NCBI RefSeq assembly: GCF_019880545.1
Contig: NZ_JAINVW010000003.1
Span: forward strand, 1,178,001-1,242,000
Direction of reading: 5' to 3'
Source: Flagellimonas meishanensis
Lineage (GTDB): Bacteria; Bacteroidota; Bacteroidia; Flavobacteriales; Flavobacteriaceae
DNA length: 64,000 bases
The position numbers and the translations under genes are program-made. Below the pieces are notes generated by a model. The model saw nothing but the letters and a program-made list of their open reading frames with translations. It did no database searches and was not told the origin of the DNA. Below, piece by piece: positions 1 through 64,000 of this stretch (position 1 is the first letter of the stretch; every line of letters begins with the position of its first letter).

Positions 1-209
1 GCCAAATGGCCGGATTGGACCAATTCCTTGTACAGTTGGCAGGAGTTGGAGCTGCGGGGGCATTCTGCTCGGTAACAGCTTTTATCATCCTACTTGTCAT
101 CAAAAAGGTATCAGGGCTCAGGGTCTCCGAAGATGAGGAACTTGAAGGCCTCGACCTGCACGAACATGGTATGGATGCCTATGCCGATTTTAGAATGAAT
201 CAACACTGA
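1..209 (+). CDS. amt: Ammonium transporter (Amt family), C-terminal end only
   Basis: Only the last 69 or so residues are present; the gene enters from the left edge. A hydrophobic helix (about residues 12-33 of the visible part) is followed by a cytoplasmic tail containing GLRVSEDEELEGLDLHEHGM, the type of tail found after the last helix of Amt ammonium channels. Amt proteins form trimers in the inner membrane and admit ammonium/ammonia. A hairpin and a porin gene follow on the same strand, suggesting joint expression. The family call rests on the tail motif and the final helix; the rest lies outside the window. Confidence 0.85.
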   Translation, partial: QMAGLDQFLVQLAGVGAAGAFCSVTAFIILLVIKKVSGLRVSEDEELEGLDLHEHGMDAYADFRMNQH

Positions 210-221
210 TTATAAAAGGAA

Positions 222-247
222 ACGGAGCGTTCTGCCAAACGCTCCGT
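222..247 (+). terminator. Hairpin between amt and the porin gene
   Basis: A perfect 10-bp inverted repeat (222-231 with 238-247, loop 232-237) lies 13 bp after the amt stop. It lacks a clear U-run, so it is more likely a weak attenuator or an mRNA-stabilising hairpin than a full terminator, leaving the porin gene partly cotranscribed with amt. Confidence 0.5.
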
Positions 248-325
248 AGTATAACCTTTTCAACTTGAAACTCAAAAATTAGAAAAAACGCACCTCCAAG
301 GAGGGCACCTAAACTATTTAAGATT

Positions 326-1387
326 ATGAAAACGATTATAAACACAAAGTTCGCAAAAAAAATACTATTTGCAGCCCTTGCCATAGTATCGGTTCAAGGT
401 TTTTCACAAGAGGAGGAAGAAAAACCGAAGTTCACTTTTAGCGGGTCGGTAGATGCTTACTACAGATCTAATATTACCGCTCCCAACGGGGAGGAAGCCA
501 TTGCTCCAGGCTCATCTTTTGCCAATCTGGATGGTTTTGCCCTGGGCATGGCCAACGTTATTGGGTCTTATGAAGGAGAAAAAGTAGGTTTTGTGGCTGA
601 TTTGGTATTCGGCCCAAGGGGAACCGATGCCATCTTTGCATCACCAATGTATTCCGCAACCGGGGATATTGTGAACCAATTGTACGTATACTGGAATGTG
701 AGTGATGCCGTTACCCTTACCTTTGGTAATTTCAACACCTTTTTGGGGTATGAAGTGATTTCTCCTGTGGCCAACTTCAACTACAGTACCTCGTACCTAT
801 TTTCTTATGGGCCATTCAGCCACACAGGTTTGAAAGCTGATTTTGATTTGGGCAATGATTGGTCCGCGATGCTTGCTGTAATGAATCCCACCGATTTGAC
901 CGAGCTCAATGGTACGGGGGATTACGCCGTTGGTGCCCAATTGGGTTACTCAGGCCAGTTCTTGAACTTGCTTTACAGCCAAGGTGGCTTTGAAATTGAC
1001 TATACCGGTGGATTTGACCTTTCCGAGGAATTTTTCTTGGGCATCAATGCGGCCCACTTTACCCAAGAGGATGATGGTGGAAGCTTTACCGGGGTAGCGC
1101 TTTACCCACAATATAAGACTTCTGACACCTTTACCATTGGACTTCGCGGAGAATATTTTACAACGAGTGATGGTTTCGATAATGTTGCAGGAATTGGAGC
1201 TTTTGGAGATGACGATGATGGCAGCGTACTTGCCATAACGCTAACTGGAAGTGCAACTATTGGTGATTTGATTTTGAAGCCAGAAATTCGATTGGATAGC
1301 GCTTCTGAAGATGTTTTTATCGACAATGACAGGGAAGCCACGGGCAGCTTGGCCTCCGTTCTTTTTGCAGCTATCTACTCTTTTTAA
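326..1387 (+). CDS. Outer-membrane beta-barrel porin (OmpL-like) linked to amt
   Basis: 353 residues with a signal peptide (MKTIINTKFAKKILFAALAI, then cleavage near VQGFSQ), a short acidic linker (EEEEKPK) and a long run of alternating aromatic and polar strands ending in Phe (AIYSF), the usual last residue of an outer-membrane barrel. It fits the putative beta-barrel porin-2 family. Sitting directly after amt, it probably provides the outer-membrane path for ammonium or another small nitrogen solute; that role is inferred from position. The start is the first Met and gives a clean signal peptide. No TonB-dependent plug domain is present, so diffusion rather than energised uptake is expected. 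Confidence 0.8.
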   Translation: MKTIINTKFAKKILFAALAIVSVQGFSQEEEEKPKFTFSGSVDAYYRSNITAPNGEEAIAPGSSFANLDGFALGMANVIGSYEGEKVGFVADLVFGPRGTDAIFASPMYSATGDIVNQLYVYWNVSDAVTLTFGNFNTFLGYEVISPVANFNYSTSYLFSYGPFSHTGLKADFDLGNDWSAMLAVMNPTDLTELNGTGDYAVGAQLGYSGQFLNLLYSQGGFEIDYTGGFDLSEEFFLGINAAHFTQEDDGGSFTGVALYPQYKTSDTFTIGLRGEYFTTSDGFDNVAGIGAFGDDDDGSVLAITLTGSATIGDLILKPEIRLDSASEDVFIDNDREATGSLASVLFAAIYSF

Positions 1388-1410
1388 CCGACAACCTACA
1401 AATAATGACG

Positions 1411-1445
1411 AAAAGCCTTTTTCCCCAGGGATCAAGGCTTTTTTT
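1411..1445. terminator. Bidirectional terminator between porin and DUF1684 genes
   Basis: A 9-bp stem (1411-1419 with 1434-1442) is followed by a T-run on the plus strand and preceded by an A-run. It lies between convergent genes and can end both; it overlaps the last codons of the minus-strand gene. Confidence 0.75.
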
Positions 1446-2079
1446 CAACACTAAAGTCTTTCACTCCTGCTCTCACATTAGTTCTCAAATAATTTTGCCT
1501 TGGCACTAGAGGGCAGGAGTACTTTTTATTGTAGACACAATAGGGATTATAGGCCCGGTTAAAATCAATGACCAGGGTATCCCCTTCGGGGATTGACAAA
1601 TCAATATAACGCCCTCCACCATACGTCTCCTCTCCATTGGTTTCGTCCAAAAAAGGCAAGAACAGATAGTCTTCAAATTCCTCCTGATCTGTTAAATCCA
1701 AACTCTGGTACACCTCCAATTGGTGCTCCGACCCATTCAAGCTAAAATGCGCAATACCATAGACTACTTCCAATGTTTTTCGGTCCGTTGTGGTTGGCAT
1801 TTGAAAGGGTTTTGCATCAGGTGTCCGCTGAAAGAACGCCCTGACAACATAGGCAGTATCCGGTTTGAAAAACTCCAGTCCTTCAAATTGCTTGCGGTGC
1901 CTATCGAGCAAGGGTGAAGTCTTGGGATCACGAAAACTAGCGTTCAATTCCTTCTGAAAATCCAAGATTGCCTTGAGTATTTCCGATTTGTATTCCGCTT
2001 GGGCCTGTTCATCATGGTATTTTTTACCTTGGCCACAGGCGATGACCAAAAAGAAGAGCATCAATGAAATATATTTCAT
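1432..2079 (-). CDS. DUF1684 lipoprotein
   Basis: 215 residues. The N-terminus is a lipoprotein signal with lipobox VIAC (Cys15). The body carries the DUF1684 hallmarks: DETNGEETYGGGRYIDL followed by a FNRAYNPYCVYNKKYSCPLVP block near the C-terminus. The biochemical role of DUF1684 is not known. Bacteroidota members are predicted to be tethered to the outer or inner membrane facing the periplasm. The gene stands alone, convergent with the porin gene and divergent from the DJ-1-type lipoprotein, with which it shares a 57-bp promoter region. Confidence 0.85.
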   Translation of the reverse strand: MKYISLMLFFLVIACGQGKKYHDEQAQAEYKSEILKAILDFQKELNASFRDPKTSPLLDRHRKQFEGLEFFKPDTAYVVRAFFQRTPDAKPFQMPTTTDRKTLEVVYGIAHFSLNGSEHQLEVYQSLDLTDQEEFEDYLFLPFLDETNGEETYGGGRYIDLSIPEGDTLVIDFNRAYNPYCVYNKKYSCPLVPRQNYLRTNVRAGVKDFSVEKKP

Positions 2080-2136
2080 TATACCATATTTTTACACAAA
2101 GGTAGCGGAAAGGACCATTTGTAGTAACTTAGATCC

Positions 2137-2877
2137 ATGATGAAAAAATACCCCCTTGTTTGGCTTTTGTTTCTTCTTTTGACGTTTTGTGCCGAAAAAA
2201 AGGAAAAGGAAGCATCCACTAATATGGCGACCCGCACAATACCTAATATTGCACCCAATCGCTACAATGTCGCTTTTTTGATCATGCACGGGGTGTACAA
2301 TACAGAATTCACTGCACCCTTCGATATTTTCCAACATACGCAATACCGCGAAGGTATAAAAGCCATGAACACGTTTACCGTGGCCAACACGCTTGAACCC
2401 ATCACCTCATTTGAGGGAGTTAGGATTCTGCCCGATTTTGACTACACCAAAGATTCCATTCCCGCGATTGACATTTTGGTGGTGCCCAGTGCGAAGCATC
2501 ATTTGGATACGGATTTGGAAGATTCGGCAATGATTGATTTTGTGAGAAGCGTGAGTCAAAATGCTCTGTTTGTCACCTCCCACTGTGATGGGGCTTTTGT
2601 ACTGGCCAAAGCTGGGGTGTTGGATAGTGTGGTCTCCACCACTTTTCCTTCCGATATAGAAAAGTATAGGGACATGTTTCCAAATTTACAGGTAAAGGAC
2701 AGTGTACTTTTTGTACACGATGGAAAATTTATAACCTCTGCCGGTGGGGCCAAAAGCTTTGAAGCGGCTTTATACCTCTGCGAGCACCTATACGGAAAGG
2801 AAATTGCCAGAGATCTGGCAAAAGGGTTGGTGATCGATTGGGATTTATCCCAAGTTCCCAGTCTTATTCTTCAATAA
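2137..2877 (+). CDS. DJ-1/PfpI-family lipoprotein
   Basis: 246 residues: a lipoprotein signal (lipobox LTFC, Cys18), then a class I glutamine-amidotransferase-like domain. The nucleophile elbow is VTSHCDGAF with Cys150; DIFQHTQY (about 63-70) and SAGGAKSF (about 207) match the family. The start may be Met1 or Met2. Related proteins include the N-terminal halves of GlxA-type regulators, chaperones and glyoxalase-like hydrolases; the substrate here cannot be told. Export to the periplasm is unusual for DJ-1 relatives but recurs in Bacteroidota. The stop codon runs 14 bp into the 3' end of the convergent gene. Confidence 0.8.
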   Translation: MMKKYPLVWLLFLLLTFCAEKKEKEASTNMATRTIPNIAPNRYNVAFLIMHGVYNTEFTAPFDIFQHTQYREGIKAMNTFTVANTLEPITSFEGVRILPDFDYTKDSIPAIDILVVPSAKHHLDTDLEDSAMIDFVRSVSQNALFVTSHCDGAFVLAKAGVLDSVVSTTFPSDIEKYRDMFPNLQVKDSVLFVHDGKFITSAGGAKSFEAALYLCEHLYGKEIARDLAKGLVIDWDLSQVPSLILQ

Positions 2878-4279
2878 TGTCGTATCGGGCCTCGTTTAAA
2901 TATTTGGTTACCAACTTATTAAATTCTGGAGTGATGCGGAACAAGGCAGTATCTTCCAAATTGTACAGTTTTTCCTTATCCTTAAATCCTTTTTTCAGTG
3001 CCTCTTCCAGATAGAAAAGCGCGGTACCGAAATCTTCATTTTTTGAACTCAACGAGATTATATTCAGATAATACTCAAAATTTTCAGGTTCGATTACCGT
3101 CTTGAGCATATATAAAAAAGCAAGTGCATCTTCATCAATTATCGGCTCCGAAAGCTCAATATTGATATTGTCCTCGGCCAATGCGTTCACAAAGCCGTAC
3201 AGTCGATTGCCCATCTGTTTTTCATAGATATCCGTACCCGATTTGAATTTATTCAACTCCTGAGCCTGGTAGTTCCACCATCCCAGATTGTTGAAGTTGT
3301 GGCTGAGGACATCTTCTTCCATATAGTATTGATAGTCCTCTTTAAGCAGTGATTCTTTCAAAAAAGCATTGTTTTCCCCGCGGCGCATGGCCCTATAGAG
3401 TTTATCCTTCCGAAGATCTTTTAGGACATTGCGCAGGGAGTCCAAATTCTTATGGGCTCCGAAGATAGAGGTCATCTCACCCAAATACTGTTCGGCCAGC
3501 AAAAATTTTCTTTGTTGCATCAGCCCCTGTACTTTCTGTAAATCATCGCTGTATGCGTTCTCAATGTATGCCGTGTCTTTAGGTACTACGCCTTTTGCCA
3601 TGGCCCCCAAGGTGAACAATTGCATACTTTTTTCAAGATATTCGGGGTCTGGCCAGGCACCATCCTTTTCATGCAATAAAATTTGATTTGGAAACTTGAA
3701 CCTGTCCAAAATCTTCTCCACGGACAACATCATGGGGTATTCAAAATTGTTTTTTCCAACTATTCCAACAAAATGGAAGGGCTGCTTCACATTCAACAGT
3801 TCCGTATTGGCAATCGTGGACCCAATGGAGATTGTCCCTCTGATCTCCTTGATAAAAATCGGCACAAGATTAGAAAAACGGGCTGCTGAATTTGCCCCTG
3901 CCGTATAAATCAGTCCTGGGTGCACGGGCAACAGATTTACGATTCTTTCGATTGTCTTTCCTGTGGAAACCATGTTGGACGATAGGGAAACGGTGTCCGA
4001 AACACTTGGCGCCGCCAATATATAGCCTTCTTTTTCCGCTGCTTGCAAGAACATGGAAAGTGCCTGTTTTTCCCTGCCGTCCAAATCAAATACCATCAAC
4101 AATGGCCACTTTTTATCCGTATGGAATGTTGTGGGGAGATAGAGTGAAAAGGTCTCGGGAACCGAATCATTGACCATCAAATCTTCCATAATGGTTCCCT
4201 TTTTTAAAGTAAGCTGTTGGGAAAACCCTCCATATAAAAGGAGAAGTTGTAGTATAAGAAGCAGGTATATTTTTTTCAT
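2864..4279 (-). CDS. Exported alpha/beta-hydrolase-like protein with helical C-terminal half
   Basis: 471 residues from the Met that begins a clean signal peptide (MKKIYLLLILQLLLLYGGFS); an upstream Met at 4312 would place 11 polar residues before it and is less likely. The N-terminal half resembles secreted esterase/PHB-depolymerase folds (strand KKWPLLMVFDLDG; the elbow region is GANSAAR, with Ser but not the full GxSxG). The C-terminal half is helical and TPR-like (FGTALFYLEEALKKGF). With a degenerate nucleophile elbow the protein may be a weak hydrolase or a binding protein. It overlaps the end of the DJ-1 lipoprotein gene tail to tail. Confidence 0.65.
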   Translation of the reverse strand: MKKIYLLLILQLLLLYGGFSQQLTLKKGTIMEDLMVNDSVPETFSLYLPTTFHTDKKWPLLMVFDLDGREKQALSMFLQAAEKEGYILAAPSVSDTVSLSSNMVSTGKTIERIVNLLPVHPGLIYTAGANSAARFSNLVPIFIKEIRGTISIGSTIANTELLNVKQPFHFVGIVGKNNFEYPMMLSVEKILDRFKFPNQILLHEKDGAWPDPEYLEKSMQLFTLGAMAKGVVPKDTAYIENAYSDDLQKVQGLMQQRKFLLAEQYLGEMTSIFGAHKNLDSLRNVLKDLRKDKLYRAMRRGENNAFLKESLLKEDYQYYMEEDVLSHNFNNLGWWNYQAQELNKFKSGTDIYEKQMGNRLYGFVNALAEDNINIELSEPIIDEDALAFLYMLKTVIEPENFEYYLNIISLSSKNEDFGTALFYLEEALKKGFKDKEKLYNLEDTALFRITPEFNKLVTKYLNEARYDIIEE

Positions 4280-4347
4280 AACAGGTGTCCCACAAAAATC
4301 TGGCCAAAGCAAAAAGTGCTAACCATGATTTAAAGTTACTCGAAAAT

Positions 4348-4800
4348 TTAGTTCAAACCCTTGGCTTTTCCAATCGGAGCGTTTTCCACCACATTGGATA
4401 GCACAATATGTGTTCTGCATTCACCATAAACGATCAATTCGTCAATAAATTTTTCTAGATGTGCCTGGTCGCGCAACACAACCTCCATAATTATGTTTTC
4501 ATTGCCAGTGATCCGATAACAGTTGACCACTTCTTGGAACGACTTTACCTTTTCCAAAAAAGGTTTCAGTTTTCCCATGAAAGCCCTGAGCATTATTATG
4601 GCCTTTAATTGATGGCCCGCCAAAGCATACGAAACCTGGGTGCCATAACCTTGTATGATTCCAAAGTCTTCCATCTTCTTTACCCGTTCGGCCACTGCCG
4701 GTGAGGTAAGCCCCACTTTTCGGCCGATATGGGCAAAGGATTCCCTAGCATTCCGCTGTAAGTACCCGAGAATTTGCCAATTCAGTGCATCTATCTTCAT
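4348..4800 (-). CDS. Lrp/AsnC-family transcriptional regulator
   Basis: 150 residues with an N-terminal winged helix-turn-helix (about 1-60: IGRKVGLTSPAVAERVKKME) and a C-terminal RAM/AsnC ligand-binding domain (about 65-140, including VVNCYRITGNENIIMEVV). Lrp-type proteins form octamers or dimers and sense amino acids. The gene is transcribed away from the 140-residue protein at 4904, sharing a 103-bp AT-rich region containing a TACGTA palindrome; autoregulation through that region is plausible. The target pathway cannot be read from the sequence. Confidence 0.92.
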   Translation of the reverse strand: MKIDALNWQILGYLQRNARESFAHIGRKVGLTSPAVAERVKKMEDFGIIQGYGTQVSYALAGHQLKAIIMLRAFMGKLKPFLEKVKSFQEVVNCYRITGNENIIMEVVLRDQAHLEKFIDELIVYGECRTHIVLSNVVENAPIGKAKGLN

Positions 4801-4903
4801 TTTTTAAGAAAAAGTATGTTGTAAATTTACGATTAAAAAGCAAAATCATCATTACACTTTAAAATACAAATTAATTATCGTGCTTTAGTACGTAATTTTA
4901 TGA

Positions 4904-5326
4904 GTGAAAATTGCTTTAAAGAAAATGGAGAGAGGTTCGTTAAATTCTCTTGGTATATACCGTGAATCCTTGGCCCTTCGCGATCTCAGCGAGGCCATAG
5001 CCACCTATTTTTCATATAACAAAGAAGTCCTGTCCTTGCGCAACGTGCCTAGTTTTCGCAGCGATGTCACCGAATGCATGTTGGCGGATGCCATGCTCAT
5101 TACCAAGGAGATTGAGCAGGTGGCCATGAGCAATTCATATTCCGTGAGAATGAAAAGCCTGACTTTCATCAACATTATGACACGCAATATTCTTGCTTAT
5201 TGCAATGGCCTGGAAAGGGATGGTGTAAAGGAGAAAGAGTACCTAAACCTGCTCCGAAGGGAAATCCGTGTTTTTAGGAGTTCCTTTAAAAAATGGAGAA
5301 AGTCTATCTTGAACAGAAACGACTAG
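4904..5326 (+). CDS. Uncharacterised helical cytoplasmic protein
   Basis: 140 residues from GTG at 4904; an ATG at 4925 (MERGSLNSLG) is an equally good start. I do not recognise the family. There is no signal peptide or membrane segment; the sequence is almost wholly helical, with an Arg/Lys-rich C-terminus (RREIRVFRSSFKKWRKS) that could bind nucleic acid or acidic partners. It is divergent from the Lrp-type regulator and convergent with the mutase gene, 10 bp away. Four-helix-bundle packing is possible from the heptad-like spacing. Confidence 0.65.
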   Translation: MKIALKKMERGSLNSLGIYRESLALRDLSEAIATYFSYNKEVLSLRNVPSFRSDVTECMLADAMLITKEIEQVAMSNSYSVRMKSLTFINIMTRNILAYCNGLERDGVKEKEYLNLLRREIRVFRSSFKKWRKSILNRND

Positions 5327-5336
5327 CCCGCACCCA

Positions 5337-8300
5337 TTACATATTTCTTCTATATTGTCCGCCTACTTCAAAAAGAGCATGGGTTATCTGTCCCAATGAG
5401 CAATATTTGGATACTTCCATAAGTCGTTCAAAAAGGTTTTCGTTACGGATTGCTGTGATTTTGAGTGATTGCAATTGTGCTTCTGATTCTTCCTTGTTCC
5501 TCTGGTGCAAATTGTTCAGTGTTTGGATTTGATTTTGCTTTTCTTCCTCTGTGGCCCTGATCACCTCCGCAGGAAGAATGGTCGGTGACCCCTTGGAACT
5601 CAAAAATGTGTTCACACCGATAATGGGATATTCCCCAGAATGTTTCAAGGTTTCGTAATGCAAACTTTCTTCCTGTATTTTGGACCTTTGGTACATAGTT
5701 TCCATGGCGCCCAATACGCCACCGCGTTCGGTAATCCTGTCAAACTCCAAAAGCACGGCTTCCTCCACCAAATCGGTAAGTTCTTCAATAATAAACGAAC
5801 CCTGCATCGGGTTCTCGTTCTTCGCAAGCCCCAGTTCTTTGTTGATTATCAATTGAATGGCCATTGCCCTTCTCACGGATTCTTCTGTAGGCGTGGTTAT
5901 GGCCTCGTCATAGGCATTGGTGTGCAGGGAATTGCAATTGTCATAAATGGCATACAGGGCCTGCAAGGTGGTGCGGATGTCGTTAAAGTCGATTTCCTGG
6001 GCATGAAGGCTCCTTCCCGAGGTCTGGATATGGTATTTCAGCATCTGTGCCCGTGGATCTGCCCCATACTTTTCTTTCAAGGCCTTGGCCCAGATTCTTC
6101 GGGCCACCCGGCCAATAACGGCATATTCAGGGTCAACCCCATTGGAAAAGAAAAAGGACAGGTTGGGTCCGAACTTATTGATATCCATTCCTCGGCTAAG
6201 GTAGTATTCCACGTAGGTAAAACCATTGGACAAGGTGAAGGCCAACTGAGTGATGGGATTTGCGCCCGCTTCGGCAATGTGATACCCCGAAATGGAAACG
6301 GAATAAAAATTTCGCACCTTATGGGCTATAAAGTACTCTTGGACATCCCCCATCAAACGAAGGGCAAACTCCGTAGAAAAAATGCAGGTATTCTGCGCTT
6401 GGTCCTCCTTTAAAATATCCGCTTGTACGGTGCCACGAACCTGACCCAGGGTTTCTTTCTTTATTTTTTCATAAATGTCTTTGGGAAGCACTTGGTCCCC
6501 AGTCACACCCAACAACATCAATCCCAGTCCATTGTTTCCTTCCGGCAAATTACCCAAATAGGTGGGTCTTTCAACACTCTTTTTCTGATATAGTTCCTTG
6601 ATTTTTTGTTCAACCTTTTTTTCCAGACCTTCTTGCTTGATGTATTTCTCACAATTTTGGTCAATCGCGGCATTCATGAAAAAGGCGAGCAACATGGGAG
6701 CCGGTCCGTTTATGGTCATGCTCACCGAGGTCATGGGATCGCTGAGATCAAATCCGGAATATAACTTTTTGGCATCATCCAAACAGCAGATTGACACCCC
6801 TGCATTTCCAATTTTGCCATAAATGTCAGGTCTATGGTCTGGATCATGACCATAGAGGGTGACGGAATCAAACGCCGTGGAAAGGCGCTTAGCGGGCATG
6901 TCCAAGCTCACGTAATGAAACCTTCGGTTGGTCCTTTCTGGACCACCTTCCCCGGCAAACATTCTCGTAGGGTCCTCCCCTTCTCTCTTAAATGGGTACA
7001 GCCCTGAAGTATATGGAAATTCTCCCGGAACATTTTCCTGTAAAATCCATTGAAGAATATCTCCCCATGCCTTATACTTTGGCAGCACCACTTTCGGAAT
7101 CTGACTATGGGACAGGGACTCGGTATGCGTTTTTATATTGACTTCCTTTCCCCTGACCTTAAAAGAATACACATCGGCCCTGTATCGATTGACTTTTTTC
7201 CGCCATTTTAGTATGGATTCCCAATGATGTGGGTCCAAATCAAGCTTCACCTTGTCAAACTCCTTTATGAGCAGCGCACAAAATTCCTTATCGCCCTCGA
7301 CCTTGAGATGAGCGAAGATTGTTTCTTCCCTCAAGCCGGATTTATCCAACCAAAGCTCTTCTGCCTCTTCCTGGTTTACGTCCGCCAGTGAGGCAAGGGT
7401 CAAGAAAATGCCATAAAGTTTTTGCGCAATTTTTGTTTGAGTCCCAGTTCTTTGATCATATGCACGGTTGGTCTCCGCTATTTCGGATAGGTACCGCGTT
7501 CTTGAGGGTGGAATAACAAAAACTTTCTCTGACATTTCATCATTAACCTCAAAAGACGAAATCAGGGTTGAGCCTGTCTTCGCAGCCAGGGTAGCCATTA
7601 CGGCACTATAGAGCTGGTTCATGCCAGGATCATTGAATTGGGATGCGATGGTCCCAAAAATGGGCAGGTCTTCCGCTTTGGCGTTCCACAGTCCATGATT
7701 GCGCTGGTATTGCTTTTTTACATCGCGAAGAGCATCCAAAGCTCCTCTTTTGTCAAACTTGTTAATGGCAACGATATCAGCAAAATCGAGCATGTCAATT
7801 TTCTCCAATTGGGTGGCTGCCCCAAATTCAGGGGTCATCACGTAGAGCGATACATCACTGTGTTCCAAAATTTCCGTGTCCGATTGGCCGATACCTGAAG
7901 TTTCCAAGATGATCAAATCAAAATGGGCCGCCTTGAGCACCTGCACCGCTTCGGAAACGTGCTTGGAGAGCGCCAAATTGGATTGTCGGGTGGCCAAGGA
8001 CCGCATGTATACCCGATTTTTGTTAATGGCATTCATTCGGATGCGATCTCCCAACAAGGCCCCTCCGGTTTTGCGTTTGGAGGGATCAACGGAAACAATG
8101 CCTATATGTTTTTCGGGAAAATCGACCAAAAAACGTCTTACCAACTCATCTACAAGACTTGATTTTCCGGCTCCCCCTGTACCCGTTATGCCCAGTACCG
8201 GTATTTGTTGGGCCAGACTTACCACCTCGTTTTGGTATTCCTCATAGGCGTCGTGCCTGTTTTCGGCCAAGGATATTAATCGGGCAATGGTATTCGGATG

Positions 8301-8801
8301 TTTTTTCTTCAATAAGTGGGATACAGAATCGCCTTTTGGTAATTTTAGGTCCGGAATGGCACGATCACAACGTTTTACCAAATCGTTGATCATGCCTTGA
8401 AGCCCCATTTCGCGTCCATCGTCCGGGGAATAGATGCGTTCTATGCCATAGGCCATCAATTCCTTTATCTCCTCCGGAAGGATTACTCCACCACCACCAC
8501 CGAAGATCTTAATATGACCTGCGTTTTTTTCCTGCAACAGGTCGAACATATAGCGAAAATATTCGTTATGCCCTCCCTGGTAAGAGGTCATTGCAATGGC
8601 ATGGGCGTCTTCCTGAATGGCACAATCCACTACCTCGGCCACGCTTCTATCGTGCCCCAAATGTATTACCTCAACACCAGTGGCTTGAATGATCCTGCGC
8701 ATGATGTTTATCGCCGCATCATGTCCGTCAAAAAGGGAGGCTGCGGTCACAATTCTTATCTTGTGCTTGGGTTGGTAGGGCTTGCTTTGTTCCATTGACA
8801 A
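5337..8801 (-). CDS. icmF: Fused acyl-CoA mutase with G-protein chaperone (IcmF type)
   Basis: 1154 residues. Domain order is that of IcmF: N-terminal B12-binding domain (DGHDAA at 25-30, His27 as the lower cobalt ligand; GGGGG near 101), MeaB-like GTPase (P-loop [12 protein letters not shown] near 204-215; NKFD 347-350), linker, then the TIM-barrel mutase domain (about 560-1154) with [11 protein letters not shown]. IcmF interconverts isobutyryl-CoA and n-butyryl-CoA with adenosylcobalamin, and its G domain loads and repairs the cofactor. Aligned by eye with methylmalonyl-CoA mutase, the two specificity positions are Tyr602 (Tyr in methylmalonyl, Phe in isobutyryl enzymes) and Gln803 (Arg in methylmalonyl, Gln in isobutyryl). 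The true substrate is therefore open. No cobalamin riboswitch is evident upstream. Confidence 0.93.
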
Positions 8802-8936
8802 TAAAACGTCTTTTTTTGCCCTGCAATTTACAGAAAATGCAACTGATAATTGGTTTTGTTTCGAATTTTACAAAAAATTTGAGGCTTCTAGATTTCCTTT
8901 TTTGATTGTCCTATTTTTATCGGTCAATGTTTGACC

Positions 8937-9785
8937 ATGAACCTAACCATACTCATCCACTGTAAGGACCAATCGGGGATAATTAGAGCGGTAACCAACT
9001 TCATTTATGAACACCGTGGGAACGTGGTCTATCTTGACCAACATGTGGACAAGCAGGCCGGGGTGTTTTTCATGCGCTTGGAGTGTGAGTTTGAAAAGGG
9101 GCAATCATTGAATGGCTTCAGTACCGAGTTTGCAAATGGATTGGCAAAAGAATTCAAAATGGATTGGGACATCCATACGGACGAATACAGACCCCGAATG
9201 GCCATCTTTGTCTCTAAATATAAGCATTGCCTCTATGATCTTTTGAGCAGACATACTTCTGGGGAATTGCAAGTGGACATTCCTTTTATCTTGAGCAACC
9301 ATGCCGATCTAGGATATATTGCCGAGCAGTTTGGAATTCCATTCCATCATATCCCAGTAACCACAGAAAACAGGAGTGACGCTGAGGCAATCCAACTTAA
9401 GTTGTTGAGGGAATCCCAGGTGGATTTCATCGTTTTGGCCAGATATATGCAGATTGTTTCCCCTACAATAATAGATGCCTTCCCACAAAAGATCATCAAC
9501 ATCCACCACTCTTTTTTGCCAGCTTTTGCAGGGGCCAAACCATACCATGCTGCTTTTGAGCGTGGTGTAAAGATTATAGGTGCCACCAGTCATTATGTGA
9601 CCGAAGCGCTGGATGCAGGTCCAATTATTGAGCAAGATGTTATACGGGTGTCCCATGCGCATTCCATCAAGGATTTGATTGCCAAGGGACGCGATCTGGA
9701 ACGGATCGTGCTCTCGCGTGCAGTGCATCTGCATGTGATGCGAAAAACCATGGTGTACAATAACAAGACCGTTATTTTTTCATAG
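8937..9785 (+). CDS. purU: Formyltetrahydrofolate deformylase
   Basis: 282 residues from ATG at 8937; a TTG two codons upstream is less likely. An N-terminal ACT domain (about 1-80: LTILIHCKDQSGIIRAVTNF) precedes a formyltransferase-like domain with the NIHHSFLPAF motif, GAKPYHAAFERG and the LDAGPII loop that carries the catalytic Asp. PurU hydrolyses 10-formyl-THF to formate and THF, supplying formate to PurT or balancing one-carbon pools. Length and motifs match the family throughout. It is divergent from icmF, with a 135-bp AT-rich intergenic region. Confidence 0.95.
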   Translation: MNLTILIHCKDQSGIIRAVTNFIYEHRGNVVYLDQHVDKQAGVFFMRLECEFEKGQSLNGFSTEFANGLAKEFKMDWDIHTDEYRPRMAIFVSKYKHCLYDLLSRHTSGELQVDIPFILSNHADLGYIAEQFGIPFHHIPVTTENRSDAEAIQLKLLRESQVDFIVLARYMQIVSPTIIDAFPQKIINIHHSFLPAFAGAKPYHAAFERGVKIIGATSHYVTEALDAGPIIEQDVIRVSHAHSIKDLIAKGRDLERIVLSRAVHLHVMRKTMVYNNKTVIFS

Positions 9786-9856
9786 ATATTTTTTAACGGG
9801 TGGTTGCTTTGTATACTTAAAACCGTAAATTATCGGTTAAAACTAAATACAGCAGC

Positions 9857-10561
9857 ATGAAACGAATTCTTCTTTGCTTTTTGGCCCTTCAGATTTTAGG
9901 ATGCACAGAATTGCAACAGGTTGTGAACCAACTGCCACAGGGAACCCCAGGTATTGGAAATGCGGAAATTGCCCAGGCCCTTAGGGATGCCCTTCAACTG
10001 GGAATCGACAGACAAGTGGACAAACTGGCCCTCAAGGACGGTTTTTTCAAGAATGAGTTGGTGCGAATCTTACTTCCCGAAGAACTTAAGAAAGTAGATA
10101 AGACTTTGAGGGATGTAGGTCTTGGAAATCTGGCCGACGAGGGATTGCGGATTATAAACAGGGCTGCCGAAGATTCGGTTGGAGAGGCTACCCCCATATT
10201 TGTGGAGGCCGTTCGTGGCATTACCTTCAATGATGCAAGACAGATACTTTTGGGTGCGGACAATGCTGCGACACAATATCTTGAGCGATCCACAAGAATC
10301 AAACTATATGATAAATTCAACCCAATAATAAAGAATTCGTTTCAAAAAGTGGGGGCGGACCAAATCTGGAACAACATTATCATAAAGTACAACAGCCTGC
10401 CACTCACCACCGACGTGAACCCCGACCTCACCGATTATACCACGACCGAAGCCTTGGAAGGTGTATACCGAATGATTGCTGTGGAAGAAAAGGAAATTAG
10501 GACAAAAGTTGCCTCAAGAACAACAGAATTGTTAAAAAAGGTGTTTGCTTTGCAAGATTAA
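9857..10561 (+). CDS. DUF4197 lipoprotein
   Basis: 234 residues with a lipoprotein signal (lipobox ILGC, Cys16) and a fully helical DUF4197 domain (from about residue 35 to the end; LRDALQLGIDRQVDKLALKDG and the C-terminal TTEALEGVYRMIAVEEKEI). The family is widespread in Gram-negative bacteria and its function is unknown. The gene begins 71 bp after purU on the same strand and may be partly cotranscribed with it. Confidence 0.88.
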   Translation: MKRILLCFLALQILGCTELQQVVNQLPQGTPGIGNAEIAQALRDALQLGIDRQVDKLALKDGFFKNELVRILLPEELKKVDKTLRDVGLGNLADEGLRIINRAAEDSVGEATPIFVEAVRGITFNDARQILLGADNAATQYLERSTRIKLYDKFNPIIKNSFQKVGADQIWNNIIIKYNSLPLTTDVNPDLTDYTTTEALEGVYRMIAVEEKEIRTKVASRTTELLKKVFALQD

Positions 10562-10660
10562 GTGGATTTTTTTCAGAATTACGCAATAAGTAGAAAATAT
10601 TCCCGTTATAAATTCAATAAAATGAGGCAATTATAACGAATTGCTAAAGTTAAGTTAACC

Positions 10661-10760
10661 TTGACCTGACGGTTAAGGTAGATTTTTGTAGCAAAATTAT
10701 CTGAGTTAGCATTTTTTTGAGTTAGTTAGTTTAAACCGGTGTTCGCACCGGTTTTTTTGT
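10661..10760 (+). ncRNA. Candidate small RNA with promoter and UUCG-loop terminator
   Basis: Between the DUF4197 gene and the AraC gene. A -33-like TTG (10661-10663) is followed 17 bp later by GATTTTTG (10681-10688), close to the Bacteroidota -7 element; transcription would begin near 10695. A strong intrinsic terminator follows: 9-bp stem 10733-10741 with 10746-10754, TTCG tetraloop, then seven T. The predicted 60-nt transcript carries the heptamer GAGTTAG twice. No reading frame of useful length is present. Transcription is inferred; the hairpin could also end a read-through transcript from 9857-10561, although it lies 170 bp beyond that stop. Confidence 0.45.
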
Positions 10761-10928
10761 TTTATTCCAACTATACTGGTCTTCAATGCATTACTACAAC
10801 CTAAAAACATAAGAATATCTGTTCGTTTCGAGGTAAACTATTATCGGGATTTCCCTTTTTAAGATTTTTTTAACATTTCGAGTTTGTTAAATAAGTAACT
10901 TCAAAGTAAGCTAATTCGAACTCAAAAA

Positions 10929-12452
10929 ATGAGAACTTGGGGTACTCCATTGTTTCTGCTCTTTTTTATTTCTACCTTCTCCGACGCAGCGCCGTTAAAG
11001 TATGGTAGTACTGACGACGGGGAATTGGCTCATATTGGATTACACGATTCATTGGCGTGGGCCGATTATTATTATAATATCCACAGGTATAAAAAAGCAT
11101 TGCCCCTCTATGAAAAAAATCTTCAGAATTCAAGCGAAGAAAGAAAACACATACTAAAAAAAATGGCGTTGAGCGAGGCCGCACTGGAAAATCCTGCCAA
11201 ATCACTTGGTCACGTCTACGAATGCTTCAAAACCGATTTTAATCCCAACTTTCTTTTGAACGAAGGTTTTGACCCCATAAGGGAAACCGAGGAGTTCCAA
11301 GCAGTGTTCAATACTATTGTTCCAAGGGCAACTTCTTGGTCACTAGTGTTTCTTTTTGTTGCGTTGGTAGGTTTTTACATTGTGTTTGTTATTGCCTTTA
11401 ATTCCCAGATACATCCCACTTCCAGAATCTTGATAAGTTTGTTCATTTTTATCCACTCCTTGTTTATTCTGAATATCTCCGTTAACCGGGCCAATTATCT
11501 TTTGGAGTATCCCCATACCTATTTAATGTCGACTTGGGCATCGTTTCTTTATGGTCCTTTGCTATTTTTCTATTTTAAGGCTACCACGCAGAAGTACCGA
11601 TTTAGGAAGCTAGATCTTTTGCATTTGCTACCTACTGCCGTTCTGTTCGGATTCTTGATTGAAGAGGTATACTTAATGTCAGCTGATCAAAAAATCCAGC
11701 TGATGTTATCCCGTATTTTCAATGGATTGAACCCTAGCGATTCCGAAAAACTGCTTTTGTTGGTAATTTTAAAAATCGTCTCACTTGCAATCTATGGCTA
11801 TTTTATTTGGAAAGTCTATTTAAAGAGCAAAAGACTTAACCTGGTTGGGCTGAAAAACAGGATATGGCAAAAAAATATCTACTGGATACATATTTTTTAC
11901 GTAATAACCTACTCAGTCTATGGGATAATAATCATCAATAACCTCAACTCTGGAGTCCTTTTTGATACTTCTGTGATTGCCATGGCTGCCATGGTACTCT
12001 ATGTAGGTTATTCAGCAAACATTCAACCAGATGTCTTTAACGGTGCCTATTCCTATATAAACCGGTTATTCCCAAAGTATGAAAAATCGGGATTAACCCC
12101 AAGCCTGTCTCTTGAACTTAAGGAGAACCTGCTCCATCTTTTTGCCAACGAAAAAATTTACAGGGAGAACGACATCAGTCTGGATACCGTAGCACAACGG
12201 TTAAACACCACGCGCCATAACGCTTCTCAGATAATAAACGAGCACTTCCACGTAAGTTTCCACGAATTTGTGAACACCTATCGTATCAAAGAGGCCAAAA
12301 AGTTGCTTGTGGACGAAAAGGCCCACAATCTCAATATCATCAACATTGCCTACGAAGTGGGGTACAACAACAAGGTGACATTCAACAAGGCCTTTAAAAA
12401 AGATACACAACTAACCCCATCCCAATATCAAAAAAACATACTGAGGTCGTAG
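10929..12452 (+). CDS. Membrane-anchored AraC-family regulator with periplasmic N-terminus
   Basis: 507 residues. A signal peptide-like start (MRTWGTPLFLLFFISTFSDA) leads into a TPR-like helical region (about 35-110: YNIHRYKKALPLYEKNLQNS), then six or seven membrane helices (about 135-370), and a C-terminal AraC DNA-binding domain with two helix-turn-helix units (about 405-507: RHNASQIINEHFHVSFHEF; NIINIAYEVGYNNKVTFNKAF). This architecture suggests signal reception at or outside the membrane and direct DNA binding inside. The DNA-binding domain closely resembles that at 38746-39855. A signal partner is not evident next to it. Confidence 0.88.
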   Translation: MRTWGTPLFLLFFISTFSDAAPLKYGSTDDGELAHIGLHDSLAWADYYYNIHRYKKALPLYEKNLQNSSEERKHILKKMALSEAALENPAKSLGHVYECFKTDFNPNFLLNEGFDPIRETEEFQAVFNTIVPRATSWSLVFLFVALVGFYIVFVIAFNSQIHPTSRILISLFIFIHSLFILNISVNRANYLLEYPHTYLMSTWASFLYGPLLFFYFKATTQKYRFRKLDLLHLLPTAVLFGFLIEEVYLMSADQKIQLMLSRIFNGLNPSDSEKLLLLVILKIVSLAIYGYFIWKVYLKSKRLNLVGLKNRIWQKNIYWIHIFYVITYSVYGIIIINNLNSGVLFDTSVIAMAAMVLYVGYSANIQPDVFNGAYSYINRLFPKYEKSGLTPSLSLELKENLLHLFANEKIYRENDISLDTVAQRLNTTRHNASQIINEHFHVSFHEFVNTYRIKEAKKLLVDEKAHNLNIINIAYEVGYNNKVTFNKAFKKDTQLTPSQYQKNILRS

Positions 12453-12524
12453 TGCAGTATAAAAAAGGTAAAAGTTTATAAGGTTTGGCCAATAGCCATG
12501 ATCGGTTTCCGATTTTTATTTCAT

Positions 12525-12620
12525 GAACAGCCCAAGGGTAAATGGCCGGGATTGCAATCTCAGTTTTGGGAAAACGGTTGAATTAGTCTTCAAACAGGGA
12601 CCCTATGGGCTGTTTTTCTT
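12525..12620 (+). ncRNA. Candidate structured RNA or elaborate terminator
   Basis: A long helix closes a 60-nt branched region: 12526-12534 pairs with 12606-12614, and after a one-base bulge (12605) 12535-12539 pairs with 12600-12604, 14 bp in all. Inside it, two hairpins can form (12563-12567 with 12571-12575; TTGAA with TTCAA around 12578-12594). The outer helix is followed by a T-rich run from 12613. It lies 74 bp after the AraC gene stop. It may be a stand-alone RNA, a 3' UTR element, or simply the terminator of that gene. Structure was folded by eye only. Confidence 0.4.
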
Positions 12621-12781
12621 TATTTGATGGATTTTTATAGCCCGATTTCCATGCCGCACATTCCCGGTCCCGGTATTATCAAAAAGTTAAAATAAAGGAT
12701 TATACGTTAAAATTTAGATAAAGTGTCTGATTTATAGACGTATACCCCTCCCCACGGTAAACTCTGAAGACGTTTTCAACG

Positions 12782-12789
12782 TATCTTTG
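12782..12789 (+). promoter_or_regulatory. -7 promoter element for the 64-residue protein gene
   Basis: TATCTTTG is an exact match to the Bacteroidota -7 consensus TAnnTTTG and sits 19 bp before the ATG at 12809. No TTG occurs 19 bp upstream, so the -33 half is weak or contacted by an activator. Confidence 0.5.
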
Positions 12790-12808
12790 ATATAACAAAT
12801 CTTTAGCT

Positions 12809-13003
12809 ATGAGTGATCAGTTTTGCAAAGTGGGTACAGTTACCCCCATTACCAGCGGCACCAATGCCATAGATATCTTGGAATATAGGTATAGAAACTT
12901 TATGGAGAAAGCCATGGACGCCACCTACATGAATACCAAATTGGGTGAGTTCTTCAACCGGAAAGCTGAAGAGCTTAGGCATATATTGGACAGCTTGTCC
13001 TAG
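12809..13003 (+). CDS. Uncharacterised 64-residue protein
   Basis: The reading frame starts with ATG 19 bp after an exact -7 promoter element. The N-terminal third is polar and rich in Thr/Ser/Gly (VGTVTPITSGTNAIDI); the rest is a charged amphipathic helix (NRKAEELRHILDSLS). No signal peptide or membrane segment. I do not recognise a family. The stop overlaps the stop of pyrF by 4 bp on the other strand. A dedicated promoter and protein-like composition favour a real gene. Confidence 0.6.
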   Translation: MSDQFCKVGTVTPITSGTNAIDILEYRYRNFMEKAMDATYMNTKLGEFFNRKAEELRHILDSLS

Positions 13004-13830
13004 GTGATTAGATTGGCCTTTTTTAGTTCAACCTCCATAAGTTGTTGCAAGCCCGCAGCTTGTTCTCCGGCCTTTGCAGCAAAGTCCTTGTCTTGGGAAG
13101 CATAAAGTATTCCCCTGGAAGAATTTACCAATAGACCTACCTCAGAATTCAAGCCAAACCGGCAAACTTCTTCCAAACTACCTCCCTGTGCCCCAACCCC
13201 AGGAACCAGCAAAAAACTATTGGGGACCATGGTCCTAATCTCTTTAAGATAGTCCGCCTTCGTGGCACCTACCACATACATAAGCCGATTCGCATTTTTA
13301 TACCCTTTTGATGTCTTGATCACCTCTTGGTAGAGCTCATGTTCTCCCAATTTTCTGGTCTGAAAATCAAAAGCACCGTCATTGGAAGTCAATGCAAGAA
13401 GGATGGTGTGCCGATTCTCAAATTCCAAAAAAGGTTCCACTGAATCCCTTCCCATATAAGGGGCTACCGTAATGGAGTCAAAATTTAAAGTTTCAAAAAA
13501 CGCCTTGGCATATCGGGTGGATGTATTGCCAATGTCTCCCCTTTTGGCATCCGCAATGGTAAAAATATTGGGGTGGTTGGCATTCAAATATTCCATGGTG
13601 CGTTCCAACGACTGCCATCCCTGCAAACCATAGGCCTCATAAAAGGCGATATTGGGCTTGTAGGCAACACAAAAGGGGTGAGTGGCATCGATAATGGCCT
13701 TGTTGAACTCAAAAATAGGGTCGTCCTCCTTAAGCAAATGCTTGGGGATTTTTTCCAAATCCGTATCCAGGCCTACACATAGGAATGACCTTTTTTGTTG
13801 AATCTGGGAAACTAAATGGGCTATCTTCAT
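13000..13830 (-). CDS. pyrF: Orotidine 5'-phosphate decarboxylase
   Basis: 276 residues from the Met at 13830 (MKIAHLVSQI); an upstream Met at 13842 would add four residues. Catalyses the last step of UMP synthesis, OMP to UMP plus CO2. The DAKRGDIGNT block (Asp94, Lys96, Asp99 by this start) is the catalytic D-x-K-x-x-D motif; FLCVGLDTDLEKIP at the N-terminus and the PGVGAQGG loop near 215 match the longer type-2 pyrF subfamily. It lies 20 bp downstream of prfA on the same strand and is probably cotranscribed with it. Confidence 0.95.
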   Translation of the reverse strand: MKIAHLVSQIQQKRSFLCVGLDTDLEKIPKHLLKEDDPIFEFNKAIIDATHPFCVAYKPNIAFYEAYGLQGWQSLERTMEYLNANHPNIFTIADAKRGDIGNTSTRYAKAFFETLNFDSITVAPYMGRDSVEPFLEFENRHTILLALTSNDGAFDFQTRKLGEHELYQEVIKTSKGYKNANRLMYVVGATKADYLKEIRTMVPNSFLLVPGVGAQGGSLEEVCRFGLNSEVGLLVNSSRGILYASQDKDFAAKAGEQAAGLQQLMEVELKKANLIT

Positions 13831-13850
13831 AATATGTTGCAAGGCAAAAC

Positions 13851-14927
<1,077 letters not shown>

Positions 14928-14992
14928 AAATCAATCCACGGTTAAGGCTACGAATTTACGACTTTTGGGTGATTGAACTTATGTGCGCCGCC

Positions 14993-16309
14993 TCAATTTC
15001 CCACAAAAGTGGTGGCCAGGGAGAGTATGTAGGCATTGAGCCCATCACTGCGATCATATTTACTGAAACGTAGGTCGACCGCTTTAAATCCGAAACCAAA
15101 AATGGAGGTGTTCTGAAAAATATCCTTGTACTGGACACCCATGCCAAATTGATGCGCTTCGTAAGCGGATAGGTCAAAATCCGAGGTGTAAAACTGAAAC
15201 GTGGAAAGTGCCTCTTCTTTTTCATAAAAATAATCCGCCCGTGTTTGCGTGTAGTACCGATAGGTGGGATATAGGGTAAAACTGTTGGATACCTTCAAAG
15301 GCACCTCCAAACTGGCGGTATGTGAGGTAATGCCCCAATCATCCCAATAAAATCTGTAGTAGGATCGCAATACCACCACATCGTTCAGGAAATAGTTGAG
15401 ACGACCCCCAAAAGGTACCTTAAATCGACTATCGGGCAGACGTTCCACGTCATCCGCCAATTGAAAATCATCAATAAAAAAATCTCCCACATCACCAAAA
15501 TATACCCTTTGGAAGGGGGTGCTAAGCAAACCATTCTGTGAGACGAAATCCATAAAAAGGGCCCCTTGGAGCCGCTTTCCCAGAATCTGCGAAATACTTA
15601 ATGAAAGGGAATAGGAGTTTCGCTGTTCCTTGTCAAACTCAACAAAATTGGGATTGTAGGTGCCAATCCCCATTATCCGGTCATCAAAAAACCCCTCGCG
15701 GAGTTCAATGGGATAAATGGTTTTCCACGAATCAAGAAAAACCTGTCCCCCCAAAGATATTTCAGTGTTCTTTTCATTGAACAAGCGTGTATAGCTTCCA
15801 CCAAAACCAATGGAAACATAGTCATACTCAGATGAAAAATAACCATTTGCGGTCCAAATCGCATTTCGGTCGTCCGAACTGTGCTGATAGGTTGGATTAA
15901 TGTAGGCCAGCATATCTTTTCTGGACTCTCCGGAGGATGCATCAAAAGGGTTGGCCCCCAATCCGCCGTCCAAGGGATTCACATTGCTGGACGATGCCGA
16001 GGTATAGGCTGATAGGCCAACATCCACTGTCAACATATCATCTTCGTTGATTGGCATGCGCAATACAATGGTCGAAGTGGCATCGGTAAGAGCTTCGGTG
16101 CCCTCGCCCCCGGTCACCGCGGCGTGCACCCCGTCTTGATCATAATAACTGAACAATAAATCGATCTCACTGGATTCCAATACCTTTTTTTTATAGCTGG
16201 TATCCCCCTGTTGGGACCAAATACCGAAGCATGCCAAAAAGCAACATAGTGATGCAATCACATGTCGGCTCGCTCTGAGTGTGTCTTTTTTGAGGTATGA
16301 AGTATTCAT
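14993..16309 (-). CDS. DUF3570 protein, predicted outer-membrane beta-barrel
   Basis: 438 residues from the Met at 16309; an open frame upstream runs through the neighbouring lipoprotein gene and is not coding. A signal peptide (about 12-33, ending FGIWSQ) precedes a body of alternating aromatic/polar strands consistent with a 14-20-strand barrel; the C-terminus is ATTFVGN. The DUF3570 family is repeatedly found beside DUF4266 and ApbE. Here it is the last of five same-strand genes (Rieske, thioredoxin, ApbE, DUF4266, DUF3570), starting 5 bp after DUF4266. It may form the outer-membrane component of a redox system; function is not established. Confidence 0.85.
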   Translation of the reverse strand: MNTSYLKKDTLRASRHVIASLCCFLACFGIWSQQGDTSYKKKVLESSEIDLLFSYYDQDGVHAAVTGGEGTEALTDATSTIVLRMPINEDDMLTVDVGLSAYTSASSSNVNPLDGGLGANPFDASSGESRKDMLAYINPTYQHSSDDRNAIWTANGYFSSEYDYVSIGFGGSYTRLFNEKNTEISLGGQVFLDSWKTIYPIELREGFFDDRIMGIGTYNPNFVEFDKEQRNSYSLSLSISQILGKRLQGALFMDFVSQNGLLSTPFQRVYFGDVGDFFIDDFQLADDVERLPDSRFKVPFGGRLNYFLNDVVVLRSYYRFYWDDWGITSHTASLEVPLKVSNSFTLYPTYRYYTQTRADYFYEKEEALSTFQFYTSDFDLSAYEAHQFGMGVQYKDIFQNTSIFGFGFKAVDLRFSKYDRSDGLNAYILSLATTFVGN

Positions 16310-16313
16310 TTTG

Positions 16314-16523
16314 TCAATTACAGCCGCAACCGCCTCCTGTTTTGCCCCCGTTGGCCCCGGAAGCGCCTTCCCGGTATATCTGGAAGTTGGTCTCAAAGCG
16401 TTCGCAAACTTTTGCGCCCAATTCCATTTCCGTATCGTTAAGGTAGACTTTTTCATACTCCCTAACCACCACGCAGGAGCTTGCAAAAAGTAGTATGAAA
16501 ATGAAGACCACAAACTTATCCAT
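16314..16523 (-). CDS. DUF4266 lipoprotein
   Basis: 69 residues: lipobox ASSC (Cys17), a short helical segment (YEKVYLNDTEMELGAKVCER, the last with Cys40) and a Gly-rich tail, EGASGANGGKTGGGCGCN, ending in Cys66-Gly-Cys68-Asn. The tail is the signature of DUF4266. The partial SGA core resembles the sites that ApbE flavinylates, but the acceptor Thr/Ser position is Asn here. Encoded between ApbE and DUF3570 with 5-10 bp gaps, so certainly one transcript. Probable roles are a small redox or metal-binding carrier in the periplasm; this is inference. Confidence 0.85.
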   Translation of the reverse strand: MDKFVVFIFILLFASSCVVVREYEKVYLNDTEMELGAKVCERFETNFQIYREGASGANGGKTGGGCGCN

Positions 16524-16532
16524 AGGTTGAAT

Positions 16533-17525
16533 TTACTGATTTGTATCAAAAATAATCCCTGAACTGCGATGTATTTTGTTTTCCGAGTCCACAACCACCA
16601 CTTCCACACCATCCATTTGGTTGATCAAATGTATACCTGTGTCCTTGCCCATAATGAAAACTGCTGTGGCAAGGGCATCACAAAGTTCGGCCTGCTTTGC
16701 AAAAATGGTGACACTATGTATTCCGGTGGTGGGATAACCGGTTCTTGGGTCTATGATATGCGAATACTTTTTCCCGTTCAGCATAAGGTACTTTTCATAA
16801 TTCCCAGAAGTGGCAACGGACGACTCCACCACGGGCAACCAGCTGAAAACCTTATCCTTGCTCAATGGATTAGCTATGCCAACCAGCCATTTTTCCCCAG
16901 TGGACTTGGTGCCCCAAGTGGTTAAGTCTCCCGAGGCATTTATAATCCCCCCTTTCACCTGTTTGGAAATCAGAAGTTCCTTCGCCTTATCGGCCGCGTA
17001 ACCTTTTCCTATGGCACCAAACCCGATGCGCATGCCCGGTTCCTTCAAAAAGACGGTTTTTTCCTTTTGGTCCAATATAATATTGGAATGACCTACTTTG
17101 GCCACGGATTGTTTTATCTGCTGTTCGGATGGCATTTTGTCCATAGACCCATCAAACTTCCAAATGTGGTCCATCGATGCATAGGAAATATCAAAAGCGC
17201 CATCCGTTATTTCAGAAATTTTCTTGGAACGTTCAATTAGGTTGAAAAGTTCTGGACTGACCTTTACTGGTACTATCCCAGCATTTCTGTTGACTTTTGA
17301 AGTTTCTGAATCATCATCCCAGGATGAAATCAACTTTTCTATACGTTCAATCTCCGAAACGGCCTCATCAATATTTATATATCCGATCTCCTCATTGGGA
17401 GCGACCACGGTTATTTCGAACCGGGATCCCATGAGCTTCAATGTTTTTTTTACGGTAACGTTGCCCTCCTGCCCATGGGACATCAAAATAGCAAGGCAGC
17501 ACGAAAGGACACAGAGCGATTTCAT
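16533..17525 (-). CDS. apbE: FAD:protein FMN transferase
   Basis: 330 residues with an N-terminal signal peptide (about 1-19). ApbE takes FMN from FAD and attaches it to Thr/Ser of extracytoplasmic target proteins, using Mg. Family motifs are present in order: GAFDIS (109-114), GFGAIGKGYAAD (168-179), INASGDL (195-201), HIIDPRTGYP (256-265) and LCDALAT (281-287, Asp283 as Mg ligand). The start codon overlaps the stop of the thioredoxin-like gene by 4 bp. No Rnf, Nqr or NosR subunit with an obvious flavinylation site is next to it, so the target is likely within this cassette or elsewhere. Confidence 0.95.
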   Translation of the reverse strand: MKSLCVLSCCLAILMSHGQEGNVTVKKTLKLMGSRFEITVVAPNEEIGYINIDEAVSEIERIEKLISSWDDDSETSKVNRNAGIVPVKVSPELFNLIERSKKISEITDGAFDISYASMDHIWKFDGSMDKMPSEQQIKQSVAKVGHSNIILDQKEKTVFLKEPGMRIGFGAIGKGYAADKAKELLISKQVKGGIINASGDLTTWGTKSTGEKWLVGIANPLSKDKVFSWLPVVESSVATSGNYEKYLMLNGKKYSHIIDPRTGYPTTGIHSVTIFAKQAELCDALATAVFIMGKDTGIHLINQMDGVEVVVVDSENKIHRSSGIIFDTNQ

Positions 17526-17959
17526 TGCAGGAAACTGTTCAGAAGTGCTATGTATTCCTGAGGAGAGGATTTGGCATAAAAACTGGTCTGTCCCAAGACC
17601 AACTGTTTCTTGTCCAACATCACCACAAGTGGAAAGTGTCCTTTGGAGTTAAATTTTTCCGCCAGCGATTTGTTGCTATTCAACTTATTCTCGGACAATT
17701 GGTTTTTTTTCCTTCTTGGGAAATCGGCGTTGTACAATATATAGTGGGATGTCGCATAACTTTTGAAGGTATCCGTATCCAGAATGTGCTTCTTGAGACG
17801 GATACAGGGCGCGCACCAGTCGGAACCTGAAAATACGAGTACAATAGGTTTGCCCTCTTCATTGGCCCTTTTCAAAGCGGTTTCAAAGCTTTCTTGCCAT
17901 AATTGTGCGTGGATAGTACCTACACAAAGGAGACATAGTATGGACAAGAACTTTTTCAT
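17522..17959 (-). CDS. Exported thioredoxin-like protein
   Basis: 145 residues: signal peptide (about 1-19, ending IHAQ) and a thioredoxin fold with the active site WCAPC (Cys49, Cys52) and the cis-Pro region GHFPLVVMLD. Members act in the periplasm as disulfide reductases or in cofactor/metal insertion. Its place between Rieske and ApbE genes, overlapping the latter by 4 bp, suggests it keeps the Cys residues of DUF4266 (GCGC tail) or another cassette protein reduced. Inference from position. Confidence 0.88.
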   Translation of the reverse strand: MKKFLSILCLLCVGTIHAQLWQESFETALKRANEEGKPIVLVFSGSDWCAPCIRLKKHILDTDTFKSYATSHYILYNADFPRRKKNQLSENKLNSNKSLAEKFNSKGHFPLVVMLDKKQLVLGQTSFYAKSSPQEYIALLNSFLQ

Positions 17960-17976
17960 TCTAATGGGATCATGGG

Positions 17977-18417
17977 CTACTCGAACACCCGAAGGATGGA
18001 ACCTTCCAGTTCCAAATTGTACACTTTTATGGGTCTTGCAGGATTGCTGTCTACTTGGTTCAAAGGGGTCCCATCCTGTGCAAACCGCGAACCGTGGACA
18101 TCACAATAAAAAATGCCCCCCTCTTGGTTCACAAAACGGACCTGATCATAGGATTGATGACTACACACCTGGCTTGCGGCCACGAATTCACCTTCCAGAT
18201 TTTTGGCCACCACAACCAAGTTTTTAAGTATGAAGCCTCCGTTGGCATTTAGAGGTTGGGCTTCTGCCGAATCAAGGTCTATGGTGAAGTCCACCCCAGT
18301 GGGTTCCTCCACAATATCTCCATTTACTTCGTCTTTCGAACAGCCTTGTAAACATGGAAAAGTAAGGGCAAACGCAGCACCGGCACCCAGACTTCGTAGA
18401 AATTCTTTTCTTTCCAT
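17977..18417 (-). CDS. Rieske [2Fe-2S] protein, probable lipoprotein
   Basis: 146 residues. N-terminus MERKEFLRSLGAGAAFALTF is a signal followed by LQGC (Cys26, possible lipobox). The Rieske ligands are complete: Cys85-x-His87 (VCSHQSY) and Cys105-x2-His108 (YCDVHGSRF), binding a [2Fe-2S] cluster. Similar small Rieske proteins serve as electron carriers rather than bc1 subunits. First gene of the five-gene cassette, 17 bp before the thioredoxin-like gene. The 46-bp gap to purM upstream is too short to exclude read-through. Confidence 0.92.
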   Translation of the reverse strand: MERKEFLRSLGAGAAFALTFPCLQGCSKDEVNGDIVEEPTGVDFTIDLDSAEAQPLNANGGFILKNLVVVAKNLEGEFVAASQVCSHQSYDQVRFVNQEGGIFYCDVHGSRFAQDGTPLNQVDSNPARPIKVYNLELEGSILRVFE

Positions 18418-18463
18418 AGCGTGAGGTTTATAACAAGAACGTTAAAACAGAGGGAATCGTATG

Positions 18464-19642
18464 CTAATATATAAAGGTTCCGTACTCGCTTTGGATGGTT
18501 AATTTTTTGCTTTCGGAGGCCTCCACATGCCCAATGATCCGTGCATCCACATCGAAGCTTTTTGAAATGGAAATAATGTCCTCCGCCACATGCTTGTCCA
18601 CATAGAGTTCCATGCGGTGTCCACAATTGAAAACCTGGTACATTTCCTTCCAATCCGTGCCGGATTGCTCTTGGATCAGCTGAAATAAAGGTGGTACGGG
18701 AAACAAGTTGTCCTTTACGATATGGAGGTCATCCACAAAATGTAGTATTTTGGTCTGAGCGCCTCCACTGCAATGGACCATGCCGTGTAGTTGCGCCGAG
18801 GTATATTTTTCCAGTATTCTTTTAATGATGGGAGCATAGGTTCGGGTCGGGGACAAAACCAACTTACCCGCATCCAATGGTGCATTGGACACCTTGTCCG
18901 TGAGTGCCATGTTACCTGCATAAATCAATTCATCGGGGACCGAAGCATCAAAACTTTCAGGATATTTTTCTGCTAAATATTTACTGAAAACATCATGTCG
19001 CGCCGAGGTGAGTCCATTACTGCCCATACCGCCATTGTATTCGGTTTCGTAAGTGGCCTTACCAAAGGATGCAAGACCCACGATGACATCTCCGGCCTTG
19101 ATGTTGGCGTTGTCGATGACCTTGGAACGTTCCATTCTTGCCGTTACGGTGGAATCGACTATAATGGTCCGGACCAGATCGCCAACATCTGCTGTTTCTC
19201 CACCAGTGGAATAAATTTTCACACCATGCTTGTCCAAATCGGAAATCAATTCCTCAGTGCCATTGATTATGGCCGAAATGACCTCACCGGGTATTAAGTT
19301 TTTGTTCCTTCCAATGGTAGACGATAACATAATGTTATCCGTGGCACCTACACAAAGTAGGTCGTCCACGTTCATGATCAGGGCATCTTGGGCTATTCCT
19401 TTCCAAACCGAGATATCTCCGGTCTCTTTCCAGTACATATAGGCCAAGGACGATTTGGTGCCAGCACCATCGGCATGCATTATCAAACAGTGTTGCTCAC
19501 TTCCGGTGAGATAATCTGGGACTATTTTGCAGAAAGCTTTCGGGAAAAGACCCTTATCTATATTCCGAATGGCCTTGTGTACATCTTCCTTTGAGGCTGA
19601 AACCCCACGCTGTGCGTATCTTTTGCTAGCGTCCGCTGACAT
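18464..19642 (-). CDS. purM: Phosphoribosylformylglycinamidine cyclo-ligase (AIR synthase)
   Basis: 392 residues from the Met at 19642 (MSADASKRYAQRGVSASKED); a further Met 13 codons upstream is not conserved in type. PurM makes 5-aminoimidazole ribonucleotide from FGAM with ATP in purine synthesis. HADGAGTKSSLAYM and YSTGGETADVGDLV are the ATP-phosphate and Mg-binding parts. The length is that of the longer Bacteroidota subtype. The gene is followed by the redox cassette on the same strand and preceded by the dehydratase gene, 65 bp upstream. Confidence 0.94.
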   Translation of the reverse strand: MSADASKRYAQRGVSASKEDVHKAIRNIDKGLFPKAFCKIVPDYLTGSEQHCLIMHADGAGTKSSLAYMYWKETGDISVWKGIAQDALIMNVDDLLCVGATDNIMLSSTIGRNKNLIPGEVISAIINGTEELISDLDKHGVKIYSTGGETADVGDLVRTIIVDSTVTARMERSKVIDNANIKAGDVIVGLASFGKATYETEYNGGMGSNGLTSARHDVFSKYLAEKYPESFDASVPDELIYAGNMALTDKVSNAPLDAGKLVLSPTRTYAPIIKRILEKYTSAQLHGMVHCSGGAQTKILHFVDDLHIVKDNLFPVPPLFQLIQEQSGTDWKEMYQVFNCGHRMELYVDKHVAEDIISISKSFDVDARIIGHVEASESKKLTIQSEYGTFIY

Positions 19643-19707
19643 AAAAGTGGTTTGGGCAAAAATAAGGAAACTGTGTGCCATTCCCCATCTTTTTCAAGAT
19701 AGGTTTT

Positions 19708-20700
19708 TCACTCAAAATGGATGGGTAGGACCTCCAACCAATCTCTTTCCCATATTTTTTGGGTGGTTGCCTGGTCCATATTGCCTCCTGAAATCACCAT
19801 GAGCACGCGCTGTTTGGATTCCATTGTGCCCAACCATCTCTTGATGGCTTCCATGCTCATGGCGCAAGTGGGTTCAATTCGGCATTTCAATAAATGAGTC
19901 AACCATTGGGTCCAGTAGATGATATATTTTTCTTCGATTTCATAGAAATCGTCCAGTTGTTTCAAATATTCAAATGTGATATCCCCAACAGTCATGGTCA
20001 TGGCACCGTCGGCAAGCGTGTCGGGTGGTGCGGATAAACGCTGGATGCTTCCCTTTCGCAACGATTCTGCGGCATCATTGGCATTTAAAGGCTCTACGCC
20101 AATTACCTTGGTTTTTGGTGATAACCCTCTTGTTGCGATTAGGGAACCGGACAACAGACCTCCTCCACCGCAGGGTGCAAAAACGGCATCTATGTTGTCC
20201 AGGTGGGTCAGCGACTCGTAGACCGCCGTGCCCTGCCCGCAAATGACCTGCTCATGGTTAAATGGTGGTATCCAATAGACTCCTTTTTCGGCAGCGGCCT
20301 CTTGCACTTTTTGGTCCGTAATGTCCCTAGTGCTACTTAGAACAACTTCCGCACCGTATGATTTGGTAGCCTGTATCTTCACTTTAGAAGAATATTCCGG
20401 CATAAAAATGGTGACTGGGATACCAAAACTGTGGGCGGCATAGGCCACAGCCTGCGCATGGTTCCCAGAACTATTGGCCACAATGCGGCTTGGCACCTTT
20501 CCATTTTCCTTTAACCATGCTACCGTGTTGCATGCTCCCCTGGCCTTGAAAGCGCCAATTTTTTGAAAATTCTCGGCCTTAAAAAAAATTTCATGGCCCA
20601 ACCACTGGTTTAAAAGTGAAGAGGTTAAAATGGGTGTTTCACGGACATGCCCTTCAATCCGGTTTCGGGCTTTTACTATGTCATGCAAATTCAAGCTCAC
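19708..20700 (-). CDS. PLP-dependent threonine/serine dehydratase
   Basis: 330 residues of the fold-II PLP family. The Schiff-base Lys is Lys52 in KIGAFKARGA; SSGNHAQAVAYAA is the substrate loop and CGGGGLLSG the phosphate-binding loop. No C-terminal ACT domain, so it is the short, catabolic or serine-racemase-like type rather than the feedback-controlled biosynthetic enzyme. Likely reaction: threonine to 2-oxobutyrate or serine to pyruvate with ammonia release, which suits its place 6 bp after the glutamine synthetase III gene. Racemase activity cannot be excluded. Confidence 0.88.
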   Translation of the reverse strand: MSLNLHDIVKARNRIEGHVRETPILTSSLLNQWLGHEIFFKAENFQKIGAFKARGACNTVAWLKENGKVPSRIVANSSGNHAQAVAYAAHSFGIPVTIFMPEYSSKVKIQATKSYGAEVVLSSTRDITDQKVQEAAAEKGVYWIPPFNHEQVICGQGTAVYESLTHLDNIDAVFAPCGGGGLLSGSLIATRGLSPKTKVIGVEPLNANDAAESLRKGSIQRLSAPPDTLADGAMTMTVGDITFEYLKQLDDFYEIEEKYIIYWTQWLTHLLKCRIEPTCAMSMEAIKRWLGTMESKQRVLMVISGGNMDQATTQKIWERDWLEVLPIHFE

Positions 20701-20706
20701 CTGATG

Positions 20707-22893
20707 TTATTTAGCAAACAGCAACTCCCTGTATTTGGCAAATGGCCATAGGTCATCGGCCACAAGTCGCTCCAATTTGTCCGTATGTGAACGGATAGAA
20801 TCGAAATAGGGCTTCACATTGTCACAATAGGCCTTTGCTTTCTTGTTGATGGCAGTTAAATTGTTAGCCCGCTTTCGGGCTTCAATCATTTCATCGGTTT
20901 GTTTTTTGATTTCCGATATATGCTCTCCAATTTGCTCTAGAATGTTCAATTGTCCTTCTGCCACTTTCTTGTGGGCCGCTCCATATACTTCCTTTAGGCT
21001 ATTTATGTTCTGTAGAAGCAAATTTTGATAACGAATGGCCGCAGGGAGTATGTGGGTATATACCATCTCACCCAGTATCCTTCCCTCTATCTGGATGTGC
21101 ATGACATAGGCGCCAAGTTCCACTTCCTGATGCGCCCGTAGCTCCACCTCGTTCATAACCTCCATTTCCTTGAACAACGCTATGGTTTCGTTTGAAGTGA
21201 GCACCTGAAGGGCCTCAGGGGTATTTTTATTGTTGCTCAACTTTCTTCTACGGGCTTCCTCTTGCCATTCGGTGCCGTAGCCGTCTCCTTCAAATCGGAT
21301 TCTTTTGGAGGTTTTGATGTATTCTCTCAACACGTTGAAGATGGCTTCATCCTTCTTGAGGTTTTTCTTGTCGATGAGTGCGTCCACTTCCTTTTTGAAC
21401 TGTCTTAGCTGTTTGGCCACGATCGTGTTGAGGATGGTCATGGGCTTGGCACAGTTCATTTTGGAGCCAACGCCCCTCATTTCAAACTTATTTCCGGTAA
21501 AGGCAAAAGGAGAAGTACGATTTCTATCAGTGTTATCCAACAGAATTTCCGGGATTTTGCCGACCACATTCAATTTGAGCTCGGTTTTTTCCTCTGGTGA
21601 TAATTTTCCTTTGGAAACACCCTCAAGTTCATCCAGCACATTGCTCAATTGTTTTCCTATAAAAATGGAAAGAATGGATGGCGGAGCCTCATTGGCACCC
21701 AACCTATGGTCGTTACTTGCCGAGGCTATGGATGAGCGCAAAAGCTCTTCATGGGTATCCACAGCTTTTATGGTATTCACAAAAAAGGTCAAAAACTGCA
21801 GGTTTTTCATCGGTGTAGAGCCAGGGCTGAGCAAATTAACGCCTGTATCGGTTTCCAGTGACCAATTGTTATGCTTGCCAGAACCGTTGATTCCCGCAAA
21901 GGGTTTTTCATGAAAGAGGACCATGAAACCATGGCGGTCTGCTATTTCCTCCATGACGTCCATCAACAATAGGTTATGATCCACCGAAAGGTTGGCCTCC
22001 TCAAAAACGGGTGCCAGCTCAAATTGGTTAGGGGCAACTTCATTATGGCGCGTTTTAACGGGAATGCCCAGCCTGATGCATTGTTTTTCCAAATCGCTCA
22101 TGAAACTCAACACCCTAGGCGGAATCACTCCAAAATAATGGTCGTCCAATTGCTGTCCCTTGGCCGCCGCATTCCCGACCAACGTTCTACCCGTCATTAC
22201 CAAATCGGGCCTAGATTGTGCCAATTCCCTATCCACCAAAAAATATTCCTGTTCCCATCCCAGGGTGGCCTGCACCTTGCGTACGGTTTTGTCAAAATAC
22301 TGAGCCACCCCCGTCGCTGCTTGGTCCATGGCATGAAGTGCCCTCAACAAGGGAGCCTTGTTGTCCAAAGCCTCTCCGGTATAGGCCACAAAGATGGTTG
22401 GTATGCACAGTGTGGTTTTATAGATAAAAGCGGGTGAGGAAGGGTCCCATGCGGTATAGCCACGTGCTTCAAACGTATTTCGGATGCCCCCACTGGGGAA
22501 ACTGGACGCATCAGGTTCTTGCTGAACAAGTTGGGCACCTCCAAACTTTTCCATGGCCCTTCCATCCGAAATTATATCGAAGAAAGCATCATGTTTTTCT
22601 GCAGTGGCTCCTGTTAAGGGCTGAAACCAATGGGTGTAATGCGTAGCTCCCATGGAAAGGGCCCAGGCTTTCATGCCCTCTGCCACTTGATCCGCAATTT
22701 TCCTGTCAATCTTACTGCCTTGAAAAATGGCGGATTTCACATTATCAAAGGCTTCTTTGGTCAAAAATTGAAGCATTTTCTCTTCATTGAAAACTTGCTT
22801 TCCAAAGAGTTCCGAACGTTTTATGGGTTCCTCGATATGGGTATGCTGTCTCTGTGGGGCATTCCTGAGAGCCTCAAATCTCAAATTTGGCAT
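20707..22893 (-). CDS. glnN: Glutamine synthetase type III
   Basis: 728 residues, the length of GSIII. Distinctive N-terminal region (GIRNTFEARGYTAWDPSSPA) and core motifs GINGSGKHNNWS, KTRHNEVAPNQFELAP and DNTDRNRTSPFAFTGNKFE are all present. GSIII forms dodecamers and makes glutamine from glutamate, ammonia and ATP. It is divergent from a type II enzyme at 23104, sharing a 210-bp regulatory region. Two unrelated synthetases side by side suggest different ammonia affinities or regulation. Confidence 0.96.
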   Translation of the reverse strand: MPNLRFEALRNAPQRQHTHIEEPIKRSELFGKQVFNEEKMLQFLTKEAFDNVKSAIFQGSKIDRKIADQVAEGMKAWALSMGATHYTHWFQPLTGATAEKHDAFFDIISDGRAMEKFGGAQLVQQEPDASSFPSGGIRNTFEARGYTAWDPSSPAFIYKTTLCIPTIFVAYTGEALDNKAPLLRALHAMDQAATGVAQYFDKTVRKVQATLGWEQEYFLVDRELAQSRPDLVMTGRTLVGNAAAKGQQLDDHYFGVIPPRVLSFMSDLEKQCIRLGIPVKTRHNEVAPNQFELAPVFEEANLSVDHNLLLMDVMEEIADRHGFMVLFHEKPFAGINGSGKHNNWSLETDTGVNLLSPGSTPMKNLQFLTFFVNTIKAVDTHEELLRSSIASASNDHRLGANEAPPSILSIFIGKQLSNVLDELEGVSKGKLSPEEKTELKLNVVGKIPEILLDNTDRNRTSPFAFTGNKFEMRGVGSKMNCAKPMTILNTIVAKQLRQFKKEVDALIDKKNLKKDEAIFNVLREYIKTSKRIRFEGDGYGTEWQEEARRRKLSNNKNTPEALQVLTSNETIALFKEMEVMNEVELRAHQEVELGAYVMHIQIEGRILGEMVYTHILPAAIRYQNLLLQNINSLKEVYGAAHKKVAEGQLNILEQIGEHISEIKKQTDEMIEARKRANNLTAINKKAKAYCDNVKPYFDSIRSHTDKLERLVADDLWPFAKYRELLFAK

Positions 22894-23040
22894 GGTTGTC
22901 TTTTTATATACAAAGCTACAATTAACAATTTAATAATAAAACGAATAAAAATTACTTTAATTTTCATTATACCCCCCAATAAATAGGGGTAATACAAATA
23001 TTGGTCGAATAATTGTTAATTTGACCCTATAAATTTCATA

Positions 23041-23066
23041 TTGTAACATTGAATAAGCTATTTTTG
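23041..23066 (+). promoter_or_regulatory. Promoter upstream of the type II glutamine synthetase
   Basis: TATTTTTG (23059-23066) matches TAnnTTTG exactly; TTG at 23041-23043 gives a short 15-bp spacer, so help from an activator may be needed. The predicted start lies about 30 bp before the ATG at 23104. Confidence 0.4.
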
Positions 23067-23103
23067 TCAATCGAAAATTTGAGAACAAATAACTACCTTA
23101 ATT

Positions 23104-24114
23104 ATGAGCAAATCTAAATTAGAGTACATCTGGTTGGACGGTTACACTCCTACGGCCAACATGAGAAGTAAAACAAAGATTGAAAAAGACTTCAGTGGTA
23201 AGTTGGAGGACTGCCCGATGTGGTCTTTTGATGGAAGTTCCACGCAGCAAGCTGAAGGTGGTTCATCCGATTGTCTATTGAAACCGGTTGCGATTTTTCC
23301 AGATCCTGCAAGAAAGAATGGATACTTGGTGATCGCTGAGGTTATGAATCCTGACGGAACACCCCATGAGAGCAATTCCAGGGCCACCATTGATGATGAA
23401 AATGATGACTTCTGGTTTGGATTTGAGCAAGAATATTTCATAATGGACACCCATACCCAACTGCCCCTGGGCTTCCCGGTGGGAGGTTATCCCGGACCCC
23501 AAGGGCTTTACTACTGCTCCGTGGGAGGTAGGAACACCCATGGTAGGGAAATCGTGGAACGCCATGCCGATATGTGCCTAGAGGCCGGATTGAACTTTGA
23601 GGGAATAAACCAAGAAGTGGCTTGCGGACAGTGGGAATTCCAGATTTTTGCCAAGGGAGCAAAAAATGCCGGAGACCAAGTTTGGGCAGCGCGCTATATG
23701 CTGGATAGGCTAACAGAAGATTACGGTTACTATATAGAATATCACCCAAAGCCCATTAAAGGGGATTGGAACGGTTCTGGTATGCACGCCAATTTCTCCA
23801 ACAGTGTGTTGAGAACAGCAGGCAAGAAGGAAACGTATGAAAAAATCTGCGAAGCTTTCCGTCCGGTCACCAAAGAGCACATTGCCGTTTACGGTGAGTT
23901 CAACGACCAACGATTGACAGGTTTGCATGAGACCCAATCCATAAATCAGTTCAGCTATGGCGTGTCCGATAGAGGTGCTTCCATTAGAATACCGATTGCC
24001 ACCGTGGAAAGCGGATGGAAAGGATGGTTGGAAGACAGGAGACCGGCATCCAACGCAGATCCTTATAAGGTTGCGGCCCGCATCATCAAGACCGTGAAGT
24101 CTGCCAAGGTCTAA
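23104..24114 (+). CDS. glnA: Glutamine synthetase type II (eukaryote-like)
   Basis: 336 residues, close to the length of the GSII (beta-Grasp plus catalytic) family. Motifs: MWSFDGSSTQQAEGGSSD, FGFEQEYFIMD, PGPQGLYYCSVGG, INQEVACGQWEFQI and GSGMHANFSN. Octa- to decameric GSII enzymes make glutamine from glutamate and ammonia. No adenylylation-site region of GSI type is present, so control is probably transcriptional. Divergent from glnN; a strong terminator follows 32 bp after the stop. Confidence 0.96.
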   Translation: MSKSKLEYIWLDGYTPTANMRSKTKIEKDFSGKLEDCPMWSFDGSSTQQAEGGSSDCLLKPVAIFPDPARKNGYLVIAEVMNPDGTPHESNSRATIDDENDDFWFGFEQEYFIMDTHTQLPLGFPVGGYPGPQGLYYCSVGGRNTHGREIVERHADMCLEAGLNFEGINQEVACGQWEFQIFAKGAKNAGDQVWAARYMLDRLTEDYGYYIEYHPKPIKGDWNGSGMHANFSNSVLRTAGKKETYEKICEAFRPVTKEHIAVYGEFNDQRLTGLHETQSINQFSYGVSDRGASIRIPIATVESGWKGWLEDRRPASNADPYKVAARIIKTVKSAKV

Positions 24115-24145
24115 AAAATTGGTAAATTAATTGTTGATTAGGAAG

Positions 24146-24175
24146 AACCGCTCCGTTATGGGGCGGTTTTTTATT
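24146..24175 (+). terminator. Terminator of the type II glutamine synthetase gene
   Basis: A 9-bp GC-rich stem (24146-24154 with 24160-24168, loop 24155-24159) is followed by a T-run to 24172. It overlaps the 3' end of the convergent antiporter gene. Confidence 0.85.
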
Positions 24176-25109
24176 GTACGGTCAGATATACAAATCCAGC
24201 ATAGAACAGCAATAGCACCAAACCATCCCGCCATCCCAATCGCAGACCTTTCGGAAAGAATACCAAAGGAAGAATTAAGAAAGAGATGCCCAACATCCAG
24301 AAAATATCACTGGAAAGTAGGCCTTGGTCCATTACGGTTATGGGAGTGATTATGGAAGCAATCCCCAAAACCGCCAAAAGGTTGAAAATGTTAGATCCGA
24401 TAAGATTCCCCAGGGAAATGGCCTTTTCCTTTTTCAGAATGGCAATTACAGAGGCCGCCAATTCGGGTATGCTGGTCCCCACGGAGACCACCGTTATTCC
24501 TATTATCCTGTCGCTTACCCCAAAAGTAGAGGCCAATCCCACGGCCCCATCAATCAAAAGTTCAGAGCCTCCCCACAGTGCGGCACCACCAATTCCCAAG
24601 TACAAAACGGTCTTGTACCATGGTAAAATAACATCATCCTCCGGCATTTCGTCCACGACCGCTGTTTTTTGAAACCTAAGCAAATAGACCAAAAACAGGA
24701 ACAAAAGACAGACCATAATGATTCCCTCATAGCGCTGAAGCACCCCATCAAAATAGATGAAACCACAAAAAAGAAGGGAAGCCACCATCATCACGGGCCA
24801 ATCCGTGGAATAAAAACTAGGCCTTACGTCTATGCTTCCCAAAAGCACGGTCACCGCCAAGACCAATCCTAAATTGGCAATGTTGGATCCCACAACATTG
24901 CCCAAGGCCAGGTCGGGAAAACCATCCAATGCGGCCTTTACACTCACTATGAGCTCAGGTGCAGATGTGGCAAAGGAAACAACCGTCATCCCAATTACAA
25001 TTTTTGGAATGGAAAGTCTTAGGGACAAGGCAACGGCCGATTTCAATAGCCAATTTCCACCTGCAATGAGCAGGGCAAGTCCAACGATTATAAGCAGCGT
25101 GTTTTCCAA
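24171..25109 (-). CDS. Calcium/sodium antiporter, CaCA family (YrbG-like)
   Basis: 312 residues with about ten membrane helices in two inverted halves. Each half holds the alpha-repeat signature: VVSFATSAPELIVSV (about 43-57) with NVVGSNIANLG, and VVSVGTSIPELAASV (about 206-220) with NLIGSNIFNLL. The Glu residues in SAPEL/SIPEL bind the cation. It exchanges Ca2+ or K+ for Na+ across the inner membrane. Single gene, convergent with glnA. Confidence 0.92.
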   Translation of the reverse strand: MENTLLIIVGLALLIAGGNWLLKSAVALSLRLSIPKIVIGMTVVSFATSAPELIVSVKAALDGFPDLALGNVVGSNIANLGLVLAVTVLLGSIDVRPSFYSTDWPVMMVASLLFCGFIYFDGVLQRYEGIIMVCLLFLFLVYLLRFQKTAVVDEMPEDDVILPWYKTVLYLGIGGAALWGGSELLIDGAVGLASTFGVSDRIIGITVVSVGTSIPELAASVIAILKKEKAISLGNLIGSNIFNLLAVLGIASIITPITVMDQGLLSSDIFWMLGISFLILPLVFFPKGLRLGWRDGLVLLLFYAGFVYLTVQ

Positions 25110-25780
25110 TGAGGCAATTTTTGCGCAAATATAACGGATGATTCCTTCAAGTTATCATAAATGGAAAAAGCATGAGGTAAAATACCTGTTATAAGCATGG
25201 TAAAACCGAGTCTGGATCCCACGCAAATTTTGAAAGACAGTTCACTCCCAGCAAACGAAAACTGAAAATTTACCCCTTTTTTGAATGAATTGCCCCTTGG
25301 TTTTTGAAATCATCCCAAAAACATGCCTACAAAAGTTATTATTTGTAATAATAAATTAAAATATGAATTACAATTTATCACTTGATTCAAGGGCGATTAT
25401 AAATATTGAAGAGGTCAAGTATTTATTTACCTACAATCCTATATGCAATTGTATAGATTTTGTTTCAAAAGTTTGGAAACGTGATTTTTCTCATTTTATA
25501 TTAAAAAATCAAAACCATAAAAAACATTTTTTCTAACCGTTAAAAGAACAATTTCAATGATAGTGATCGTAAAAATCTTAGTGGCCTTACTTCTCCAGCT
25601 CCTGACCATTATTTTTGTATGATGCGCCCAACTTCAATCAAAAAAATGGTTCATGAAAATGCATTACTGGCAGCCAAGTCAAATCGGCATGTAACGCAAA
25701 ACCCATCGAAGGATTTCTTTAACAGTTTTGAACGTTGCTATTTGTTACTTTTAGCACCAATCATTTAAAAACTGTCCAAA
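25110..25780. other. 671-bp AT-rich spacer
   Basis: No gene of recognisable family lies here. The left part has mixed composition; 25330-25545 is markedly AT-rich and holds one short open frame (25363-25536, listed separately). Near the right end TTTTG (25726-25730) and TACTTTTA (25746-25753) form a possible promoter for the DUF885 gene. Confidence 0.5.
25363..25536 (+). CDS. Possible 57-residue orphan protein
   Basis: An ATG-started frame in the AT-rich spacer, 20 bp after a -7-like TTATTTG. The product is hydrophilic, with a CNC motif in the middle and a Lys/His-rich end. AT content is higher than in neighbouring genes, and I know no family. It may be a chance frame or a piece of acquired DNA. 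Confidence 0.25.
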   Translation: MNYNLSLDSRAIINIEEVKYLFTYNPICNCIDFVSKVWKRDFSHFILKNQNHKKHFF

Positions 25781-27556
25781 GTGAAAAAAATACCAGTTAT
25801 CCTTGTTGCTGTATTGATGGTGATTTCTTGCAAGCAAGATAAAAAGGAAGATACCCAAAACACCAGTGAGGATTTTCAAGCGCTGCTTGATAGCTATTAT
25901 GAAGATGGACTTAAGTTGAGCCCCATCAGTGCGACAATGGCAGGGGACAATAGGTACAACGACCTCTTCGAAAATCCGCTCTCTGAAGAATATGCGACCA
26001 AATCCAAGGCGCACTTTCAAAATTATTTGGAAAAGCTATCGGAATTTCCTGATGAGCAACTATCGCCCAGCGAACGGATGACCAAGGCCATTTTGAAGTG
26101 GGAATGCGATATCAATCTGGCGGAATTCCAATATAATGCCGACCTCACCCCCATTGACCAAATGTGGTCCGTGAACCTATTTATTGGACAATTGGCAAGC
26201 GGAGCCAGCGCACAACCTTTTAAAACTGTTGGGGACTACCAAAATTGGTTGAAAAGGGTGAATGGTTACCTGGAATGGATGGCCAGCGCAGAAGAAAAAA
26301 TGAAAAAGGGGATGGAAACGGGGCATGTGCTTCCAAAATCACTCATTGTTAAAGTTCTTCCCCAATTGGAGTCCTTGACTATTAAAGACTTGGATGAACA
26401 TCTTTTTTATCAGCCTATAAAAAATATGCCTTCTGACTTTACCAAAGAGGAAAAAACCATGTTGACCAATGCATATACCACGATGGTAAGTGAGAGGGTA
26501 ATTCCGGCCTATGAAAAGCTCCATGCCTTTATGAGCGGACCCTATTTTGAGGCCGGCCGCGAATCCAGCGGCATTCAAGGTGAGCCGGATGGTGATGCCT
26601 ATTATGCCCATCAGATTAAAAAGTATACCACGACCAACATGACCGCTGATGAAATACATAAACTGGGACTGAGTGAGGTGGCCCGAATCCGTTCGGAAAT
26701 GGAAAAAATAAAGGAGCAGGTGGGTTTTGAAGGTGACTTGAAGGCGTTTTTTGACTTTGTTAGGAGCAATAGGCAACTTATGCCCTACACGGATGCCCAA
26801 CAGGTCATTGACAATTTCAATGAAATCCATGATAGAATGAAACCCCAGTTGGAAAAGCTGTTCGACATGAAGCCCAAAACTCCGTTTGAAGTGCGACGCA
26901 CGGAGGCTTTCAGGGAAAAATCGGCCAGTGCCGAATACAACCCAGGGTCTTTGGATGGCACTCGACCAGGAATCTTCTACGTTCCCATTCCCAATGCGGA
27001 AGAATACAATGTGTACTCAGACGAGTCCTTATTCCTCCATGAGGCCATACCGGGTCATCACTATCAGATATCCTTGACACAGGAGAATGACGACCTGCCC
27101 AAATTCAGAAAGACACTTTGGTACAGTGGTTATGGCGAAGGATGGGCACTTTATAGTGAATCCCTTGGCAAGGAACTGGGCTTGTACACAGACCCCTATC
27201 AAGTTTTTGGCATGTTGGGTGCCGAAATGCACCGTGCCATACGATTGGTAGTAGATTCGGGTCTCCATGCCAAAGCTTGGACCCGTGAACAGGCCATCCA
27301 GTATTCCTTGGATAATGAAGCCGAGTCGGAAGCCAGTATAATCTCGGAAATAGAACGCTATATGGCCAATCCAGGCCAGGCGTTGTCCTATAAGATTGGG
27401 CAGTTGAAAATTATAGAGCTTCGAAAAAAGGCCGAGGAAATCTTAGGTAACAAATTTGACGTTCGCAAATTCCACAATGAGGTATTGGAGACCGGATGTA
27501 TTCCCTTGGCGCTTCTTGAGGAAAAAATAAACGCCTGGATTGAATCCAATAAATGA
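25781..27556 (+). CDS. DUF885 lipoprotein, predicted metallopeptidase-like
   Basis: 591 residues from GTG at 25781. Lipobox VISC (Cys17) follows a short hydrophobic stretch. The DUF885 domain covers most of the protein; the zinc-type motif HEAIPGHH (420-427) and GYGEGWALYSE about 30 residues later match the family. Fold similarity to M32/thermolysin-like peptidases makes a peptidase role likely, but substrates of the family are mostly unknown. Facing the periplasm or surface as a lipoprotein. Monocistronic, with a possible promoter at 25726-25753. Confidence 0.9.
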   Translation: MKKIPVILVAVLMVISCKQDKKEDTQNTSEDFQALLDSYYEDGLKLSPISATMAGDNRYNDLFENPLSEEYATKSKAHFQNYLEKLSEFPDEQLSPSERMTKAILKWECDINLAEFQYNADLTPIDQMWSVNLFIGQLASGASAQPFKTVGDYQNWLKRVNGYLEWMASAEEKMKKGMETGHVLPKSLIVKVLPQLESLTIKDLDEHLFYQPIKNMPSDFTKEEKTMLTNAYTTMVSERVIPAYEKLHAFMSGPYFEAGRESSGIQGEPDGDAYYAHQIKKYTTTNMTADEIHKLGLSEVARIRSEMEKIKEQVGFEGDLKAFFDFVRSNRQLMPYTDAQQVIDNFNEIHDRMKPQLEKLFDMKPKTPFEVRRTEAFREKSASAEYNPGSLDGTRPGIFYVPIPNAEEYNVYSDESLFLHEAIPGHHYQISLTQENDDLPKFRKTLWYSGYGEGWALYSESLGKELGLYTDPYQVFGMLGAEMHRAIRLVVDSGLHAKAWTREQAIQYSLDNEAESEASIISEIERYMANPGQALSYKIGQLKIIELRKKAEEILGNKFDVRKFHNEVLETGCIPLALLEEKINAWIESNK

Positions 27557-27644
27557 CAATCAAAAGGGCTGCCCATGGCGGCCATTCTTTCTTTCTGAAA
27601 ATCAGTCCAGTATTGCGTATATTTACATCAGACAATTCTAGACC

Positions 27645-27788
27645 ATGTTTTATAAATTATTGGCCAAAGTGAACAAGGCCCTTCTCCCCTCGTACACCAA
27701 AAAAGGGCTCGATCTTGCCAAGGCTTCCAAATGGCAATTGGCCATTATTGGATGGAGGTATTATGTCACAACAAGAGCTTTAGACTAG
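27645..27788 (+). CDS. Conserved 47-residue flavobacterial protein
   Basis: The product is basic at its N-terminal half (MFYKLLAKVNKALLPSYTKK) and ends in an aromatic segment, AIIGWRYYVTTRALD. From memory this short family is common in Flavobacteriaceae and is often labelled 'SsrA-binding protein' although it is far too short to be SmpB and shares none of its fold. The stop overlaps the end of apt by 4 bp. The function is not known; size and charge would suit a ribosome- or membrane-associated peptide. Confidence 0.7.
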   Translation: MFYKLLAKVNKALLPSYTKKGLDLAKASKWQLAIIGWRYYVTTRALD

Positions 27789-28297
27789 TATTGAAGCAAT
27801 GACCTTATCTGGTGACCGTTGAGCTTTTCATCGCCTCTTAGATAAGTTAGGTGTATCAGAAAGTTGCACTGGACCACCTCACCCCCCAACTTTTCAACGA
27901 GCTCGCATACCGCTTTGGCGGTGCCTCCCGTAGCCAAAACATCGTCATGAACCAAAACTTTTTCCCCTTTTGCTATGGCATCGGTATGAATTTCCAAGAT
28001 ATCCTGCCCATACTCCAATTCGTACGAAGCTTTCAAAGTTGAAAAAGGCAGCTTTCCTTTTTTTCGAACGGGAACAAAGCCTGCTTGCAATCTGGAAGCC
28101 ATTAAGGGCGCAAAAATAAACCCGCGACTATCCACCCCGACCACCTTGTCCACTTTTTGATCCTGAACCATATCCAATAACTGATCACAGGCTTTGAGCA
28201 GCATCTTGTGATTTTGCAACAGCGGGGTAATGTCTTTGAAAACTACTCCGGGCTTGGGAAAGTCCACGATATCCCGAATAAAGGGTTGAAAATCCAT
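27785..28297 (-). CDS. apt: Adenine phosphoribosyltransferase
   Basis: 170 residues. The PRPP-binding motif VLVHDDVLATGGTA (114-127) and the KPGVVFKDITPLL start are typical. It salvages adenine with PRPP to AMP in the cytoplasm. Complete and of normal length. Divergent from the tRNA-Arg gene, whose promoter begins 20 bp upstream of the apt start. Confidence 0.96.
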   Translation of the reverse strand: MDFQPFIRDIVDFPKPGVVFKDITPLLQNHKMLLKACDQLLDMVQDQKVDKVVGVDSRGFIFAPLMASRLQAGFVPVRKKGKLPFSTLKASYELEYGQDILEIHTDAIAKGEKVLVHDDVLATGGTAKAVCELVEKLGGEVVQCNFLIHLTYLRGDEKLNGHQIRSLLQY

Positions 28298-28318
28298 AGG
28301 TTTTCAGTTACGACGGTT

Positions 28319-28348
28319 TTGCCATAAAGGTAAAAAGAAATATATTTG
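28319..28348 (+). promoter_or_regulatory. Promoter of tRNA-Arg
   Basis: TTG (28319-28321, within TTTTG), 19-bp spacer, TATATTTG (28341-28348): a textbook Bacteroidota TTG-N19-TAnnTTTG promoter. Transcription should start near 28355, about 16 bp before the mature tRNA. Confidence 0.8.
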
Positions 28349-28370
28349 CACCCCCTTTTAACGGGAACAT

Positions 28371-28444
28371 GGCCTCGTGGCGCAACTGAATAGCGCATCT
28401 GATTACGGCTCAGAAGGTTGCAGGTTTGAATCCTGCCGAGGTCA
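28371..28444 (+). tRNA. tRNA-Arg (anticodon ACG)
   Basis: A complete cloverleaf folds by eye: acceptor 28371-28377 with 28437-28443 (one G-U pair), D stem 28380-28383 with 28393-28396, anticodon stem 28398-28402 with 28410-28414, anticodon ACG at 28405-28407, five-base variable loop, T stem GCAGG/CCTGC around TTTGAAT, discriminator A28444. CCA is not encoded. The ACG anticodon is expected to be deaminated to ICG by TadA and read CGU, CGC and CGA. Confidence 0.97.
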
Positions 28445-28467
28445 CTTATACCTATCAAATAAATTAA

Positions 28468-28503
28468 AAAAGTCTGTAAATCATTGGTTTACGGACTTTT
28501 TAC
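28468..28503 (+). terminator. Terminator of tRNA-Arg
   Basis: A 13-bp stem (28468-28480 with 28488-28500, one G-U pair, 7-nt loop) followed by further T residues lies 23 bp after the tRNA. Confidence 0.8.
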
Positions 28504-28575
28504 TTTTTAACTCATCTACTTAATTTCAAATGAATCATGCAATTATCGGAAAATTCGATGTCCTCTTTTTCGTAA

Positions 28576-28788
28576 TTTGCAAATGGCGACCTGTTTATCC
28601 AAAGAAATTGTATAAACGACCGCCTCGCTTTAGGTGAGCCTTGCAGGATACCATGGAGGTCCCAAACGGAAAAAGCAGATTTCCAGATTTATGAAAGCCT
28701 TAAATACGAATTCTTGGGTATTGTGGAATTCCAAAAGCAATGGTTTGAATCAATCAATGCAGAATATGTGTTTTGGAAATTAAATTAG
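28576..28788 (+). pseudogene. Probable 3' remnant of an unidentified gene
   Basis: From the stop at 28573-28575 an open frame of 70 codons without a start codon runs to TAG at 28786-28788. Its composition is protein-like (LALGEPCRIPWRSQTEKADF, then FLGIVEFQKQWFESINAEYV). Nothing in the 100 bp upstream supplies a start or promoter in this frame, so it looks like the C-terminal stump of a decayed gene. The family is not recognised. Its end overlaps the 3' end of the beta-helix gene by 4 bp. Confidence 0.35.
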
Positions 28789-30371
28789 TGCACCAAAAAT
28801 TTTTTGGCGATATGATCATTCTCTATCATCATCAAACATAAATAAATGCCTTTTGGGAGATTTTCATTACCATATGCTATCTTGTAGACTCCCTCAGCAT
28901 GCTTTTCGTTTACCAACTCTTTTACAAATTGCCCCATAGTATTATATATTTTAATCTGAACATGGGAAGGACTTGATAAACTATACTGAATATTCTGTCC
29001 AGCCACTTGTAATATTTGTTCATTTAATATTTCTTCATTTATTGAAGTCAATAGTTCCTCGTCGACACATCGGTTCGCCGGAATAGATGGCCTTTTAAAT
29101 TCATATGCACCAATATCCCATGGACCTGTACGAACCTCGTTCGCAAAATCAAAAGCAACATCAATGATTTCGCCTGCCAGAGTCTTAAAGCTCCATTGCG
29201 TTCCTGCATCAATTACGGGACTACTATCTCGTACATGCCAATCACGCATTGGATCAATAAATTGGGGATCAACATCATATATGCCACGCTCTTCCAAAGG
29301 CGGGTTGGGTGCATTGTAATAGAGGTTGTGATCCGTAGTGAGTCCAGACCCGATCCCACTAAATAAAGCTACTTCATCCTGAATATTGTAAAAAATGTTA
29401 TTCTTAAAAGTTGGATTTACAACTACAGTATCAGTTTGCAAAGTAAACATCCCATGTTTGGTTCCGATGACTACATTATTATAAAAACCACAATCTATAC
29501 CACTAATAATTGCCAAAGGGCGCTCTATAAGTCCGGGGGACTCCGAAACAATGATATTATTGAATGCAACGCTATTCCTTGCCTGTACCGGACTACCGGG
29601 AGGTGAACTTCCCCCAAGAACAATTCCATATCCTCCACCGGTCATTTGCACAGTGTCATTGTGTATATAATTACCATAAATAAGATTGTCCTTTGGATCA
29701 AGATATTTAACCAAAATGTGAACTCGGCCAATATTATATAAGTGATTGTTACGGATAATGGAGCTATTCGCGGGAGTACAATCAATACCATCATGCGTAA
29801 AATCGTAGATGTAATTGTTCTCAATTATGATATCATTTACCAAATGTGTTTTAATGGCTTCTTCATAACCATTATGGATCACATTTCCCCTTACACGACA
29901 GTGATGTCCTCCTTTATCTTCAGGGGCGCCCTCCGTAAGGTCCTTATAAAATGTAAGGATGTGGTTCCAAGTAGGGTTTGGGTCATTGGGCGTCGGGTTT
30001 GCTTTTTTTATCTGTGTTATTTCAAAATCCTCAATGTTTATATAGGGCACGGTTACATATATTCTTCCCCAACTCTTGCCCAAGTCAAATACAATTTTTG
30101 CTCCTTGCGGGTTGGCAGATTTAAATACGATTGGTTTTTCCTTGGTGCCCCCAACGGTTGTAATCTCTATCCGATTTCGTTCTATGTACGTCCCGTCATG
30201 GAATAGAACTGTATCACCCGGTTTAACGGTTTTTACAATATCGAAAAATGTATTTTCCGCTCCTGGGTACACATTAATCGTTTGGGCATAGAGATATGTT
30301 TGTAAAGAGACACAGAAGAAGAGCAATATAACAGCTATAAATACGCTATTCAAGTAGGCTAAGTGTTTCAT
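28785..30371 (-). CDS. Secreted right-handed beta-helix protein with T9SS tail
   Basis: 528 residues: signal peptide (about 1-30, ending LYAQ), a parallel beta-helix (about 40-400) with repeated Asn-rich turns (IIENNYIYDFTHDGIDCT; IIRNNHLYNIG; NLIYGNYIHND), and a type A type IX secretion sorting domain at the end (about 455-528; NLPKGIYLCLMMIENDHIAKK). It resembles chondroitinase-B/pectate-lyase-like folds and DUF1565 proteins, so polysaccharide binding or cleavage at the cell surface is likely. Catalytic residues could not be assigned. Monocistronic. Confidence 0.85.
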   Translation of the reverse strand: MKHLAYLNSVFIAVILLFFCVSLQTYLYAQTINVYPGAENTFFDIVKTVKPGDTVLFHDGTYIERNRIEITTVGGTKEKPIVFKSANPQGAKIVFDLGKSWGRIYVTVPYINIEDFEITQIKKANPTPNDPNPTWNHILTFYKDLTEGAPEDKGGHHCRVRGNVIHNGYEEAIKTHLVNDIIIENNYIYDFTHDGIDCTPANSSIIRNNHLYNIGRVHILVKYLDPKDNLIYGNYIHNDTVQMTGGGYGIVLGGSSPPGSPVQARNSVAFNNIIVSESPGLIERPLAIISGIDCGFYNNVVIGTKHGMFTLQTDTVVVNPTFKNNIFYNIQDEVALFSGIGSGLTTDHNLYYNAPNPPLEERGIYDVDPQFIDPMRDWHVRDSSPVIDAGTQWSFKTLAGEIIDVAFDFANEVRTGPWDIGAYEFKRPSIPANRCVDEELLTSINEEILNEQILQVAGQNIQYSLSSPSHVQIKIYNTMGQFVKELVNEKHAEGVYKIAYGNENLPKGIYLCLMMIENDHIAKKFLVH

Positions 30372-30788
30372 AATGATTAAATTATCAATAATAATTATTT
30401 GTTAGAAAACACTGAATATTCCTTTATAAGCAATGTAATCTAAAAGCTGCTCAGACGAACTGTTAGTGAGTCCATGGACAATCTTTTAAATTTTGCAATC
30501 TAAAGAACGATAATCAGTGAGGTCTTAAAGAAAATCCAGTTTGATTTGAGGCAAATCCCTGGATAAAAGGTTGAAGATCTGAACTGGTCCTAATTAACTA
30601 TAGGCATAAAGTCCATTACTAAAGTAATGATTTTTTATTCATGAAAACAGAATGGCAAAATCATGTAAGGGTTGGGTTGAATATAAATACATGGCAAAGC
30701 TATTAACTTTCTGCACGCTGTGCTCGCATGGAAACATCGAAGGTAGTGTCATAGCAGTCACAACAAAGCAATGCCAAAATCAAAATTC
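30372..30788. other. 417-bp spacer without a gene
   Basis: No convincing gene. The only structure seen is an inverted repeat, 30614-30619 with 30624-30629, followed by a T-run to 30638, a weak plus-strand terminator with no identified transcript. The left end must hold the beta-helix promoter and the right end the 3' UTR of the response-regulator gene. Confidence 0.5.
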
Positions 30789-31502
30789 CTATGGATGCAG
30801 CGTTTTGATCTTTGAAAAAAACTGTTCCCTATAGGTATTTCCAATGGACAGCTCCGTACCCGCTATCTCCACGGAATCGATACCATAGGTCTTGATTTTC
30901 TCCAGAGCAATTATATACGATTTATGGATTCTTGCAAACTTGTCAGGAGGAAGTGTTTTCTCCAAATGTGCAAGTCTTTCATAGACCACCAAAACCCCAT
31001 TTTCCTCCAAATGGATCTTAACGTAGTTGCTCAGCCCTTCTATCATAACAATCTCATCATAATGCACCTTCACATTTTTTCTATCCGATTTGAAGTAGGT
31101 ATAGGCCCGTTCCTGTGCAATATTGCTGTTTTTTGATTGATGGGCACTTTCAATTTTTTTCTTGGCCTTGTTAATGGCCATCAAAAAACGTTCAAATGAA
31201 TACGGTTTGAGCAGATAATCAAGTACGCTCAGCTCAAAACCTTCTACGGCAAACTCCCGATAAGCCGTGGTAATGATGGTCTCGGGAGGGTTTTTCAAGG
31301 TTTTCAAGAACCCCAGACCAGAAAGTTTAGGCATTTCGATATCCAGAAAAAGTAGGTCAATGTGATGCTTCTCCAAAACTTCCATTGCTTCGAGGGCATT
31401 ATCGCAGGTACCATATAGCTCCACTCCCGGAGTGTCTTCCAAATATCCTTTTATGATCTTTTGGGCAATGGGTTCATCGTCTACTATCAGGCACCTGATC
31501 AT
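30789..31502 (-). CDS. LytTR-family response regulator
   Basis: 237 residues: receiver domain (1-120; acidic pocket DDE at 8-10, phosphoacceptor Asp54 in LFLDIEMP, Thr and Lys in TAYREFAVEGF and LLKPYSFERF) and a LytTR DNA-binding domain (about 135-237; YFKSDRKNVKVHYDEIVMIE, IHKSYIIALEKI). Its start overlaps the stop of the kinase gene by 4 bp, so they form one operon. LytTR domains bind pairs of 9-bp direct repeats; such a pair lies in the divergent intergenic region at 32761-32790. Confidence 0.95.
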   Translation of the reverse strand: MIRCLIVDDEPIAQKIIKGYLEDTPGVELYGTCDNALEAMEVLEKHHIDLLFLDIEMPKLSGLGFLKTLKNPPETIITTAYREFAVEGFELSVLDYLLKPYSFERFLMAINKAKKKIESAHQSKNSNIAQERAYTYFKSDRKNVKVHYDEIVMIEGLSNYVKIHLEENGVLVVYERLAHLEKTLPPDKFARIHKSYIIALEKIKTYGIDSVEIAGTELSIGNTYREQFFSKIKTLHP

Positions 31503-32545
31503 TGATCTTTTGTGTTAAAGGTAATCTCCATGACCACCGAAAAAGTTTTGTCTTCACTCTTTATTTCCAATGTATGTCTATCTTCAAACAACAATTCTAA
31601 CCTTCTGCTAATATTTTTGAGCCCCAATCCCTCGCTGTTCCCATCTTCCCTTACTGAAGGGACGCTATTCGCAATTTTGAACATCAAACTGTCCGTGCCC
31701 GCAATTAGCTTAATATCAATCCATCCTTTTTTAACCTCGTTGTGTATTCCATGCTTAAAGGCATTTTCCACCAAAGGAATCAAAATAAGGGGCGGAATTT
31801 GTAGATTCTCCGTTTCACCCTCTACGCTAAAAGAAATATCCATTCGTTTGCCAAATCGCTCTTCTTGCAAAGCGATGATGTCCTTTATGAGCTCGATTTC
31901 CTTGGTGAGGGATACCTTGTTCATAGCAGATTCATACAAGGTATAGCTCAAAATATCCGACAATTTTAGAATCAGGTTTGGTGTCTTGTCCGATTTTTCC
32001 AAGGCCAGGCCATAAATGCTGTTCAAGGTGTTGAACAGAAAATGTGGGTTTATTTGGGATTTTAAAAATTTTAGCTCCGCATTCTTCTTTTCTTCCCTTA
32101 GCAATTCCGTTTCCTTTCTTTGGTTGAACCAATCCGAAAACAGTTTGAACCCTGCCGTAAAAGCAACCGGGGAAACTATAATCAGGGCATTCTGCAATAA
32201 TCTCGGTAAATTGAACACATCCGTGATGTGCCCATCCATCCAATGTGGAAAAAACTTGGGGTATCCCCAATAAAGTACAAAATAACGATGTGCAATGGCA
32301 GTTACGGCCAGCACCAGGATCAATGTCGCAAAATAGGTCAGCAGTTTATTGCGATAAAGAATCCTTGGTATCAGTACAAACCAGTTCACATATACAGCAA
32401 TCAATCTTGATGGGAGGAAAAGCAATTCAAAAATGATGGCATCCTTCAGCGAATCACTATAACTCCATTCCGAAATGGCAAAGGAGAACATGATAACAAC
32501 CCAGAAAAGGATGTGGTACACTACATATTTTGTGCTGGATTTCAT
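31499..32545 (-). CDS. LytS-type sensor histidine kinase
   Basis: 348 residues. Four membrane helices (about 7-140) with little extracytoplasmic sequence, a short coiled coil (RKETELLREEKKNAELKFLK), the His_kinase domain with QINPHFLFNTLNSIYG (His168) and an ATPase domain with LVENAFKHGI and GLGLKNISRRLELLF. It should phosphorylate the adjacent response regulator. The compact sensor suggests detection within the membrane. First gene of the two-gene operon; the predicted promoter region is shared with the operon at 32873. Confidence 0.95.
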   Translation of the reverse strand: MKSSTKYVVYHILFWVVIMFSFAISEWSYSDSLKDAIIFELLFLPSRLIAVYVNWFVLIPRILYRNKLLTYFATLILVLAVTAIAHRYFVLYWGYPKFFPHWMDGHITDVFNLPRLLQNALIIVSPVAFTAGFKLFSDWFNQRKETELLREEKKNAELKFLKSQINPHFLFNTLNSIYGLALEKSDKTPNLILKLSDILSYTLYESAMNKVSLTKEIELIKDIIALQEERFGKRMDISFSVEGETENLQIPPLILIPLVENAFKHGIHNEVKKGWIDIKLIAGTDSLMFKIANSVPSVREDGNSEGLGLKNISRRLELLFEDRHTLEIKSEDKTFSVVMEITFNTKDQ

Positions 32546-32760
32546 GTCCTAAAATTATCAAACCTAACCCTTTTATTTCCATTATCCCCCCAATATTATG
32601 CATAGTATGGTATAAATTATTCCAAATGGGCACTATCGGGCTCATCAAGGAACAAAATGAAAAATCAGGTCGAAAATTTTTGAAAATCAATCCGCATTTT
32701 TTTTGACTGACAGCTTGAACAAAAACGGGTTCAATGCCAATTTGTTGGTTCCCTCTTGTT

Positions 32761-32790
32761 TTTGCATAAGGAACCATTGCCTTTGCATAA
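32761..32790 (+). promoter_or_regulatory. Predicted LytTR operator (two 9-bp direct repeats)
   Basis: TTTGCATAA occurs at 32761-32769 and again, identical, at 32782-32790, with a 12-bp spacer, 21 bp start to start. LytTR proteins such as AgrA bind 9-bp direct repeats 12-13 bp apart. The site ends 2 bp before a -7-like element, where a -33 box would normally sit, as expected for activation. The nearby inverted repeat GGTTCC/GGAACC (32747-32752, 32770-32775) overlaps it. Binding is inferred from geometry and from the divergent LytTR gene. Confidence 0.6.
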
Positions 32791-32792
32791 AA

Positions 32793-32800
32793 TATATTTC
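32793..32800 (+). promoter_or_regulatory. -7 element of the operon at 32873
   Basis: TATATTTC differs from TAnnTTTG only at the last base. It lies 2 bp after the direct repeats and about 70 bp before the first gene; no TTG -33 box is present at N19, in line with activator dependence. Confidence 0.45.
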
Positions 32801-32872
32801 AGCTCATGTAAAACCCATATCTGGCGCATTGCATCCCACTAGATTTACAGTTAAAACAAAACCTGTATCCGT

Positions 32873-33877
32873 ATGGTAAACCGTATTGCTCCGATTCTTT
32901 TCTATTTGATTGCCCTCGCCTATTGCCACGCACAGGAGGACATGGATTATTTTAACAAGAGCCTTATTGCCTTCACGGTTCCAGAAAAGGATTTGATACC
33001 GGAGAGCATAGCATACGACCACGTAAACGAGGTTTTTTATATGGGCAGCACTAGAAAGGGCAAGATCTTGAAAAAGGATAAAAATGGCATATTGACCAAT
33101 TTTGCCGAGGCCTCGGACAATGGCATGTGGATGGTCATCGGAATCAAAGTGGATGCCGCAAGGCGAGTCTTGTGGGCCTGTAGTTCCGGAGGTGATAATT
33201 TACTAGGTTACAACCTCAAGGACGAAGTGGACGGAAGGCCAGCAGGTGTTTTCAAATTTGATTTGGATACCGGTAAATTGCTCAACAAATATATCCTGGA
33301 CACTCCGGGTGAGATACATTTTTTCAACGATTTGGCCATAGCCCCCAACGGAGATGTGTATGTAACCCATATGTTTCAGGACCATGCAGTATATCGCATC
33401 GAAAGTAATACCGATAAATTTGAAAAGGTGTTCTCCTCGGAGCTAATCAAATACCCCAATGGCATTGCATTTTCAACCAACGGACAAAAACTTTATGTGG
33501 CCCATGCCGACGGTATCGCACTAATCGACATGGACTCTGGGCAACTAACTCCATTGGATGTGCCGGAAGGATTAAAAATAGCCAGAAGGGAAAGCATTGA
33601 CGGATTATATTTTCATAAAAACGCCCTAATTGGCGTACACCCGGACATAAGTACCGTCAACAGACTCCTTCTTGATGAAACAGGTGAAAAGATTATCAAA
33701 GCAGAGCCGTTGGAAGTGAACCACCCCATGATGGACAATCCGACCACCGGAGAAATAGTCGGGGACCATTTCTATTATATCGCAAATGCCCAATTTGGCA
33801 AGTTTAATGAAAATGGTCTATTCCCTATCGACAAACTTTATGAACCGGTTGTATTAAAAGTTGGCCTGGATGATTAA
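32873..33877 (+). CDS. Exported SMP-30/gluconolactonase-like beta-propeller protein
   Basis: 334 residues: signal peptide (about 1-20, ending YCHAQ) and a six-bladed propeller with repeated YxAP/F-G-xx-Y type strands (NDLAIAPNGDVYVTHMFQ; NGIAFSTNGQKLYVAHADG; SIAYDHVNEVFYMGSTRKG). The family includes lactonases and lipoprotein-like binding proteins; FFNDLAIA resembles the metal-binding NDL site. First gene of a five-gene operon probably activated by the divergent LytTR system. The actual substrate is unknown. Confidence 0.82.
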   Translation: MVNRIAPILFYLIALAYCHAQEDMDYFNKSLIAFTVPEKDLIPESIAYDHVNEVFYMGSTRKGKILKKDKNGILTNFAEASDNGMWMVIGIKVDAARRVLWACSSGGDNLLGYNLKDEVDGRPAGVFKFDLDTGKLLNKYILDTPGEIHFFNDLAIAPNGDVYVTHMFQDHAVYRIESNTDKFEKVFSSELIKYPNGIAFSTNGQKLYVAHADGIALIDMDSGQLTPLDVPEGLKIARRESIDGLYFHKNALIGVHPDISTVNRLLLDETGEKIIKAEPLEVNHPMMDNPTTGEIVGDHFYYIANAQFGKFNENGLFPIDKLYEPVVLKVGLDD

Positions 33878-34253
33878 AAAAATACCTGTTCTGGATGTAA
33901 CTTGGCTCATACGCTATTGGCTGGGCATTATGATGATCTTGCATAGCTATGAAACATTGCTTTTTGATGGAATCTCTGGATTCGCAGGATATCTTGAAGC
34001 CTTGGGCATACCCTTTCCCGCAGTAGCGGGCTATCTGGCCAAAGTATCTGAATGTTTGGGTGGATTAATGATAATTTTGAATATCTGGACACGCTTATTT
34101 TCAGCTTTAATAGGTATGGTGATGCTGGTAGCCGTTTTTGTTGGTCATAAAGGACTGATCTTTGGAGAGGCAGAGTTGGCTTTCAACTATTTTTTGTTGG
34201 CTGTGGTCCTGTTCTTTAGACCTTCCATCCCTTTCAAACTTATAAACAAATGA
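33870..34253 (+). CDS. DoxX-family membrane protein
   Basis: 127 residues from ATG at 33870, overlapping the end of the propeller gene by 8 bp. Four membrane helices; WLIRYWLGIMMILHSYETLL, YLAKVSECLGGLMIILNIW and GEAELAFNYFLLAVVLFF are typical of DoxX/DoxD-like proteins. Such proteins are linked to quinone or thiol redox chemistry in the inner membrane, but their biochemistry is mostly unknown. Second gene of the operon. Confidence 0.85.
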   Translation: MIKKIPVLDVTWLIRYWLGIMMILHSYETLLFDGISGFAGYLEALGIPFPAVAGYLAKVSECLGGLMIILNIWTRLFSALIGMVMLVAVFVGHKGLIFGEAELAFNYFLLAVVLFFRPSIPFKLINK

Positions 34254-34810
34254 ACAAGGCAATTTATACAATCATAGCGACAATTCTCATTCTTACAATT
34301 TCTTGCGCGGAAACGAAAACAAGCATGAGTGTCGATAATTCCAAGAGGTTTTTTGCAAAACTTACCAAAGGTAATGGCACTTGGGTGCATTATCCCAATG
34401 ATTCAACCATGGCCTTTAATGCGTTTATCATGAGATTTAATCTGGATAAGGGAGACACCTTAAATGGTCTGATTTCAGGCGCCACAAAAGCTGGGGACAC
34501 CTTGCTATTTTGGAATGTCAAGGAGTATGGAACATTGGGAAAAGACAGCACTGTTTTTCAGCAAAGTGGACAGGTCGGTAAGGCCCTGGGCTCGTGCTTT
34601 TTTCCTGATTCCTTGACCCGAAAGGCACAATTTACCTTGGCCTATTCCAATGGGGTCACGCAAGAGCACAAAGACACACACACCTTTCTGAATGATTCTA
34701 CCATGCTTACCGAGAGCGAAATCTTTGACAATGAAATCCAAGAATGGGTAAAGCAACCCAACGCCATTTGGACATTTGAACAGCACATAAATCATCAAAA
34801 CAGGCCATAA
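34250..34810 (+). CDS. Uncharacterised lipoprotein, beta-rich
   Basis: 186 residues; lipobox TISC (Cys19). The mature part is beta-rich, with FWNVKEYGTLGKDSTVFQ and a C-terminal NAIWTFEQH reminiscent of lipocalin/DUF1579-like barrels, but no family is certain. Start overlaps the DoxX stop by 4 bp and its stop overlaps the next start by one base, so translation is coupled. The gene belongs to the LytTR-linked operon. Confidence 0.75.
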   Translation: MNKAIYTIIATILILTISCAETKTSMSVDNSKRFFAKLTKGNGTWVHYPNDSTMAFNAFIMRFNLDKGDTLNGLISGATKAGDTLLFWNVKEYGTLGKDSTVFQQSGQVGKALGSCFFPDSLTRKAQFTLAYSNGVTQEHKDTHTFLNDSTMLTESEIFDNEIQEWVKQPNAIWTFEQHINHQNRP

Positions 34811-35682
34811 TGAAAATCTCAAACAACATAGTTCAGGGCAGGCGAAACCTTTTGAAGACTTCCGCCCTTGGCATATTGGGCATGTCCATGCCAAATCTGG
34901 CATTGGCCCATAGCAAAACCTTTTCAGGTTACCACGAATACATCCCGTATGGTGATGTGCCAAAACACTTTCCCAACATAGACCCAGAAATTATATCCGA
35001 AGTGGTGGGAAAGTCACATTCCAACTTGGAAAGGGTCAAGGAACTTGTTGACCAAAGACCGGAACTGGCACGATCCGTCTGGGAATGGCGCTTTGGTGAT
35101 TTTGAATCGGCCATTGGAGCCGCTTCGCACGTCGGGCGGAGGGATATTGTCCAATACCTCATCAGCAAAGGGGCCAGGCCAACCATCTTCACCTTTGCGA
35201 TGATGGGTGCCCACGATACTGTGAAATCCATGGTCGAATTTTTCCCTGGAATACAAAAAACTATGGGGCCGCATGGGATAAGTCTGCTGGACCATGCCTA
35301 TTTTGGGGAACGAATGAAGGATAAAATGTCGGCCCAAGAAATCGATAACCTCAAAAAAACAGTGGATTATTTGGAATCATTGGGTGATGCCGCCGGTGAA
35401 AAATATCTGGATGTAGATCCTGAGGAACAAAAAAGGTACTTGGGGGATTATAAGTACGGTGATGGAGCCAATGAAGGTTTCTCGGTACAGCTCAATATGC
35501 GTAACTTATTGTCGCTGGCGCCCATCGGTGGTTTTGGTGGGTCGCTGTACAAACTGGCCGAAAACAAATTTATATACAATGGGGCACCTTCTGTGATGGT
35601 GAGTTTTGAATCGGAAAAGGACAATATCAAGTCCTTGAAAGTTTCCACACCTGAAGTTGAAGTCACTGCCCTTAAAATCTAA
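34810..35682 (+). CDS. Tat-exported ankyrin-repeat protein
   Basis: 290 residues. The N-terminus has a twin-arginine signal (GRRNLLKTSALGILGMSM, cleavage near ALAHS). The middle (about 75-160) contains two to three degenerate ankyrin repeats (DFESAIGAASHVGRRDIVQY; LLDHAYFGERMKDKM). The C-terminal 80 residues form a beta-rich domain (YLGDYKYGDGANEGFSVQLN). Tat export implies folding, perhaps with a cofactor, before transport; no cofactor motif is seen. Fourth gene in the operon. Ankyrin units suggest binding to a partner protein in the periplasm. Confidence 0.78.
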   Translation: MKISNNIVQGRRNLLKTSALGILGMSMPNLALAHSKTFSGYHEYIPYGDVPKHFPNIDPEIISEVVGKSHSNLERVKELVDQRPELARSVWEWRFGDFESAIGAASHVGRRDIVQYLISKGARPTIFTFAMMGAHDTVKSMVEFFPGIQKTMGPHGISLLDHAYFGERMKDKMSAQEIDNLKKTVDYLESLGDAAGEKYLDVDPEEQKRYLGDYKYGDGANEGFSVQLNMRNLLSLAPIGGFGGSLYKLAENKFIYNGAPSVMVSFESEKDNIKSLKVSTPEVEVTALKI

Positions 35683-35687
35683 AATTT

Positions 35688-36086
35688 ATGAAAACAAGAA
35701 AACTGCTTCAGATTGTTTTGGCCGTGCTCGGTGGAGAGATGGCCCTGATCCTATTTGCAACAATTGCGCAAGAAGTCCTTTTTGATGGTGTTAGCTACCA
35801 TGCCTCTTCCATGTTCGATATAATTTTTGGTGGATTGGCCACTTTCATCGCGGCCGTGCTGGCAGGAATTGTTGCCCGATTTATCATTAAAAATAACAAC
35901 AATGTTGTTCCCATAGCCATTTCAGTCATCATAATTGCCGAAATGACCTATCTTATTTTAACCAACAAAACAGGAGATCCCGTTTGGTTCGACATAATGG
36001 CTGGAGGTTCACTTGTTGTGGGAATATGGCTGGGGTTCAATTATCAGAGATTTTTCACCCCAAAAGAAAAAATCCAGGTTTCCTAA
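35688..36086 (+). CDS. Small four-helix membrane protein
   Basis: 132 residues with four predicted membrane helices (about 7-28, 42-66, 73-90, 100-118) and short loops; ends with a basic cytoplasmic tail (RFFTPKEKIQVS). Not recognised. It begins 5 bp after the ankyrin gene and closes the five-gene operon; convergent with the DUF5916 gene 12 bp away, with no terminator seen between them. Confidence 0.7.
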   Translation: MKTRKLLQIVLAVLGGEMALILFATIAQEVLFDGVSYHASSMFDIIFGGLATFIAAVLAGIVARFIIKNNNNVVPIAISVIIIAEMTYLILTNKTGDPVWFDIMAGGSLVVGIWLGFNYQRFFTPKEKIQVS

Positions 36087-36098
36087 AAACATTTGGCC

Positions 36099-38300
36099 CT
36101 AGAACCAGTAGGTCAATTTCAAGATCAGGCCCCGATTTTTAATGGTCAGGTTCTCTGGGAAATAGTTTTCAGTATAGACCGCAAAAAAGTCGGACATGGG
36201 CAAAAACCGCCATTGAAAACGACTATTGAGGTTTAGGTTGTCAATTTGCGTATTGTACTGCAAAAATGTGGTCCAGAACATTTTATTGGAAAAAGATATT
36301 TCAGAAGTGAGTCCAAAAAGGTGCAATTGGTCACTCTCAAGATTCTCGGGAAGCCGTATGTCATTAAAGTCGTACCGCAAACCAAAGTTTCCCCAAGGCT
36401 GAAAGCGGATGTTGGCCTGGGCATTTATCGACAATCCCTTGCCGTTGTAAAAAGTGCCATAATCCGACCCCAAACTGCCCGAAATCTTTTTTCTGGGATC
36501 AAGCCGATACCAAAAACCGACCCGATCATAGGAATAGTATCCTGCGGAAAATGGAACACTTCCCACAATAAATGAATCGAATGGTAAATCATTTTTCTCA
36601 TTTACATAACTCAGCTCCAACGCGTTCTGGTTTTTAAAATCAAAAAAATAGAAAAACCCCGCAAATGATGCATTCAGGGATCCGTCCGTATTCAGGAATA
36701 CCCGACTGGAGACACGGGGCCCATGGAGATTGTATTTAGAGGTTTCCTGTTTGGGTAAAAAATTATACACAAACAGATATGACAGTTGGTAATAACCCAA
36801 TCTTACGAAGGTGTCGTTTGCGGCATCAAAATTGTTCAACCTGGGCACAAAGCCAACGTCCGTTAAGTAATTCTCGCCCACCCTATCCCCCGATACTCTT
36901 GTTAAGATATTTTTATTGTTGAATTGAACCGTGGCGGTATAATAATGTTCTTCATCCAAGTCCCCCGGATTGAAAGATCTGTGCATTCCCATAGTTGCGC
37001 TCCATTTGCCCGCCGCATCCAAAAAATTATATTCCAACGCCAGCACCCTATTGAAAGCATTTTGGGTGGAGTCGGAAGTGTTCGACATGCGCTGTCGGTT
37101 TACAAAAAGTGCGTCGAGGGTAGATCTTTTCCCCACGCGCTGCGAAAACGCGGAAACAAGATAGTTTTGGGCATTCACATCATCAGTGTCTCCGGTTTGC
37201 ACGTCCATAAGGCCCATACGAAGCTTATTTGACAAGTTGCCGGATATCCTTGCCCCATAATGCACCGGGACGGGCAATCCATTATCCAGACCTATTCTTC
37301 TTGAAAAAAAAGGATTGATTTCCTCCTTTCCAAAGGAAGTGAACAGGTCACTGTTTTCCAGAAAGAAACCCCTACGTTCAGGAAAAAAGAGGGGAAATCT
37401 TGTCAGATTGGTAATTTGCTGGTCCACATCTACATTGGAAAAATCTGGATTAATGGTCAAATCCAGGTTCAAGGATGGCGAAATGGCCAATTTGGCATCA
37501 ATACCAGCTTCGAAATTGTATTCCGCTCCGCTATTCGATTGAAAATCCTGGTTCACCCCGCTCGCAACGTAGGGAAGCAGGTTAATATTACCCTTTTTTG
37601 TTTTGGGTGGATTTTCATCCCAAATCACCTGCCCTGTATGTCCCAGATTTATGGTGTTCAGATTAAGGGGGACCCTATTCCATGAGGAGTAATAGTTGTT
37701 TTTCATGTCATTCCTAACAAAATTCAACCCCCAGGACTTTATGGTGGGATCATATCGCAACGTCCTGAACGGTATGGCCATTTCAACGTACCAAACGTTG
37801 TCACCCAGCGAGGTTTCCGAGAACCATTTGTTGTCCCAGTTTTCATTGATAAAGGATTCATTGCCCTCCACACTGATCAAGCCTTCAAATTGTGCACCTC
37901 CGGCATTGACCCCAAAGAAGAAGCCGTTTGTTTTTTGGTTAAAGGGATCCAGGACAATGGCTATGCCGTCACTGCCAAAATGTTCATCGGCCTGATCCCG
38001 CTTCAAGGTGCGAACAATGTGGTCGTTGTTCTTTTCAAAACAAATGATCCCGACATATAAAAAATCATTGGTATAGGCCAATTTGACCTTGGTCTGCGAT
38101 TCGGCATCGCCGGTATCCTTGGGCCATTGGTTCAAGAAAGGGGCCGTTTCTTCCAAGTTTTGCCAAACCGCATCATCCAAAATACCATCGATGGTAATGG
38201 GGGTGTCTATTTTTTTTATTGTGATTTGCCTTTGCGCTTGAATGTGCAAGGATGAAATAAAAAACAAGGCGCATATTACCTTTAAGGCCATACAGGTCAT
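36099..38300 (-). CDS. CBM9-like/DUF5916 outer-membrane protein
   Basis: 733 residues from the Met at 38300, chosen because it gives a signal peptide (ALKVICALFFISSLHIQAQ); further Mets lie at 38402 and 38291. A family 9 carbohydrate-binding-like domain (about 20-215: ITIDGILDDAVWQNLEETAP; VEMAIPFRTLRYD) is followed by a DUF5916 barrel-like region (about 220-733), ending in ILKLTYWF. The PERRGFFLENSDLF block is a DUF5916 hallmark. Such proteins are common in marine Bacteroidota near peptidase and glycan genes; their role is unknown. Single gene. Confidence 0.85.
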   Translation of the reverse strand: MTCMALKVICALFFISSLHIQAQRQITIKKIDTPITIDGILDDAVWQNLEETAPFLNQWPKDTGDAESQTKVKLAYTNDFLYVGIICFEKNNDHIVRTLKRDQADEHFGSDGIAIVLDPFNQKTNGFFFGVNAGGAQFEGLISVEGNESFINENWDNKWFSETSLGDNVWYVEMAIPFRTLRYDPTIKSWGLNFVRNDMKNNYYSSWNRVPLNLNTINLGHTGQVIWDENPPKTKKGNINLLPYVASGVNQDFQSNSGAEYNFEAGIDAKLAISPSLNLDLTINPDFSNVDVDQQITNLTRFPLFFPERRGFFLENSDLFTSFGKEEINPFFSRRIGLDNGLPVPVHYGARISGNLSNKLRMGLMDVQTGDTDDVNAQNYLVSAFSQRVGKRSTLDALFVNRQRMSNTSDSTQNAFNRVLALEYNFLDAAGKWSATMGMHRSFNPGDLDEEHYYTATVQFNNKNILTRVSGDRVGENYLTDVGFVPRLNNFDAANDTFVRLGYYQLSYLFVYNFLPKQETSKYNLHGPRVSSRVFLNTDGSLNASFAGFFYFFDFKNQNALELSYVNEKNDLPFDSFIVGSVPFSAGYYSYDRVGFWYRLDPRKKISGSLGSDYGTFYNGKGLSINAQANIRFQPWGNFGLRYDFNDIRLPENLESDQLHLFGLTSEISFSNKMFWTTFLQYNTQIDNLNLNSRFQWRFLPMSDFFAVYTENYFPENLTIKNRGLILKLTYWF

Positions 38301-38745
38301 TTTTGTTCCCAGCATCAAGATGAAAACAATTGCAGTTACATTTAAGGTTTTTACACAAACCAATAGTTTTTTTATGCGTTCGTAAACTTTGGAATTGTTC
38401 AAAAATCATCTTAACCTCTATTTTAACTTATCCTCTGGACCAAACTTTACAGATCCAAAGCGACAGCAATATTTGGCAAGGCCAGATTTTGTTCCAAAGC
38501 AATGGCTTAAGCGCCTTGAAATTTCATGGAAGAATCATGTCTTCGGCACAAAACAGCATTTCCAAAGCTAATAACTACTCCCTGGAATGTTCTGGAAACT
38601 TTATTTGTAACAGCATTAAAAAATGGATTAAAATGGCTGGTGGATCAAGCATTTTCAATAAAAATGTGCGGGATATTGTATATCCCGATTGAGATATACA
38701 AACCTACTTACACTTTGTGGTATCTTTACAATAAGACTATTCGCT
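38301..38745. other. 445-bp divergent regulatory region
   Basis: Between the DUF5916 gene and the AraC gene. Several short frames exist but none is convincing. It holds the inverted repeat at 38669-38687 and TATCTTTA (38720-38727), one base off the TAnnTTTG -7 consensus, for the AraC gene. Confidence 0.5.
38669..38687. promoter_or_regulatory. Perfect inverted repeat, possible operator
   Basis: An 8-bp palindrome arm (38669-38676) and its exact complement (38680-38687) are separated by three bases. It lies 33 bp upstream of the -7 element of the AraC gene, with no T-run after it, so an operator is more likely than a terminator. Confidence 0.4.
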
Positions 38746-39855
38746 ATGAATATTTGGGAAATATTATTGCTTTTCTTTGCCCTTCAAGGATTTATGACGG
38801 CTTTCTTTCTTTTGACCAAAAGAAGCACCTCTAAATTCGCAAATTGCCTATGGGGTATTTTTTTATTGCTCTTTTCACTGAATATAGTCTACAACATCCT
38901 TTTCTGGGCCTACAATGATTGGAGACTTACAGTTTCATTGAATCTGGTATATCTAATACCTTTTTCACTTTACGGCCCATTGTTTTATTTATATATCAAT
39001 GCATTGGTCAAAAATGGGACAATTTCGTGGAAAAAAATGTTGCCGCATTTTGCTCCTACACTCCTTATTATCGCAAACTTTTCATATTACTTCAGTTTGC
39101 CAGTGGAAACCAAACTTGTTTTGGAGGATGAGGGTGGTTTTGGCCATTCTTTTTTAATCAGCCCAAGTGCGGTATACGTGGTCGTATCCATTATTATGTT
39201 GATCTATTCGTTTTTGACATTTAAAGCGGTAAAGGACAAATTTAAACAGGATCCCGAGATGAAGTTATGGTTGACGATTACTACCGGGGTATTTTTCCTA
39301 TTTGGTGTTTCCTGGGTCGTATATTTTATTCTATCAAGGTTAGGCGTTCTGGAACTAAGTCATGACTATATAATAGCATTTTTTATGGTCGCCCAAATTG
39401 GAATTACCACTTATTTTGGTTTCAATTATTCGGAAGTGTTCAATGGAAAAGCCTTGAATAAAGTTTTTCCCCTGATTAAATATCAAAAATCGGGACTGTC
39501 AAAAAGAGTGCTCAATGAATATAAAGAAAAACTGCTGATCATCATGGAATCCAACTCGCTCTATTTGGACTCTGAATTGAAATTGACGGATTTGGCAGAC
39601 GAGTTAAATGTTTCAAGACACCATGCCTCCCAAATTATAAACGAGTGTTTTGGAATGAGTTTTTATGAATACATCAACCGATATAGGGTTGAAGAAGCTG
39701 AAAAATTATTGACAGACGAAAAAGCTTCGGACCTAAATATTACCGATATTGCCTTTAAAGCCGGCTTCAACAATAGAATGTCCTTTTACAATGCGTTCAA
39801 GAAACATGTTGGCATTACCCCTTCTGAGTATCGAAACCGCAGTATGGCCTCCTGA
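38746..39855 (+). CDS. Membrane-anchored AraC-family regulator
   Basis: 369 residues from ATG at 38746. Six or seven membrane helices fill the first 235 residues (MNIWEILLLFFALQGFMTAF onward), followed by an AraC DNA-binding domain (about 265-369; RHHASQIINECFGMSFYEYI, NITDIAFKAGFNNRMSFYNAF). No extracytoplasmic domain, unlike its relative at 10929-12452, with which the C-terminal 115 residues share roughly half of positions by eye. A signal within the membrane or a small hydrophobic ligand is plausible. The palindrome upstream suggests autoregulation. Confidence 0.9.
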   Translation: MNIWEILLLFFALQGFMTAFFLLTKRSTSKFANCLWGIFLLLFSLNIVYNILFWAYNDWRLTVSLNLVYLIPFSLYGPLFYLYINALVKNGTISWKKMLPHFAPTLLIIANFSYYFSLPVETKLVLEDEGGFGHSFLISPSAVYVVVSIIMLIYSFLTFKAVKDKFKQDPEMKLWLTITTGVFFLFGVSWVVYFILSRLGVLELSHDYIIAFFMVAQIGITTYFGFNYSEVFNGKALNKVFPLIKYQKSGLSKRVLNEYKEKLLIIMESNSLYLDSELKLTDLADELNVSRHHASQIINECFGMSFYEYINRYRVEEAEKLLTDEKASDLNITDIAFKAGFNNRMSFYNAFKKHVGITPSEYRNRSMAS

Positions 39856-39916
39856 GAACATAAATTCAAATTGTTATACGGGTTTTTCTATCCCGGCCAT
39901 CAATTTATTTGTTTTT

Positions 39917-40939
39917 TCAATCTTGCCCACGACCAATAATTTTTTCAACCCATTGAGGAAAGGAAGTTTCCAATGATACTTTGGTTTTATAAAACCTGTC
40001 ATTATCTAGAATGGTATGGTAGTTACTTGAGTCAATATAATAGTGGTAGTACCGTAAATTTTGATTCAAAAAATTTGCGGTCTCGTATAGGTTGTCATTT
40101 AATCTATCCCCAGACTCCCCTAACAATTCCAAAAAAGAACGCTGGGATGTATCATTTAAGGAGTTATATACAATAAATTGTATGTTTTCATTTCTTTTAC
40201 CAGCTAATAGGGCAAGCTTTTCAACGTTGATTTCCGCTGGCTTGTCATTCAAGTCAAGTAATTTTTGAATCACCTCATGGGTCCGCCATGTGTCAAATAC
40301 TTTGGGGATACTGTCAGACAGATAGCCCCCAGATGAATCACAAATTACCGATATAGTGGCATTGGGATAGCTATCCGCCATGACACACCCATATATGGGT
40401 GTAGCTATTGCACCCGCACTACTGCCCGCCACGACTATTTGTTCTAAATCGCTAAAACGGTCAATTATCCATTGTATCCCATCAAGCGAATTTCTGCTCC
40501 CAAAGTGTTTGATTGTTTTACTGTGCTTTCCATTTTCATATCTTTTTTCCATATCCCCCAAAAAAACATCCGCAGAGCAATATGGAAGCACCAAAAAGGA
40601 ATATTCGGTAAACGGATTGACCTTGTTTTGAAAATCAAAAATCCCTTTCCATGACCCTGGGTCATCCGATTCAAAAACAGCAGGTTTAAATGTTGGTAGT
40701 GTAGCCACATTATAATAATCCCATGCGGCCCCACCTCCTTGAAAATAGATTAAAAGTTTTTTAGGCAATCCCTTTTTGTAAAAGAAACTATAGGGAGATC
40801 CATCGGAACAAATCCCCTTCTCACTATGAATCTTGAGCCATATGGGCACCTCTTTTTCCAAGGTGGCTGTTTGTCCACATCCGAAAAAAAATAAAAGTGA
40901 AATGAAATTGATTCCTCTTGACCAAAAATGGTGCTGCAT
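39917..40939 (-). CDS. Pectin-acetylesterase-like lipoprotein
   Basis: 340 residues from the Met at 40939 (MQHHFWSRGINFISLLFFFG, lipobox FFGC, Cys20). Matches the pectinacetylesterase/Notum family: CSDGSPYSFF, LLIYFQGGGAAWD (oxyanion region), the nucleophile elbow VVAGSSAGA and CDSSGG. A Ser-Asp-His hydrolase that removes acetyl groups or similar esters is expected; the His is probably in SSNYHTIL near the C-terminus. As a lipoprotein it may act on algal or plant polysaccharide at the surface; this is inference. Stands 130 bp after the DUF1579-like gene. Confidence 0.82.
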   Translation of the reverse strand: MQHHFWSRGINFISLLFFFGCGQTATLEKEVPIWLKIHSEKGICSDGSPYSFFYKKGLPKKLLIYFQGGGAAWDYYNVATLPTFKPAVFESDDPGSWKGIFDFQNKVNPFTEYSFLVLPYCSADVFLGDMEKRYENGKHSKTIKHFGSRNSLDGIQWIIDRFSDLEQIVVAGSSAGAIATPIYGCVMADSYPNATISVICDSSGGYLSDSIPKVFDTWRTHEVIQKLLDLNDKPAEINVEKLALLAGKRNENIQFIVYNSLNDTSQRSFLELLGESGDRLNDNLYETANFLNQNLRYYHYYIDSSNYHTILDNDRFYKTKVSLETSFPQWVEKIIGRGQD

Positions 40940-41068
40940 TACGCAGAAAAAGATGGTTTTTCTTTGAATCAATAGCAAATTTCCCATACAATAATCAAAT
41001 AAAGATTCAACAAACCCATAGCCTTTATCAGCGATTCCCATAGCTACACTTTGACCTAAAGAAATGGA

Positions 41069-41614
41069 CTAATCCAATTTGATGGCATTTTCCAGCATAT
41101 GTAAATGCCAGATAGCGTCTCTTGAAGTTTTAATATCAGTATTCCGGACAAAATGGCCTTTGTTCAAATTCATCCGCAAAATGGATTGCACATATTCCAT
41201 TACAGTATCGGCAATTTGAAATTGAGCCTTGGAAGTATACCATAGCTCCGCCCCCTTAAAATCAATATCACCTTGCATCAATACTTTAATGGGCCACGTA
41301 GAACTTAGCCATAAACTTTCATGCTTGCCATATATGTCATTAAAATTGAAATAGACGATGTCAAGCATATTTGGCTTTCCATGCCTTTCAAAATTATAGG
41401 TGCATTTAACAAATTGTTCATTTGCAGCAAATTCGCATTTTAGAGTTCCCATTAAACTTCTTGGATTTTCAGTTTTTGGACCATAAATCCTTTCAACGTT
41501 CCAAGTACCGATCAAAAAGGAAAAATCTTTGGTTGAACCTGTTATGCTGTCTTTTTGAGCATGGATAAGGGAAAGTGGGAATAGCGACAACCAATATAGT
41601 GCATACCTAATCAT
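41069..41614 (-). CDS. Exported DUF1579-like protein
   Basis: 181 residues with a signal peptide (about 1-19, ending LIHAQ). The body, beginning FSFLIGTWNVERIYGP, resembles the DUF1579/THAP4-like beta-barrel families that start with a 'GxW' strand. Secreted, possibly a small-molecule binder. In line with, and perhaps cotranscribed with, the pectin-acetylesterase-like gene. Family placement is tentative. Confidence 0.65.
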   Translation of the reverse strand: MIRYALYWLSLFPLSLIHAQKDSITGSTKDFSFLIGTWNVERIYGPKTENPRSLMGTLKCEFAANEQFVKCTYNFERHGKPNMLDIVYFNFNDIYGKHESLWLSSTWPIKVLMQGDIDFKGAELWYTSKAQFQIADTVMEYVQSILRMNLNKGHFVRNTDIKTSRDAIWHLHMLENAIKLD

Positions 41615-41702
41615 GTAATCAAAGAATTAAATTTATAGTGCCAATCCGTTTTCATTTGTGGCCCAAAAAATGACCAATTGAATTTGTTTATGTACCCTAT
41701 GA

Positions 41703-41735
41703 AAAAAAGGCCCCTATCGGATAGGGGCCTTTTTT
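41703..41735. terminator. Strong bidirectional terminator
   Basis: A perfect 15-bp stem (41703-41717 with 41721-41735; 3-nt loop) with flanking A- and T-runs. It lies 20 bp beyond the last gene of the minus-strand SusC/SusD locus and ends that transcript. Confidence 0.9.
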
Positions 41736-41754
41736 ATACTATAATGTTTTCATT

Positions 41755-42630
41755 CTACAGATTGTCCAAGCAGTAATCCAGAAGCTCAACCCCGGCTGTC
41801 GGGCTAGGCTCTAAATCAACGACCACATTGCCATTGGCGGAAGTGACTTGGGCAGAAACTTCTTCGTCAAATGAACCGGAACTGAAGATAATAGATATAA
41901 CCTCAGTGTCTGCAGAAATATCAAAAGTAAAACTAGCACTTCCTCCAGTTTCAAAAGTATAATTTGTTGTCTCACCATCGATGGTTATGTCCAGGCTAGC
42001 TCCGTTCCAGCCATCACCAAATGAATCCTGCATTTCAATGGACCATGTTCCAGGTGTTGGTGTGGTTGGAGGACAAACAATGGTTGCCAAATAATTGAAG
42101 GGAGCTTGAAAAAACGATCCTCCCGAAATGTTCGCTGCCACATCAGTATTGGTAAAGGATCTTCCATCTGTAAGGTTCGCAACCAGCCGGATGTTCACCT
42201 GATCTCCCCCAAAAATATCGTCTGGATCATTGGGTATACCCAAAACATTCAAAACCTCTTGATAAACCAAGGATACTGTGGCCCTTGGCAAACCAAAAGG
42301 CCCTGTGGAAAAACTAGTCGCCGGAACTGTCGTGAACAAAGTTTCTGTACTGGTAACTTCACCATTGAATTCATTGTTGTCCACAAAATTTACGTAGATA
42401 TCCACATTGGAAAGCAATCCTCCGTTTTCTTCATCTTGATATTCCATGGTTAGTGTCCAAGGAGAGCTTGGGTCGAAAATGTTGAATGAATTGGGATTAA
42501 CATTGACAGTTCTAATAATGGCTCCCCTTTCAACATTGGGCAATAGAATATCGATGGTTTTATCATCGTCACTACAAGCCATCACAAGGAAGGCCAAAGC
42601 TCCAATTAAATAGTTTTTTATTTTTTTCAT
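41755..42630 (-). CDS. SusCD-associated lipoprotein with SFGDGWNG domain
   Basis: 291 residues from the Met at 42630 (MKKIKNYLIGALAFLVMACS; lipobox VMAC). The N-terminal half resembles beta-sandwich domains found in SusE-position lipoproteins; the C-terminal part (about 195-275) carries DSFGDGWNGASLDITIDG and reads as an extracellular, Asp-rich, probably Ca-binding beta domain. Third gene of the SusC-SusD transcript, 35 bp after SusD, so probably a surface glycan- or peptide-binding partner. The specific ligand is unknown. Confidence 0.75.
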   Translation of the reverse strand: MKKIKNYLIGALAFLVMACSDDDKTIDILLPNVERGAIIRTVNVNPNSFNIFDPSSPWTLTMEYQDEENGGLLSNVDIYVNFVDNNEFNGEVTSTETLFTTVPATSFSTGPFGLPRATVSLVYQEVLNVLGIPNDPDDIFGGDQVNIRLVANLTDGRSFTNTDVAANISGGSFFQAPFNYLATIVCPPTTPTPGTWSIEMQDSFGDGWNGASLDITIDGETTNYTFETGGSASFTFDISADTEVISIIFSSGSFDEEVSAQVTSANGNVVVDLEPSPTAGVELLDYCLDNL

Positions 42631-42665
42631 GAAATTCATCATTTTATTGTTATTGAAATTCTCGT

Positions 42666-44384
42666 TTAGTTTGCAGGTGGCCCATCTGTATTATCCCAGA
42701 AAACCGGTTCCGCATTGGTTGCCTTTTGCGTGGAATTGGAGTTCGCGTTGACGGATACCGCCGGATAATACATGGAACGCATGAAATTTCCGGGGTTGGC
42801 GTCCTGATTGGGCTGCAATGTAGTAGGAGCGCCTGTTCTGCGGTAAAAATTATAGGGATCCACCCCGTTTCCATAGAATCCAATAAGTACCTGTTCACCG
42901 AGGATGTCCCATTGAGTTCCATTGTCCGCTGTGTCGAAATCATTTATCACTCCGGTTACGTAACTAGTGACATCCGAGTCCGACGGCTCAAAAGACTGGT
43001 CTGCGAATTGGTCCAAGCCACCAAAAGAGCGTACTTTTTCAATTTGAGTTGCCATAGCCTGGTTCAATAAAGTACTTGCCTCAGTAGAATTGCCAGCTAC
43101 CAAAGCCATTTCAGCTCTCCAAAAATCCACCATAAAAGATGTCATTATTGGGGTGATTCCCGCACCATTACCTCCGAAGGACGAAGGGTCCGACGGCTGA
43201 GCTATTTCAGTAAAAGTACTGTCATCAAAGCGACCACCAACTGGGTAAACGCCCCATGTGGCACGTAACAAACCGTCTGGTGGAATCCCCTGTGAATCTC
43301 CATGGTCTCTCCCCCAATAACCGTTGTCCAACCAGCAGAAGGTGAATCCACCGGCCACATAGTGGGCTGGCGGTTGTTGTAAAGAACACCTTAAAGTTTC
43401 TTCATTGGGTTCAATTTCTGCACCGGGCACAGCTGGAGTTTGACGATAGATATAATATCTTAATCTAGGATCGTCAGTGGTATCCAACTGGTTCATGAGC
43501 CAGTTCGACATATAGTCCGTTCCTCCACCCGCTGTGTAGTTTATACCATATCTTGGATGTCTGGTATCCGGATTGGTAGCGCTGGTAGCGGTCCAATTCC
43601 ATTGAAAGTCATCGGCAGCATCCTGAATATAGTCACCTGATGCTATAATTGCATTGAAACTAGTTGCCGCATTGCTATCCACCAAGCGCGTGTTCAAATA
43701 GAGCCTTAACTTTAAGGTATTTGCCGCCCTGACCCATTTACCATAGTCGTTTCCATAAAAGAAGTCGTTGGTTGGGTCTGAAATTGGGCTGCTATTGAAG
43801 TTTGCTATGGCTTGATCAAGCAAAGCGAAGGCTGCCTGATAGACCTCAGCACCGGCATCGCGAACTGGGTTTTCAATTCCATCCGTTTCCAGTCTAGCGG
43901 CTTCGGTATAAGGGATATCCCCAAAAAAATCAACCAATGAGGTAATCAAATAAGCCTCGATGAATTGCGCTATACCAATATGTCTGGTAAAACCGGCCTC
44001 TTCAGCCAAAGGAGTCATTATACGAATGTCCTGGATAATTCCCCTATACGCATTGGTCCATTCATCATCAAAAACATTACCTTGAAAACTGCTTTGATAA
44101 TTGCTGGCCGTTGCATTGGTAAAACTTGTCATACGGGTCAATTCCATACCGATTATGTTCAACCCATCATCTCCAGTGGTAAAATTATCCTCTGTGACTG
44201 CAGTTCCATCCAGGTGTCGCACAAAATCCTCTTGGATCGCAGTCAAAAAAAAGTCAACATCTGCTTGCCCGGGCACCAAAAAATTGGGGTCTTTGGTGAT
44301 GTCCAACTCCACTGTTTCACATGAAGTGATCAGCAATATGCAGCAAGACCAGAATGCATATAAATATTTGTTCAATTTTTTCAT
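42666..44384 (-). CDS. SusD/RagB-family nutrient-binding lipoprotein
   Basis: 572 residues from the Met at 44384 (MKKLNKYLYAFWSCCILLIT; lipobox ITSC). TPR-like helices of the SusD-like type (AYRGIIQDIRIM; ANTLKLRLYLNTRL) match SusD-like_2. SusD proteins sit on the outer face, capture oligosaccharides or peptides and close over the SusC channel. GDIPYTEAAR and the YFYGNDYGKWVRAANTLKLR-type block are family features. It follows SusC by 18 bp. Confidence 0.94.
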   Translation of the reverse strand: MKKLNKYLYAFWSCCILLITSCETVELDITKDPNFLVPGQADVDFFLTAIQEDFVRHLDGTAVTEDNFTTGDDGLNIIGMELTRMTSFTNATASNYQSSFQGNVFDDEWTNAYRGIIQDIRIMTPLAEEAGFTRHIGIAQFIEAYLITSLVDFFGDIPYTEAARLETDGIENPVRDAGAEVYQAAFALLDQAIANFNSSPISDPTNDFFYGNDYGKWVRAANTLKLRLYLNTRLVDSNAATSFNAIIASGDYIQDAADDFQWNWTATSATNPDTRHPRYGINYTAGGGTDYMSNWLMNQLDTTDDPRLRYYIYRQTPAVPGAEIEPNEETLRCSLQQPPAHYVAGGFTFCWLDNGYWGRDHGDSQGIPPDGLLRATWGVYPVGGRFDDSTFTEIAQPSDPSSFGGNGAGITPIMTSFMVDFWRAEMALVAGNSTEASTLLNQAMATQIEKVRSFGGLDQFADQSFEPSDSDVTSYVTGVINDFDTADNGTQWDILGEQVLIGFYGNGVDPYNFYRRTGAPTTLQPNQDANPGNFMRSMYYPAVSVNANSNSTQKATNAEPVFWDNTDGPPAN

Positions 44385-44402
44385 TGTTATCAATTTTGTT
44401 TT

Positions 44403-47400
44403 TTAAAATGTTGCTTTTATACTAAGTCCGTATCTTCTTGAACTGGGCCCATTGATAAAATCAAAGCCCTGTCCATTCCCGACACCCAATCCCGCAGTGT
44501 TTGGGTCGAAATTGGCTCCCTTGGGTGTATTAAAAGCTCGAAACCAAAGGTTCTGGCCAGATACCGTAAACGTGAGTCCCCCAAAGGGCGTTTTGTCCAA
44601 AAACTTTTTGGGCAACGAATAGGCCAAGGAGGCCTCCTGAAGTCGTAGGGTTGTAGCATCGTATACCTGCAGCTCACTAGGACCAAAAAGTACATTTTGA
44701 AAAAAGAAATCCGAATTGTTTATCTGAAACCTATTTGGGTTTCCATTTAAATCCACCCCTGGAATGACATAGGTGTTTTCCCTGTCATTGGTTTCGGGGA
44801 TGAGCCCTCTTCCCAATAAAGTGGCTATTGTTGACGAATAAATATCCCCTCCCTGCGTATAGTTCCATTGGAAACCCAGTGTGAAATTTTTATAAGAAAG
44901 TGAATTGATGATATTTGCAACCCAATCCGGATTGGGGTCTCCAATTATCCCATCAGTAGGGTCTTGTACGTACCAACCATTGGTTCCAATTACGGCATTT
45001 CCGTCATCATCCCTCAGAATTCTAGTTCCGAAAAATGCACCCAACGGCTCCCCTTCTATTGCAGCATTCCCTAAATTGGAAAACCCAGAGTATACTACCA
45101 AATCAGTATCCAAACCGAGGTCAGTGACGGTAGTTTCATAAGCGGTGAAATTCAAATTTGTCCGCCAATTAAACTCCCCATCATCCTTGGCCCTAAACCA
45201 ATTCACTCCCAAATCAATCTCAACACCTTCCGATTCTATTTCTCCAATGTTTGTAGCAATCACCGTATTTCCGGTAGCTGGCTCCAAAGGTCTATCCAAT
45301 ATCAGGTCGGTGGTGAAACGTTTGTAAACTGAACCTTCCAAAGTAATGCGGTTGTTCCAAAAACGGGATTCAATTCCCAATTCAATCTCGTTCAACACTT
45401 CTGGTCTTAAATCAGGATTTCCAAAGCGATCCGGGGTCGAGTTGGCTACCACATTTTGTCCTGAACTATCCTGGGTTTCCCTAACATTAAGACTCAACGT
45501 ACTGGCTATTGGGAAAGGTGTTGATTCAAAATTCGCGGAAGACCCAAAACCTGCCCGTATTTTCAGGTAATTCAATACATTTTCAGACTTGAGCCCGTCG
45601 AAAGCAGCCGTTGGAATGAAGGACAAGCTCGCACTTGGATAAAATTGTGCTTGGTTGTCTCTAGCAAAGTTGGATACCCAATCATTTCGAGCTGCAAAGG
45701 TTATGTACAAGAAATTATCATAGTCAAAATCTGCCTGGGCGTAGACACCCACCAAATTCCTCTCTGTAGTACCTTGGATCGGCAAAGAATTAAGAAAGTT
45801 GAAGTGCCTTAACACCCCGAAGGCTTGTTGGTTGTCACTTGCAACGCCGATCCTGTTAAAAATCTCTCTCCTTGATGTGGCTCCCACATTGAAGGTGGCT
45901 CCAACTTTTTCAGTGATATCGTAATCTCCGTTGAGCACCAAGTTATGGTCCCAAATTGTATTGGTGTTGTTCCAGGTTTCGTAGAATCCACTTAGCAGTC
46001 GAACATCGTTACTGTTGCTGTTTACACCTCCTTTGTTTTGAAAATTAGCATTGTTCTCGCTGTAAACATCAATTCCAGCCCTGTAGATCAAATTCAGATT
46101 GTCATTGATATCGTATTGCAAAGAGGCTTGTCCAAACACTCGATTTGTTTCCTGGGAAAATTCTGCATTGGCAATGGTCCATAGCGGATGTTGGATGGTA
46201 TTATCCTGTCGATAATAAACACTTCCTCCCGTAATGGGGTCTTCAAAGGGTAGACCTTGCACATCAATGCTTCTAGGGGTAAACCAAAGATCGCCAAATA
46301 CGGATGACCCTGTTCCAGTAGCGCCACTTCCATTACTTAAAGCAACAGGCGGGCTAATGAATTTGCTTCTGGAGAAGTTCAACGTTCCACTTGCTGTAAA
46401 CTTATTGGACAGCTTTGCGCTACCCCCAATACCTAAGGTATTTCGTGTAACCGAGTTATTCGGTGTAAAACCATTATCCTTAAGATGGCCATAATTAACG
46501 TTGTACGAAATTTTTCCATCGTCTGAGCCGCCTCGAACATTTACATTAAAGGTAGAAACACCTCCTGTTCTGAAAAACTGGCCCACGCTATCATATGGTC
46601 TCCACTCGTATCGTTGTCCTTGAAACTCCGGAAATGCAGCTTGGATTGCTGTGGTTGAGGTCGAATAAGGATGCGGTAAGGTTCCATTTTCATCTATGGC
46701 TGCTTGGTTGCCCCATCCAGCAACACCATCTCTTCTGAAGCTTGGACCCCAGTTGCTGAAAAACCAACCGAAACTTTGGTCGAAACCGTTTCCATATTCG
46801 TTCTGATAATCCGGAAGTGATGCGATTTCGTTAAAAAAGAAAGAGCTATTTACGGTTATTTCGGTCTTTTTAGGTCCGGTTCGGGAACTGCCCCCTTTAG
46901 TAGTGATCAAGATGACACCGTTTCTTCCCTGCGAACCATAAAGTGTTGCCGCGGCAAGTCCTTTAAGTACATTGACGCTCTCAATACTATTGGGATCCAA
47001 ATCCAGAAAGCGACTGGATCCATTGTTGCCATTGATAAAATCTTGACGGGATCCACCAGGGGCCGCGCTATCCGTACCTCCATTTCTTCCTGATGAGTTG
47101 GTAGCTGTGCTAAAAGGAACACCATCAACTATAAAAAGAGCTTGATTGTCCGAGCTAAAAGAAGACAGTCCACGAATCACCACGTTGGTTCCAGAACCTG
47201 AAAGCCCACTCTGATTTGTGATCTGAACCCCCGAAGCCTTTCCTTGCAGTACCCTGGCAACATCCCCTTCGGGCCTTGATTCCAGTTGGTCCTCACTTAC
47301 TTCTGCCACGGCGTATCCCAGTGCCTGTTTTTCCCTTTTAATGCCCAAAGCGGTAACAACAACCTCTTCCAAAGCCTGTGCATCCTCTTCCATTTGAACA

Positions 47401-47675
47401 TTAATAATACTCTGGGCACCTACCGTTCTTTGCTCCACCTTTTGACCTATATATGTAAAAAGAAGGGCTTGTCCTTCACTGGCTGTAACAGTATAGTTCC
47501 CGTCAAAATCCGTTTGGGTTCCAGTGTTGGTTCCTTCTACTACAATGTTTACCCCGGGCAACGGAAGGCCATCTTGGTCAGTGACCGTACCAGTGATTGT
47601 TTTTTCTTGGGACTGTGCAGATGCAAAGTAAAACAGCATCAAAAAAAGTGTCCCAAACAGTTTCTTTACTTTCAT
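44403..47675 (-). CDS. SusC/RagA-family TonB-dependent transporter
   Basis: 1090 residues: signal peptide (about 1-22), CarboxypepD_reg-like domain (about 25-105; ITGTVTDQDGLPLPGVNIVV), TonB box-like EEVVVTALGI, plug domain (about 115-240; VLQGKASGVQITN, SVNVLKGLAAATLYGSQGRN) and a 22-strand barrel to the C-terminal RYGLSIKATF. It imports nutrients held by the SusD partner using TonB energy. First gene of a three-gene transcript with no linked glycosidase, peptidase or ECF/anti-sigma pair, so its substrate cannot be inferred. Confidence 0.96.
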   Translation of the reverse strand: MKVKKLFGTLFLMLFYFASAQSQEKTITGTVTDQDGLPLPGVNIVVEGTNTGTQTDFDGNYTVTASEGQALLFTYIGQKVEQRTVGAQSIINVQMEEDAQALEEVVVTALGIKREKQALGYAVAEVSEDQLESRPEGDVARVLQGKASGVQITNQSGLSGSGTNVVIRGLSSFSSDNQALFIVDGVPFSTATNSSGRNGGTDSAAPGGSRQDFINGNNGSSRFLDLDPNSIESVNVLKGLAAATLYGSQGRNGVILITTKGGSSRTGPKKTEITVNSSFFFNEIASLPDYQNEYGNGFDQSFGWFFSNWGPSFRRDGVAGWGNQAAIDENGTLPHPYSTSTTAIQAAFPEFQGQRYEWRPYDSVGQFFRTGGVSTFNVNVRGGSDDGKISYNVNYGHLKDNGFTPNNSVTRNTLGIGGSAKLSNKFTASGTLNFSRSKFISPPVALSNGSGATGTGSSVFGDLWFTPRSIDVQGLPFEDPITGGSVYYRQDNTIQHPLWTIANAEFSQETNRVFGQASLQYDINDNLNLIYRAGIDVYSENNANFQNKGGVNSNSNDVRLLSGFYETWNNTNTIWDHNLVLNGDYDITEKVGATFNVGATSRREIFNRIGVASDNQQAFGVLRHFNFLNSLPIQGTTERNLVGVYAQADFDYDNFLYITFAARNDWVSNFARDNQAQFYPSASLSFIPTAAFDGLKSENVLNYLKIRAGFGSSANFESTPFPIASTLSLNVRETQDSSGQNVVANSTPDRFGNPDLRPEVLNEIELGIESRFWNNRITLEGSVYKRFTTDLILDRPLEPATGNTVIATNIGEIESEGVEIDLGVNWFRAKDDGEFNWRTNLNFTAYETTVTDLGLDTDLVVYSGFSNLGNAAIEGEPLGAFFGTRILRDDDGNAVIGTNGWYVQDPTDGIIGDPNPDWVANIINSLSYKNFTLGFQWNYTQGGDIYSSTIATLLGRGLIPETNDRENTYVIPGVDLNGNPNRFQINNSDFFFQNVLFGPSELQVYDATTLRLQEASLAYSLPKKFLDKTPFGGLTFTVSGQNLWFRAFNTPKGANFDPNTAGLGVGNGQGFDFINGPSSRRYGLSIKATF

Positions 47676-47757
47676 AGAGTTAAAGTTTTGTTAGTATTTG
47701 AAAATGAGTTAGGCAATTGAGAAAGGCGGGCGGAAGAAAAGGTTATGATAGCTAATT

Positions 47758-47786
47758 CAAACAATACCTCTGTAAAATGAGAACAA
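47758..47786 (-). promoter_or_regulatory. Promoter of the SusC operon
   Basis: On the minus strand TTG (47784-47786), 17-bp spacer and TATTGTTTG (47758-47766), a one-base-longer version of TAnnTTTG. The transcript would have a 5' leader of about 75 nt before the ATG at 47675. Confidence 0.45.
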
Positions 47787-48118
47787 AACTCAATGGTCGT
47801 CCTGTAGAAGAAGTAAGGCCTCTCACCGCCCTACCTTTACAATTGCACCGTAAAAGAATTGAAATAAACCATCGCGTATGATTGAGCCGATTGGTGTTTA
47901 CATATTTCCCGACCCAGAATTACTTTTACAAATCCACCATTGCACCAAGCCTTTAACATTTAATACCTAAACCAAATCAGATATGGAATCAAATAAGCAG
48001 ACAAATAATTGATGATGTTCAGAAACACAATGGCTATTTGGAACAGATACTTTGTATCAGCCCATTTGTAGGATGCATCAGGGCAGAAGCCAGCCATTTG
48101 CATAAGTTCAAAAAGTAA

Positions 48119-48155
48119 ACGCCCAACCAAACTTAGTTTGGCTGGGCGTTTTTCT
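48119..48155. terminator. Terminator of the GMC oxidoreductase operon
   Basis: A 14-bp stem with one mismatch (48119-48132 with 48136-48149), U-rich on both sides, lies 34 bp beyond the stop of the minus-strand gene at 48183. Confidence 0.8.
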
Positions 48156-48182
48156 GTTTTATGGGATATTGCTATGTGCTTG

Positions 48183-48893
48183 CTAAGTAATCAGATTACC
48201 ATCCTCATCCCATTCAGCAATAACATTCCGTTTGCTTTGGTCGATACATTTGGCCAACCATTCTTCTTCATAAGCAACTCCGTGTTGTTCAAGCACTTCA
48301 TCGGGAACGCCATCCCATACATTGGGCATGTTTCCTTTGTAACCTAATTCTTCAATCCCCAGTTTTGAAGTATAAAAACCAGTCAAGGTCAAATTTCTGA
48401 CCAAAGAGAAGAAATTGACCGCTGCCGGGCGCTCTTCTTCAGGGATTTTGGGATCATAATAGGCGATTTCATCCAAGACCTCGTGTTGCCTCTCTTGCTC
48501 CAAGGATATGAATTCCGCTCCAAACCTGGAATTGCATTGATGGTCCAACCACATAAGGCCTCCCCTAAGACCCACTTGCATTTCCGGAATGTCCTTGGCC
48601 ATAAATTCAATAAAATTGGGCACTTCGGCCTCCGTTGCACTTCTATATTGATCACTTGCCGGAAGTATCAGGTCACATAAAAATGCCAGGGTGGCCATTT
48701 CGTGCACGTTGAAAAATTGCTCCTCACGGAGTTCGGCATTCAGTTCCTTTTCCTCTGGTGTTCTGCCATAGAACACCTCCGCTTGTTGGACCATCTGGTC
48801 CATGCCCTCATCCCCAGGTTTGCAGCCATGCAGAGCCAGCCCACCGGCCACCGAACCCAAAACAAGTGATTTTATGCTCTTTCTTCTGTCCAT
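48183..48893 (-). CDS. Gluconate 2-dehydrogenase subunit 3-family protein
   Basis: 236 residues. N-terminus MDRRKSIKSLVLGSVAGGLA with LHGC (Cys24) looks like a Tat-like or lipoprotein signal; the helical core (NVHEMATLAFLCDLILPASD; VPNFIEFMAKDIPE) matches the small subunit of membrane-bound gluconate/sorbitol-type dehydrogenases. It pairs with, and probably exports or stabilises, the GMC oxidoreductase encoded 3 bp upstream. Export of the complex by Tat, using this subunit's signal, is a known pattern in related enzymes. Confidence 0.88.
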   Translation of the reverse strand: MDRRKSIKSLVLGSVAGGLALHGCKPGDEGMDQMVQQAEVFYGRTPEEKELNAELREEQFFNVHEMATLAFLCDLILPASDQYRSATEAEVPNFIEFMAKDIPEMQVGLRGGLMWLDHQCNSRFGAEFISLEQERQHEVLDEIAYYDPKIPEEERPAAVNFFSLVRNLTLTGFYTSKLGIEELGYKGNMPNVWDGVPDEVLEQHGVAYEEEWLAKCIDQSKRNVIAEWDEDGNLIT

Positions 48894-48896
48894 GTG

Positions 48897-50618
48897 CTAA
48901 AGATTCTGTTTTTTCAATTGATCCACGATATAGTCCGATGCCCTCCATGAAAGCGCCAAAATAGTCCAGGTACAGTTCTTGTCCGCTTGGGAAACAAAGG
49001 GCCCGGCATCCACCACAAAAACATTGTCCACATCGTGGAGCTGTTGGAACTTATTTGTGACCGAGGTTCTGGGGTCATTTCCCATCCTGGTTGTTCCTAC
49101 CTCATGGATTATTCGCCCTGGGGCCTTCAATCCATAATCCTCATCCTTGCCCGGCATGGTGCCCAAAGGTGTCCCTCCCATGTTATGGATGATTTCAGCA
49201 AAGGTTTCCTGCATGTGTTTCGCCTGGTTTCGTTCCATATCGGACCATTTGTAGTGAAATCGAAGTACAGGTATTCCCCACTGGTCGACCGTTGATGGGT
49301 CTATTTCACAATAATTTTCTTTGAGGGCTATGGATTCTCCCCTTCCGCTCACACCAATCAAAGCACCGTAGTATTTTTTAACATCACTACGGAGCACGTC
49401 ACCATAGCCTCCGACTTTTGTTCCAAAGAACTGATTGAATTCATTCACATTGAATCCAAACCCATAGCTGGGCATTCCCATTCCTCCCCAAACCTCAATG
49501 TGGTAGCCTCTCGGGAAATCCAGTTTGGAATTATCTCCCCACCATGGGGAATATACATGCATTCCTCCCACCCCATCTTCATTGTAGGATACCTTGCGGT
49601 TCATGAGGTCGGGAATAAAGCCAACGCGATCGCCCCCGGTTGAGTCGTGCAGGTACTTACCAACATGATCACTGTTATTGCCCAGTCCGTTGGGATGTTG
49701 TGCGCTCTTGGAATTCAACAGTATTCTTGCGGTGCTGCAAGCTGATGCGCTCAGCACGACCACCCTGCTTTTTAGTTTGTATTCTTTTCTGTCCTCCTTA
49801 TTGATATAGGAAACACCCGTGGCCCTTCCCTCACCATCTGTGGTCACCTCGCGCACCACACAATTGACAAAGAGATCTACTTGGCCACCATTTTTCTGCG
49901 CTGGAAATATCAAACAGGTTCCTGCAGAAAAATCGGCATATACCTGACATGCCCTACTGCACTGTCCACAGTAAAAACAAACGCCACGTTCATTATTGAT
50001 GCGCTTGGTAAGCATGGACATTCGGGATGGATAAACGGGTATATTGCTCTTTCTTGCCCCTTTTATATAGAACAATTCATGTAGGCGTGGCTTTGGAGGT
50101 GGCAAAAAGAAACCGTCCGGGTCATTGGGCAATCGTTCATTGGTGCCAAAAACCCCGATAAGTTTGTCCACTTTGTCGTAGTAGGGTTTGACATCTTCAT
50201 AACCAATGGGCCAGTTCTCGCCATATCCATCCACGTCTTTATGCTTGAAATCCAGTGGGCCAAAACGCAACGAAATTCGCCCCCAATGGTTGGTCCGGCC
50301 GCCGAGCATGTGCGACCTAAACCAATCAAACTTGGTCCCATCCTTGTGGGTGTATGGTTCTCCCTCTATTTCCCATCCGCCGTAGGCCGCATCAAAATCA
50401 CCAAATGGCCTCACCGTAGGTGCCCCCCTTCTCGGACTTTCCCAGGGCCATTTTAACTGTGTCTGTTGCGTTGGGTCTGCAGGGTCAAAAAAAGGACCTG
50501 CCTCCACCACTGCGACCTTTAATCCCGCATCGGCCAAGACTTTGGTGGCCATGCCTCCGCCGGCTCCCGAACCTACAATAATGACATCGTAAACTTTTGT
50601 GTTCTCTATTATCTGCAT
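48897..50618 (-). CDS. GMC oxidoreductase with Cys-rich insertion
   Basis: 573 residues. FAD-binding GxGxxG (VGSGAGGGMATKVLADAG, 15-32), GGRTNHWG, and the C-terminal GMC block with EVGTTRMG and ADKNCTWTILALSW (Asn where the family places His/Asn). Residues 214-224 form C-x2-C-x2-C-x3-C (CFYCGQCSRAC), with Cys235 further on, the spacing of a ferredoxin-type [4Fe-4S] site. Related FAD glucose dehydrogenases carry an Fe-S cluster that passes electrons onward. It oxidises a sugar or alcohol in the periplasm; the substrate is unknown. No own signal peptide, fitting co-export with subunit 3. Confidence 0.9.
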   Translation of the reverse strand: MQIIENTKVYDVIIVGSGAGGGMATKVLADAGLKVAVVEAGPFFDPADPTQQTQLKWPWESPRRGAPTVRPFGDFDAAYGGWEIEGEPYTHKDGTKFDWFRSHMLGGRTNHWGRISLRFGPLDFKHKDVDGYGENWPIGYEDVKPYYDKVDKLIGVFGTNERLPNDPDGFFLPPPKPRLHELFYIKGARKSNIPVYPSRMSMLTKRINNERGVCFYCGQCSRACQVYADFSAGTCLIFPAQKNGGQVDLFVNCVVREVTTDGEGRATGVSYINKEDRKEYKLKSRVVVLSASACSTARILLNSKSAQHPNGLGNNSDHVGKYLHDSTGGDRVGFIPDLMNRKVSYNEDGVGGMHVYSPWWGDNSKLDFPRGYHIEVWGGMGMPSYGFGFNVNEFNQFFGTKVGGYGDVLRSDVKKYYGALIGVSGRGESIALKENYCEIDPSTVDQWGIPVLRFHYKWSDMERNQAKHMQETFAEIIHNMGGTPLGTMPGKDEDYGLKAPGRIIHEVGTTRMGNDPRTSVTNKFQQLHDVDNVFVVDAGPFVSQADKNCTWTILALSWRASDYIVDQLKKQNL

Positions 50619-50808
50619 AGTGTAGTACTGACAGTGTTCAAATCTGGTTTTGCTTGATCCGTCACTGTGTTTTCGCTTGAGAACACTCTTTTACTTGACC
50701 ATAATGCCGCTATGGATGCAAGTCACAACCTCTTTAAAGGTATGTAAATTAATCAGAATGATTTTTTTGTAAAAAAGAATGGTCAGTAGATTTCAACAAA
50801 CTTGTTCA

Positions 50809-51423
50809 CTAGGGTCGATGGCTTCGTTTCAATGAATCCAAAATTCTTTGTTGCTGCTGCAATTGTCTCTTCAGTTCTTGGTTTTCGTTGATGGATTGCA
50901 ATTGAAGCTGCTCCATTTTACGTTGATACTCATCCATGGGCACGTAGTCAGGTTCGAACAATGCCGTCTTGAAAATACTGAACACGGTGAACAAAAAACT
51001 GATACCGATGGCTGAAATCAAAAGGATGAGGAGGGTCTTTTCTCTTTTTGCCTCAGGCACATTTTTTTTGAGCAGTTGCTTTTCATCTTTGGAGAGCTTG
51101 CGGTTGCTGGAGAGCTGGTCCAGGAATGTATCCCATTTTTCCTCCTCCTTTACGTACATTTCCATGAAACCCCCATCGTCCAGAAAATCCTGGGTTATTG
51201 GCGTTGAAGCAAGCATGAACATCTCCTGTCCATTGCCCCCCATGATATCCAACAGTTGCGGATCGTAGTGCTGAATTTCCTTTATCAGCTTTTGAACATA
51301 TTGAAGGTCGTAGTTGGGTCTTAGGAATTCGTCGTACAGGGTCTGAACTTCAAAATAGTCCCTTCGCTCCAGGGCATATTCCAGAAAACGGTCTTTTAGC
51401 TCAGCTTTGAAGAATTCGCCCAT
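50809..51423 (-). CDS. Uncharacterised protein with one membrane helix and coiled coil
   Basis: 204 residues: a cytoplasmic acidic helical part (1-125), one membrane helix (about 130-152, LLILLISAIGISFLFTVFSI) and a C-terminal coiled coil rich in Gln/Leu (about 165-204). No family recognised. The polarity suggests the coiled coil reaches into the periplasm. Monocistronic; flanked by 190-bp and 178-bp gaps. Confidence 0.7.
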   Translation of the reverse strand: MGEFFKAELKDRFLEYALERRDYFEVQTLYDEFLRPNYDLQYVQKLIKEIQHYDPQLLDIMGGNGQEMFMLASTPITQDFLDDGGFMEMYVKEEEKWDTFLDQLSSNRKLSKDEKQLLKKNVPEAKREKTLLILLISAIGISFLFTVFSIFKTALFEPDYVPMDEYQRKMEQLQLQSINENQELKRQLQQQQRILDSLKRSHRP

Positions 51424-51600
51424 TGCCGGGGGTATTGTTGATTAGACGCAGTGTTTGGAGTTGCCATGCAAAATTAAGGCAAATGATTGATGACCCATCA
51501 AAGAAGCAGTAAAGAATTTGTTAGACCCAAGTTGGTCGGTTTGCCTTTGGCAATTGCAAGATGTGCCAGAAAATACAACTATGGGAATACTTGCGGGGAA

Positions 51601-51876
51601 CTAAATAATCTCCGCGCTCAGACCTGCCTGCAACAATTTGGTACACCTGGGTTTTAGAAATGAGTATTCACCTGTTTTGACGGTGCATTTACCATTATAA
51701 TGAACAATCAACGAACATTGCTCAGCTTGTTCGGGTGTATGGTCGCAAACATCGATCAAAGTGGAGATGACATGGTCGAAGGTATTCACATCATCATTAA
51801 AAAGTATAATCTCGTTTTGCTTTGTCGTCTCTTCTTCCAAAAGAAGTTCTTCCAGGCCTTTTTCCTTGAGTCCCAT
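51601..51876 (-). CDS. clpS: ATP-dependent Clp protease adaptor
   Basis: 91 residues. The fold hallmarks are NDDVNTFDHVISTLIDVCDH (Asn-Asp pair that reads N-end residues) and AEQCSLIVHYNGKCTVKTG. ClpS hands N-degron substrates to ClpA/ClpC. It follows prmA by 20 bp on the minus strand, at the end of a five-gene run (DUF1599, DoxX/thioredoxin-like, tpiA, prmA, clpS). Confidence 0.94.
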   Translation of the reverse strand: MGLKEKGLEELLLEEETTKQNEIILFNDDVNTFDHVISTLIDVCDHTPEQAEQCSLIVHYNGKCTVKTGEYSFLKPRCTKLLQAGLSAEII

Positions 51877-51895
51877 GGTTTTGGATTTTACATTT

Positions 51896-52723
51896 TCAAT
51901 TTACATATTTTGCGGAAACCCAATTGTTCTTTTCTAATTTTTTTTCATATTCCAAACCGCAGGTGGCACATTTTGAGGAAATTGCATCCAAATCTTCCAA
52001 ATAAAACCCACTTAAAAAAAGTATGCCGCCTGGATTCAAGCTTTGGGCATAGGTAGGAATGTCCTCCAACAATATGTTTCGGTTGATGTTCGCCAGGATC
52101 ACGTCGTAATTTTTCCCTGCCAACACTTTCTTGTCCCCTATAGCCACCACAATGTCATTGCAGCCATTTCTTTCAATATTTTCTTGGGTATTCAAAAAGC
52201 ACCATTCATCCACATCGATGGCATGGACGGAAGTTGCTCCCTTCATTTTGGCCAGAATAGCTAGAACACCTGTGCCACAACCCATGTCCAGGACAGATTT
52301 TCCAGCAAAATCCGTATCCAAAATATGCTGCAGCATCATGTGGGTAGTTTCATGATGTCCCGTGCCAAAACTCATTTTGGGTTCTATGACGATGTCGTAT
52401 TCAATATCCTCGGTGGGGTGAAAGGGCGCCCTTACCATACATCGGCTCCCTACCTTAATGGGCCGGAAATTCTTTTCCCATTCGGCATTCCAGTTTTGCT
52501 GCTGAATTTTAGTGTGCGACCAAGCAAAATCAATGTCTGGATGGTCCAAAATGGAGATGTTATTCAGAATGGTCTCCTTCCAATCCCTTTCCTGGATATA
52601 GGCCAAAAGGCCCGTTTCAGTCTCCACAAAACTTTCAAAACCGACTTCGCCCAATTCCGCAATCAAAATATCAGTGGCGGGTTGGGGCGGTTCAATCGTA
52701 AAACTATACTCAATATAAATCAA
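51896..52723 (-). CDS. prmA: Ribosomal protein L11 methyltransferase
   Basis: 275 residues. N-terminal L11-binding domain (about 1-110) and Rossmann SAM domain with VLDMGCGTGVLAILAKMKGA and the NPPF-type VILANINRNIL. It trimethylates L11 lysines and the N-terminus. Complete and standard. It begins 12 bp after tpiA. Confidence 0.95.
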   Translation of the reverse strand: MIYIEYSFTIEPPQPATDILIAELGEVGFESFVETETGLLAYIQERDWKETILNNISILDHPDIDFAWSHTKIQQQNWNAEWEKNFRPIKVGSRCMVRAPFHPTEDIEYDIVIEPKMSFGTGHHETTHMMLQHILDTDFAGKSVLDMGCGTGVLAILAKMKGATSVHAIDVDEWCFLNTQENIERNGCNDIVVAIGDKKVLAGKNYDVILANINRNILLEDIPTYAQSLNPGGILFLSGFYLEDLDAISSKCATCGLEYEKKLEKNNWVSAKYVN

Positions 52724-52735
52724 CCGTAAAATGGT

Positions 52736-53485
52736 TTAGATGGCCTTGACAATGGCAACAAAATCATCAGAATTTAAGGATGCACCACCAATAAGGCCGC
52801 CATCTACATCGGGCTTGGAGAAAATTTCGGTGGCATTGCTTGGTTTTACGCTTCCTCCGTATAGTATTGAAACCGCATTTGCAACGGATGTGTTATACGC
52901 CTTGGCAATGGTGTTTCTGATAAATGCATGCATTTCCTGCGCCTGTTCTGGACTTGCTGTTTCACCCGTGCCTATGGCCCAAACAGGTTCGTAGGCCAAT
53001 ACAATATGCTTCCAGGCTTTGGCATCCAAATGAAAAAGTCCATTCTTTAACTGGCTTTCCACTACGGAAAAATGATTGTTGGATTTTCGTTCTTCCAGTT
53101 CCTCCCCAAAGCAAAAGATGACCTTCATCTGTTTGTCCACCGCAGTCTTTACTTTTTTGGCCAAAAAATCATCGGTTTCCCCAAAGTAAGAGCGTCTTTC
53201 CGAGTGGCCAATAATGACCGTGTCCACACCAATATTCATCAGCATATCGGCCGAAATTTCACCGGTGTAGGCACCATTCTCCGCAAAATGCATGTTCTGT
53301 GCGGCCACTTCTATGGTTGAAGCTTCCAATGCCCTTTTTGCCGCTTCGAGGTTCACAAAGGTTGGGGCCACGATCACATGGGCATCGGTATCGGGTATTT
53401 TTGCCGAAAGTTCTGAAAGCAATGCTTCCGTTTCTTCCAGATTTTTGTTCATTTTCCAGTTTCCTGCAACTATTTTGGTTCTCAT
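52736..53485 (-). CDS. tpiA: Triosephosphate isomerase
   Basis: 249 residues from the Met at 53485 (MRTKIVAGNWKMNKNLEETE); an upstream Met at 53512 would add a basic 9-residue tail. Catalytic residues Asn9-Lys11, His94 (IIGHSERR) and Glu166 (LAYEPVWA) are present. Interconverts DHAP and glyceraldehyde 3-phosphate. Gap to the next upstream gene is 23 bp. Confidence 0.96.
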   Translation of the reverse strand: MRTKIVAGNWKMNKNLEETEALLSELSAKIPDTDAHVIVAPTFVNLEAAKRALEASTIEVAAQNMHFAENGAYTGEISADMLMNIGVDTVIIGHSERRSYFGETDDFLAKKVKTAVDKQMKVIFCFGEELEERKSNNHFSVVESQLKNGLFHLDAKAWKHIVLAYEPVWAIGTGETASPEQAQEMHAFIRNTIAKAYNTSVANAVSILYGGSVKPSNATEIFSKPDVDGGLIGGASLNSDDFVAIVKAI

Positions 53486-53508
53486 AATGTTGGTTTTCTT
53501 CTTTCGTT

Positions 53509-54603
53509 TCAAAATTTTAGTTCGTCAAGGTCGTTGTAGTGCACTTTTTGGCGGATGGTTCCCCGTTCCAAAACCAGCACCGCTGGATTGGAGCGCACAA
53601 TCGTTTTTAAGGTTGTCTCATCCGTGAAGTAAAACTCAAAATCAAGATTGTACTTTTTGACAATGTTTTCCTTTAGCTCATTACTTGATGCAGACATGCC
53701 TATCACTTTGTATCCTTTTTCAATGGCTTTGGATGTCAGCTGTTGAATCTGTTCAAAACTTACCTGATTGCTCTTGAAAAGATCGTAGGCCACCACCATG
53801 ACCAGCTTTTCCTCTTCCAAAAGTTCAGAAGCATAGTCCTGTCCTTCCCTTTCAATGGTAAAATCGTGAATGGGGGGTTCGTATCCTTTTTGGACCTCCG
53901 TGGTCTCCACATCGATGAACTCACCATCCACTGATGGATATTCCCCATTGGTCACGACAACCTTATCTTTTCCATCAACCTTGAACCTCCAAGCATATTC
54001 GTATAGGGGCTGCGGTGCATCATCGGGAACGGTCATGCCCTGTTGAATGTTGGCACCAATTTTATAGGGTCTGAAATCCACAGTGGGCAAATGGTTCAAC
54101 ACATGGTTGGCAAACAACGCACACAGCAGCAACGAAACTGTGCCTACCATCCAATTGGCTTTGGAGGAAAACAAAGGGGTAATGAACCGTCTGCCGAAAA
54201 ATAACACCAGAATCAAGATCAAAAGAATCACGTCCTTGGTAAACGACTCCCATGGTGTAAGCTTTACCGCGTCACCAAAACAGCCACAGTCCGTTACCTT
54301 GTTGAAATAGGCAGAATAGAAGGTAAGGAACGTAAAAAATACAATCATGAGCAACAGGCTCCACACGGTGAACCTGGGTTTAAAACCAATAAGTAGCAAA
54401 ACACCCAAAATCACCTCAACAATGACCACAAAAATGGATATGGCCAGAGCCAGTGGCATCAAAAAAGGCAAATCAAGTACTCCTTGGCTAAAATATTCTT
54501 CCAGTTTGAAGGAAAATCCAACTGGATCGTTCAATTTGATGAGACCGCTTATGATAAATAAAGCCCCGACCACTATCCGGGAAGTCCAAACCAAGTATTT
54601 CAT
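53509..54603 (-). CDS. DoxX/MauE-like membrane protein fused to a thioredoxin-like domain
   Basis: 364 residues, the BT_3928 type. The first 165 residues hold five membrane helices of the DoxX/MauE type (SGLIKLNDPVGFSFKLEEYF; FNKVTDCGCFGDAVKLTPWE with a CGC motif); the last 180 are a periplasmic thioredoxin-like domain without a CxxC. Such proteins are thought to work in redox homeostasis or disulfide chemistry in Bacteroidota. Its start overlaps the end of the DUF1599 gene by 4 bp and tpiA follows at 23 bp. Confidence 0.85.
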   Translation of the reverse strand: MKYLVWTSRIVVGALFIISGLIKLNDPVGFSFKLEEYFSQGVLDLPFLMPLALAISIFVVIVEVILGVLLLIGFKPRFTVWSLLLMIVFFTFLTFYSAYFNKVTDCGCFGDAVKLTPWESFTKDVILLILILVLFFGRRFITPLFSSKANWMVGTVSLLLCALFANHVLNHLPTVDFRPYKIGANIQQGMTVPDDAPQPLYEYAWRFKVDGKDKVVVTNGEYPSVDGEFIDVETTEVQKGYEPPIHDFTIEREGQDYASELLEEEKLVMVVAYDLFKSNQVSFEQIQQLTSKAIEKGYKVIGMSASSNELKENIVKKYNLDFEFYFTDETTLKTIVRSNPAVLVLERGTIRQKVHYNDLDELKF

Positions 54604-55142
54604 GATTGTTCATTTAAATGGATCATCGCAAAAACGGCATAGTTCACAATATCCTGATAATTGGCATCGATGCCCTCGCTCACCAAAGTAGCCCCCTGGT
54701 TGTCCTCTATCTGTTTTACGCGCAATAACTTCTGCAGGATCAAATCGGTAAGGGAACTTATCCGCATATCGCGCCAAGCTTCGCCATAGTCATGGTTTTT
54801 GTCCTCCATCAACTTTTTGGTAATTGCCACTTCCGCATCATACAAAAAGACAGCTTCATCTGCCGTTAAATCAGGCTGTTCCACAACGCCCATTTTCAAT
54901 TGTATCAGCGCCATGATTGCATAATTGATAATCCCAATGAACTCCGATTGCTCGCCCTCATCCACCTTTCGAACCTCGTTTTGCTGGAGACTTCTGATCC
55001 GCTGTGCCTTGATGAAGATTTGATCGGTAAGGGATGGCAATCTCAAAATGCGCCAAGCGGTTCCATAGTCGTGGGCCTTCTTTAAAAACAATTCCCTACA
55101 GGTATGGATAACGGCATCATATTGTTGGGAGGTCTGCTGCAT
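54600..55142 (-). CDS. DUF1599 (Nmad1-like) protein with two tandem copies
   Basis: 180 residues made of two similar halves, about 20-80 and 100-175: KAHDYGTAWRILRLPSLTDQ then NHDYGEAWRDMRISSLTDLI, each ending in a NYA(I/V)(M/F)A hydrophobic stretch. The domain, known as DUF1599 or nucleotide-modification-associated domain 1, has a helical fold akin to MazG-type nucleotide pyrophosphatases. Catalytic residues and substrate are unknown. First gene of the five-gene minus-strand run. Confidence 0.85.
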   Translation of the reverse strand: MQQTSQQYDAVIHTCRELFLKKAHDYGTAWRILRLPSLTDQIFIKAQRIRSLQQNEVRKVDEGEQSEFIGIINYAIMALIQLKMGVVEQPDLTADEAVFLYDAEVAITKKLMEDKNHDYGEAWRDMRISSLTDLILQKLLRVKQIEDNQGATLVSEGIDANYQDIVNYAVFAMIHLNEQS

Positions 55143-55235
55143 GTATTCTATCTAATTTGCGTAAATTTCGTCAATATGGGGTGCACAAAAGCACCGTGCC
55201 AAAGATAAACAAACACAACAAAGCTGGTATTTTTT

Positions 55236-56069
55236 ATGACCTTAAACTGCAAAGGTGAACTGATAGACCTGAGTACCCCAAAAGTAATGGGCATTCTTAA
55301 TCTTACCCCGGATTCGTTTTACGACGGTGGAAAATACAAGAACGAAGCTTCCATCCTGTCCCAGGTTGAAAAAATGATCAAGGATGGCGCTACCTTTATT
55401 GATATGGGTGCCTATAGTTCCCGACCCGGTGCCGAACATATTCCCGAAGCCACTGAAATGAAAAGGATGCTGCCGATTGTGGAATTGATCCTGGATAATT
55501 TTCCCACTGCACTGATTTCCATCGATACGTTTCGAAGCAAACTGGCTTCAGCATGTTTGGAGCGGGGTGCTGCCATGATCAACGACATCTCGGCGGGAAA
55601 TCTGGATCCGAAAATGTTCGATACCGTAGCCCAATTTCAAGTCCCCTATATCATGATGCATTTGAAAGGCACTCCCCAATCCATGCAAAAAGAGGCCCAT
55701 TACGATAATCTGATCAAGGACCTGTTGTTCTACTTTTCCCAAAAAATGCACGAGGCCACCTCAAAGAGAATAAACGATGTGATCATCGATCCCGGTTTTG
55801 GTTTTGCCAAGACCACTGCTCAGAATTATACACTCCTGAACCACCTGGATATGTTTCAAAGTCTGGAGGTGCCCATTTTGATTGGGTTAAGCAGAAAATC
55901 AATGATCTATAAAATTTTGCAATCCTCCCCACAAGAAGCACTCAACGGAACCACGGCATTGCATACCGTGGCCTTGTTGAAAGGGGCCAATATACTTAGG
56001 GCACACGATGTGAAAGAGGCAGCGGAATGCATTGCGCTGGTGGAAACTTTAAAGGCAAATGCCCTCTAA
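55236..56069 (+). CDS. folP: Dihydropteroate synthase
   Basis: 277 residues. Motifs VMGILNLTPDSFYDGG, IDMGAYSSRPGAE and DPGFGFAKT, with GLSRKSMI at the C-terminal end. Condenses p-aminobenzoate with dihydropterin pyrophosphate in folate synthesis; sulfonamide target. Followed by cdaA after 44 bp, an arrangement frequent in Bacteroidota. Confidence 0.96.
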   Translation: MTLNCKGELIDLSTPKVMGILNLTPDSFYDGGKYKNEASILSQVEKMIKDGATFIDMGAYSSRPGAEHIPEATEMKRMLPIVELILDNFPTALISIDTFRSKLASACLERGAAMINDISAGNLDPKMFDTVAQFQVPYIMMHLKGTPQSMQKEAHYDNLIKDLLFYFSQKMHEATSKRINDVIIDPGFGFAKTTAQNYTLLNHLDMFQSLEVPILIGLSRKSMIYKILQSSPQEALNGTTALHTVALLKGANILRAHDVKEAAECIALVETLKANAL

Positions 56070-56113
56070 TTTTTTGTTGTGCTATTTTTGCTAATTTTAC
56101 AAAAACACTGCGG

Positions 56114-56899
56114 TTGGATTTTCTAAATTTCCTTGAGTTTAAGATCACAGATGTCATTGACATTGTGCTGGTGGCCGCAATGCTCTATTATGTATACAAA
56201 CTGGTCAAGGGCACCGTTGCCATAAACATCTTCATCGGCATCGTTATTGTTTGGGCGCTGTGGAAACTTACCGAGCTGCTTCAGATGCGGATGATCAGTA
56301 GTATGGTGGGCGGTTTTATGAACATTGGCCTAATTGCGCTCATCATCGTTTTTCAACAGGAAATCCGAAAGTTTCTGTTGATGATCGGTTCCACCAATTT
56401 TGCCTCGAAGCGTAATTTTATTCGGCATTTTAAGTTTTTGAAACAGGAGGCCATGCCCACCGACATGAACGTGGAGGCTATCGTGTCGGCCTGTGAACGC
56501 ATGGGCGTGACAAAAACAGGGGCATTGATTGTGATGGAAAGAACCAATTCCCTCGACTTCATCAAATCCACCGGGGATGCCATGAACATAGAGATTACCC
56601 AGCCCATTTTGGAAAGTATCTTCTTCAAGAACAGCCCATTGCATGATGGCGCCGCGGTCATCCAGGATAATTTTATAACGGCCACGAGGGTCATATTGCC
56701 AGTTTCCAACGACCGGAGCATTCCGCTGCGATTTGGTTTGAGGCATCGGGCAGCAGTTGGCATCAGTGAAAAGACGGATGCCCTCTGCTTGGTGGTCAGC
56801 GAGGAAACCGGGACCATTACCTACATCAAAAATGGGGAGTTCATTCCTTTTAAGAGCACCAAAGAACTGATCGCACGAATCAAAAAAGATTTGGAATGA
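56114..56899 (+). CDS. cdaA: Diadenylate cyclase CdaA
   Basis: 261 residues starting from TTG at 56114, where the family's N-terminus (DFLNFLEFKITDVIDIV) begins; the longer frame from 56027 overlaps folP and adds a non-family tail. Three membrane helices (about 10-90) are followed by the DAC domain with DGA (178-180, SPLHDGAAVI) and RHR (210-212, GLRHRAAVG). It makes cyclic di-AMP from two ATP, controlling potassium/osmotic balance and cell wall. No CdaR or GlmM is adjacent. Confidence 0.92.
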   Translation: MDFLNFLEFKITDVIDIVLVAAMLYYVYKLVKGTVAINIFIGIVIVWALWKLTELLQMRMISSMVGGFMNIGLIALIIVFQQEIRKFLLMIGSTNFASKRNFIRHFKFLKQEAMPTDMNVEAIVSACERMGVTKTGALIVMERTNSLDFIKSTGDAMNIEITQPILESIFFKNSPLHDGAAVIQDNFITATRVILPVSNDRSIPLRFGLRHRAAVGISEKTDALCLVVSEETGTITYIKNGEFIPFKSTKELIARIKKDLE

Positions 56900-57666
56900 T
56901 GGACTGCGGAAATTGTAGATCAAGCCTACGTTCCGATTTTTCCTATTGCCCCAGCTGCGGCGCAAAAATCATCCGAAACAGATTGACATTAAAGCATGTT
57001 TGGCAAGATGTAAGTTTCCAGCTCTTCAATTTGGACAATACCTTCCTGAAGACTTTCAGGCATATGTTTTCGCGGCCCCATGTGGTCATTGAGAGCTATG
57101 TTTCAGGAATACGGAAAAAGTACATGAACCCCGTAAGCTATTTTGCCATAGCGATTACGCTTTCGGGTATCCTGTTTTTTGTGTTAAGGAATGTATACCA
57201 TGTAAATCTTACGGAGAGCAGCTTCTCGGATGTACAGACATCCCAGATGGACTATGTATTTGATTATCAAGGGCTACTTGCATACTTACTAATGCCGATT
57301 TATGCATTGATGACCTGGGTCGTGTTCTTGGATCAAAAAAAACTCAATTATACGGAACATCTAATCGCCAATGCTTATTTGGTCGGCCACCTATCGTTTA
57401 TACAGTTTTTGGTTTGTATGCCCTTGTTCGGTCTTTTTGATGTTCCGTACGACATTTTCAATTGGGGTTTTTTAGTGTTGACCGTGGGATACCAGTTTAT
57501 TGTCCTTCAAAAAATTTACCGCACGAATATTTGGTCCACATTGGTTCGAGGATTGGTATATCTTTTTCTGTTTGCCGTGGTTATGCTTGCCATGGGCGTA
57601 CTCATTGTGATATTAAGCCTCATAACAGGACACATGAGCATTGAAGATTTTAGGCCAAAAAGTTAG
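56896..57666 (+). CDS. DUF3667 membrane protein with N-terminal zinc ribbon
   Basis: 256 residues. CGNCRSSLRSDFSYCPSCGA (C4, C7, C18, C21) is a zinc ribbon; then FSRPHVVIESYVSGIRKKY, a short block typical of DUF3667, and five membrane helices. The function of the family is unknown. Its start (ATGATG) overlaps the stop of cdaA by 4 bp, so it is translationally coupled to c-di-AMP synthesis, and it could be a regulator or partner of CdaA. Confidence 0.85.
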   Translation: MMDCGNCRSSLRSDFSYCPSCGAKIIRNRLTLKHVWQDVSFQLFNLDNTFLKTFRHMFSRPHVVIESYVSGIRKKYMNPVSYFAIAITLSGILFFVLRNVYHVNLTESSFSDVQTSQMDYVFDYQGLLAYLLMPIYALMTWVVFLDQKKLNYTEHLIANAYLVGHLSFIQFLVCMPLFGLFDVPYDIFNWGFLVLTVGYQFIVLQKIYRTNIWSTLVRGLVYLFLFAVVMLAMGVLIVILSLITGHMSIEDFRPKS

Positions 57667-57668
57667 GG

Positions 57669-59441
57669 TCAAGCCACTTCCTCAGCCAAGAATTGGGCTT
57701 CGTATAGATCATTGTAATACCCTCCTTTGGCCAACAGCTCCTTGTGGGTGCCCATTTCCACAATCCGTCCCTCATCCATCACGATTATCTTGTCCGCTTT
57801 TTTGATGGTGGCCAGTCGGTGGGCAATGATTATGGATGTCCTTCCCTCGGTGACCTTGTCAGTGGCCTGTTGGATGAGCTGTTCGGAATAGGTGTCCACG
57901 GAGGAAGTGGCCTCGTCCAAGACTAAAATACTGGGATTGCTCACGTAGGCCCTTAAAAAGGCAATGAGCTGTCGTTGCCCACTGGATAGCATGCTGCCCC
58001 GTTCCTTTACATTGTATTGGTAGCCTTCCGGCAGACTCGATATGAACTCATGGACCCCGATCTGCTTTGCTGCCTGCTCTATTTCCTCAATGGTCACCGA
58101 GTCATCACGAAGTGAAATATTGTTTGCAATGGAATCTGCAAACAAAAATACATCCTGAAGCACGATGGCAATGTGAGAGCGAAGCGATTTTAGGGTATAG
58201 TCCTGGATACGGTATCCATCAATCAAGATTTCGCCGGAATTTATCTCATAAAAACGATTGAGCAGGTTGATGATCGTGGATTTGCCCGCTCCGGTGGCAC
58301 CGACAATGGCAACGGTTTCCCCGGCTTTTACCTGAAACGATATGCCATGTAGCACTTCTTCATCCGGCATATAACCAAAGCGTACATCCTTGAACTCGAT
58401 ATCTCCCTTTACGTCTTCCTTTTCCATTTTGCCCGTGTCCTCGATATGGCTATCGGTATCCAAAATCTTGAAAACCCTGTTGGCCGCCACCATTCCCATC
58501 TGAAGGGTATTGAACTTATCCGCAATCTGCCGCAAGGGCCTAAAAAGGAGATCCATCAAAAAGAAAAAGGCAAAAATGGAACCGGTATCGTTTAGCCCTA
58601 CATTCTCAATATTCTGGATGACGCCAAAATAGACCACCAAACCAATACCAATGGAGTAGGAAATCTCGGCCACGGGAAAGAATATGGAGTTGTACCATAC
58701 GGTTTTCAACCATGCATTTTGATGTTTTTCATTAATAATCCGGAACTTTTCCTTTTCTATCTCTTCCCTATTGAACAATTGTACAATCTTCATTCCGGCA
58801 ATGCGTTCCTGGACAAAGCTATTGAGATTGGCCACCTGGGTCCGCACTTCAATAAAGGCCACTTTCATGGCCTGTTGGAACAGCCTTGTGGCCACTAGGA
58901 TAACAGGTAAAATGGCAAAAACGATCAGGGCCAATTTCCAGCTGGTATACAACATGATGGCGGCGGCGAGCAACATTTTCAGCACATCGGCCACTATCAT
59001 AAAAAAGCCCTGGCTGAAAATCTCACCAATGCGCTGCATATCTGCAACTGCCCTGGTGACCAAAACCCCAATGGAGGATTTATCAAAATAGGCCATTTTA
59101 AAACTTATCATTTTCTTGAAAAGCCGTATTCGGATATCCTTGATCACCGATTCTCCCAACAGATTCGCGAAATAATTGAAGGATAATTGGGTAATGACCT
59201 GACCAAAAAGCACCCCCAGCATCATCAAAATAAGGGTGAGAAGGGTTTGACTGTCCTTATTCTCCAACGCTTCATTGATGATCCTTCGGACAAGATTGGG
59301 GATTTCCACGGCAAAGGCGGCAGAAAGTATCGCGGCCACCGCAACAACCCAAAAAATGACCCGGTAAGGTCGTGTATGGGCAAAAACCCTTTTAAAAAGA
59401 CCAAAATCGAATGCTTTGCCTATCTCATCTTTCTTGTTCAT
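57669..59441 (-). CDS. ABC exporter half-transporter (MsbA-like)
   Basis: 590 residues: six membrane helices (about 28-320) and an ATPase domain with Walker A GATGAGKST (381-389), signature LSSGQ (485-489) and Walker B ILVLDE (505-510). Works as a homodimer; substrates could be lipids (MsbA-like), peptides or drugs. Preceded by truA with a 17-bp overlap, so one transcript. The substrate is not indicated by the neighbourhood. Confidence 0.93.
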   Translation of the reverse strand: MNKKDEIGKAFDFGLFKRVFAHTRPYRVIFWVVAVAAILSAAFAVEIPNLVRRIINEALENKDSQTLLTLILMMLGVLFGQVITQLSFNYFANLLGESVIKDIRIRLFKKMISFKMAYFDKSSIGVLVTRAVADMQRIGEIFSQGFFMIVADVLKMLLAAAIMLYTSWKLALIVFAILPVILVATRLFQQAMKVAFIEVRTQVANLNSFVQERIAGMKIVQLFNREEIEKEKFRIINEKHQNAWLKTVWYNSIFFPVAEISYSIGIGLVVYFGVIQNIENVGLNDTGSIFAFFFLMDLLFRPLRQIADKFNTLQMGMVAANRVFKILDTDSHIEDTGKMEKEDVKGDIEFKDVRFGYMPDEEVLHGISFQVKAGETVAIVGATGAGKSTIINLLNRFYEINSGEILIDGYRIQDYTLKSLRSHIAIVLQDVFLFADSIANNISLRDDSVTIEEIEQAAKQIGVHEFISSLPEGYQYNVKERGSMLSSGQRQLIAFLRAYVSNPSILVLDEATSSVDTYSEQLIQQATDKVTEGRTSIIIAHRLATIKKADKIIVMDEGRIVEMGTHKELLAKGGYYNDLYEAQFLAEEVA

Positions 59442-60180
59442 CCACTAGTTCTTTTGGGTATAAAACCTTGGTCAAATATAATCCTTTTGCAGGGACGGAA
59501 ACCCCTGCCTCGCTCCTGCTTTTGCTTGCAATTATTTCTTTCATGATGTTCGGCTCCATTTTGCCCGTGCCAATATCAAGCAATGTACCCACAATGGCCC
59601 TGACCATGTTGCGCAAAAAACGGTCCGCGGTTATGGTAAACACCAAACGTTCCCCTTCCCATTTCCAGAAAGCGCCCCGCACCTCACAATTGAAGGTTTT
59701 TACATCTGTATTGGACTTTGAAAAGCATTCAAAATCGGAATGCTCCATAAGTAAGGAGGCCGCTTTGTTCATGTGGTCAAGGTTCAAATCTTGTCTCACC
59801 AAATGCGCAAAATCCCAATGAAAGGGATTTTTATGTTGGACCACCCAATATTCGTAGGTTCGTTCTATAGCATCAAAGCGTGCATGGGCATCGGGTTTTA
59901 CCTTAAAGATGTCCTGAACTGCAATGTCTTCTGGAAGAAAGGCATTGAGCCTATGTGCCAAATCCTGGATATCGGCAAGGGCTTCGAAATCAAAATGGGC
60001 AAACATTTCCTTTGCATGCACCCCGGTATCCGTCCTTCCTGCTCCCACAACCTCAATGGGGTGGCGAAGCAAGGTTGACAATGCATTTTCCAATGTCTCT
60101 TGAACCGTAGTGGCATTGGGTTGCTTTTGCCAGCCGTGATAGGCCTTGCCGAAATAGGAAAATCGGATAAAATATCTCAA
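59425..60180 (-). CDS. truA: tRNA pseudouridine synthase A
   Basis: 251 residues. Catalytic Asp51 in GAGRTDTGVHA; HFDFEALADIQDLAHRLNAF and YEYWVVQHKNPF are typical. Converts uridines 38-40 of the tRNA anticodon arm to pseudouridine. The last 17 bp overlap the ABC transporter start. Confidence 0.95.
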   Translation of the reverse strand: MRYFIRFSYFGKAYHGWQKQPNATTVQETLENALSTLLRHPIEVVGAGRTDTGVHAKEMFAHFDFEALADIQDLAHRLNAFLPEDIAVQDIFKVKPDAHARFDAIERTYEYWVVQHKNPFHWDFAHLVRQDLNLDHMNKAASLLMEHSDFECFSKSNTDVKTFNCEVRGAFWKWEGERLVFTITADRFLRNMVRAIVGTLLDIGTGKMEPNIMKEIIASKSRSEAGVSVPAKGLYLTKVLYPKELVDEQER

Positions 60181-60268
60181 ACGAATCCCTTACTTTTAAG
60201 GTCTTAAAGATAATCCAATCCTATCCATTTGTTGGGTACCGCTGTTTTTTTAGGAAATTTTTAGCGTA

Positions 60269-60763
60269 ATGACCAGAGTATTGTTGCTTTCCGATACCCA
60301 TGGACACATGGATGCCACCATCCTGAAATATGCCGCCCAGGCCGACGAAATATGGCATGCTGGGGACATCGGAAGTTTAGAGGTCACAGATCAATTGAAA
60401 CGGCTAAAACCGTTACGTGCGGTATTTGGGAATATTGATGACCATATGATCCAACGCGAGTTTCCGGAAAACAACAGGTTTATGTGTGAGCAGGTGGATG
60501 TCTGGATTACCCATATCGGAGGCTATCCCGGAAGTTACAACATTAGGGTAAGGGATGAGATCAGGCAACATCCGCCCAAACTTTTCATTTGCGGGCATTC
60601 GCATATTTTGAAGGTAATGAACGATAAGAAATTGAATTTGCTGCACATGAACCCAGGGGCTTGTGGAAAGCATGGGTTCCATGCTGTGCGGACCATGCTC
60701 CGATTTGTAATAAATGGGGAGAAAATATCCGATTTGGAAGTCATTGAACTTGGTAAACGATAA
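60269..60763 (+). CDS. YfcE/MJ0936-family metallophosphoesterase
   Basis: 164 residues with all five phosphoesterase motifs: SDTHG (8-12), HAGDIG, GNIDDH, CGHSH and MNPGACG. A dinuclear-metal phosphodiesterase of small YfcE type; the physiological substrate is generally unknown. Divergent from truA. Confidence 0.92.
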   Translation: MTRVLLLSDTHGHMDATILKYAAQADEIWHAGDIGSLEVTDQLKRLKPLRAVFGNIDDHMIQREFPENNRFMCEQVDVWITHIGGYPGSYNIRVRDEIRQHPPKLFICGHSHILKVMNDKKLNLLHMNPGACGKHGFHAVRTMLRFVINGEKISDLEVIELGKR

Positions 60764-60765
60764 AC

Positions 60766-60791
60766 AAAAAATCCCGGCCTAAACCGGGATT
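60766..60791 (-). terminator. Terminator of the DUF4293 gene
   Basis: An 8-bp stem (60770-60777 with 60784-60791, loop 60778-60783) with a U-run on the minus strand; it lies about 30 bp after the DUF4293 stop and close to the end of the convergent phosphoesterase gene. Confidence 0.75.
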
Positions 60792-60822
60792 CCTTCGCAC
60801 TAATACTACTAAGATGTTAGGT

Positions 60823-61233
60823 TCAACGTAAGCGATCAACAGATTTTACAAGATCTTCATCCTTTTTGATGGCCCTGTTGGCCAGGACCAGAAAAACGAT
60901 AGAAAATACAGGAATCAGCATCCCAATACCCTTCTCAGAAATAACATTTTCTCCGGATAAGCTTAGCGATCGGTAAACGAAAAATCCTAGTAAAAAAAGG
61001 TTCAATATGATGTTCAATCTATTTAACACAAATTGATTTTGTCTGTTCTTGTACAAAAAAATCGAAATCAAAGCCAGTGCTGCACTGACGTAAAATGCGA
61101 TACTGATCCAAAGCTCGTTTCCCGCAAAAATCCTTGCTCCTTCGGCATCTATCCAAATGTAAAGTACAAACGGAAGCACACCCGCCAAAAGCGCAACAAT
61201 CACCAAAAAAAACGTTTGGATGCGTTGAATCAT
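60823..61233 (-). CDS. DUF4293 membrane protein
   Basis: 136 residues, four membrane helices (about 5-27, 42-62, 73-92, 102-122) starting MIQRIQTFFLVIVALLAGVL, the pattern of DUF4293. Widespread in Bacteroidota; unknown function. Shares the 194-bp region with rho, transcribed in the opposite direction. Confidence 0.85.
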   Translation of the reverse strand: MIQRIQTFFLVIVALLAGVLPFVLYIWIDAEGARIFAGNELWISIAFYVSAALALISIFLYKNRQNQFVLNRLNIILNLFLLGFFVYRSLSLSGENVISEKGIGMLIPVFSIVFLVLANRAIKKDEDLVKSVDRLR

Positions 61234-61427
61234 TGTACCAATTTGATTTAAAACGCAAAAATAGATGTCTTTTTTGATAAAACTGCCCTTGTTCCTTAAA
61301 AATAATTTGTATACTTGTGCCGTTATTAGTAAAGCTCTTACCCAAGGAAATCTTTCCTCCAGTAGTTATCAAATAACTTTTTTACTTCAATATTCAGATT
61401 ATACAAGTTTAACTTATTCGTTATTTA

Positions 61428-62984
61428 ATGTTCGAGATTTCAGATCTAAAAGCTAAAAAGCTTCCTGAGTTGCAAGAAATTGCGAAAAACCTCAAAGTCC
61501 CCAAATTCAAAACACTGAAAAAATTGGACCTGGTCTACCAAATATTGGATGTCCAGGCCTCAAACCCAAAAGCTATCATCAAAGAGACAACCTCCGATTC
61601 CCAAGAAAACGGCACACCGAAACCAAAACGGTCCAGAAACTTGGACATAAAGGCTGAAAAGCCAGAGACCCCTGAAAGACCATCGAATAAAATCGTAGAG
61701 GAAAAAAAGGAGGAAACTGACCATCAACCCAACAAAAGGGACTTTAAGCAAAAGCCCCAAAACAATCAAAGAAGAACCAACCCCAGCCAAAAAAATACTG
61801 GGCACGACAAAAAGAACAGCAATTTTGACAAGGATCTGAGAAATAGGTACAAGGAACCCGAATATGAGTTCGACAGTATCATAGAAAGTGAGGGCGTACT
61901 TGACATAATGCAGGATGGCTATGGCTTTCTCCGCTCTTCGGATTACAATTACCTATCCTCACCAGACGACATCTATGTTTCCCAATCACAAATTAGGCTT
62001 TTTGGACTTAAGTCCGGAGACACTATTTTGGGCAACATAAGACCTCCCAAGGAAGGGGAAAAGTATTTTCCGCTTATCAAAGTGAACAAAATCAATGGAT
62101 TGGACCCCCAAGTGGTTCGCGACAGGGTTTCTTTTGAACACTTGACCCCACTGTTTCCCAAGGAAAAGTTCAAATTGGCCGAGCGCCAGAGTACCATTTC
62201 CACGAGAATAATCGATTTGTTCTCGCCCATTGGAAAAGGCCAACGTGGCATGATTGTTTCCCAGCCCAAAACTGGTAAGACGATGTTGCTCAAGGATATT
62301 GCCAATGCCATTGCTGCCAATCATCCCGAGGTATATCAGATTATCCTGTTGATCGACGAAAGACCTGAAGAGGTCACCGACATGCAGCGCAATGTGCGTG
62401 GTGAAGTGGTTGCCTCAACTTTTGACAAGGAAGCATCCGAGCACGTAAGGGTCGCCAATATTGTATTGGACAAGGCCAAACGTTTGGTGGAATGTGGCCA
62501 CGATGTGGTAATCCTATTGGATTCCATTACCCGTTTGGCAAGGGCGTACAACACTGTACAGCCCGCCTCTGGAAAAGTATTGAGTGGTGGTGTGGATGCC
62601 AATGCACTGCACAAGCCCAAACGCTTTTTTGGTGCGGCACGAAACATTGAAAATGGTGGATCCCTTTCCATTATTGCAACCGCATTAACAGAAACGGGCT
62701 CCAAAATGGACGAGGTAATCTTTGAGGAATTCAAGGGTACGGGCAACATGGAACTCCAATTGGATCGCAGAATTTCCAACCGTAGGATCTTCCCTGCCAT
62801 CGACCTAGTTTCTTCATCCACCAGAAGGGACGACCTGCTTTTGGATGAGAACACGATACAGCGTATGTGGATCATGCGAAAATATTTGGCCGACATGAAT
62901 CCGATTGAGGCCATGGAATTTATGGAGCAACGCATAAAACAGACAAAAAGCAACGAAGAGTTCCTTATGACGATGAGTCAATGA
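61428..62984 (+). CDS. rho: Transcription termination factor Rho
   Basis: 518 residues, longer than E. coli Rho (419). The N-terminal Rho_N domain (about 1-40) is followed by a Lys/Asn/Gln/Pro-rich hydrophilic insertion (about 50-140), typical of Bacteroidota, then the cold-shock-like RNA-binding domain ([15 protein letters not shown]) and the hexameric ATPase with P-loop QPKTGKT (279-285) and [16 protein letters not shown]. It terminates transcripts using ATP. A strong terminator lies after it. Confidence 0.97.
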
Positions 62985-63012
62985 TGAATAGGAACTTCTA
63001 AATCTTTTAAAG

Positions 63013-63042
63013 CCCTTTATAATCCTTTATAAAGGGTTTTTT
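63013..63042 (+). terminator. Terminator of rho
   Basis: A 9-bp stem (63013-63021 with 63028-63036) and a T-run to 63042, 28 bp after the rho stop. Confidence 0.85.
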
Positions 63043-63114
63043 GTTGACCTGTTTTGGAGAAAAAACATATCTTTAAAATGATTTCCCACAAACAAACCTT
63101 AAAACACTTGCAAC

Positions 63115-63789
63115 ATGAAAAACACCAGAACCATGACGTCATTTTTCTTGGCCGTCGTTTTACTTATGATGGGCGCATGCCAACCCTCACAAAAAAAGCC
63201 GGATACCAATGAACCGGGAACAACCGAAAAACCAGAACCGGTAAAGGCCCCGGAACAGATTATTTCGCTGGAAGAGTCAAAATCCCTTTACGACAACTAC
63301 AGTCGGAACCGGGCGGAACTGATCCAACAATTCGAGCTTGAGCAAAACAACGATGAAAAATTTGAGGTCGCACGTTTTGCGGCCTTCGATTATGCTACCA
63401 TCAAACAATATCTGGCCTTTATCGAGCAAGAAGCGGATTCGGCAGGTGTGGATATTTCGTCGCTCCGTTTGTATTTTGCCAACTATCCCAATAAGGAAAA
63501 ATTTCCCGATGGGAAAAGAATTGTACATCCCAGACAAAATTCCATTTTTATCGTCCCTACCATTAATGTGGATGGGCAGGATTTTGGGTTTTATATCGGT
63601 GCGGACGGTAAGGCAAAACTCATTAAGGATGCCGTGGGGCAACAAGGAATGGGCCTGCTCAATGGAGAGGGACAGAAATCGTACGCCAGTTTTGCCCCAA
63701 GTTTTTCCTCGGCCACATTACAGTCTGGCAGTCAAAGTCTCAATTTGAACAGGGGTAACTCAAGCCCGCCCCCACCGGGTGATTTTTAA
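63115..63789 (+). CDS. Uncharacterised lipoprotein
   Basis: 224 residues: lipobox MGAC (Cys22), a Pro/Glu/Thr/Lys linker (about 25-48), a helical part and a beta-rich region (KRIVHPRQNSIFIVPTINVD, with IGADGKAKLI), ending in a Ser/Pro tail (SSPPPPGDF). No recognised family. Likely on the cell envelope. Its stop codon overlaps the start of the next gene by one base, so translation is coupled. Confidence 0.72.
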   Translation: MKNTRTMTSFFLAVVLLMMGACQPSQKKPDTNEPGTTEKPEPVKAPEQIISLEESKSLYDNYSRNRAELIQQFELEQNNDEKFEVARFAAFDYATIKQYLAFIEQEADSAGVDISSLRLYFANYPNKEKFPDGKRIVHPRQNSIFIVPTINVDGQDFGFYIGADGKAKLIKDAVGQQGMGLLNGEGQKSYASFAPSFSSATLQSGSQSLNLNRGNSSPPPPGDF

Positions 63790-64000
63790 TGATAATGGAC
63801 TCTGAGATTTATGCCATATTAAAGGACCATTATTTCATCCCATTTTATCTGTTGACTTGGGTTATATCGGTAGCGACCTATAGAAAATACTTTGATACGG
63901 TTTTAAAGTATTTTCCAGTTTTCATTGCCTATACATTTTTTACGGAGCTATTGGGTTATTTTATAAAATACCACGAAGAGTTTCAATTCTTCTCGGATGA
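63789..64000 (+). CDS. Membrane protein, truncated at the window edge
   Basis: The first 70 residues are visible from ATG at 63789 (MIMDSEIYAILKDHYFIPFY). At least two membrane helices (about 17-32 and 43-60). No family can be assigned from this part. It is coupled to the preceding lipoprotein gene (ATG overlaps its TAA), which suggests a joint function at the envelope. Confidence 0.65.
   Translation, partial: MIMDSEIYAILKDHYFIPFYLLTWVISVATYRKYFDTVLKYFPVFIAYTFFTELLGYFIKYHEEFQFFSD

Follow-up and report, generated by a model that had tools for sequence, protein, structure and literature searches.

To our knowledge, the known outer-membrane electron conduits depend on multihaem cytochromes. An outer-membrane barrel is linked with redox carriers in the porin–cytochrome systems (MtrCAB, Pcc) and in the ext cluster of Geobacter, and the latter, as described, joins a porin gene with a Rieske gene that accompanies cytochromes b and c (PMC5877670). 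In Bacteroidota, barrel genes are linked with genes for lipoproteins that carry a surface signal, and the complexes covered in that account are transporters (PMC12578637). Closest to the locus considered here are the flavinylation clusters described by Meheust et al. 2021 (PMC8238504), which share ApbE, DUF3570, Thioredoxin_7, and a DUF4266 protein that has a C-terminal CXC; such clusters often include DsbD, and 316 clusters of these four families are given as lacking it. In that work, the DUF3570 protein of Chlorobium luteolum was flavinylated at two serines by its own ApbE, and the motif assigned to the family, [S/T]GA[S/T] in two copies, is described as conserved but not strictly defining. 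In the main text of the paper, the words Rieske, porin, hyphenated outer-membrane, and Bacteroid are absent, and "outer membrane" appears once, about TonB receptors. A search of the open-access literature returned no paper that joins Rieske, ApbE, and flavinylation.

The window, by which we mean the whole 64,000-nucleotide stretch of Flagellimonas meishanensis DNA that was analyzed, carries all five open reading frames of such a set on its minus strand within 14993-18417, in the order Rieske, Thioredoxin_7, ApbE, DUF4266, DUF3570, and each family scores above its Pfam cut-off. The features discussed below are as follows.

17977..18417, minus: Rieske [2Fe-2S] lipoprotein, 146 aa (PF00355, 30.8 bits, cut-off 20.3)
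18325..18342, minus: Rieske mature N-terminus C26-S-K-D-E-V, which fits C-X-K-(D/E)2-X (PMC5080379)
18094..18165, minus: Rieske ligand segment C85-x-H87 ... C105-x-x-H108, CSHQSYDQVRFVNQEGGIFYCDVHGS, from the sequence
17522..17959, minus: exported Thioredoxin_7 protein, 145 aa (PF13899, 52.9 bits, cut-off 27)
17804..17818, minus: thioredoxin active site WCAPC (W48-C52), from the sequence
16533..17525, minus: exported ApbE, FAD:protein FMN transferase, 330 aa (PF02424, 291.7 bits, cut-off 25.6)
16314..16523, minus: DUF4266 small lipoprotein, 69 aa (PF14086, 70.4 bits, cut-off 27)
16317..16328, minus: DUF4266 C-terminal tail C66-G-C68-N, candidate thiol pair, invariant in 53 aligned copies
14993..16309, minus: DUF3570 predicted outer-membrane beta-barrel and predicted ApbE substrate, 438 aa (PF12094, 127.5 bits, cut-off 25)
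15914..16003, minus: DUF3570 loop 103-132, joining strands 3 and 4, with both candidate attachment sites (AlphaFold; outer side by the loop-length rule)
15992..16003, minus: site 1, T103-S104-A105-S106 (TSAS), candidate FMN-bearing Ser106, from its conservation
15923..15934, minus: site 2, S126-G127-E128-S129 (SGES), candidate attachment site, SGAS in most relatives

The five-gene set is real and operon-like. From the Rieske gene, which lies 46 bp downstream of purM, to the DUF3570 gene, the intergenic distances are 17, -4, 9, and 4 bp; the preliminary description had given gaps of 5-17 bp or an overlap of 4 bp. The Rieske CxH...CxxH site, the WCAPC motif, and the CGC tail of DUF4266 are present as it had stated. 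For ApbE, the PF02424 match covers 265 of 266 positions, and HIIDP, ATSGN, and KG, which we take to be active-site motifs, were seen by eye. The export signals are those recognized by eye and with a regular expression. For DUF3570, the listed frame of 539 aa begins too early, and the start that fits its relatives is at 16309.

The four-gene core is already published as a flavinylation cluster (all four genes are clustered here, and the CGCN end of DUF4266 is a C-terminal CXC), whereas the Rieske linkage is new. The locus differs from the published clusters in this added lipoprotein, in the unlinked DsbD, and in the two DUF3570 sites, both of which depart from [S/T]GA[S/T] (PMC8238504). No DsbD gene lies in the cassette, and the single DsbD_TM match in the genome is on the same contig at a distance of some 0.5 Mb; because it is outside the cluster, we do not class the cassette as a DsbD system. 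The Chlorobium result also overturns two earlier statements, that both DUF families are uncharacterised and that no flavinylation target is present, since DUF3570 is a published ApbE substrate and is encoded in the cassette itself.

The cassette is spread across a group of marine bacteria and occurs more often than chance would give. Of 59 genomes searched, 39 have DUF3570: all 36 from the same genus, counting the one studied here, and 3 of the 23 from outside it. Among 214 surveyed loci, 94 have a linked Rieske gene, which in 93 comes first in the operon. The sample is not one of independent loci, since it includes the 80 closest relatives and five pairs with identical DUF3570; with the duplicates removed, the count is 89 of 209. 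By sample, linkage was seen in 69 of the 80 best related loci, in 19 of 94, and in 6 of 40, so that gene order among homologues, the check proposed at the outset, bears the linkage out. In the 69, purM adjoins in 68 and prfA in 67. Of the other 11 among the best 80, three (L013, L026, L046) lie on contigs that are short or truncated; in L049, another lipoprotein occupies the Rieske position, and the remaining seven (L077-L083) are four-gene clusters with no Rieske. The gene is not essential to the module, because 120 of the 214 clusters have no linked Rieske. The ApbE tree resolves poorly, with 31 of its 84 inner branches open; on it, Rieske linkage changes 6 times, against a shuffled mean of 28.9. 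Rieske and DsbD were also considered as strict alternatives, an idea that found no support, as many flavobacterial clusters have neither.

DUF3570 is predicted to be an outer-membrane barrel. Its AlphaFold model (pLDDT 83.6) is a closed antiparallel barrel of about 16 strands, in which the odd-numbered loops are long and the even-numbered turns short. Outer-membrane barrels are its best structural matches, among them PgaA (Z 19.0) and OmpG (Z 16.6), and the alignments run collinearly between about residue 40 and residue 438; a sequence search against solved structures gave no credible match. The preliminary proposal of an extracytoplasmic redox cassette ending in such a barrel is borne out by this model. 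The Chlorobium luteolum protein was mostly insoluble on expression, which fits a barrel (PMC8238504). By analogy with this relative, the protein in the window is predicted to be flavinylated. In place of canonical motifs, it has TSAS and SGES, with D123 three residues ahead of S126. S106 and S129, kept in 87 and 82 of 88 divergent copies, respectively, are among the most conserved residues. By topology and the loop-length rule, the loop that bears them would lie on the outer side; it is poorly predicted (pLDDT below 50 at 105-107 and 124-128) and may fold into the barrel lumen.

The Rieske ligands are intact in 93 of 94 linked homologues. The Rieske subunits of bc1 and b6f complexes have an extra Cys pair, as a disulphide, beside the ligands and are linked with cytochrome b; in contrast, the window protein has no additional Cys between its ligand pairs, and its neighbours are purM and the thioredoxin gene. 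Because it is the only Rieske match in its own genome, we do not regard it as a bc1 subunit. Dioxygenase-type Rieske ferredoxins, which are cytoplasmic, lack the lipoprotein signal that the window protein has. Such ferredoxins are its closest solved sequences (PDB 2e4p, E 2.8e-4), and both have CxH–CxxH without the disulphide pair. Its mature start fits C-X-K-(D/E)2-X, the measured optimum for surface export of Bacteroidota lipoproteins, the LES (PMC5080379), and for this reason the protein may be located on the cell surface, outside the outer membrane. C-x-K-[DE][DE] occurs in 36 of 94 Rieske proteins, versus 0 of 207 DUF4266 proteins and 1 of 136 other lipobox frames. In a genus-spread sample, however, just 5 of the 19 Rieske proteins have the exact signal (at least two acidic residues in 12 of 19, versus 23 of 60 other lipobox frames), and outside the family it is found in 0 of 6.

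These properties suggest a model, preferred here but advanced tentatively, in which the Rieske-bearing variant of the ApbE/DUF3570/thioredoxin/DUF4266 module is a haem-free outer-membrane electron conduit. ApbE would attach FMN to DUF3570, at Ser106 and possibly also at Ser129; since ApbE works in the periplasm, an outer loop would have to be flavinylated before barrel assembly. DUF3570 would then fold as the modelled barrel of about 16 strands, and the flavins would sit in the second of its outer-side loops. The periplasmic thioredoxin, through WCAPC (present in 70 of 94 Rieske-linked copies; the gene itself accompanies Rieske in 94 of 94 clusters), and the CGC tail of a periplasm-facing DUF4266 would feed electrons to these flavins, and the surface-exported Rieske lipoprotein would trade electrons with them outside the cell, the likeliest substrate, as a guess, being iron or another metal. 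Gene content, conserved order, barrel fold, and conserved serines are the computed parts of this model; the side of the loop and the location of the Rieske protein follow from sequence rules only, and the direction of flow, like the substrate, is guessed. None of the five proteins contains a CxxCH haem motif, nor is a multihaem CxxCH cytochrome found in the 53 non-overlapping frames of at least 90 aa picked in the window, and a covalent flavin is the predicted carrier, in contrast to the porin–cytochrome conduits. The pairing of a Rieske protein with a predicted flavoprotein barrel likewise sets the locus apart from the lipoprotein–barrel transporters. The iron-transporter genes near a few of the surveyed loci, described below, also speak for the model. 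Against the model, both sites are non-canonical in a poorly predicted loop, with ApbE periplasmic; a surface Rieske requires a folded Fe-S protein to cross the outer membrane, behind a signal with RK, not RR; and the exact export signal is sparse, as noted above. A more specific version, in which a "flavin porin" with FMN on its outward loop would wire electrons to the surface Rieske, TSAS and SGES both being accepted by ApbE, and cousins carrying a flavin motif and then a poly-aspartate metal-binding run, seems to us somewhat doubtful.

The same module could instead operate with the Rieske protein facing the periplasm, as an electron input from quinol or a periplasmic donor that replaces the DsbD linked in other phyla. 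The absence of a linked DsbD from the window, set against its frequency in published clusters (PMC8238504), speaks for this reading, as does the lack of a second Rieske protein in the genome. A Tat-like RKxFL start, found in 87 of 94 linked Rieske proteins, would suit a folded periplasmic protein, and TatC is encoded in the genome. But the mature Rieske N-terminus fits the surface-export signal, which that of DUF4266 (CVVVREY) lacks, and the protein has neither a transmembrane anchor nor a linked quinol-oxidising subunit; overall, this arrangement seems unlikely. The same apparent signal bears on the route first proposed, from the inner membrane to the barrel: the barrel end stands, but the Rieske protein would lie beyond the outer membrane instead of at the inner-membrane end.

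Two further readings were weighed. DUF3570 might be an iron uptake or efflux barrel whose flavins reduce Fe(III) that is to be assimilated, rather than wiring electrons to external acceptors. The iron-transporter gene VIT1 lies within three genes in 9 of 217 loci, 2 of them Rieske-linked, and occurs in 25 published clusters (PMC8238504); a ferritin gene is beside one surveyed locus; and 19 of 215 loops have an acidic run next to a flavin motif. None of these runs, however, is in a Rieske-linked copy, and the window cassette and its close relatives have no iron gene beside them but purM and prfA, so we consider this reading quite improbable. That DUF4266 is itself a flavinylated or metal-bearing shuttle, as first suggested, is very unlikely. 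Its CGC tail and Gly-rich GANGG segment are invariant in the 53 copies, and a CXC pair could bind metal, but the substrate tested was DUF3570 (PMC8238504), GANGG has Asn where a linkable Ser/Thr is needed, and the preceding residues vary among S, A, and V. Its predicted model is mostly unstructured (pLDDT 57.7), so of low confidence and uninformative as to fold, and no credible match was found among solved structures by sequence.

If the conduit model is correct, outer-membrane electron transfer could be built from flavin and [2Fe-2S] rather than from multihaem cytochromes. A barrel carrying flavin, with a Rieske partner on the surface, would be another way to achieve it, one shared by all searched genomes of a single genus, and two DUF families would gain a function. 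The sites themselves raise a question of specificity, namely whether ApbE modifies TSAS and SGES. A motif search restricted to the published [S/T]GA[S/T] would miss 94 of 215 DUF3570 rows, although the site-1 Ser is present in 214 of the 215. A tie between SGES and Rieske recruitment was considered and rejected, as 31 Rieske-linked copies keep SGAS and one locus without Rieske (L141) has SGES independently. When 60 ApbE rows from E/D/Q clusters were compared with 31 from SGAS clusters, positions 57, 278, 299, and 310 discriminated between them. Co-adaptation of ApbE to SGES was set aside, however: three loci that belong to the same clade and have SGAS (L075, L138, L184) already show the SGES state at both 299 and 310, so the pattern looks like shared ancestry.

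The cassette lies on contig C3 of a 3.2-Mb genome:

18417-14993, minus strand: five-gene cassette in the order Rieske, Thioredoxin_7, ApbE, DUF4266, DUF3570

All five products exceed their Pfam cut-offs, successive genes are spaced by 17, -4, 9, and 4 bp, and the flanking genes, which from their protein sequences we take to be purM and prfA, lie 46 bp before and 65 bp after the cluster. The genome encodes one DUF3570 protein, two ApbE proteins, TatC, one DsbD_TM protein unlinked to the cassette, and a single Rieske match, the cassette's own. The gene for its one FMN_bind protein is on another contig, where the second ApbE gene lies about 3.6 kb away, and thus a search of the genome yields no further FMN_bind target near the cassette ApbE. 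The assignment of the cassette as a flavinylation-type gene set is firm, as are the conserved serines of DUF3570.

The Chlorobium luteolum DUF3570 protein is flavinylated by its own ApbE, and flavinylation is abolished only when both [S/T]GA[S/T] serines are replaced (PMC8238504). In the open-access library to which our search was confined, DUF3570 and DUF4266 are mentioned in that paper alone, and no paper combines Rieske, ApbE, and flavinylation; neither "Rieske" nor "porin" occurs in the main text of PMC8238504, the part searched.

We aligned 215 DUF3570 sequences and thinned them to 88 at <70% identity. Among the 88, Ser106 and Ala105 of site 1 (residues 103-106) are each kept in 87 and Ser129 of site 2 (residues 126-129) in 82. 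The full consensus is D-x-x-[S/T]-G-A-[S/T] (PMC12052999). Three residues ahead of site 1, Asp is found in 46 of the 215 rows and Ser in 169; the Gly position of this site is often Ser (TSAS in 167 rows, SSAS in 30), and 94 of the 215 wholly lack [S/T]GA[S/T]. The window protein reads SAYTSAS at site 1 and DASSGES at site 2. Of the 63 rows with E, D, or Q at site 2, 62 have Asp at position 123; because two relatives with SGAS (L075 and L184) already carry this Asp, it probably arose before the change at site 2. In one enzyme, replacing the motif Ala by Val or Gly by Ala roughly halves flavinylation, and Thr by Ala abolishes it; the portion of the review covered holds no trial of Ala to Glu (PMC12052999). 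The simplest reading is that Ser106, which is likely flavinylated, is the main flavin site, and that Ser129, since it has not been lost, may remain one as well. Four other loci (L214, L215, L231, and L234), whose clusters have ApbE downstream, encode DUF3570 proteins with D-x-[VI]-S-[AS]-A-S sites, three of them in L214, a form outside [S/T]GA[S/T].

The barrel fold of DUF3570 is firm as a prediction. The AlphaFold model, built from 58 sequences (pLDDT 83.6, pTM 0.77), has about 16 strands by our count from the DSSP line, and its structural matches are outer-membrane barrels, with OmpG as the top Foldseek match and VIA-align Z scores of 21.4 for a BamA model, 19.0 for PgaA, and 16.6 for OmpG. 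Long loops (for example, 60-73, 103-132, 196-228, 261-293, and 356-382) follow odd strands, three odd-strand loops being merely 3-4 residues, and turns after even strands are mostly 2-5 residues, with one longer. Loop 103-132 contains both attachment sites and is the lowest-confidence part of the model (<50 at 105-107 and 124-128); by the usual topology rule it would lie on the outer side if both termini are periplasmic.

A linked Rieske gene is present in 69 of the 80 loci of the best relatives of the window DUF3570. Across a sample spread over the family (DUF4266 in 98 of 249 genomes; 97 of 99 places retrieved), it accompanies 19 of 94 recognized DUF3570 genes, and in 6 of 40 further stretches chosen from the 113 positive genomes among 395 in a phylum search. 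The exact gene order recurs in 93 of 94 Rieske-linked clusters, Rieske being second in L199, and all four Rieske ligands are present in 93 of the 94 linked copies. Rieske-less four-gene clusters also lie between purM and prfA (L122, L179, and L205) or after purM (L150). The genomic site is thus common to both kinds of cluster, with the Rieske gene either added to or dropped from the front of a pre-existing operon. In a weakly resolved ApbE tree of 92 rows, flavobacterial Rieske clusters form approximately one clade, and those from other families of the class fall within a separate one.

A cassette Rieske homologue (L222:3776-4273) is without the second Cys ligand. The Rieske position is taken by either of two subtypes, CSHQSYDQVRF...CDVHGS in the window and CSHQQTEEVRF...CSTHGS in L005, L014, L017, and others. 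At L049:1408-1960, in a metagenome-assembled genome, the position held by Rieske in relatives is occupied by a lipoprotein ORF that is unrelated to it and matches no Pfam family; site 2 of the DUF3570 there is SGQS. In the Maribacter litopenaei cluster (L077:4781-5763), the ApbE frame is split into several ORFs, and the DUF4266 and DUF3570 frames are intact.

In the flavobacterium Capnocytophaga, the surface-export signal measured as optimal is C-X-K-(D/E)2-X (PMC5080379); the mature window Rieske begins C-S-K-D-E-V. The exact signal occurs in 36 of 94 Rieske proteins, as against 0 of 207 DUF4266 proteins and 1 of the 136 other ORFs with a lipobox, lipoboxes being called by a crude regular expression; 74, 1, and 42, respectively, have at least two acids at +2 to +6. 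The counts fall in a genus-spread subset (exact signal, 5/19 Rieske versus 1/60 other lipobox ORFs; at least two acids, 12/19 versus 23/60) and outside the family (0/6 and 2/6 Rieske proteins). Thus, judged from these signals, the case for Rieske surface export is good for the clade that includes the window and weak for Rieske proteins outside that clade. Elsewhere in the window (42666-47675 and 41755-42642), a SusC/SusD-like pair, named by eye, precedes a gene for a lipoprotein that begins with CSDDDKT, likely a further example of a surface-export signal in the genome.

VIT1 genes lie at most three genes away in 9 of 217 loci, of which two (L218 and L219) are Rieske-linked, with identity resting on Pfam for one (L080) and on similarity for the remainder, and a ferritin gene adjoins the L078 cluster; these neighbors suggest iron as a substrate. 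In 19 of 215 DUF3570 rows (L146, L205, L140, L185, L162, L145, and 13 others), a run of at least four Asp/Glu, reaching >10 in some, lies in the flavin loop between the two attachment sites, and 18 of the 19 shortly follow an extra [S/T]GA[S/T] motif. Runs of at least five are found in 16 loops versus 3 proteins outside the loop, though the remainder of the protein is far longer. Among the 215 rows, such runs occur in no Rieske-linked protein, nor in the window copy. It is plausible that the acidic run is a metal-binding segment beside the flavin. Second, Rieske-less copies in Flagellimonas relatives (L086, L088, L101, L102, L108, and L109) carry runs of at least three acidic residues.
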